From positions 1 through 20,837 of the IMG/VR virus record IMGVR_UViG_3300013297_000172: DNA of 20,837 bases. One strand, written 5' to 3'. A model generated the notes under the pieces. The model did no database searches, had not been told where the DNA came from, and saw nothing but the letters and a program-made list of their open reading frames with translations. Shown here piece after piece: positions 1-20,837 of the stretch; positions within the stretch are counted from its first letter, which is position 1, and every line of letters starts with the position of its first letter. This DNA comes from a virus. The position numbers were made by a program, and so were the translations under genes.

Positions 1-25
1 TCAAACTGGATCTTGCTTGATGGGA

Positions 26-43
26 TTTGGCAGACCTGCCAAA
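26..43. repeat. 18-bp inverted repeat beside the tRNA fragment
   Basis: The arms TTTGGCAG and CTGCCAAA are perfect and separated by only 2 bp, so this is more likely a protein-binding dyad in DNA than an RNA hairpin. It lies 10 bp beyond the CCA end of the tRNA-Lys fragment, on the side that would be host chromosome if the element is integrated. Its function is unknown. Confidence 0.5.
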
Positions 44-53
44 GGACAAGAAA

Positions 54-98
54 TGGTGAGCCGTGGAGGGCTCGAACCTCCGACCCGCTGATTAAGAG
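54..98 (-). tRNA. tRNA-Lys(CTT), 3' half only (partial)
   Basis: Read on the minus strand, the sequence runs from the anticodon loop CTCTTAA (anticodon CTT) through the 3' anticodon strand TCAGC, variable loop GGGTC, T-arm GGAGG-TTCGAGC-CCTCC, acceptor strand ACGGCTC, discriminator A and encoded CCA. All spacings are canonical. The 5' half is absent: the bases that should pair with TCAGC read GATTC, and no matching acceptor strand (GAGCCGT) or D-arm lies upstream. It is therefore not a functional tRNA but the kind of fragment left by, or carried on, an element that integrates into a tRNA gene. An intron-split tRNA was considered and judged unlikely. Confidence 0.8.
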
Positions 99-105
99 GA
101 ATCAG
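88..105. other. Putative integrase core site (attP or attR)
   Basis: CTGATT and AATCAG form a 6-bp inverted repeat around the 6-bp centre AAGAGG, which covers the anticodon of the tRNA-Lys fragment. Tyrosine integrases that use tRNA genes often exchange strands in the anticodon loop, with the anticodon stem acting as inverted core-binding sites; this arrangement matches. If the element is integrated, DNA left of about position 54 would be host and DNA right of about 98 would be element. If it is circular, this would be attP. No integrase gene is present in the window, so it would have to lie to the left or beyond the right end. Confidence 0.6.
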
Positions 106-116
106 GTTTAGGTTAG

Positions 117-213
117 CTTGCCTTTAGGGCAAGCATTGGACTTAACACGTCCATTTAGCACTTCAATAAGCCCAATCAGCTAGTCTGACGACAGTAGCTG
201 ATTGAAAGGCAAG
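117..213. repeat. Short repeats resembling integrase arm sites
   Basis: AAAGGCAAG at 205-213 recurs inverted as CTTGCCTTT at 117-125, and a near copy AAAGGACAAG sits at 41-50 on the other side of the core. The inverted copy is also one arm of the hairpin GCTTGCC-TTTAG-GGCAAGC (116-134). A second hairpin, TGGAC-TTAACAC-GTCCA, follows at about 137-153. Repeated short motifs flanking a tRNA-derived core are typical of arm-type integrase sites; that role is inferred from position only. Confidence 0.35.
174..203. repeat. 9-bp perfect hairpin between att region and first gene
   Basis: AATCAGCTA (174-182) and TAGCTGATT (195-203) are perfect complements. Inside them CTG-ACGA-CAG adds three more pairs after a 2-nt bulge. 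The arms contain AATCAGC/GCTGATT, the same heptamer found in the tRNA anticodon arm, which may be chance or may reflect shared protein recognition. There is no T-run, so it is not a terminator in either direction. Confidence 0.5.
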
Positions 214-238
214 TCTACCATAGCCCTTTCAAAATCTA

Positions 239-244
239 TATAAT
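239..244 (+). promoter_or_regulatory. -10 box TATAAT for a leaderless transcript
   Basis: A perfect TATAAT ends 8 bp before the ATG at 253. Transcription normally starts about 7 bp after the -10 box, which would put the mRNA 5' end at or within a few bases of the start codon. There is no SD sequence before this ATG. No good -35 box is visible at 16-18 bp spacing. Confidence 0.5.
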
Positions 245-252
245 GCGCCGCC

Positions 253-708
253 ATGAACCGCGCCTTCCTCATTGTCCTTCTCATTATTGGAATACTTTGT
301 TTAGGTATTGGCATATATTTGCTTTTTGTCAGTAAATCTTCTCCCCCAATTCCGCAAGCTTCTGGTAAGCACATTCGCCTTCCTGCTAATCAACTTTGGT
401 TTAATACGGGTATCGTTTTGTCGCCGGGGAAAAACTTTACCGTTCATGCCTTTGGTAAATGGAGATGGGACCAAACCCCATCACATGAAAGTGGCCCAGA
501 GGGTGTCGGTTACTGGAAAGGGTTAGTTGTTAAAGATGCGCCCTTAGCATCGCTTGTGGGCCGGATTAGCGATTCTACCTTCTACGTCGGTGCCGATTAT
601 TCTGCGACGGCACAACAGAGTGGCAATCTCCTTCTTAGTTTGAATGATTTGCCTGATGCTTTTTATGACAACACTGGCTCGTTGGAAGTGGTCGTGGACG
701 TGAAATGA
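253..708 (+). CDS. Membrane-anchored PA-IL/LecA-like lectin domain protein
   Basis: 151 residues. Residues 4-26 form an uncleaved-looking hydrophobic helix; the rest (about 40-151) is predicted outside the membrane. The C-terminal domain follows the galactose-binding PA-IL (LecA) pattern: an early W-x3-G-x3-SPG strand, the segment LASLVGRI (99-105), SGNLLLSLND (123-132) and a terminal LNDLPDAFYDNTGS motif (130-143). In LecA the equivalent stretch NDVPGTYGNNSGS supplies the calcium and sugar ligands; here D132, D139 and N140 would take those roles. First gene of the cassette, overlapping the next by ATGA. It may present a sugar-binding head at the cell surface or periplasm, for example in cell-cell contact. 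The domain call is by pattern recognition; ligand binding is inferred. Confidence 0.7.
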   Translation: MNRAFLIVLLIIGILCLGIGIYLLFVSKSSPPIPQASGKHIRLPANQLWFNTGIVLSPGKNFTVHAFGKWRWDQTPSHESGPEGVGYWKGLVVKDAPLASLVGRISDSTFYVGADYSATAQQSGNLLLSLNDLPDAFYDNTGSLEVVVDVK

Positions 709-1376
709 GTATTGTTCTAATCATCGTCGGTTTGCTCCTTATCATTATCGCTGGCTATGTTCTGCTCACCAGTTACACTCACAAGCCTCAAACAGCGTCT
801 GAAAGAATTAAGACTCTCCAAGATGAAAAATATTCAACTGAAATGGGTAGGCCTGCTGCTGGAAGAGAGAGTAAGGCGGCGTTAGCACGGGCTACTTTAC
901 AGGCCGCTCTAAATGTTGAAGCCGAACAACTCGGGGTGATTGAAGATAGAAAATCTCAAGCTCAGGTTGTTGATGCCGAGCGACAAACCCAGCTAATAGA
1001 CTTTGAGAACCGGCAAAAACTTCTTCTAATCGCCGGTAGTAAGAATCTTGATGTTGGAACTTACCTTGAATTGGAAAGGAAAGCTGAGATGGACCGGCTG
1101 GAATTGCAGAAGCAATGGCAGGAGTTACAGGATGCACTTAAAGCAGGGTTCATCTACGAGCTTCGGGCCCATCAACACCTTAATCTGGTGACTGAGTATA
1201 TCGGCGGTCTTTATACCAGAGCCGAGCAACTCAAAGAAGCAGGTAAGGACAGGGAGTACAATCTAATCGAGGAACACATAGCGTTTATGGAAGGAGACTT
1301 CCGTGGCCGTCAGAGACTACTTCTATCTTCTCAACAAGAAGACCTTCAAGGAAGCGACGAAAATCCCTACGAGTGA
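705..1376 (+). CDS. Membrane-anchored coiled-coil protein
   Basis: 223 residues. Residues 2-23 form one strongly hydrophobic helix (IVLIIVGLLLIIIAGYVLL). The remainder is charged and helical, with long stretches rich in A, E, K, L, Q and R (about 34-200), fitting a cytoplasmic or periplasmic coiled coil. I do not recognise a family. It starts in the ATGA overlap with the lectin-like gene and its end overlaps the ATPase start at 1303 by 74 bases, so the three are surely co-transcribed. The ATPase downstream has no membrane helix, whereas VirD4-type coupling proteins normally do, so this protein could serve as its membrane anchor. That role is inference. Confidence 0.75.
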   Translation: MSIVLIIVGLLLIIIAGYVLLTSYTHKPQTASERIKTLQDEKYSTEMGRPAAGRESKAALARATLQAALNVEAEQLGVIEDRKSQAQVVDAERQTQLIDFENRQKLLLIAGSKNLDVGTYLELERKAEMDRLELQKQWQELQDALKAGFIYELRAHQHLNLVTEYIGGLYTRAEQLKEAGKDREYNLIEEHIAFMEGDFRGRQRLLLSSQQEDLQGSDENPYE

Positions 1377-2868
1377 AGAAATTCTAGATAAGCAAGAGAA
1401 GGGATTTCGGACAAAATACCCGCTGAGGATTTTAGGTGAAGGCAAAACAACGCTCACGATGACCGAAGAGGAGCGACCTCATGCACACCTAATCGGTTCC
1501 ACCCAAGAAGGCAAATCAAAATTCATTGAGCATCTGGTTCGTGAGGATGTGCGTCGAGGTTTTGGAGCTTGTGTTTTAGACCCGACTACCGGAGCCAAGA
1601 CTATCTATGACATCTTGCGCTGGTGCTGCGACAAAAAGGTAAAAAAGGTCTGTCTCATAGACCCACACGCTCGATGGGAATACAACAAAATAGTTGGAAT
1701 AAATCCCTTTCTATACAAAAAAGATGGTCCAAGCGATAAGCTGAAAAAGGCTTCTTTAATCAACATCACAGACACTATCCAAATTCTCTTTAATACGAAA
1801 GACCCGGCCCAGACTTCTTTTATCAATCGGTATGTTGAAGCCGTACTCAATTGTCTCTATAACGCTAGCGCCCCGCTTTCTGATGCTCGTTGTTTTACGA
1901 ATCAGGCTTACGTCAATCAACGCAAAGAAGTGCTCTCCGCCTCAAAACCGACAGACCCGCACCGGATTGACTTAGAAGAAGCGTTTAGAAACGCTAAGCA
2001 GTTTGAGCATCTTCAAACGACCATCAATCGTTTACAGGGTTTCTTCCGAGACCCTCTCAGCGCAATGCTTGGAGTGTCGCAAGGAGTTGATTTTCTACAG
2101 ATGGTAAAAGAGGGCTGGCTCATTCTAGTTAATCTAGACAGCTCCGTTGACCTCGATGTTATGGACGCTCGGCTGTTAGGTACGTTAATTATCAACCAAC
2201 TCTTGCTTGCGATGGACCGGCTGTTCTACTTGAAGAAGAACAAAGCCACTCGATTTTATTTATATGTTGATGAAGCTGGAGAGTATGCCACACGTAAATT
2301 AGCTCGGGCCTTTACTCTGAAAGCAAAGACTGGTCTTCGAGTAACAATAGGTCATCAATATTTCGGCCAGTTCGAGGATAAGTATGTTGTGGACGCCATC
2401 AACGCCCTTACAAAGATGAAAGGAATGTTCAATCTGCCGGGTCGTGAGGATAGGGATAAAGTAACGAAGATGTTCTACGGTGGAGACATTTCAGACCGAC
2501 AGGCCTCATTTGCTAATGCAGACCTTCCCCAGCAACATGCCGTTCTAAAGATACTGAAAGGTGGTCCTCAAAGAGTAAGGATACCAGATGTTCCGCCGGC
2601 TAGGTCGAGTGACGCCGACTTGCGGGAATACATAGCGCGGATTTTTGACCAGCCTTGGTACTACAATCCGCGCGACGTTAAACAAGCTCATGATATTAGA
2701 TACTTACAAACGGATTCTTCACGGACTCCATCTCGAAAAGAACATGACCGGGAGGCAGATAGCGAGACTTCTGTACCCGCAGGATTACGCCGAAGACGCC
2801 AGCAAAACCTATCAACGAGTAATGAAGAACCTCAAAAAGCTGGAGAACGACGGCCTATTAAGGTCTAA
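1303..2868 (+). CDS. VirD4/TraG-like (HerA/FtsK-type) DNA-pumping ATPase
   Basis: 521 residues from GTG, chosen because AAGGAGA sits 5 bases upstream. Walker A is GSTQEGKS (65-72). Walker B is FYLYVDEAGEY with D323-E324. A following GHQYFGQFED motif matches the glutamine-containing sensor region of type IV coupling ATPases. Such proteins bring DNA to, or drive it through, a type IV secretion channel. There is no N-terminal membrane segment, unlike typical VirD4, so it would be soluble or recruited by the neighbouring membrane proteins. The last 60 or so residues are low-complexity, basic and rich in R, S and E, and are encoded out of frame over the start of the next gene; they may be an overprinted tail or the product of a frameshift. 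ATPase family call firm, exact subfamily less so. Confidence 0.85.
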   Translation: MAVRDYFYLLNKKTFKEATKIPTSEEILDKQEKGFRTKYPLRILGEGKTTLTMTEEERPHAHLIGSTQEGKSKFIEHLVREDVRRGFGACVLDPTTGAKTIYDILRWCCDKKVKKVCLIDPHARWEYNKIVGINPFLYKKDGPSDKLKKASLINITDTIQILFNTKDPAQTSFINRYVEAVLNCLYNASAPLSDARCFTNQAYVNQRKEVLSASKPTDPHRIDLEEAFRNAKQFEHLQTTINRLQGFFRDPLSAMLGVSQGVDFLQMVKEGWLILVNLDSSVDLDVMDARLLGTLIINQLLLAMDRLFYLKKNKATRFYLYVDEAGEYATRKLARAFTLKAKTGLRVTIGHQYFGQFEDKYVVDAINALTKMKGMFNLPGREDRDKVTKMFYGGDISDRQASFANADLPQQHAVLKILKGGPQRVRIPDVPPARSSDADLREYIARIFDQPWYYNPRDVKQAHDIRYLQTDSSRTPSRKEHDREADSETSVPAGLRRRRQQNLSTSNEEPQKAGERRPIKV

Positions 2869-3403
2869 GTCCTACGGACTGGCTAAGGAAAAGTTTTGGT
2901 TTCTTGCAAAACATCCAATCGTTTCTGAATTGGAGTACATCCCTCCCAAGAAAGAAGTTCACGCCTTCAAGTATGACCATGAGAAGGATTGCGCCGAGGT
3001 GTTTGTTTCTCTGGCGCTGACTGATTCTTTATTCACCTGGGAAGGTGAAGGTGACCAAAAATCTGGCCTTAGGCACGACCGGAAGTTTAGTGTTGACGAC
3101 CGGGTGTTTTGCCTTGAGGTTGAACGAGGCACCCAAGGTGACGGTAGGCTCAGAGAGAAGCTGGCCCGGTACGTAAAGTATTACGAATCCACCAGGGAAC
3201 CATTCCACGTTCTTTTCACGGTTCAAAATGAGTCAGCCATAGAGTCTTTGGTTTACCTTTTCGGGGAGTTTAAACTTGGCAACCAATACGGTGCCGTTCT
3301 GTTTCAGGATTTCATAAATGACCCTCTAAATGCTCCGATTACCACCCGATTCGATACTCTGCATTTGTCCAAACACCTTTCCAAACAACTTCCAAACGAA
3401 TAG
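2690..3403 (+). CDS. Replication-relaxation family protein
   Basis: 237 residues from the ATG at 2690; a TTG at 2645 would add 15. Residues 1-75 look like a winged helix (ILHGLHLEKNMTGRQIARLL, then KTYQRVMKNLKKLENDGLL). The C-terminal domain carries the family signature VFCLEVERGT followed by a helix with KLARYVKYY and the strand FHVLFTVQNE. Members are found on plasmids, conjugative elements and phages, often beside coupling ATPases, and are thought to bind or process element DNA during mobilisation or replication. The gene begins inside the ATPase gene, with a 179-base out-of-frame overlap. In the overlap this frame encodes the conserved-looking winged helix, so it is the better supported of the two. 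Confidence 0.8.
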   Translation: MILDTYKRILHGLHLEKNMTGRQIARLLYPQDYAEDASKTYQRVMKNLKKLENDGLLRSKSYGLAKEKFWFLAKHPIVSELEYIPPKKEVHAFKYDHEKDCAEVFVSLALTDSLFTWEGEGDQKSGLRHDRKFSVDDRVFCLEVERGTQGDGRLREKLARYVKYYESTREPFHVLFTVQNESAIESLVYLFGEFKLGNQYGAVLFQDFINDPLNAPITTRFDTLHLSKHLSKQLPNE

Positions 3404-3979
3404 ACGGGATTCTTAATCTTAACGTAAGAAACATACGGGTTTTTGGCGTTATGTCTTTAATGATTACCTAGGATTTTTCGGCTTCGCTGTGACGCTCGCT
3501 CCGCTCGCGATAAATAGTCTGTTCAGGTAGTGGGTTACTTCCGTGTTGGGGAAGTGTTTGTTTGGTTTGGATTCTACCTTTTTTGAGACATGTCCTTTTT
3601 AGGCACGTTCTTTTTTTGACTATTAGGGATGATGGTTAGCTGGGATTTGGGTTCTAGCGAAGGTCCAGAGAGATTAGGTTTTATGGTTTGAGGGGGAGGT
3701 TTGGGTTGGTGGGTGATTGTGTTGCAGGTGGGTTTGTTCGGGCGAGGATTACGGTCAGGTCGGGTTATCAGGGTTGTACGGGGTGTTCGAGTCCCATGGG
3801 TCAGTTTGTCTTATTTTGAGGATACACAGGATAGATAGTTTCTGCCTGCCGTCTTTCAATTATAGCGCCCACCCTGCCGCGTCAAGGTCGCGGCTATTTT
3901 GTTTTTTATCTCCCGTTACGCATAAAAGCTACATGGCTCCCTTGACGCTTGGCAGGGAACCCGGTCGCTTAGTGATGGC
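3404..3979. other. Non-coding G/T-rich stretch
   Basis: No convincing gene in about 570 bases. From about 3520 to 3800 the plus strand is dominated by G and T (roughly three quarters by eye), with G runs at 3692-3713 (GGGGG, GG, GGG, GG, GGG) that could form a quadruplex. Several T-runs occur early (3547-3625). The only long open frame (3717-3983) has improbable composition and runs through a terminator-like hairpin. On the minus strand ATTATA at 3860-3865 reads as TATAAT, with TTGACG 15 bp upstream, a possible leftward promoter. The stretch could be a non-coding RNA, an origin region or decayed sequence. Confidence 0.5.
3876..3908 (+). terminator. Rho-independent terminator candidate
   Basis: The 6-bp GC stem GCCGCG/CGCGGC with 7-nt loop TCAAGGT is followed directly by the T-rich run TATTTTGTTTTTT. 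The classic form points to the plus strand. It could end a transcript from the mobilisation cassette or from an unannotated RNA in the preceding G/T-rich stretch. Confidence 0.6.
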
Positions 3980-4034
3980 GTAGCAGGCAATACCAGCTAG
4001 CCTGTTATTTCATCATTAGCTGGATGGAGTTTGT
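3980..4034 (+). promoter_or_regulatory. H-type pseudoknot leader next to an SD
   Basis: Stem 1: GTAGCAGGC (3980-3988) pairs with GCCTGTTAT (4000-4008), 9 bp including two G.U. Stem 2: CCAGCTA (3993-3999), in the loop of stem 1 and contiguous with its 3' strand, pairs perfectly with TAGCTGG (4017-4023). Loops are AATA (4 nt), none, and an A/U-rich 8 nt, ideal H-type geometry. The GGAG SD (4026-4029) begins 2 bases after stem 2. A competing pairing GCTAC (3928-3932) with GTAGC (3980-3984) would disrupt stem 1, suggesting a switch. A further hairpin TCCCT/AGGGA lies at 3938-3958. Seen in sequence; regulation is inference. Confidence 0.5.
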
Positions 4035-4202
4035 ATGTACCATTTTCCAGTGAATAGTTTGGAGTTTAAGAAGGGATACAGGTTGGGTGTTGAGAAAGGT
4101 AGGAGAATCGAGAGAAAGATTTGTTTGGTATTAGTTATTGGTTTCGTCTTAGTTTTTGAGATTGCTCACCGTTTGGTTGATGTGATTCGAGGTTGTGTGT
4201 AA
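4035..4202 (+). CDS. Small single-helix membrane protein
   Basis: 55 residues from ATG, with a GGAG SD 5 bases upstream. Residues 1-28 are basic (LEFKKGYRLGVEKGRRIERK), residues 29-44 form one hydrophobic helix (ICLVLVIGFVLVFEIA), and a short tail follows. By the positive-inside rule the N-terminus should be cytoplasmic. No family recognised. It stands alone between non-coding stretches and is preceded by the pseudoknot-like leader at 3980-4023, which supports its being a regulated gene. Size and shape would suit a small holin-like, exclusion or toxin-like peptide; that is speculation. Confidence 0.6.
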   Translation: MYHFPVNSLEFKKGYRLGVEKGRRIERKICLVLVIGFVLVFEIAHRLVDVIRGCV

Positions 4203-4685
4203 GCCGTTTGCTAAAATATATGGGCAGTAGGCACACGAACAGATGCAAAGCACGTCATAGCCTATATGGAGCTAACTGAGTCAGCTCGGTTGGTTTGTCG
4301 TGGAATTAACTTGGCAAGTTAAGGAAGGCTGAATAAGTAACGCCAGTGAAAAGACAGTCCCGTCTACTGAGGAAATCTTTGAGAAAATCTACTGTTTTTC
4401 GACCAAGGCTGTGGTAGTGAAACTTCTTGAAATTAGTTAAGCAATTTGTTTTGGAAAAATGCTTGACAATCACAGCGCTGAGTAGTACATAGAATCTGTT
4501 ACCTGAACGAGCTTGTCTCTTCTTTTTTCGTCTGTAGTTTCCAACTATCCCGTATTCCGTCGTTGCCAATAACTATAAGTCTAAGTAGGTAAGCCGAGCG
4601 GTACTTGTGTCTCTTGGTCTACCGGCATCTAAGGTGCGGGGGTGGAAGTGTCGGATGAATGGCCGTCTTTCATTGGAGGAGGGCA
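4203..4685. other. Non-coding stretch with hairpins
   Basis: No gene I trust. It holds a perfect hairpin TTAACTT-GGC-AAGTTAA (4306-4322), an interleaved repeat GAGCT...AGCTC (about 4269-4287) and a bulged hairpin formed by GCC(4593)/GGTA(4600) with TACC/GGC (4620-4626). A minus-strand open frame (4306-4569) has a TTG start, no SD and a very basic composition, so I leave it out. Confidence 0.45.
4463..4491 (+). promoter_or_regulatory. Sigma70-type promoter candidate
   Basis: A perfect -35 TTGACA (4463-4468) is followed after 17 bp by TACATA (4486-4491), a weak -10 box. It points toward the small membrane-protein gene at 4686, giving a leader of nearly 200 bases. Supported by the -35 match and spacing only. 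Confidence 0.35.
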
Positions 4686-4841
4686 ATGTCTTTTGAGATT
4701 TTCAAACACTATCTCTTTCAGATAGAGGAAATATTGTTACTCATCGGGTGCATTATTTCCTTAGGGTTTTATATAGCCCTAACTGCTCGAAAGAAATATC
4801 AAGAATTGATTAAATCCGAACCTAAGAAGGACAAAGAATAG
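4686..4841 (+). CDS. Small single-helix membrane protein
   Basis: 51 residues. The ATG at 4686 is preferred over the in-frame ATG at 4659 because GGAGGAGG lies just upstream of it. Residues about 15-36 form a hydrophobic helix (EEILLLIGCIISLGFYIALTA), followed by a charged tail KKYQELIKSEPKKDKE that should be cytoplasmic. No family recognised. A possible promoter lies at 4463-4491. Unlike its neighbours at 4035, 7092 and 7566, I find no convincing pseudoknot over its SD. It converges with the YopX-like gene, with an imperfect inverted repeat TTTGGAATTT...AAATCCAAA (4848-4894) between them. Confidence 0.6.
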   Translation: MSFEIFKHYLFQIEEILLLIGCIISLGFYIALTARKKYQELIKSEPKKDKE

Positions 4842-4951
4842 CGGTTTTTTGGAATTTGCTGGGTCGGCTGGAGTTGTGCTTGAAATCCAAAGGACTACGT
4901 TGGGTTATTCCACGCCACCGGCGCATAGTACGCTCGCAATCTGCTAGCGTC

Positions 4952-4965
4952 AAGACTTAAGTCTT
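4952..4965. repeat. 14-bp perfect palindrome
   Basis: AAGACTTAAGTCTT is fully self-complementary and overlaps the stop codon of the YopX-like gene. With no loop it is better suited as a dimer-binding site in DNA than as an RNA hairpin. Function unknown. Confidence 0.55.
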
Positions 4966-5310
4966 TATTAACTTTGGGTCCTCATAAATGTTACCGATGA
5001 CTTCCATATCCCTAGCGAGCGACGCAGTTAGGTTTGAAAACCCAGTAATGCTTTTTAGAACTGCGAGATAAAATTCAGCGTCGTGGCCGTCCCACTGAAC
5101 TCGATAGGTGTTTCCATCGGTGTCTTGAACAAAATCCTTGTGGTAAATCTCTTTTCCGTTCTTGTCTAAGAGGCCTGTGAATTGCATAAACTTACACTCA
5201 CTTGCCAAGAAGCTGTGGTCTTTTGTGAAAATACGGATTGTGCCAGTTGATATGTCATCACACATGGTCTGAGTAATTGAGTGCCACGCTCTAAATTTGA
5301 TTGTTCTCAT
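4957..5310 (-). CDS. YopX-like phage protein
   Basis: 117 residues. The family hallmarks are present in order: N-terminal MRTIKFRAWHS (1-11), the central MQFTGLLDKNGKEIYHKDFV (about 42-61) and the C-terminal EVIGNIYEDPKLI (about 103-115). YopX-family proteins are small and common in prophages and phages, with no firmly known function. It is the last gene of the minus-strand early-type operon, 139 bases after the previous gene. That gap contains a GAGCC-GATA-GGCTC hairpin (5328-5341). No strong SD is seen. Confidence 0.8.
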   Translation of the reverse strand: MRTIKFRAWHSITQTMCDDISTGTIRIFTKDHSFLASECKFMQFTGLLDKNGKEIYHKDFVQDTDGNTYRVQWDGHDAEFYLAVLKSITGFSNLTASLARDMEVIGNIYEDPKLIKT

Positions 5311-5412
5311 TGGTTGTGAGGTTTTCCGAGCCGATAGGCTCTAACTTAATGTGAAATCCGTTGGATGTTAGTAGGGTGGCTTGTTATGATTAATTTATGA
5401 AGTCCAGGCTTA

Positions 5413-5449
5413 CTGCCACAAGGCAGACTTGCCACCGCTAGCGGCCGCT
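5413..5449. repeat. Cluster of hairpin and GC palindromes
   Basis: Contains CTGCC-ACAA-GGCAG (5413-5426), CCGCTAGCGG (5435-5444) and the overlapping palindrome AGCGGCCGCT (5440-5449), immediately after the stop of the minus-strand gene at 5450. It could terminate or stabilise the operon mRNA, although no T-run follows on the minus strand, or bind a dimeric protein. Confidence 0.4.
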
Positions 5450-5818
5450 TCAAAAACTCCAGCTCTTTCCAATCGTAGCGTGATAGCCCATGAATCCGCG
5501 CTCACCCTTTCTTCGTACAATCGGCTGAATCAAGCCATGCAATCCCCGTTTTCGAAGGTATCGTACTTGACGTCTCGCCTCGGTTTCCGTTTCGTACTCC
5601 AGGTCTGAGATAGGACGGAATTCTTTGTCCCAGACGTACAAGATGAAGCGATAGGTAATTAGGCCGGCAAGTATCGAGGCATCCAACAATGTCAGTTTTA
5701 GCCTTTCTGGGGTTGGCGTCGGGTTGTTCAGGTCAGCATTACAGGCTCTTTCAATAACGTCTTCATCCTTCATTTCTAATTCAGCTTCGTAGTAGATGTC
5801 GTTTTCTTTCAAGCTCAT
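5450..5818 (-). CDS. Hypothetical protein of early operon
   Basis: 122 residues, family not recognised. An acidic N-terminus (MSLKENDIYYEAELEMKDED) is followed by a hydrophobic stretch around 42-60 (KLTLLDASILAGLITYRFIL), more likely a core helix than a membrane span, and a basic, arginine-rich segment (ETEARRQVRYLRKRGLHGLI). Its start overlaps the stop of the upstream zinc-ribbon gene by ATGA, so translation is probably coupled. The composition looks like a real soluble protein. Confidence 0.7.
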   Translation of the reverse strand: MSLKENDIYYEAELEMKDEDVIERACNADLNNPTPTPERLKLTLLDASILAGLITYRFILYVWDKEFRPISDLEYETETEARRQVRYLRKRGLHGLIQPIVRRKGERGFMGYHATIGKSWSF

Positions 5819-6126
5819 TGTTTTAGTTGGTTAATGATATTGGTTCTCTCGCTCGACTGGCCCGACTTGAATGCCTTATTGAGGACATCCAGGGCATCAC
5901 CCAACTCATGTAGTCCGCTCTCGCGCTTCAATTCCCAAGCCAAGCTAAACAGAAAATCGAAGTTAGTAATATCTGGCTTGAGCTTGCGCAGTTTCCGCTG
6001 GGCTTCATCATAAGTCAGGAAGCAAACCGGGCAGATTTCATCCTCATAGACTTCGTCAGTACCCTCGTCTGATATCGCTCTCGGAACCAAAGGTACGTTG
6101 TGTATCTCACAGATAGTCGTGGTCAT
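5815..6126 (-). CDS. Small zinc-ribbon-like protein
   Basis: 103 residues. A C6-x2-H9 pair and a C32-x2-C35 pair (CEIH and CPVC) make a plausible zinc-ribbon knuckle at the N-terminus. The rest is helical (about 40-100), with a lysine-rich stretch after the zinc site. It starts 2 bases after the stop of the tiny membrane-protein gene and overlaps the next gene by ATGA. It could be a DNA- or protein-binding early phage factor; no family assigned. Confidence 0.7.
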   Translation of the reverse strand: MTTTICEIHNVPLVPRAISDEGTDEVYEDEICPVCFLTYDEAQRKLRKLKPDITNFDFLFSLAWELKRESGLHELGDALDVLNKAFKSGQSSERTNIINQLKQ

Positions 6127-6128
6127 TG

Positions 6129-6233
6129 TTAATACAGGAAATTAATGTAAATCAGGGCAAGGCAGGTGACGACCACACCTATTGCCAACACGGTCGTTGC
6201 GACCGGGAAGATATCAAAGGGAGATTCTTTCAT
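6129..6233 (-). CDS. Tiny membrane protein (34 aa)
   Basis: 34 residues: MKESPFDIFP followed by one hydrophobic helix covering about 10-33 (VATTVLAIGVVVTCLALIY). The ATG at 6233 is inside the 3' end of the HTH gene (20-base overlap) and the stop is 2 bases before the zinc-ribbon start, tight operon spacing that supports it. No clear SD, so translation is probably coupled. No family recognised; a holin-like or accessory role is possible. Confidence 0.6.
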   Translation of the reverse strand: MKESPFDIFPVATTVLAIGVVVTCLALIYINFLY

Positions 6234-6429
6234 TGGTTTGAGAGTTAATGATTTGATAAACGTACGTTCTCGAAGCTTTAACTTTCTTACTGATTCCTAG
6301 CTTAGACCATCGCTTGCCAGTCTTCGGGTTAGTCTTTCCCCAGAGGGAAATGATTTGGTTCTTCTTTTTCACATGATTTGGTTTCCGCTCCGAATGGAGC
6401 ATTACTAGTTGGTACTCTAAGTATGACAT
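6214..6429 (-). CDS. Small helix-turn-helix DNA-binding protein
   Basis: 71 residues from the ATG at 6429; a GTG at 6435 would add two. A helix-turn-helix fits residues about 41-61: WSKLGISKKVKASRTYVYQI, with the usual pattern of a first helix, turn and recognition helix RTYVYQII. A basic segment HVKKKNQIISLWGKTNPKTG precedes it. First gene of the minus-strand operon, and divergent from a plus-strand pair that encodes an HEXXH peptidase. The layout recalls repressor/anti-repressor control, so it is a candidate regulator of the element. No SD seen. Confidence 0.6.
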   Translation of the reverse strand: MSYLEYQLVMLHSERKPNHVKKKNQIISLWGKTNPKTGKRWSKLGISKKVKASRTYVYQIINSQTNERISL

Positions 6430-6497
6430 GTACACTGCAACTGTAAAGTAGCACTCTGTGGATAACCGTCTTTTCTCTCTTAACTAAGCCAAAAGAA

Positions 6498-6662
6498 ATG
6501 CCCAAGAAAAGAAGTCGAACCCAAGAACACTTGGAGGCACAAGTCCTCCATGAGCATAGCGGAGTTATTGATATGAAAAAGCTTTGGAAGAAGGAAGAGG
6601 ATAAGGAGCTGGACCCTAACCTAGTTAAGACTTTGGTCAATGCGAATCCCCAAGAAGCTTAA
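6498..6662 (+). CDS. Small basic hypothetical protein
   Basis: 54 residues, not in a recognised family: a basic N-terminus (MPKKRSRTQEHLEAQ) followed by a charged helix (MKKLWKKEEDKELDPNLVKTL). No SD. Its 3' end overlaps the peptidase gene start at 6640 by 23 bases, in another frame, so they are probably co-translated. It starts 68 bases from the divergent HTH gene, so the promoters of both operons must lie in that gap. Confidence 0.55.
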   Translation: MPKKRSRTQEHLEAQVLHEHSGVIDMKKLWKKEEDKELDPNLVKTLVNANPQEA

Positions 6663-6906
6663 GATTGGAGCGCACCAGTACGATATCGTTTTAACGAAGG
6701 ATGTGTTTGAAGGCGCAACTTGCGGGATTCAGTTACGAAAAGAAGGAAAGTTGGTGGTCAACGCAGACCTTCCAAAGACCCATCAAGGCGCAACGCTTTT
6801 TCATGAAATACTTCACGCACTTAACTCCGAGCTAGACCACACGCTCTTAGATAGTTTGGCCGAACAGCTCTACGAAGTCTTTGAAAGTAATAGTCTACTT
6901 CATTAA
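6640..6906 (+). CDS. HEXXH zinc metallopeptidase (ImmA/SprT-like phage type)
   Basis: 88 residues. The zinc-binding motif HEILH (55-59) is followed by ALNSELDHTLLDSLAEQLYEV, where E75 or a nearby glutamate could be the third ligand. The N-terminal half is beta-rich (KLKIGAHQYDIVLT; GKLVVNADLP), as in small phage-encoded peptidases. ImmA-type peptidases cleave phage or ICE repressors after DNA damage; other small phage members have unknown targets. The divergent HTH gene is a plausible partner. Its 3' end overlaps the convergent membrane-protein gene by 12 bases. Confidence 0.75.
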   Translation: MRIPKKLKIGAHQYDIVLTKDVFEGATCGIQLRKEGKLVVNADLPKTHQGATLFHEILHALNSELDHTLLDSLAEQLYEVFESNSLLH

Positions 6907-7092
6907 GACGTGATAAGCATGCTGAATCAGCAGTATCAGAATTAGCAAATAGACTGCCAGCTCTTTGCACTCCCAAACTAATTCTTTGCCTCTCCTCGCA
7001 ATATGTAGAGCGCAGTCGAAGTAGTAATCGATTTGTGGATGTTTTCTCCGTTCAACGGAGATTAGGGGACGAGATTGAAGTTCAGCAGACAC
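6895..7092 (-). CDS. Small C-terminally anchored membrane protein
   Basis: 65 residues from GTG. GGAAGG ends 7 bases upstream, which sets the start. Residues 1-44 are polar and contain two cysteines (DCALHIARRGKELVWEC). Residues about 45-60 are a hydrophobic helix (ELAVYLLILILLIQHAY), leaving only a few residues at the C-terminus: a tail-anchor layout. No family recognised. It converges with and overlaps the peptidase gene by 12 bases. The leader at 7091-7198 can fold into a pseudoknot covering SD and start codon, which supports the gene being real and translationally controlled. Confidence 0.55.
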   Translation of the reverse strand: MSAELQSRPLISVERRKHPQIDYYFDCALHIARRGKELVWECKELAVYLLILILLIQHAYHVLMK

Positions 7093-7198
7093 GCATACAC
7101 CTTCCGGGCCTGCTTAGTTTCATCTGACGCGGTGTATACGCAAGAGGATTATTGCTTCTGTGCTAATGCACGCGTTTGCAGACCCAAAGCGTCAGATG
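7091..7198 (-). promoter_or_regulatory. Pseudoknot leader over SD and start codon
   Basis: On the minus-strand RNA, CATCTGACGC (7198-7189) pairs perfectly with GCGTCAGATG (7130-7121), 10 bp. Its loop contains a GTGC-ATTA-GCAC hairpin (7171-7160) and, contiguous with the 3' strand, GCGTATACACC (7141-7131). That segment pairs with GGTGTATGCGT (7101-7091): 11 bp with two G.U. The second strand covers the last GG of the SD and the first bases of the GTG start. The two stems cross, so they form a pseudoknot if simultaneous. The G.U pairs would be mismatches in the opposite transcript, pointing to minus-strand RNA. Regulation is inference. Confidence 0.5.
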
Positions 7199-7200
7199 CC

Positions 7201-7255
7201 GGCAATTGCCTTTCAAACCGTCACTACCGCGCACTAATTTATCCGTAATAACGGA
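7201..7255. repeat. Palindrome and small hairpin in intergenic gap
   Basis: GGCAATTGCC (7201-7210) is a perfect palindrome just upstream, on the minus strand, of the pseudoknot leader, and could be an operator. TCCGT-AATA-ACGGA (7242-7255) is a 5-bp hairpin in A/T-rich sequence and may be a weak terminator for the minus-strand gene ending at 7372. The rest of 7199-7371 shows nothing coding. Confidence 0.35.
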
Positions 7256-7371
7256 AAAATCGAGAAAATAGTGACCATCAGGAGCTTAATCCCACTTTTC
7301 TAAAAATGTCAATGAATTTTGATATCAACTTCCACCTATAAATTCTCACTTCCCGGCTGCTTAAATCTAAT

Positions 7372-7566
7372 TCAAGTCTTGGAATCGCTTTGGTCTAAGA
7401 GCTGAGGTGGTTCAGCAGGTAAAGGCTTCCGCCATTCGAACCTAATACGCCTAATGGCCCGAACCCAGATAACTCCGGTTTTTCCGATGCCTTTACCCAG
7501 ACCTTGAAGAATAAGAAGAAGTAGGCTGAAGGTGGAAAGGCCAGCCAAGGCCTCTATGACGGACAT
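7372..7566 (-). CDS. Small N-terminally anchored membrane protein
   Basis: 64 residues from ATG, with AAGGAG 6 bases upstream, an excellent SD. Residues about 5-24 are a hydrophobic helix (EALAGLSTFSLLLLILQGLG), then a glycine-rich turn, a basic segment (RAIRRIRFEWRKPLPAEPP) and a polar tail that should be cytoplasmic. No family recognised; size and charge pattern would fit a holin- or antiholin-like protein, unproven. It is divergent from the small terminase gene, and its leader (7573-7680) holds the most elaborate structured element of the window. Confidence 0.65.
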   Translation of the reverse strand: MSVIEALAGLSTFSLLLLILQGLGKGIGKTGVIWVRAIRRIRFEWRKPLPAEPPQLLDQSDSKT

Positions 7567-7572
7567 AGACCA

Positions 7573-7680
7573 CTCCTTGGGAATCCGCCAATACGGTTTA
7601 AGCGACGAGTGTGTCTAGCGGGGAACCTTTTACAACCGGCCTCTAAGGGCCCTAGACGCGGATTCCTACTCGCTCAAACC
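7573..7680 (-). promoter_or_regulatory. Pseudoknotted structured leader (riboswitch-like)
   Basis: On the minus-strand RNA in order: GGTTTGAGCGA (7680-7670) pairs with TCGCTTAAACC (7605-7595), 11 bp with one G.U. GGAATCCGC (7666-7658) pairs perfectly with GCGGATTCC (7588-7580). GTCTAG (7657-7652) pairs with CTAGAC (7618-7613). GGCC (7651-7648) pairs with GGCC (7641-7638). The second, third and fourth helices abut on their 5' strand without gaps, ideal for stacking. The second crosses the first, making a pseudoknot, and its 3' strand ends 1 base before the SD AAGGAG (7578-7573). The wobble pair is a mismatch in the plus-strand transcript. Alternative: a terminase recognition (pac or cos) site beside the small terminase gene. 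Confidence 0.55.
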
Positions 7681-7767
7681 TGGGCAAACTGAGTTGCTAA
7701 ATAAATTATATTCCCAACCCTTTTTAGAAGACAAGCTTTATTTAAGTCTGAAATCGATTTTTAATGT

Positions 7768-7992
7768 ATGCCCTCAGGCCGAAAATCCCTCAAAGAAGAA
7801 TTACAAATCAAACAACGGTACGCAGACCTCACTGAACCGTATTTCAAAGTTCTCAAGAAGCATTTAGACAGTGGAAACGTGGTGAATGAGAAGTGGGCTG
7901 TCGAACAGCTTACGAAAGCGTATACCAGGATGATTCCGCAGGATGTAAAGACAGACCTGACAGGAGAATTGAGTATTAAGTGGCAGTCCTAA
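7768..7992 (+). CDS. Terminase small subunit (probable)
   Basis: 74 residues, short for the family. A basic N-terminus (MPSGRKSLKEELQIKQRY) precedes helices, including NEKWAVEQLTKAYTRMIP, a pattern often seen in small phage terminase subunits. The strongest evidence is context: its stop codon is immediately followed by the ATG of the large terminase. Small subunits recognise the packaging site and load the large subunit on DNA. No SD seen. The structured region at 7580-7680 just upstream could be its binding site. Confidence 0.6.
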   Translation: MPSGRKSLKEELQIKQRYADLTEPYFKVLKKHLDSGNVVNEKWAVEQLTKAYTRMIPQDVKTDLTGELSIKWQS

Positions 7993-9267
7993 ATGGTCGT
8001 TATCCCTTACTCACCGAGGGAATGGGCCAACCAATTACACTCCACTACTAAACGTTGGATAGTCCTTGTCCTTCACCGTAGAGCAGGGAAGACAGTAGCA
8101 GTCCTCAATCACCTTCAACGCGACGCGCTCAAAACTCCAAACTCTCGCTTCGCTTATATCGCTCCCTTTTACAAACAAGCAAAGAATATCGCTTGGGATT
8201 TACTCAAGCTTTACGCTCGCCCAATACCAGGAATTCAATTCAATGAATCAGAACTCTCAGTCAGATATCCCAATGGCTCTAAGCTCCAACTTTATGGCGC
8301 GGACAATCCAGATTCTCTTCGTGGTATTGCTCTTTGGGGTGTCGCTTTCGATGAATACTCCCAGCAGCCCAGCAACATATTTACTGAAATCATACGTCCT
8401 GCTCTCGCTGACCATTCTGGTTACGCTATATGGATTGGTACTCCTAAGGGCAAGAATGAACTCTACCGCCTCCACCAGACAGGACTAACAGATGAGAAAT
8501 GGCTCTCAATGCTCCTCACAGCCGAAGATACAAACCTAATTCCGCATGCAGAACTCGAGGACGCTAAGAAACTGATGAGTGAGGATGAATACAACCAAGA
8601 ATTCATGTGTTCATTCGAAGCCTCAGTGAAGGGCGCCTACTACGCCACCGAACTGGTAAAGGCCAGGAAAGAGAACCGCATCAAGACAGTTCCTTACGAC
8701 CCTATTCTAAAAGTTCATACAGTTTGGGATTTGGGAGTAGGCCAGAAACTAGCCATTGGGTTTTATCAAGGCACGATGGCCGAAAGGAGAATGGTTGATT
8801 ACTGGGAAGGCGCTAACCATGACGGCATTCCCCAGGCTATCAAAGCACTTGAAAACAAAGAATACATTTATGGCAAGCACTTCCTGCCTCATGACGCCAA
8901 AGCTACCGATATCGCAACAGGCAAGACTCGACTTCAATTAGTCAAAGACCTCAAACCAACATGGACGTTTGAAGTAGTACCGATGATTTCAGTTGATGAC
9001 GGTATTCAGAGAGGCAAGCTTTTCTTCAACAAACTTTGGATAGACGAGCAGAAGTGTCAAACGTTCCTAGATTACATTTCCCAGTACCGCCAAGAGTGGG
9101 ATGACAATAAAGGAATGTTCAAAGAGAAGCCTGAGCATGACTTCACTTCACACGCCGCTGATGTTCACAGATATGCAGCAATCGTTGAAGACCTAATGAC
9201 TAACGAGATGCAAAAGACTTATGTGCAGCCAGCTTGGGAGTCAGAAACTAATTACTTTACTGCTTAG
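7993..9267 (+). CDS. terL: Terminase large subunit
   Basis: 424 residues, usual length for a packaging motor. Walker A is LHRRAGKT (27-34), Walker B is ALWGVAFDEYSQ with D120-E121, and a coupling motif WIGTPKGK follows. The C-terminal RNase H-like nuclease has three acids in the expected places: D246 (HTVWDLGVG), D301 (LPHDAK) and D390 (HAADVHRY). It pumps DNA into the prohead and cuts it, docking on the portal. It begins directly after the small subunit stop. Its last 11 bases overlap the 3' end of an antisense gene, which is unusual inside a virion operon. Confidence 0.95.
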   Translation: MVVIPYSPREWANQLHSTTKRWIVLVLHRRAGKTVAVLNHLQRDALKTPNSRFAYIAPFYKQAKNIAWDLLKLYARPIPGIQFNESELSVRYPNGSKLQLYGADNPDSLRGIALWGVAFDEYSQQPSNIFTEIIRPALADHSGYAIWIGTPKGKNELYRLHQTGLTDEKWLSMLLTAEDTNLIPHAELEDAKKLMSEDEYNQEFMCSFEASVKGAYYATELVKARKENRIKTVPYDPILKVHTVWDLGVGQKLAIGFYQGTMAERRMVDYWEGANHDGIPQAIKALENKEYIYGKHFLPHDAKATDIATGKTRLQLVKDLKPTWTFEVVPMISVDDGIQRGKLFFNKLWIDEQKCQTFLDYISQYRQEWDDNKGMFKEKPEHDFTSHAADVHRYAAIVEDLMTNEMQKTYVQPAWESETNYFTA

Positions 9268-9568
9268 TATCAGGCTTCATTCGTCGCTCGATTTCTGCGA
9301 GCAATTCGTTGTCAGAGTTATCTGATGAGGGGTTGAAGGGCATAGTGCCATATTCGATTAGGGTTAATATCTTTGTTGCGCGCTGAATTGCCTTTAGATA
9401 ATCGTTCTTAGTCAAAACAAGGTAAGTCGGGTTCTTCGGCGCTCTTGCAGGCGCTCCAGCTTGCAGCATGTCCAATCTCCTCAGTTCCGACTTAACAGAT
9501 TCAATGATGTCTTTTCTAGTAAGTCCGTGAAGGCTTTCACAAAACTCCTTAAATTCGCTGTTCAACAT
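9257..9568 (-). CDS. Antisense hypothetical protein between terminase and portal
   Basis: 103 residues from the ATG at 9568, chosen because GGAGG lies 9 bases upstream; the TTG at 9574 would be too close. Soluble and helical: MLNSEFKEFCESLHGLTRKD, IIESVKSELRRLDML, NDYLKAIQRATKILTLIEYG and a charged tail ELLAEIERRMK. No family recognised. It tail-overlaps the large terminase by 11 bases, and its start codon is only 19 bases from the portal start, so its promoter must lie inside the portal gene. A cargo (moron) or regulatory gene is likely; its transcription would be antisense to the late operon. Confidence 0.7.
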   Translation of the reverse strand: MLNSEFKEFCESLHGLTRKDIIESVKSELRRLDMLQAGAPARAPKNPTYLVLTKNDYLKAIQRATKILTLIEYGTMPFNPSSDNSDNELLAEIERRMKPDTKQ

Positions 9569-9587
9569 TTTCAATATCCTCCGCTAA

Positions 9588-11561
9588 ATGACCGAGACCG
9601 AACAAATAGTTAATCAAGTCAGAGCCGAATACAAGGCTGGTTTAGATTACCGCCACCAACGAGAAGCCGCTTGGAAGTTGGCCGAGGACCAGTATTTCAA
9701 TAAGCAGGTTAAAAGCCTTAAGCAACGCTATAACGTTCCTGTTCCGACCGTCCCCGGTTTTGTTGAAACCTTACTTTCCAAGATTGACGACCCGCCGACC
9801 TTAAAATACGAGGAAGCAGAAGACGCAGATTACAAGGCTGTCCAGAAGGCCAATGCCTTTCGTGAAGTCGAATCAAAGAAAGAAGATTATGACTGGGATA
9901 TGCTCGACCTCGACGGCAAGAAGCAAGCGATTCTGTATGGCCGCGCTATCGCAAAGTTCTTTTCACAATCCAAGCCTGAATACAAATCTAACCTAGAGCT
10001 AGTTGATGTCTACGACTTCATTGCTGACCCAATAGGCGGAGGCAATTTAGAAAAGCATCGCTTTGTGATGAATGACAACCTGTTTAAGTCGAAAGAAGAC
10101 TTGAAGCAGGGAGTGGAGAATTTAGGTTACGACGCCTCAGCAGTTGAAAAAATCATCAACTCCACCAGCCAGGACAAGATTGTTGACAACGACAACCAGT
10201 ACAAGAGTAAGCAGTCGAGAATGATGGCTCTCGGAATTGACGGCATTACCTTCAATTACGCCGGCCAAGCTCTCTACAAGTTTGTTGAAGCTGGTACGAC
10301 TTGGAATGGTGTTCGTTACTACGTTCTTTTCAATAATGAATTAGGTGTCGCAGTTAAATGCATTCCCTTAAAAAAGGTTTTCAAATCTAACCTATGGTGG
10401 TTTTCCTCGTGGGCCACACACCGGGATACGTTTAATTTCTGGTCCAAAGCACCTGTTGATGACATCGTTCCCTTGGCTGAAATGATTCGAGTCTTGGTTA
10501 ACCAGGAACTCGACAACCGCCAAAAGAAAAATTGGGGTCAAAGAGCATACGACCCTGATATGTTTCCCAATCCCGCTGAATTGCAGTGGCGGCCTGATGG
10601 CCTAGTGGCTGTTAAGAGCGGGTCGACAGTCACCCGAAGCATTGAACAAGGCGTCTATCAGTTTGAGACACCCGAGTTAAACGGAACGATAAACCTTGTT
10701 CAATACATTGATAATGTCATTGGTCAGAAGAGCGGAGTAACAGCAGATACGCAAGGCCAGAGTGACGAAGACAAGGTAGGCATTTATTACGGCAACCTTC
10801 AGCAAGTCGCCGACCGTTTAGGCCTATATAACAAGAGCTACAAGAAATTCTGGCAAGCTATCGGCCGTAGGTATGTTTGGGGACTGTTTGAACACTTACG
10901 CAGCCCAATGGCCGTCAGGATTATCGGTGAAGAAGGCGCTGAATGGGACGAGATTAAAAGAATCGAAATCAACCCCGATTGGAATATCAAAGTTGAAGGC
11001 GGTAATGCAGAACTCGCAGCCGATGAAATCAAGAAGAAGCGTCTTCAAGATATTATGGCCCAGCTACTACCTGATGAGTTGGCAATATTAAGCCCCCGGT
11101 GGAGAGCAGAGCAGAAACTCCGCGCCATCGGTGTAGAGGAAGACGACATTCGTATGGCATTCGACATTCAGAACGAAGGCAACCGGGAAATCCTGGCTGA
11201 AGCTTCACAGCTTATCCAAGACTGTCTCGCAGGTAAGCCTTACAAGTTGAACAGAGGTGCTAACACGGCATTCATTCAGAAGATTATCGATTACGCTACC
11301 GACACTGACTTACCGGACCAGGAATACATGAAGCTCATGCAGATTGCTGAGGAGCACTTACCTATCGCAGAAGAGAATATGGCTCGTAAGGCAGTACAGA
11401 TGATGGCCCAGCAAGGCACGATGCCGGGACCAGAAGCCCTTCCCGCACCGAGCGAACAGCTCTACGGCTCACCAGACGCAACAGGAGCCACGGAGACGGC
11501 TCCAAATACCCCAGCGGGTACTCAGAGCCAGTCCCAGCAGCTTACTCCGCAGGTCGTCTAA
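9588..11561 (+). CDS. Portal protein
   Basis: 657 residues, in the range of P22-like portals. It lies directly after the terminase and before scaffold and coat genes. Its N-terminus is helical (AEYKAGLDYRHQREAAWKLA). Typical portal segments include VPTVPGFVETLLSKIDDPP (about 52-70), LVDVYDFIADPIGGGN (about 144-159) and the late helical crown with EYMKLMQIAEEHLPIAEENM. The tail is rich in P, Q, S and T (about 615-657). It forms the ring at one capsid vertex through which DNA enters. No SD precedes the ATG. The end overlaps an antisense small membrane-protein gene. Confidence 0.85.
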   Translation: MTETEQIVNQVRAEYKAGLDYRHQREAAWKLAEDQYFNKQVKSLKQRYNVPVPTVPGFVETLLSKIDDPPTLKYEEAEDADYKAVQKANAFREVESKKEDYDWDMLDLDGKKQAILYGRAIAKFFSQSKPEYKSNLELVDVYDFIADPIGGGNLEKHRFVMNDNLFKSKEDLKQGVENLGYDASAVEKIINSTSQDKIVDNDNQYKSKQSRMMALGIDGITFNYAGQALYKFVEAGTTWNGVRYYVLFNNELGVAVKCIPLKKVFKSNLWWFSSWATHRDTFNFWSKAPVDDIVPLAEMIRVLVNQELDNRQKKNWGQRAYDPDMFPNPAELQWRPDGLVAVKSGSTVTRSIEQGVYQFETPELNGTINLVQYIDNVIGQKSGVTADTQGQSDEDKVGIYYGNLQQVADRLGLYNKSYKKFWQAIGRRYVWGLFEHLRSPMAVRIIGEEGAEWDEIKRIEINPDWNIKVEGGNAELAADEIKKKRLQDIMAQLLPDELAILSPRWRAEQKLRAIGVEEDDIRMAFDIQNEGNREILAEASQLIQDCLAGKPYKLNRGANTAFIQKIIDYATDTDLPDQEYMKLMQIAEEHLPIAEENMARKAVQMMAQQGTMPGPEALPAPSEQLYGSPDATGATETAPNTPAGTQSQSQQLTPQVV

Positions 11562-11677
11562 AACGGCCATTCAGCGCGAAGCACTTTTACAGCAGCGAAA
11601 ACGAACAGCAAGATAAGAAATATCTCAATGAGACCCCTTTCTATCTGGCCGTACGTCACACGCCCACGAACAGGCAT
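11558..11677 (-). CDS. Antisense small membrane protein (39 aa)
   Basis: 39 residues: a basic N-terminus (MPVRGRVTYGQIERG), a hydrophobic helix at about 16-33 (LIEIFLILLFVFAAVKVL) and the end RAEWPF. AAGGAGG lies 6 bases before the ATG, the strongest SD in the window. It overlaps the portal stop codon tail to tail. The SD is half of a GAAA-capped hairpin, so translation is probably gated. A holin-like, exclusion or toxin-like role is possible; no family recognised. Shortness is the main doubt; the SD, helix and leader structure argue for a real gene. Confidence 0.55.
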   Translation of the reverse strand: MPVRGRVTYGQIERGLIEIFLILLFVFAAVKVLRAEWPF

Positions 11678-11679
11678 AC

Positions 11680-11742
11680 GCAACCTCCTTTTTCAAGGAG
11701 TCGGTAATGCGGCCGTTACGTCTTTGTGTCTTAGCGGGTTGC
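11680..11742 (-). promoter_or_regulatory. SD-masking hairpin and outer stem
   Basis: On the minus-strand RNA, CTCCTT (11700-11695), GAAA loop, AAGGAG (11690-11685) is a perfect 6-bp hairpin with a stable GNRA tetraloop that buries the SD. An outer stem GCAACC (11742-11737) with GGTTGC (11685-11680) shares one base with the inner hairpin and encloses it plus a small GTAA...TTAC hairpin. Upstream, GGCTC/GAGCC (11789-11753) with inner AGGC/GCCT adds further structure. Opening would be needed for translation of the gene at 11677. Confidence 0.5.
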
Positions 11743-11874
11743 CTGGGACTGTGGCTCTTGGTTTGAGGCTAATGGCCTAATAATGAGCCCTGGGTGTCAA
11801 CGGCATCTGTGCTTAAGAAGATGACTTTGTTAGCGCACCGACTCGTATTCAGTTGTAAATATATTTTACTCCCA

Positions 11875-12222
11875 ATGATTGAATTAGACCAACTTAAAAA
11901 GATAGTTTTCGAACTCGATTACGACCCGGAAAGTAGGCATGAAGTTTTAGAGCTGGAGGCGAAGTTAGCCAAAGCAGCTCAGGCTGAAAATATCGCCGCA
12001 CTTCCAACCATCGCAGACTTTATCGAATACCTTACCTTCCAGAAAGAAGCCGCTGAACACCTGTTGAAAACTGATAGGACGATGACCGATAGGGAACGCG
12101 ACAAGATGTTCGAGCGCATCGACCTTACTACCCGCTTCATCTCTCTTTTTAACGGCCAGGAACGGCAAGCAGTTGAACAAGAAATTAAAGACGCCTTCGA
12201 TGTTGCAAGCACTCATCAATAA
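11875..12222 (+). CDS. Hypothetical helical protein
   Basis: 115 residues from the ATG at 11875; a GTG at 11794 would add 27 residues of unlikely composition. A -10-like TATATT (11860-11865) ends 9 bases before the ATG and no SD is present, so this may be a second leaderless gene. Acidic and helical throughout (HEVLELEAKLAKAAQAENIA; EQEIKDAFDVASTHQ). No family recognised. It opens a run of four overlapping small genes between portal and scaffold. Confidence 0.65.
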   Translation: MIELDQLKKIVFELDYDPESRHEVLELEAKLAKAAQAENIAALPTIADFIEYLTFQKEAAEHLLKTDRTMTDRERDKMFERIDLTTRFISLFNGQERQAVEQEIKDAFDVASTHQ

Positions 12223-12451
12223 AGCGAAAGAGTGGCGCATGAAGCGCAATACCGTAGTAATCGTGGCGGATATTAAAACAGGAAAAATACTGGTCAGTTA
12301 TAAGGGTAAAACGGCAAGCGGTAGTTTTGAAGACAATACCCTACGCAACATGGTCACAGGCGTAAGGTTTGAAAAATCAATGACCAACTTTTTAATAGCC
12401 ATATCACAATTAACCAAACAAGTATGCCAAGAAAACCCAAGGCTGAAGTAG
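12200..12451 (+). CDS. Small hypothetical protein
   Basis: 83 residues from the ATG at 12200; an internal ATG at 12239 is an alternative. A short amphipathic helix (LQALINKAKEWRMKR) precedes a beta-rich stretch (NTVVIVADIKTGKILVSYKG) and a C-terminal helix (SMTNFLIAISQLTKQ). It overlaps both neighbours (23 and 28 bases), typical of tightly packed phage genes. No family recognised. Confidence 0.5.
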   Translation: MLQALINKAKEWRMKRNTVVIVADIKTGKILVSYKGKTASGSFEDNTLRNMVTGVRFEKSMTNFLIAISQLTKQVCQENPRLK

Positions 12452-12636
12452 CCGGCGAGTCAGTTGAGGCGCTGGACGCCAAAATTGACGAAGCATTAAT
12501 TGAACCGAAGACGGAATTCGCAGTACATGGACCGGATGGCGGTCATATCCGCACTTATTCAATCGCTGACCAGGGCGAGAACGCCGAAGCGTTAGCTCAC
12601 CAGTACGCCGCTAAAATCGGTGGCAAAGTCCTCTAA
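12424..12636 (+). CDS. Small acidic hypothetical protein
   Basis: 70 residues: a basic start MPRKPK, an acidic middle (GESVEALDAKIDEALIEPKT) and a C-terminal region with a beta/helix pattern (HIRTYSIADQGENAEALAHQ). No family recognised. It overlaps the previous gene by 28 bases and the next by 17. Its position before the scaffold gene suggests a minor head protein or an accessory factor; this is inference. Confidence 0.6.
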   Translation: MPRKPKAEVAGESVEALDAKIDEALIEPKTEFAVHGPDGGHIRTYSIADQGENAEALAHQYAAKIGGKVL

Positions 12637-12769
12637 GTTCAAAACTTTTGTTGTCAGGATTAGGGTGAAGGATATGGAAGTAGCTTTAATCTCGCTCCCC
12701 GCAAGGAGCAGGAAAGAAGCTATTGAAATGACGCTCAAACACCTGAAAGTGACAGCAGAGTCTTACTAA
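12620..12769 (+). CDS. Small basic hypothetical protein (49 aa)
   Basis: 49 residues from a GTG at 12620: MAKSSKFKTFVVRIRVKDME and then ALISLPARSRKEAIEMTLKH, a beta-beta-alpha pattern. A shorter form from the ATG at 12674 is possible, because GTGAAGG precedes it. The reading frame is protein-like and fills a gap otherwise empty, overlapping the upstream gene by 17 bases. No family recognised. Confidence 0.5.
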   Translation: MAKSSKFKTFVVRIRVKDMEVALISLPARSRKEAIEMTLKHLKVTAESY

Positions 12770-12803
12770 CTTGTTCCCACAACAACCCAACAGTGGAAAG
12801 GCG

Positions 12804-12872
12804 ATGACGGCCTTAACAGTCTTCTTGCGTGTTAACGCAACCCAAATAATTAACGAAAGGAAATATGTCTAA
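12804..12872 (+). CDS. Possible 22-aa leader peptide before scaffold gene
   Basis: A short frame MTALTVFLRVNATQIINERK ending two residues later overlaps the scaffold start, with the stop TAA at 12870-12872 just past the ATG at 12865. GGAAAGG lies upstream of its ATG. It contains the hairpin at 12825-12840. Ribosomes finishing here could feed the scaffold start. Evidence is thin. Confidence 0.2.
   Translation: MTALTVFLRVNATQIINERKYV
12825..12840 (+). promoter_or_regulatory. Hairpin upstream of scaffold gene
   Basis: TTGCGT-GTTA-ACGCAA is a perfect 6-bp stem with a 4-nt loop, 24 bases before the scaffold ATG and upstream of its AAAGGA SD. It leaves the SD free. It could stabilise or process the mRNA of the capsid genes. 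Confidence 0.35.
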
Positions 12873-13719
12873 TGACATTCCAGTGTCTGACAATTTCACC
12901 CCTGTACCGGGAGTGAAGTACGAAGACACACCCGCAGCTCCGGCTGCACCGGTTGAGCCAACCGAGCCTAAAGTTGAAGAACCCAAAGTTGAACCAGCTC
13001 CAGAGCCAACTGTTGAGCCACAAACTCAAGAACCCGTAAAGCCTGAACCGGTGGTTGAAAGACCAAAGAAGGCAGGACCCATTGCAAAACTCTTAGAAGA
13101 CAGACACTCGCTGGAAGAAGAGAATGCGGAACTCAAACGAAAGTTAGAAGAAGCATCTCAACAGCCAGCAAGTCCTCAAGCGACAGCCGATGTTAAGCAG
13201 TTAGCCGACGAATTCGGTTTAGATGAAACTCTGTTACAGAGAATCGTTGACACCGCCCGAGGTTCTGCTAAACCCGAACTGCCGAAGGAAGTACAAGACC
13301 TCTTGGCTGACCACCAACGGGGGAGGCAACAGCAAGAAGAAGAAGCGCAATTCAATGCCGATTACGACTCGCTTGCACGAACTTTCGAAAGCGAACCGCT
13401 GAAAGACCAGTCGGTTAAAGACAAGGTATTGGACCTCGCTTACTCTACTGAAAAAGCTCCCGATGGTGTTCCCTACTATCAGAAACCGCTTCACGAACTG
13501 TATTTCAAGTTTGTAAAGCCTGAGATAGAGCCAGGTAAACCTAGTGCCGAATCCTCGCAAGGCGGCAGCCAGGCTACGAAGGTAATCGACTTCGAGGAAA
13601 TCTATAACCGCGACGACCCCAAGGAACTCGACGCTATGGATTCAGACACCTTCACCAAGTACAACACTTGGGTAAAAGAGCATAAGGAAACCAAAACTCC
13701 TATCACACGCATTGGGTAA
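12865..13719 (+). CDS. Scaffolding protein (probable)
   Basis: 284 residues with AAAGGA before the ATG. Residues about 22-75 are a low-complexity region rich in P, E, V, K and A with repeated KVEEPK/VEPAPEP-like units. A coiled coil follows at about 80-110 (KLLEDRHSLEEENAELKRKL). A second helical part includes VKQLADEFGLDETLLQRIVD. Such disordered, helical, acidic proteins directly upstream of the coat gene are the usual capsid scaffolds, which guide prohead assembly and then leave. The length is close to P22 gp8. The assignment rests on composition and position. Confidence 0.75.
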   Translation: MSNDIPVSDNFTPVPGVKYEDTPAAPAAPVEPTEPKVEEPKVEPAPEPTVEPQTQEPVKPEPVVERPKKAGPIAKLLEDRHSLEEENAELKRKLEEASQQPASPQATADVKQLADEFGLDETLLQRIVDTARGSAKPELPKEVQDLLADHQRGRQQQEEEAQFNADYDSLARTFESEPLKDQSVKDKVLDLAYSTEKAPDGVPYYQKPLHELYFKFVKPEIEPGKPSAESSQGGSQATKVIDFEEIYNRDDPKELDAMDSDTFTKYNTWVKEHKETKTPITRIG

Positions 13720-13744
13720 TTCCAATCATTAACAACTAAATAAA

Positions 13745-14950
13745 TTGGCTAACTCTCTCTCCGCGTCCTTTCCTACGCGGTGGGCTCGCGAGATGCAGGA
13801 ACGTCTTGAAAAGATGGACGTGTTCCGCAAGCAAGCGAACTTCCGCCTGGAAAGCGACTTGAAAGACGGCGACACGGTTAAGCGCGTATATCGCTCTAAC
13901 ATTGTCCCCGCCGACTACAGCCGTGGGACTGACGTAACCTTCAAGGACATCACTGACACCGCAGAATCGCTGAGTGTTGATAAAACTCCGGTCTTGCCGT
14001 TCTACGTTGACGACCTTGATGCGTTGCAATCCCACTACGACACCAGAGAACAATACACCTCTGACACGGTTAAAGACCTTAACCACATCATTGATGGCTG
14101 GTATCTGGCAGAAGTCGCCAATGCGACCAATACAATTGACGCTGCCGACTTCGGTGGTACTGCTGCTACCGCAGCTACCATTACCCCGGCCAACATCCAA
14201 AAGATGTTTGCTCTTGCCCAAAAGAAACTTGCTCGACGCAATGTGAAAATGGGCAACATGTTCGCCAACCTCACCCCAGACGTTTATCAGACCTTGCTTG
14301 AATACTTGGCTGGTAAAGAATCTGTGTTAGGTGACCGAACCGGTGAGAATGGTTCCATGGGTAGTTACTTTGGTTTCGACTTGTTCGTCTCCAACGCTAA
14401 CTACTGGACTGGCCGTTTGAACCTCGCCACTCAACCAACTAACACTGACACGATTGTCTTCAATGGCGTGACCATCACCTTTGTGTCATCCATCGGAACA
14501 ACCGCTGGTAATGTGTTGATTGGTGCTAACGTTGACGCCACTCGCGTTAACTTAGCCGCTTTGTTCAACGCTCCTGGAACAACTAACTCCACTCAAGTCG
14601 CATTATCGAACGACGACCAGGTTAAGTTTTATGGCTTGACCGCGACCGACGTTCCTGCAAGCGACTGGATGAACATCACCTATCGCGGTGCTGGTGGGGT
14701 TGTAGTTTCTGAAACCCTTACTGACGCAACTGATGGCTGGAGCACCACGCTCTGTATGAACCAGTTGATGTTCGGTGAAAAGGGTGCGGTTGACTTCGTT
14801 ATTCAGAAGCAACCCACGGTCCAAATTGAAAAGGCTGAAGCCCGCTTAGGCTTTAAGGTAATCCCTCACACCCTATTCGGTAAGAAGACTTTCCAAGATG
14901 GCGCTAAGAAATTGGTTAACGTCAAAGTTAATACTTTCTCTTACACCTAA
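13745..14950 (+). CDS. Major capsid protein, P22-like coat with inserted domain
   Basis: 401 residues. The frame has a stop two codons upstream and the only sensible start is TTG; no SD is visible, odd for what should be the most abundant protein. The HK97-fold portions are residues about 1-221 and 333-401, with helices SFPTRWAREMQERLEKMDVF and TPANIQKMFALAQKKLARRN and a late GAVDFVIQKQPTVQ strand. Between about 222 and 332 lies a beta-rich insertion (FNGVTITFVSSIGTTAGNVL; WMNITYRGAGGVVVSETL). It sits at nearly the same place as the I-domain of P22 coat (about 223-345), which aids folding and capsid stability. Family by pattern and synteny. Confidence 0.85.
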   Translation: MANSLSASFPTRWAREMQERLEKMDVFRKQANFRLESDLKDGDTVKRVYRSNIVPADYSRGTDVTFKDITDTAESLSVDKTPVLPFYVDDLDALQSHYDTREQYTSDTVKDLNHIIDGWYLAEVANATNTIDAADFGGTAATAATITPANIQKMFALAQKKLARRNVKMGNMFANLTPDVYQTLLEYLAGKESVLGDRTGENGSMGSYFGFDLFVSNANYWTGRLNLATQPTNTDTIVFNGVTITFVSSIGTTAGNVLIGANVDATRVNLAALFNAPGTTNSTQVALSNDDQVKFYGLTATDVPASDWMNITYRGAGGVVVSETLTDATDGWSTTLCMNQLMFGEKGAVDFVIQKQPTVQIEKAEARLGFKVIPHTLFGKKTFQDGAKKLVNVKVNTFSYT

Positions 14951-14967
14951 TCTGTAATTCAGACCTT

Positions 14968-14989
14968 TGCGGTTAGAGGTTAAACCGCA
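14968..14989 (+). terminator. Intercistronic hairpin after coat gene (weak terminator)
   Basis: TGCGGTT (14968-14974) and AACCGCA (14983-14989) form 7 bp around an 8-nt loop, 18 bases after the coat stop, followed by CTTTGAAAAG rather than a proper T-run. It may partly terminate, or protect the coat mRNA 3' end and so set coat above downstream proteins. Confidence 0.4.
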
Positions 14990-15043
14990 CTTTGAAAAGT
15001 AAGGTAAGAGCTTCATTTAGAAGACTCCTACATAAGGACAATA

Positions 15044-15691
15044 ATGCCCAAAGTATTAAACCGAGCGTTACAACTCGGGGGTGAAGATTTGAAAATCGGC
15101 ACCTATGTTGTAACCGTTCTCGAATTCGATTCTGATGGAAACGTATCTCGTGCCAAAGGAACAAACGTTCCGGCAGACAGCGATGCTGGTTTTGCCAAAG
15201 GTTGTCGGTTCGTCGACACAGACGCTTCTGCTGGTGGAATTGTGTACATCAATGAAGGCACTTCGTCTTCTGCGAGTTTCCGTGCAGCTGTCTCCGGTAC
15301 GGCGCCGGCCGAGGTAGTTACTGCTACAAATGTCATTCTCGCTTCAGAAAGCGGTAAGACGTTCTTCTTAAACTCGGCTACTGAATTCGTCTCAACTCTA
15401 CCCGCTCCGGCAGCAGGCTTACGCTTTTCGTTCGTCGTAACAGCAGCTCCCTCCGGTGCTAGTTATACGGTTGTAACCGCTTCCTCCGCCAACATCATAA
15501 AAGGTGTGCAAATCACAGCGGAAGACGCAGCTGGTTCTGGCGACTCTGGTACTGCCGACGACACGATTAGTTTCGTCGATGGTCAAGCTGTAGCTGGTGA
15601 CCGTGTCGATGTTATCTCCGATGGCACCAGCTGGTTCGCTTACGCGTTCAGTAAAGTCAAAGCTGGCATCACCTTCACTCAAGCTTCCTAG
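15044..15691 (+). CDS. Capsid decoration or head surface protein (probable)
   Basis: 215 residues, AAGGA five bases before the ATG. The composition is typical of secreted or virion beta proteins: rich in A, S, T, V and G, with no cysteine apart from one early (GCRFVD). Two parts can be seen: an N-terminal half (about 1-90) including DAGFAKGCRFVDTDASAGGI, and a C-terminal half (about 95-215) with FSFVVTAAPSGASYTVVTAS and VAGDRVDVISDGTSWFAYAF, a form common in phage head-fibre and tail-fibre tips. Its place right after coat favours a head decoration protein. No specific family. Confidence 0.6.
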   Translation: MPKVLNRALQLGGEDLKIGTYVVTVLEFDSDGNVSRAKGTNVPADSDAGFAKGCRFVDTDASAGGIVYINEGTSSSASFRAAVSGTAPAEVVTATNVILASESGKTFFLNSATEFVSTLPAPAAGLRFSFVVTAAPSGASYTVVTASSANIIKGVQITAEDAAGSGDSGTADDTISFVDGQAVAGDRVDVISDGTSWFAYAFSKVKAGITFTQAS

Positions 15692-15704
15692 TTTCCTAAC
15701 TCTT

Positions 15705-15722
15705 AACCCGAGTAATCGGGTT
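15705..15722 (+). promoter_or_regulatory. Intercistronic GUAA-tetraloop hairpin
   Basis: AACCCGA-GTAA-TCGGGTT is a perfect 7-bp stem with a GNRA-type loop, 13 bases after the stop of the decoration gene. There is no T-run, so it is more likely an mRNA stabiliser or processing site than a terminator. Confidence 0.45.
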
Positions 15723-15749
15723 TGGAGCTTAGACAATTAATAAACACTA

Positions 15750-16199
15750 ATGTTAAGACAACGAAGAATTACCGCTCTAAATGCAGTAACAGCAACCACA
15801 ACTTCCAACAAGTTTTGGGTGGGTGGAGCGAAAAGAATTGGCCTTCACTTTAGGAGAGCCGACCATTCTGCTGGTTCCACTGCCTTTACTGTGAAAGGTT
15901 CATTGGAGCCCTTTGAAACCGGCACTGGACCAGTAGATGCTCATGGCAATCCCACTGGTGGCGCAGCAGTCACGATGACTGCTGTCAACATGCTAGTCAG
16001 TAACGTTACGAACACTAATGGTCAAATGCGCACCCGTGTTAACAGCACTAGCTTAGCTGCCAATGGTGATGCCTTTGTCTGGCTTGAACCGGATATCCTG
16101 GTCAACTGGCTTGAAGTCACTGCTACTGAAACCACAGACGGCACTCACAGTGCCTGGATTGTTATCGAAGAAGAAATTCCTCAAATCGCTGGCTTCTAA
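15750..16199 (+). CDS. Beta-rich virion protein, hypothetical
   Basis: 149 residues. Basic N-terminus (MLRQRRITALNAVTA), then alternating strands such as SNKFWVGGAKRIGLHFRRAD, FTVKGSLEPFETG and AFVWLEPDILVNWLEVTATE, consistent with a beta sandwich. No family recognised. It sits in the structural operon and shares its stop with the start of the next gene (TAATG), so translation is coupled. It could be a head-surface, neck or fibre-attachment protein. Confidence 0.6.
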   Translation: MLRQRRITALNAVTATTTSNKFWVGGAKRIGLHFRRADHSAGSTAFTVKGSLEPFETGTGPVDAHGNPTGGAAVTMTAVNMLVSNVTNTNGQMRTRVNSTSLAANGDAFVWLEPDILVNWLEVTATETTDGTHSAWIVIEEEIPQIAGF

Positions 16200-17023
16200 T
16201 GACCCTGAACCCTCAAGAAGAATTTGTTATCTCTCGTCAGTTAAATGACCCCGCAGACGTAGGCACAAACTATGTGCGGGCATATATTCGCAATGCGAAA
16301 ACAGACGCACTGATAACAACTCTCAATCTTGATGACAAGGGTTCCCAACGCTTCACTAAGACGTGGCAAGTAGCTCCTGACCCGACAGGCCTTGGTCTCT
16401 ACATCACAGTTACCACACAAGTCTTCACTGATTCGGGCTATACCACACCTTCAACGGTTTACGGAGTTGAGCAGCACGAACATTTAGTCCAAGACCGGCT
16501 TAATCCATTTTTGAGGAATGCTGTTTCTGGCCCAGACGTCGACTACAAGCGTATTAAAAAACTTCTTGACGAGGCCATCGCCGCGATTCCTAAGGCCGAG
16601 AAACCTCAGCCCGTTGATTTAATCCCTCTCTCCGAAGGTTTCCAGGCCGTTATTCAAGAGATTCGCGACATCAAGTTTCCCGAATCCAAACACGTTGACC
16701 TTGGACCAGTGATAACTAAGTTAGGGACTCTGGAACGAGCGATTACTAGCATCAAAATTCCTAAGACAGACTTAACTGCCACCAACAAGTTAATCGAAGC
16801 TAAAAATGATGTGCTTGATTCGCTTGCCGAAGCCCAAGAAGAAATTAGAGAGGGTCAGTTTGAAAAAATAAAGCAGTTCTTCGCTGGACTCGACACGTTG
16901 ATTGAGAAGGTAAATGTCCTGAATGGAAAATTCGACAATGCTCAATTGGTTGTTCTCAAAGACCAAAGAGAGAAACCCAAAGAAGTGAAGGATAGTGTGC
17001 TCGATGAATATCTAAAACTCTAG
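16199..17023 (+). CDS. Beta head plus coiled-coil stalk virion protein
   Basis: 274 residues starting in the TAATG overlap. Residues about 1-105 are beta-rich (EFVISRQLNDPADVGTNYVR; GLGLYITVTTQVFTDSGY). From about 115 the protein becomes long charged helices (YKRIKKLLDEAIAAIPKAE; DVLDSLAEAQEEIREGQFEK) likely to form a coiled-coil stalk. This layout suits a fibrous appendage or a connector between capsid and fibre. The next gene, a fibre-like protein, starts on the base after its stop, so they may form one appendage. No family recognised. Confidence 0.6.
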   Translation: MTLNPQEEFVISRQLNDPADVGTNYVRAYIRNAKTDALITTLNLDDKGSQRFTKTWQVAPDPTGLGLYITVTTQVFTDSGYTTPSTVYGVEQHEHLVQDRLNPFLRNAVSGPDVDYKRIKKLLDEAIAAIPKAEKPQPVDLIPLSEGFQAVIQEIRDIKFPESKHVDLGPVITKLGTLERAITSIKIPKTDLTATNKLIEAKNDVLDSLAEAQEEIREGQFEKIKQFFAGLDTLIEKVNVLNGKFDNAQLVVLKDQREKPKEVKDSVLDEYLKL

Positions 17024-17815
17024 ATGAGAACTACTCAAGAAAAACTCCCCACAGGCGGTGCGGGTATTCCAGGCGGTGATGATACTCAAATTCAATTCAA
17101 CGATGGAGGTAGTTTTGGCGGTGATGCCAATTTCACTTGGGATAAAACAACATCCATTCTGTCATTAGGAAATATTGGCACTGGACTCTTTGCCAAACTA
17201 GATACCTCTTTTATAACTGGGGTTGATAAGACTTTCACTTTCCCCAATCAAAGTGGAGTAATCGCTCTCGTATCTGACATTCCTACTAATTTCGCTAACC
17301 AAGCACTCTCAAATCTTACTGTTACTGCCATTAATACTGACCTCACTTTCGCTGACGGAAACCCCAGAGCTTTAGTAATAGCAACCCAGACATCTCCCGA
17401 CACAGATGGGAATGATTTAGAAATTCGTCCTGGCAACGGCGATGGCACAGGAAAGGGAGGATTATTAATAGTTCACGGGGGGACAGGAGGGGCTACGGGA
17501 GACGGAGGAGATTTAAGGCTTTCAGGCGGAACAGCCGGGGCGGGTGGCGTACAAGGGAAAGTTTCTATTTATGATTCCACAAGTGGATTTCACGCTTATC
17601 TTAATACCGCGTTGCTTTCTACTTCTGATAAGACTTTCACTTTCCCCAATGCTTCAGGCACTTTCATGCTCCTTCCCGCAAGCCCTGCGGACTACACAAC
17701 ATCAAACGTAACTACGGACAGAGCCTACAATGCGAACGCTACATCGATTGATGAACTCGCAGACGTTTTGGGAACCTTAATCGCCGACCTCACGGCAATA
17801 GGATTATTGCAGTAA
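17024..17815 (+). CDS. Glycine-rich fibre-like protein
   Basis: 263 residues. The N-terminus has DDTQIQFNDGGSFGGDANFT (about 19-38), a motif frequent at the start of phage fibre and appendage proteins. The middle (about 137-185) is very rich in glycine (GGTGGATGDGGDLRLSGGTA). A unit DKTFTFPN(Q/A)SG occurs twice, at about 68-78 and 202-212, and the DNA under it contains a 25-base exact direct repeat. The C-terminal helix (IDELADVLGTLIADLTAIGL) may trimerise. Likely role: host-binding fibre or spike. It begins directly after the previous stop and overlaps the next gene by TAATG. Confidence 0.65.
   Translation: MRTTQEKLPTGGAGIPGGDDTQIQFNDGGSFGGDANFTWDKTTSILSLGNIGTGLFAKLDTSFITGVDKTFTFPNQSGVIALVSDIPTNFANQALSNLTVTAINTDLTFADGNPRALVIATQTSPDTDGNDLEIRPGNGDGTGKGGLLIVHGGTGGATGDGGDLRLSGGTAGAGGVQGKVSIYDSTSGFHAYLNTALLSTSDKTFTFPNASGTFMLLPASPADYTTSNVTTDRAYNANATSIDELADVLGTLIADLTAIGLLQ
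17224..17650 (+). repeat. 25-base exact direct repeat inside fibre gene
   Basis: The copies at 17224-17248 and 17626-17650 are identical and lie 402 bases apart, a multiple of three, so both read in the same frame (encoding DKTFTFPN). Recombination between them would delete 134 codons without a frameshift. Confidence 0.85.
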
Positions 17816-18444
17816 TGGCTAATTCAACATTCGGAGCTATAGGCTCAGATATAACATTGGGCGCTTCACAAAGTGTCCGCAGGAATTCAGCGAACAATGC
17901 ATTTGAGGCCTTTACTACAAGTAATGACCCGGTGACTCTTGCTGCTGGAGCGTATCTAATAGCTCCAGTTGAGCAATACACGGCAGCCAACGTTGGCTGT
18001 ACTGTTGCTGCAAATAATGATGTTCAAGTTTTTGGTTTTGTCCCGAAAGCAACTATCTCTGTGACAGCTATTGTTTTTGATGTGCAGGTGCTTCTTAACG
18101 GCGGATTGTGTTCAATAGGCATTTATGACGCTGCTGGAACTACAAAGCTGATTGATACCGGAACTAAATCTACGACAAGTACAGGTGTGCAAACTGCAAG
18201 CATTAGCCCTGCCGTAACACTATACGGAAATACTTTTTACTGGTTTGCTTTTGCGATAGATAATACGACAGCGGCTATCAGAGGCATTATTTCTCCTGTT
18301 ACGGGCGTACTGAATATTTTAAACGGAAGCACGGTATATATGGGCAAGGCTGCCAATGCTGCAACCTCGGGTGCGCTTCCTAGTTCTTTAGGCGCGATTA
18401 GTAGTCAAAATCGAGGAATCCCTATGGTTAAGTTACAGGGATGA
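17815..18444 (+). CDS. Beta-sandwich fibre tip or receptor-binding candidate
   Basis: 209 residues, almost entirely small and beta-forming (A, G, S, T, V, I), with TAATG overlap with the fibre gene. Segments such as NDVQVFGFVPKATISVTAIV, NGGLCSIGIYDAAGTTKLID and LYGNTFYWFAFAIDNTTAAI form strand pairs of the kind seen in jelly-roll receptor-binding domains of phage spikes. No family recognised. Its position after the fibre-like gene suggests it is the distal, host-contacting part. Confidence 0.55.
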   Translation: MANSTFGAIGSDITLGASQSVRRNSANNAFEAFTTSNDPVTLAAGAYLIAPVEQYTAANVGCTVAANNDVQVFGFVPKATISVTAIVFDVQVLLNGGLCSIGIYDAAGTTKLIDTGTKSTTSTGVQTASISPAVTLYGNTFYWFAFAIDNTTAAIRGIISPVTGVLNILNGSTVYMGKAANAATSGALPSSLGAISSQNRGIPMVKLQG

Positions 18445-18478
18445 TTGAATACATCAAATAACCTTAAAACTAATTTTC

Positions 18479-18643
18479 ATGCTCTCTAAACAAGCTCTCA
18501 ACATTCTTCTACAAATCTTCGGCGAAAAATCAAACTTAAACATGCCAGCCGGGGTCGCAAGTCAAATAATTGAAATTCGTGACTGGACAAAACAGCAGTT
18601 AATTGAACCAGGTTCCGAAGACACTTCAAAACAATCCGAATGA
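18479..18643 (+). CDS. Small hypothetical protein (54 aa)
   Basis: 54 residues: MLSKQALNILLQIFGEKSNL at the start, then a helix (GVASQIIEIRDWTKQQLIE) and a polar tail. The stop overlaps the start of the adaptor gene as ATGA, good evidence that it is translated. No SD. It may be a small neck or chaperone protein; no family recognised. Confidence 0.6.
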   Translation: MLSKQALNILLQIFGEKSNLNMPAGVASQIIEIRDWTKQQLIEPGSEDTSKQSE

Positions 18644-19281
18644 CCGCACAAGAGTGCATAGACAAATTTCATAATTACGTTTCCGACGAACTTGATTCAG
18701 ATTTTGAACTCCAGCTTGTTAATGACGCCAAGAATGCGATTGAAACTGAGCTTCAACTAGAAATAACCAAGAAGCTCAATTCTTCAGGTTCCGTAACCGC
18801 CGGTCAGACCTACACTACGCAGCGCTCTCTTCCTGCTGACTTTTTCTTACCTCTCACAATCTACGTTGGCACTCAACCGCAAATGCCAGTCCCTTTTGAA
18901 CAACAACAGTTCTATCGGGATACTTCCGGTAGGTATTGGATTGATTTAGCAAATGGCAAATATTACCTAGCCGGCACCCAAGGTTCTTCTCAACCGATTT
19001 ACTTTTACTACCAGTACGACACTGGCGACCTTGAATTAGACGACTCACCCGTCTGGCCCGATAGATTCCATACGCTTATTCCTCTTGAGATGGCTCGCCT
19101 CTACTGGCAAATAGACCAGGGCGAAAAGAACAGAGCGTGGACACTCGAGTACCAGACTGACTATTTACGTTGGAAACGGTTGCTTACTGATTGGGACCAC
19201 AAACTGAAACTGAACACCATAGACAATAGTTCCTTCTCTGATGCCAATCCCGTACCTTCGGAAAATCGAATTAACTTCTAG
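18640..19281 (+). CDS. Head-tail adaptor protein (probable)
   Basis: 213 residues. An N-terminal helical part (TAQECIDKFHNYVSDELDSD; NDAKNAIETELQLEITKKL) is followed by a beta insertion (about 60-125) and a C-terminal helical part with SPVWPDRFHTLIPLEMARLY and KNRAWTLEYQTDYLRWKRLL. This helix/beta/helix layout and the position after the head genes and before a hub-like gene match podovirus adaptors (P22 gp4-like, T7 gp11-like), which extend the portal ring. Starts by ATGA overlap. It ends with two tandem TAG stops followed at once by the next TTG. Confidence 0.6.
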   Translation: MTAQECIDKFHNYVSDELDSDFELQLVNDAKNAIETELQLEITKKLNSSGSVTAGQTYTTQRSLPADFFLPLTIYVGTQPQMPVPFEQQQFYRDTSGRYWIDLANGKYYLAGTQGSSQPIYFYYQYDTGDLELDDSPVWPDRFHTLIPLEMARLYWQIDQGEKNRAWTLEYQTDYLRWKRLLTDWDHKLKLNTIDNSSFSDANPVPSENRINF

Positions 19282-19284
19282 TAG

Positions 19285-20837
19285 TTGCGAATCAAGGAAA
19301 TCAAAACCTTCCTCAAAGGGCTCATAACTTCAGTCGAAGACCATTCCATTCCGGATGGTGCGGCTTCGGATTCCAAAAACTGGTTGACAAAGGGAGACAA
19401 GATTGAGCTGAGGCGTGGCCAAAAATTGCTTGGCGCTGATGTTACTGAAGATTACACGCTTGGTAATGAGTTAATCACGAATGGTAGTTTTGATAGCACG
19501 ATAGATGGATGGTCCTTGGACACTCTTTTTGGTACTGGAACCTTTACTTGGGTAGCCGGTGCCGGCAGTGTAAACGGTGGTAACGAAGCTGGTATCGTTC
19601 TGTATCAAGATTCTTTGGCTCTTGATTATCATACTTCGTATCTTCTGGAGTTCGACCTGGTAATAGATACTCCAGGTTCCCCATACTCTTTACTCCCTCA
19701 GTTCCAATCAGTTTCAGATGGGGCTATTGGTTTTACCCAAACCATTGACGCTTCTGGCCATTATTCTTTGACAGTTGATTTTGATGACTTTCCTAACTTA
19801 ACTACTTTGGTAGATACCCTCCAATTTGGTTTCACCCCAGGATTTGAAGGGACCATTGATAACATCAGCCTTAAGGAGAAAATCCCCGTGGCGACCGCAC
19901 CGAGCGCTGGTCTACACGTAACCTCCAAAGCTGATGGAACCCAAATTCCATTTCGCAAACGAGGACGAAAGCTTGAATATTACGATAGGGATACGGAGGA
20001 TTGGTTAGAAACCGGCTCTGGTATTTTCCCCGCCGCGGCGGAAGACGACGAAGCTTCCTTTGCCGATTACGCCTCACTTGCAGGGAACCAGATGTTCGTC
20101 TGTTCCCCCAACAGCGGGCCCTTCAAGATAATGACCGCTAACCCAGGTTCATATACCGAGCTCACCGACCCAGCAAAGAACTTTCAAGGCTATATAAAAA
20201 TCAAACAGAACCGGATGGTTCTTTGGAACAGGAACAAAGACAAAACCGGTATCTACGGTTCATATATTGACGCTGCCGCATACACGACCGTAACTAATGA
20301 AACCATAGGGACAGGTGATGGAAGTACGCTAAGTTTCAATGGAACACTTGCTTTCAAAGCAGGAGGCTCTACTAGAACATGCTTTGCGGTTGCTATCACC
20401 GTCACGGGCGGCGAAACTTTTACAGATGACTACAACGGCGTCCTCACAGGTTCAGCAGGGGGGACAGGAACTATCAACTATACGAGCGGAGACTGGACCC
20501 TTACTTTTACAGTTGCTCCCGCCAGCAGCGCTAACAATATTAAGGCTACCTACCAGTGGGAGAACTCAAACAACACTGGCATCACTGACTTCACCAAATC
20601 CGCTACTAGGACAGCCGGCCAAGGATTTGTGTTTCGCCAGGACGATGGAGGTGGAGATGCTAAAACGGTGGCGTCTTATGGGGACGTTGAATACTGCCTC
20701 CACCGATTGAAGACTTGGGAACTCACTCTTACCGCAGACGACACCAATGCTACAAATCTTATTTACAGAGACAACGTAGGCCTTCCGAATTGGCGCGCGG
20801 CCGTAGCGACAGGTGATGGGGTTTACTTCATTGATGA
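19285..20837 (+). CDS. Large tail hub/stabilisation-like protein (5' part, cut by window end)
   Basis: The frame opens at a TTG right after tandem TAG codons and stays open for 517 codons to the window end, so the gene is incomplete. Residues about 61-198 look like an inserted jelly-roll of carbohydrate-binding type (NELITNGSFDSTIDGWSLDT at its start, IDNISLKEK at its end). From about 200, short repeated units such as LAGNQMFVCSPNSGPFKIMT and IKIKQNRMVLWNRNKDKTGI resemble blades of the beta-propeller in podovirus hub or stabilisation proteins (P22 gp10-like). A further insertion around 343-450 begins GTGDGSTLSFNGTLAF. It would sit under the adaptor. Function by fold pattern and order. Confidence 0.6.
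   Translation, partial: MRIKEIKTFLKGLITSVEDHSIPDGAASDSKNWLTKGDKIELRRGQKLLGADVTEDYTLGNELITNGSFDSTIDGWSLDTLFGTGTFTWVAGAGSVNGGNEAGIVLYQDSLALDYHTSYLLEFDLVIDTPGSPYSLLPQFQSVSDGAIGFTQTIDASGHYSLTVDFDDFPNLTTLVDTLQFGFTPGFEGTIDNISLKEKIPVATAPSAGLHVTSKADGTQIPFRKRGRKLEYYDRDTEDWLETGSGIFPAAAEDDEASFADYASLAGNQMFVCSPNSGPFKIMTANPGSYTELTDPAKNFQGYIKIKQNRMVLWNRNKDKTGIYGSYIDAAAYTTVTNETIGTGDGSTLSFNGTLAFKAGGSTRTCFAVAITVTGGETFTDDYNGVLTGSAGGTGTINYTSGDWTLTFTVAPASSANNIKATYQWENSNNTGITDFTKSATRTAGQGFVFRQDDGGGDAKTVASYGDVEYCLHRLKTWELTLTADDTNATNLIYRDNVGLPNWRAAVATGDGVYFID

What the first reader, a model, noticed from the sequence alone, without database searches (positions are those of the whole stretch)
7573..7680. Pseudoknotted leader abutting the SD of a small membrane-protein gene
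Four helices can be read directly: 11 bp (one G.U), 9 bp, 6 bp and 4 bp. Three of them are contiguous along one strand, and the 9-bp helix crosses the 11-bp one. Its last base is 1 nt from AAGGAG. The wobble pair is a mismatch if read from the other strand, so selection seems to act on the minus-strand RNA. I recognise no known riboswitch. Its position next to the small terminase also allows a packaging-site role.
Basis: partly seen in the sequence, partly recalled or inferred. Interest (0 to 1): 0.85.

Follow-up and report, generated by a model that had tools for sequence, protein, structure and literature searches.

The report
Pseudoknotted leader of a phage membrane-protein gene
A small phage gene for a short membrane protein appears to begin its RNA with a knotted fold that ends one base before the ribosome-binding site, in the way known small-toxin messages control their own translation, but no relative carries the same fold, so this remains a well-formed single example.

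Summary
On the minus strand, 7680-7580 can form an 11-bp helix (A, one G.U), a crossing 9-bp helix (B) and nested 6-bp and 4-bp helices (C, D). B, C and D are contiguous on one strand, and B ends 1 nt before AAGGAG, which is 6 nt before the ATG of a 64-aa single-span membrane protein. It is the top-scoring pseudoknot in the 20.8-kb virus record; 1 of 305 whole-window shuffles matches it. A sigma-70-like promoter lies just upstream. No Rfam family and no sequence homologue was found, so covariation of this element could not be tested. The wobble argument for the minus strand is weak, because the plus strand gains its own G.U. A packaging site is disfavoured: the relative L002 has a 92% identical TerS, yet its DNA similarity stops at the terS start. 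New context: the window carries a second tandem minus-strand unit (promoter, helix-bearing leader, 65-aa membrane protein). Its homologues in L002 and L003 sit directly beside terS, so the examined element belongs to an extra cassette. Best reading: a cis-acting 5' leader controlling translation of a small membrane protein, working like the pseudoknotted tisB and timP leaders. Family membership is not claimed.

The parts
7705..7734 (-). sigma-70-like promoter TTGTCT-18-TATAAT of unit 1; predicted start near A7698
   Evidence: 10 of 12 matches; the only promoter-like site in 6800-8100, but such sites are expected by chance at about this rate; similar to the L003 promoter, 10/1000 shuffles
7595..7680 (-). 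helix A, arms 7680-7670 and 7605-7595, 11 bp with one G.U
7580..7666 (-). helix B, arms 7666-7658 and 7588-7580, 9 bp, crosses A; 3' arm ends 1 nt before AAGGAG
7613..7657 (-). helix C, arms 7657-7652 and 7618-7613, 6 bp, contiguous with B
7638..7651 (-). helix D, arms 7651-7648 and 7641-7638, 4-bp GGCC hairpin, contiguous with C
7683..7694 (-). 5' segment ACUCAGUUUGCC that in the nested MFE pairs with GGCGGAUU (7589-7582) and GAGU (7575-7572, half of the SD), excluding helix B
   Evidence: prediction only
7573..7578 (-). Shine-Dalgarno AAGGAG
7372..7566 (-). unit 1 ORF, 64 aa, one N-terminal hydrophobic span; no family match
7284..7312 (-). promoter-like site of unit 2, TTGACA-17-TTAAGC
   Evidence: similar to L002 and L003 promoters (8 and 16 of 1000 shuffles)
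7121..7198 (-). unit 2 leader helix CATCTGACGC / GCGTCAGATG, 10 bp; the core CTGACGC/GCGTC(A or G)G recurs in L002
6895..7092 (-). unit 2 ORF, GTG start, 65 aa, C-terminal hydrophobic span; homologues in L002 and L003
7768..7992 (+). small terminase gene (TerS), divergent from unit 1
   Evidence: position directly before TerL; 92% identity to L002; TerS name inferred, no family match

Best explanation
The element is the 5' leader of a minus-strand mRNA that starts near 7698 and encodes a 64-aa membrane protein. The leader folds into a two-helix pseudoknot (A crossing B) with a nested hairpin arm (C, D) continuing B, and B docks right against the SD. It most likely sets translation initiation of the membrane protein. 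In one conformation the pseudoknot forms and the SD is free, or presented to 30S/S1. In a competing nested conformation the 5' end pairs with B's 3' arm and with half of the SD. Shown: the sequence anatomy, the non-chance topology, the promoter-like site, the SD and ORF, and a second comparable unit with homologues. Inferred: transcription, folding, the switch, and the direction of control.
For: Topology rarer than chance. Promoter-like site 25 bases upstream of helix A. AAGGAG 6 nt from ATG, with a 64-aa single-span ORF. The minus strand scores better against its shuffles than the plus strand (1/1000 against 70/1000). Sister arrangement in the same window: unit 2 has its own promoter-like site, a 10-bp leader helix and a 65-aa membrane protein. 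In L002 the unit-2 homologue keeps the helix core CTGACGC/GCGTC(A to G)G, a change that is U-A to U.G only on the minus-strand RNA, and the SD follows it directly. In L003 an 11-bp helix also ends 1 nt before AAGGAG of the homologous gene. Leaders of L003, L004 and L016 fold better than shuffles (z -2.1, -3.6, -5.6). A+C+D (-29.8) plus B (-15.1) against the nested MFE (-41.2 kcal/mol) makes pseudoknot and nested states comparable. Precedent: pseudoknots in tisB (PMC7708055) and timP (PMC11228461) leaders are essential for translation of small membrane toxins.
Against: No homologue of this leader or of its 64-aa ORF was found, so there is no covariation evidence. Relatives' leaders do not show a significant pseudoknot, and neither does unit 2 (64/400). 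Nested folding energy is ordinary. Codon usage does not distinguish the ORF from non-coding frames. The descriptor was chosen post hoc.
Confidence: 0.52

Rival explanations
1. Independent small RNA or ribozyme: the folded RNA itself acts in trans or self-cleaves, and the ORF downstream is incidental. The strand order A B C C' A' B' is that of HDV-like ribozymes.
For: Same strand order as the nested double pseudoknot of HDV-like (drz) ribozymes, which occur in phages (PMC10879173). Other TerS-bearing relatives L099 and L102 have a conserved ~200-nt structured element upstream of terS that is not directly followed by an obvious ORF.
Against: No relevant Rfam match even at E up to 10. The segment equivalent to J4/2 is GUAUUG and has no cytosine, although the catalytic C is essential in drz (PMC10879173). 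P1 is 11 bp and the C helix encloses 33 nt. AAGGAG lies 1 nt away and starts a real-looking ORF. The L099/L102 element does not resemble this one.
Confidence: 0.13
2. DNA site: the interleaved inverted repeats are a terminase packaging site, a replication or single-strand origin, or an operator.
For: Next to terS; both long helices are also inverted repeats in the DNA with one mismatch each over 11 bp. DnaA-box-like TTATCCACA occurs near terS in L016, L095, L099 and L102.
Against: L002 has a 92% identical TerS, but its DNA similarity to the window stops about 9 bases before the terS start. The only exact DnaA box in the window is 1.1 kb away, and near-matches are no more frequent than chance. 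Arms lie 64-70 nt apart in crossing order, unusual for a dimer-binding dyad.
Confidence: 0.12
3. Chance complementarity in an ordinary leader; the structure does nothing.
For: Two-helix score reached in 11/165 whole-window shuffles; nested MFE z about -0.6; no conservation.
Against: Three contiguous helices reached in 1/305 whole-window shuffles and 1/1000 in the leader, at a promoter-SD position where relatives also have long helices.
Confidence: 0.18
4. Plus-strand leader or attenuator of terS.
For: On the plus strand B extends to 11 bp with a G.U and dominates the fold; it lies upstream of terS.
Against: Pseudoknot not significant on the plus strand (70/1000); no plus-strand promoter-like or terminator-like site in 6800-8100; element ends about 90 nt before terS.
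Confidence: 0.05

Closest known systems
tisB mRNA standby pseudoknot (type I toxin-antitoxin tisB-istR1, E. coli; PMC7708055)
   Same: Structured 5' leader with a pseudoknot in an mRNA for a very small membrane protein; the pseudoknot is needed for 30S/S1 loading there.
   Different: The tisB pseudoknot is small (9 + 5 bp), about 100 nt upstream of a sequestered RBS, and acts with an antisense RNA and mRNA processing. Here 11 + 9 bp abut an SD that is only partly pairable, and no antisense promoter was seen.
timP mRNA pseudoknot (timPR type I toxin-antitoxin; PMC11228461)
   Same: Mutually exclusive leader conformations, one with a pseudoknot (predicted here, shown for timP); small inner-membrane protein.
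   Different: The timP SD is buried in a stem-loop and the pseudoknot joins two stem-loops, with covariation and mutant proof. Here nothing is tested experimentally, no TimR-like RNA was found, and no sequence relationship is known.
HDV-like / theta ribozymes of phages (PMC10879173)
   Same: Helix order P1 P2 P3 P3' P1' P2'.
   Different: P1 too long (11 bp), P3 encloses 33 nt, no C in the J4/2 equivalent, no Rfam hit, no tRNA in the window.

Membership tests
Pseudoknotted translational leader (works like tisB/timP) | Crossing helices in the 5' UTR of the regulated gene, beyond chance | tested here: met
   (post hoc descriptor)
Pseudoknotted translational leader (works like tisB/timP) | Covariation or compensatory mutation supports the pseudoknot | tested here: inconclusive
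   no homologue found; relatives lack the same element
Pseudoknotted translational leader (works like tisB/timP) | Pseudoknot changes translation | not testable with these tools
   needs reporter and toeprinting assays
Type I toxin-antitoxin | Small hydrophobic membrane peptide | tested here: met
   64 aa, best 17-residue hydropathy 2.13
Type I toxin-antitoxin | Antisense RNA antitoxin gene | tested here: not met
   no plus-strand promoter-like site in 6800-8100; no significant trans complementarity in the window; a consensus scan is weak evidence
Type I toxin-antitoxin | Toxicity on expression | not tested
   needs experiment
HDV-like (drz) ribozyme | Catalytic C in J4/2 | tested here: not met
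   GUAUUG 7594-7589 has no C; requirement
HDV-like (drz) ribozyme | Match to Rfam HDV-like models | tested here: not met
Any Rfam family | Score at the gathering threshold | tested here: not met
Terminase packaging site | Conserved with its cognate TerS | tested here: not met
   92% identical TerS in L002 without upstream DNA similarity

The most novel reading that the evidence does not exclude
Terminase-proximal phage cassettes made of a phage promoter, a pseudoknot or long-helix leader and a small membrane protein form an unrecognised, fast-diverging group of RNA-controlled membrane peptides, and this leader is a two-state switch of a new RNA class, with the pseudoknot on and SD pairing off, sensing a ligand, protein or sRNA.
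Probability: 0.12. Interest if true: 0.7.

Novelty: new variant of a known kind. Interest (0 to 1): 0.42.

Why it matters
If the leader works as proposed, an uncultured tailed phage controls a small membrane peptide with a pseudoknot placed directly at the SD. That would extend the tisB/timP principle, known from enterobacterial toxin mRNAs, to phage cassettes beside the terminase genes, and it gives short, testable constructs. The recurrence of structured leaders and small membrane proteins at this locus suggests a cargo site worth surveying.

Tried and rejected
Rfam at gathering and permissive thresholds: nothing relevant. DNA and protein searches for the element or its ORF in phages, plasmids and viral contigs: nothing. 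Pseudoknot descriptor on leaders of L002, L003, L004, L016 and L095: not significant or marginal; the L047 hit is an AT repeat. More unit-2 homologues sought by pattern and by profile: none beyond L002 and L003. Codon-usage test of the ORF: uninformative. MAFFT of all leaders: not alignable. HDV-like ribozyme: rejected on the J4/2 cytosine and the P1 and P3-loop sizes.

Full report
Setting. The window is a whole IMG/VR virus record of 20,837 bases. It encodes TerL (Terminase_6N, 3.7e-12), a portal protein (SU10_portal) and a major head protein on the plus strand. The small ORF directly before TerL is taken as TerS by position. The finding lies between terS (7768) and a minus-strand ORF of 64 aa that begins at 7566.

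The observation. The minus-strand sequence reads 5'-GGUUUGAGCGA GUA GGAAUCCGC GUCUAG GGCC CUUAGA GGCC GGUUGUAAAAGGUUCCCCG CUAGAC ACACUCG UCGCUUAAACC GUAUUG GCGGAUUCC C AAGGAG UGGUCU AUG. Helix A (11 bp, one G.U) is crossed by helix B (9 bp); C (6 bp) and D (4 bp) are nested, and B, C and D are contiguous on the 5' side.

Chance. I scored every crossing pair of helices in the window on both strands. This pair is first with 49.5, and the next scores 40.0. On two helices alone, 11 of 165 dinucleotide shuffles of the whole window contain something as good, so the two-helix claim alone is weak. With a third helix contiguous to B, 0 of 65 and 1 of 240 shuffles reach the observed 64.5; if C may lie anywhere inside, 3 of 65 and 19 of 240 do. 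In the 208-nt leader alone, 1 of 1000 shuffles reaches the score on the minus strand, against 70 of 1000 for the plus-strand best. The descriptor was shaped by the element, so these values are optimistic. Nested folding shows nothing unusual (z -0.24; -0.62).

Strand.

Homologues. TerL relatives L002 (90%), L003 (84%), L004 (76%) and L005 (75%) were found, then more distant ones. DNA similarity between the window and L002 begins about 9 bases before terS and none exists upstream, although TerS is 92% identical. No homologue of the element or of its 64-aa ORF was found. Covariation of this element is therefore untested, not absent.

What lies beside it. The window has a second minus-strand unit: promoter-like TTGACA-17-TTAAGC at 7312, a leader with a 10-bp helix CATCTGACGC/GCGTCAGATG, and a GTG-start 65-aa protein MSAELQSRPL... 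with a C-terminal hydrophobic span. L002 has its homologue MSAELQPKPL..., and the start regions align far beyond chance (0/1000 shuffles). L002 keeps the helix core CTGACGC with GCGTCGG in place of GCGTCAG, so U-A becomes U.G on the minus-strand RNA and the pairing is kept; the SD follows the helix directly. L003 has a third relative (28% identity to unit 2), and there an 11-bp helix TCGATGAGTCC/GGACTTATCGA ends one base before AAGGAG, the same spacing as in the finding. L004 has a 41-aa membrane protein behind 10-bp and 9-bp helices in tandem. Leader folding z-scores are -1.9 for unit 2, -2.1 for L003, -3.6 for L004 and -5.6 for L016. In L002 and L003 the unit-2 homologue sits directly beside terS, so unit 1, which carries the finding, is an extra cassette. 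The pseudoknot itself is not shared: no other leader is clearly significant for it.

Mechanism. Forced nested substructures give -29.8 kcal/mol for A+C+D with B's arms free, and -15.1 for the B duplex. Together this is -44.9 before pseudoknot loop penalties, against -41.2 for the best nested fold. In the nested fold the 5' end ACUCAGUUUGCC pairs with GGCGGAUU, which is most of B's 3' arm, and with GAGU, half of the SD. The two states exclude each other and are comparable in energy. The proposed mechanism, inferred and not shown, is that the pseudoknot frees or presents the SD while the nested state partly hides it. In a non-pseudoknot ensemble that includes the start of the ORF, the SD bases are 0.47-0.96 unpaired, so hiding would be partial. 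The opposite sign (pseudoknot as a barrier to 30S) cannot be excluded.

Comparison. Pseudoknots in the 5' UTRs of tisB (PMC7708055) and timP (PMC11228461) are essential for translation of small membrane toxins; in timP the active and inactive forms are mutually exclusive. This leader would work in that manner, but membership in a type I toxin-antitoxin system is not claimed: no antisense promoter was seen and toxicity is untested. The strand order equals that of HDV-like ribozymes, including phage theta ribozymes, but the J4/2 equivalent GUAUUG has no cytosine (requirement: PMC10879173), helix sizes differ and Rfam finds nothing. A packaging site is disfavoured by the L002 comparison.

Verdict. 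A real and unusual arrangement, probably a translational leader of a small membrane-protein cassette. It is a single example without covariation, so interest is moderate.

Noticed in passing
L099:2691-2899 (-) and L102:2336-2538 (-): A ~200-nt structured element upstream of terS is conserved between two phages with related TerS but different TerL. Eight predicted pairs change on both sides, and it contains an H-type pseudoknot with compensatory changes (TTCTTG..CGCCG..CAAGAA..CGGCG against TTCTGC..CGTCG..GCAGAA..CGACG). No Rfam match, no phage or plasmid match. It may be a new RNA and deserves its own study.
   Followed up: partly
window 6895-7312 (-): Second unit: promoter-like site, leader with a 10-bp long-range helix, and a 65-aa membrane protein MSAELQSRPL...; homologues in L002 (TTG at 983) and L003 (TTG at 1483).
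   Followed up: yes
L016:2859-3040 (-), identical in L100 and L101: Exceptionally stable leader (MFE z -5.6): 9-bp helix TGTGAGACG/CGTCTCACA around 81 nt plus a long hairpin, before an ORF MSTFKHLLENL...
   Followed up: partly
upstream of terS in L016, L095, L099, L102: Exact DnaA-box-like TTATCCACA lies near the structured region, possibly a replication origin region; in the window the only exact copy is at 6457-6465.
   Followed up: no
window 1303-2868 and 2645-3403 (+): Overlapping ORFs for a TrwB-like coupling ATPase (PF10412) and a Replic_Relax protein (PF13814) in a tailed-phage record; suggests plasmid-like or integrative functions mixed with phage genes.
   Followed up: no

Follow-up and report, generated by a model that had tools for sequence, protein, structure and literature searches.

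Antisense genes around the portal gene

The window, a viral record 20,837 bases long, carries on its plus strand a portal gene (SU10_portal, PF23899) at 9588..11561, followed after a gap of 313 bp (11562..11874) by a gene for a 115-aa protein (11875..12222) that is 82% identical in the nearest relative, the locus L001. Part of the gap is occupied by AS39, an open reading frame on the minus strand (11558..11677) that encodes a 39-aa single-pass membrane peptide (MPVRGRVTYGQIERGLIEIFLILLFVFAAVKVLRAEWPF) similar to a peptide of L001. The first-pass annotation had described this gene as antisense at the end of the portal gene; the two are indeed convergent, with 3' ends that overlap by 4 bases (11558-11561), but AS39 lies mostly in the gap and not inside the portal gene.

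The peptide contains one hydrophobic segment, with a best 19-residue mean hydropathy of 2.59. Searches of PHROGs, Pfam, NCBIfam and PADLOC gave no family match, which leaves the toxin or lysis role suggested for it earlier without backing from these collections; the weak family matches seen for AS39 and for a second antisense gene, AS103, fell below any cut-off and none of them holds. Scans covering the sigma-70 consensus only returned no promoter for AS39 within 11300-12300 and no minus-strand site near the gap within 9000-12500, and neither a promoter nor a terminator of its own was found on the minus strand of the gap.

AS103 encodes 103 aa and lies on the minus strand between the terminase and portal genes (9257..9568). 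Its homologue in L001, at 2593-2898 on the minus strand, encodes 101 aa and is 33% identical over 96 aa (E 1.6e-10). At the same junction L002, L011 and L014 have no room for such a gene, and L015 has plus-strand ORFs. In the window and in L001 alike the start of AS103 lies about 17-20 nt away from that of the portal gene, within which the AS103 leader must therefore originate.

Other small membrane-type ORFs with good Shine-Dalgarno (SD) sequences occur in the window at 7372-7566 (minus), 4686-4841 (plus) and 4035-4202 (plus); homology of AS39 to these was considered and rejected, the alignments not rising above shuffles. We also noted a 521-aa ORF at 1303-2868 (plus) with a TrwB_AAD_bind match (5.4e-7), unexpected beside head genes, and a YopX-family protein at 4957-5310 (minus; 1.7e-20) within a leftward block.

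A hairpin over the AS39 ribosome-binding site

Read on the minus strand, positions 11700-11685 are CTCCTT-GAAA-AAGGAG, a perfect 6-bp stem of anti-SD and SD arms closed by a GAAA loop; this 16-mer, CTCCTTGAAAAAGGAG, has no further match in the window at up to 2 mismatches. The 3' arm is part of AAAGGAGGU (about 11683-11691, minus), the SD of AS39, which stands 5 nt ahead of the ATG at 11677-11675. Against the 16S tail AAAGGAGGU scores -12.2 kcal/mol and ranks first among the scored ORFs of the window (those of at least 38 aa, with the best 40 listed), in agreement with the earlier description of a perfect anti-SD/SD hairpin over the window's best ribosome-binding site (RBS).

Structure prediction extends the stem to 11677..11706 (minus), with outer pairs joining bases upstream of the hairpin to the spacer between SD and ATG, up to the A of the start codon. 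The predicted energy is -6.7 kcal/mol for the 16-mer alone and -11.1 kcal/mol for a 39-nt leader that includes the start codon, and the outer stem proposed in the first-pass annotation is thus borne out at the level of prediction. The z-score against shuffled sequences weakens with context (-2.55 for 39 nt, -2.28 for 50 nt and -1.49 for 91 nt), and longer predicted folds keep five of the six inner pairs, with the last G shifted out. Opening the seven SD bases in a 100-nt frame is predicted to cost 10.9 kcal/mol, consistent with the claim that the SD and start of the membrane peptide are buried, and among 194 other strong-SD starts drawn from 239 fetched viral loci, 2 have a cost as high. The 194 exclude every start with CTCCTT or TTCCTC as an arm (loop 3-8), these being the arms by which the loci had been chosen, so 2/194 is the rate among starts without an exact arm and somewhat favours AS39. 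For the RBS as a whole, positions -16 to -4, opening is predicted at 11.9 kcal/mol, a value equalled by 2 of 94 long ORFs; in that analysis the entry 'MCP?', which proved to be an internal start, was disregarded.

Perfect stems of at least 6 bp with loops of 3-8 nt are common in the window (46, versus 33.9 +/- 6.8 in 20 Markov copies), so the hairpin is unremarkable in itself and what is unusual is its location on an SD. On the plus strand the palindrome also sets AAGGAG before an ATG at 11707 (19 codons), a point absent from the first-pass annotation, and fold prediction forms the stem on that strand as well. We considered an intrinsic terminator and rejected it, the stem lacking a following T run on either strand and being unlisted by terminator scans. 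A 50-aa plus-strand ORF that spans the hairpin (11628..11780) has no family match and is not favoured; a plus-strand gene across the hairpin was set aside, no comparable plus-strand peptide being listed in the L001 gap. IMG/VR scans for the anti-SD arm and for a non-pairing control arm gave at least 120 matches each. An identical hairpin and SD, the 18-mer CTCCTTGAAAAAGGAGGT, occurs in an unrelated virus contig (L018, 2462-2479, minus); this is the one further exact occurrence in IMG/VR and lies 6 nt ahead of the ATG of a 125-codon frame.

The portal locus in related phages

Portal searches of IMG/VR returned 12 loci besides the window, and another, in a Microgenomates MAG, proved to be the L004 contig. 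Some numbered loci are redundant: L005 corresponds to the window, L006, L007 and L017 derive from L001, L016 and L019 represent the L004 contig, and L012 is a repeat of L011 over the stretch shown. L014 is cut inside the portal gene. The portal relative within the Microgenomates MAG (L016) is 44% identical, and the portal profile was matched in 2 of 379 Microgenomates genomes.

L001 is the nearest relative, with a portal identity of 87%. Its structural neighbours are 82-90% identical to those of the window and its antisense genes 33-38%, a disparity expected of accessory genes. Among the 12 loci only L001 has a gap at the same place, here of 246 bp, and this gap holds a 59-codon frame on the minus strand (ATG at 5041) with a membrane segment that resembles AS39. 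The two peptides share 10 of 26 aligned residues (pairwise E 8e-5), and none of 1000 full shuffles of AS39 matched their alignment score of 49. Shuffling within segments matched it in 8 of 5000 cases, which lends modest support to homology. A score of 49 is also the highest among 184 TM-like frames of related loci, AS39 itself aside; unrelated loci supplied 1652 TM-like frames, of which none reached it against AS39 and two did against the L001 peptide. Over 25 codons the two frames differ at 16 first, 6 second and 15 third positions, which gives no clear sign of the third-position excess typical of a clearly constrained gene, and the low second-position count could be explained by hydrophobicity alone. 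Further AS39-like peptides were sought in IMG/VR with the 59-aa query, which recovered L001 itself only, with a two-row alignment, in 50,697 phage records and in 11 whole records, none of which yielded another apart from that of L001. Since a comparable peptide occupies the corresponding gap of the nearest relative, we consider it quite likely that AS39 is a real gene.

A moron is an additional gene that separates two genes found side by side in relatives, and it has its own promoter and terminator. In 9 of the 11 remaining loci the next gene abuts or overlaps the portal gene (L012 repeats L011, and L003 leaves 24 bp), while L009 has a different small plus-strand ORF at the place of AS39 and L014 is cut there; AS39 is thus an extra gene between otherwise adjacent ones, and is probably a fast-evolving, moron-like accessory gene. 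As a moron candidate it lies on the opposite strand. The scans of the window gap yielded no promoter or terminator for it, and in L001 a promoter-like site, TTGACA-17-TAGGAT, stands ahead of the antisense frame. Between that site and the antisense start, L001 also has a terminator-like hairpin, GAGAGAGGGGTTCTCTC, at 5068-5084 (minus), followed by TTGTTT, which could be an attenuator.

The AS39 hairpin was found in none of the 12 other portal loci. It was therefore not retained as a plus-strand element in relatives without the antisense frame, where its presence would have told against the first-pass annotation. It was equally absent from L001, which keeps the antisense frame; as a control of AS39 the hairpin is thus not conserved, and its function draws no support from conservation. 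In the L001 leader the SD is weak and open, at -5.6 kcal/mol with an opening cost of 3.1 kcal/mol. Summing SD and opening energies gives predicted net values of -1.2 kcal/mol for AS39 and -2.5 kcal/mol for the L001 peptide, a comparison of two leaders. Likeness between these leaders is not above chance (364/1000 and 141/1000 resamples), and neither is TTACCGA, a leader motif that they share.

Weighing the readings of the masked start

An RBS sequestered by an RNA helix is known from T4 e, soc, 49 and I-TevI and from Aeh1 mobE, as set out in PMC3014915 (section 29) and PMC2988022, with a 100-fold reduction reported for gene e. As in those leaders, the consensus SD and/or start codon of AS39 is hidden in a local leader helix, and in the folding model the AS39 leader does contain an SD-sequestering helix of the gene e type. 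The RBS of the T4 genes is freed by a late promoter situated within the 5' strand of the structure, whereas sigma-70 scans found none for AS39; the masked T4 genes have the same orientation as the long transcript, whereas AS39 opposes the late genes; and the T4 leaders are conserved among close phages, whereas that of AS39 is not conserved in L001. In being extra, placed between conserved genes, fast-evolving and absent from relatives, AS39 resembles moron-type genes (PMC7067206), which include small exclusion genes such as those of Fc02 (PMC9936078). Literature searches gave no match for antisense small membrane proteins in morphogenesis genes or for type I toxins with a sequestered SD, both being weak negatives. 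A type I toxin pairs a toxic peptide with a dedicated antisense RNA; in the case of AS39, late plus-strand RNA would be complementary.

The first-pass annotation had invoked the logic of RNA thermometers, and a hairpin in the 5' leader that sequesters the SD is a feature AS39 has in common with the fourU and ROSE elements (PMC10586365, PMC12857270 and PMC11182007). Unlike those elements, AS39 lacks four consecutive U facing its SD, the arm that pairs with AAGGAG being CUCCUU, and it does not open on heating in the model, where about 86% of SD pairing persists between 10 and 70 C (mean unpairing flat at 0.13-0.15); it has no Rfam match up to E 5, and the hairpin is missing in the relative that keeps the gene. 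We accordingly regard a thermometer as very improbable. The absence of the hairpin from the only relative with the gene is the strongest point against the earlier reading. A transcript-dependent switch as in T4 gene e and I-TevI, in which long leftward transcripts would be silent and a shorter one starting inside the 5' arm would be translated, invokes a published mechanism for phage late genes on long early transcripts (PMC3014915, section 29; PMC2988022) and shares the start-codon anatomy of the T4 cases, but scans for the sigma-70 consensus found no promoter-like site within or just upstream of the hairpin, and we judge this switch unlikely.

We place at the same low level the view that AS39 is not a gene, the palindrome being either incidental or an element of the plus strand linked to the AAGGAG before ATG 11707 or to the 50-aa ORF. 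AS39 is short, and the stem forms on the plus strand too, where it places an SD before a 19-codon frame; yet an antisense membrane peptide recurs in the L001 gap, which holds no comparable plus-strand peptide. Marginally less probable still is a wider arrangement in which the head operon of this lineage would embed two antisense genes with mRNAs wholly complementary to the late mRNA, forming a transcription-strand switch built from accessory genes. Leftward transcription through the portal gene would then yield early accessory proteins and oppose late gene expression, late transcription would silence the AS39 mRNA, and the hairpin would act as a second lock. A more serious contender, though one we hold doubtful, is that the gene is real and the hairpin a chance or newly arisen palindrome without regulatory role, tolerable thanks to the strong SD. 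Perfect 6-bp stems are frequent in the window, the hairpin is private to the window among the 13 portal-family loci, and the SD is energetically strong enough to compete with it; against this, the AS39 SD is buried deeper than in 192 of the 194 other strong-SD starts.

The reading that we tentatively prefer, at somewhat less than even confidence, is that AS39 is a genuine moron-type gene whose hairpin statically damps an over-strong SD, without temperature sensing. In the lineage shared by the window phage and L001, AS39 would have been inserted downstream of the portal gene, ahead of the gene that follows, and a leftward transcript, itself inferred, would carry it. The conservation of AS103 nearby in these two phages speaks for this reading. 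In the AS39 mRNA the SD and start codon would fold locally into the hairpin, and the over-strong SD (about -12 kcal/mol) would roughly pay the opening cost (about +11 kcal/mol), such that translation would be lowered and not shut off and the output of membrane peptide would be kept low. L001 would arrive at a comparable predicted net energy through its weak, open SD, and it is from this comparability that we read the hairpin as a brake offsetting an over-strong SD. We likewise infer that such a brake is at work in the cell and that a low dose is what matters. Whether the hairpin has any regulatory role at all we put at about even.

Collectively, these observations add a masked start and a gene for a small membrane protein, so far unannotated, to a phage group that is sparsely represented in annotated collections, and they reveal a lineage whose head operon contains two accessory genes in antisense orientation. 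As a feature the hairpin is private and of a known type; if it is functional, it would extend the T4-type masked start to an accessory gene on the opposite strand.
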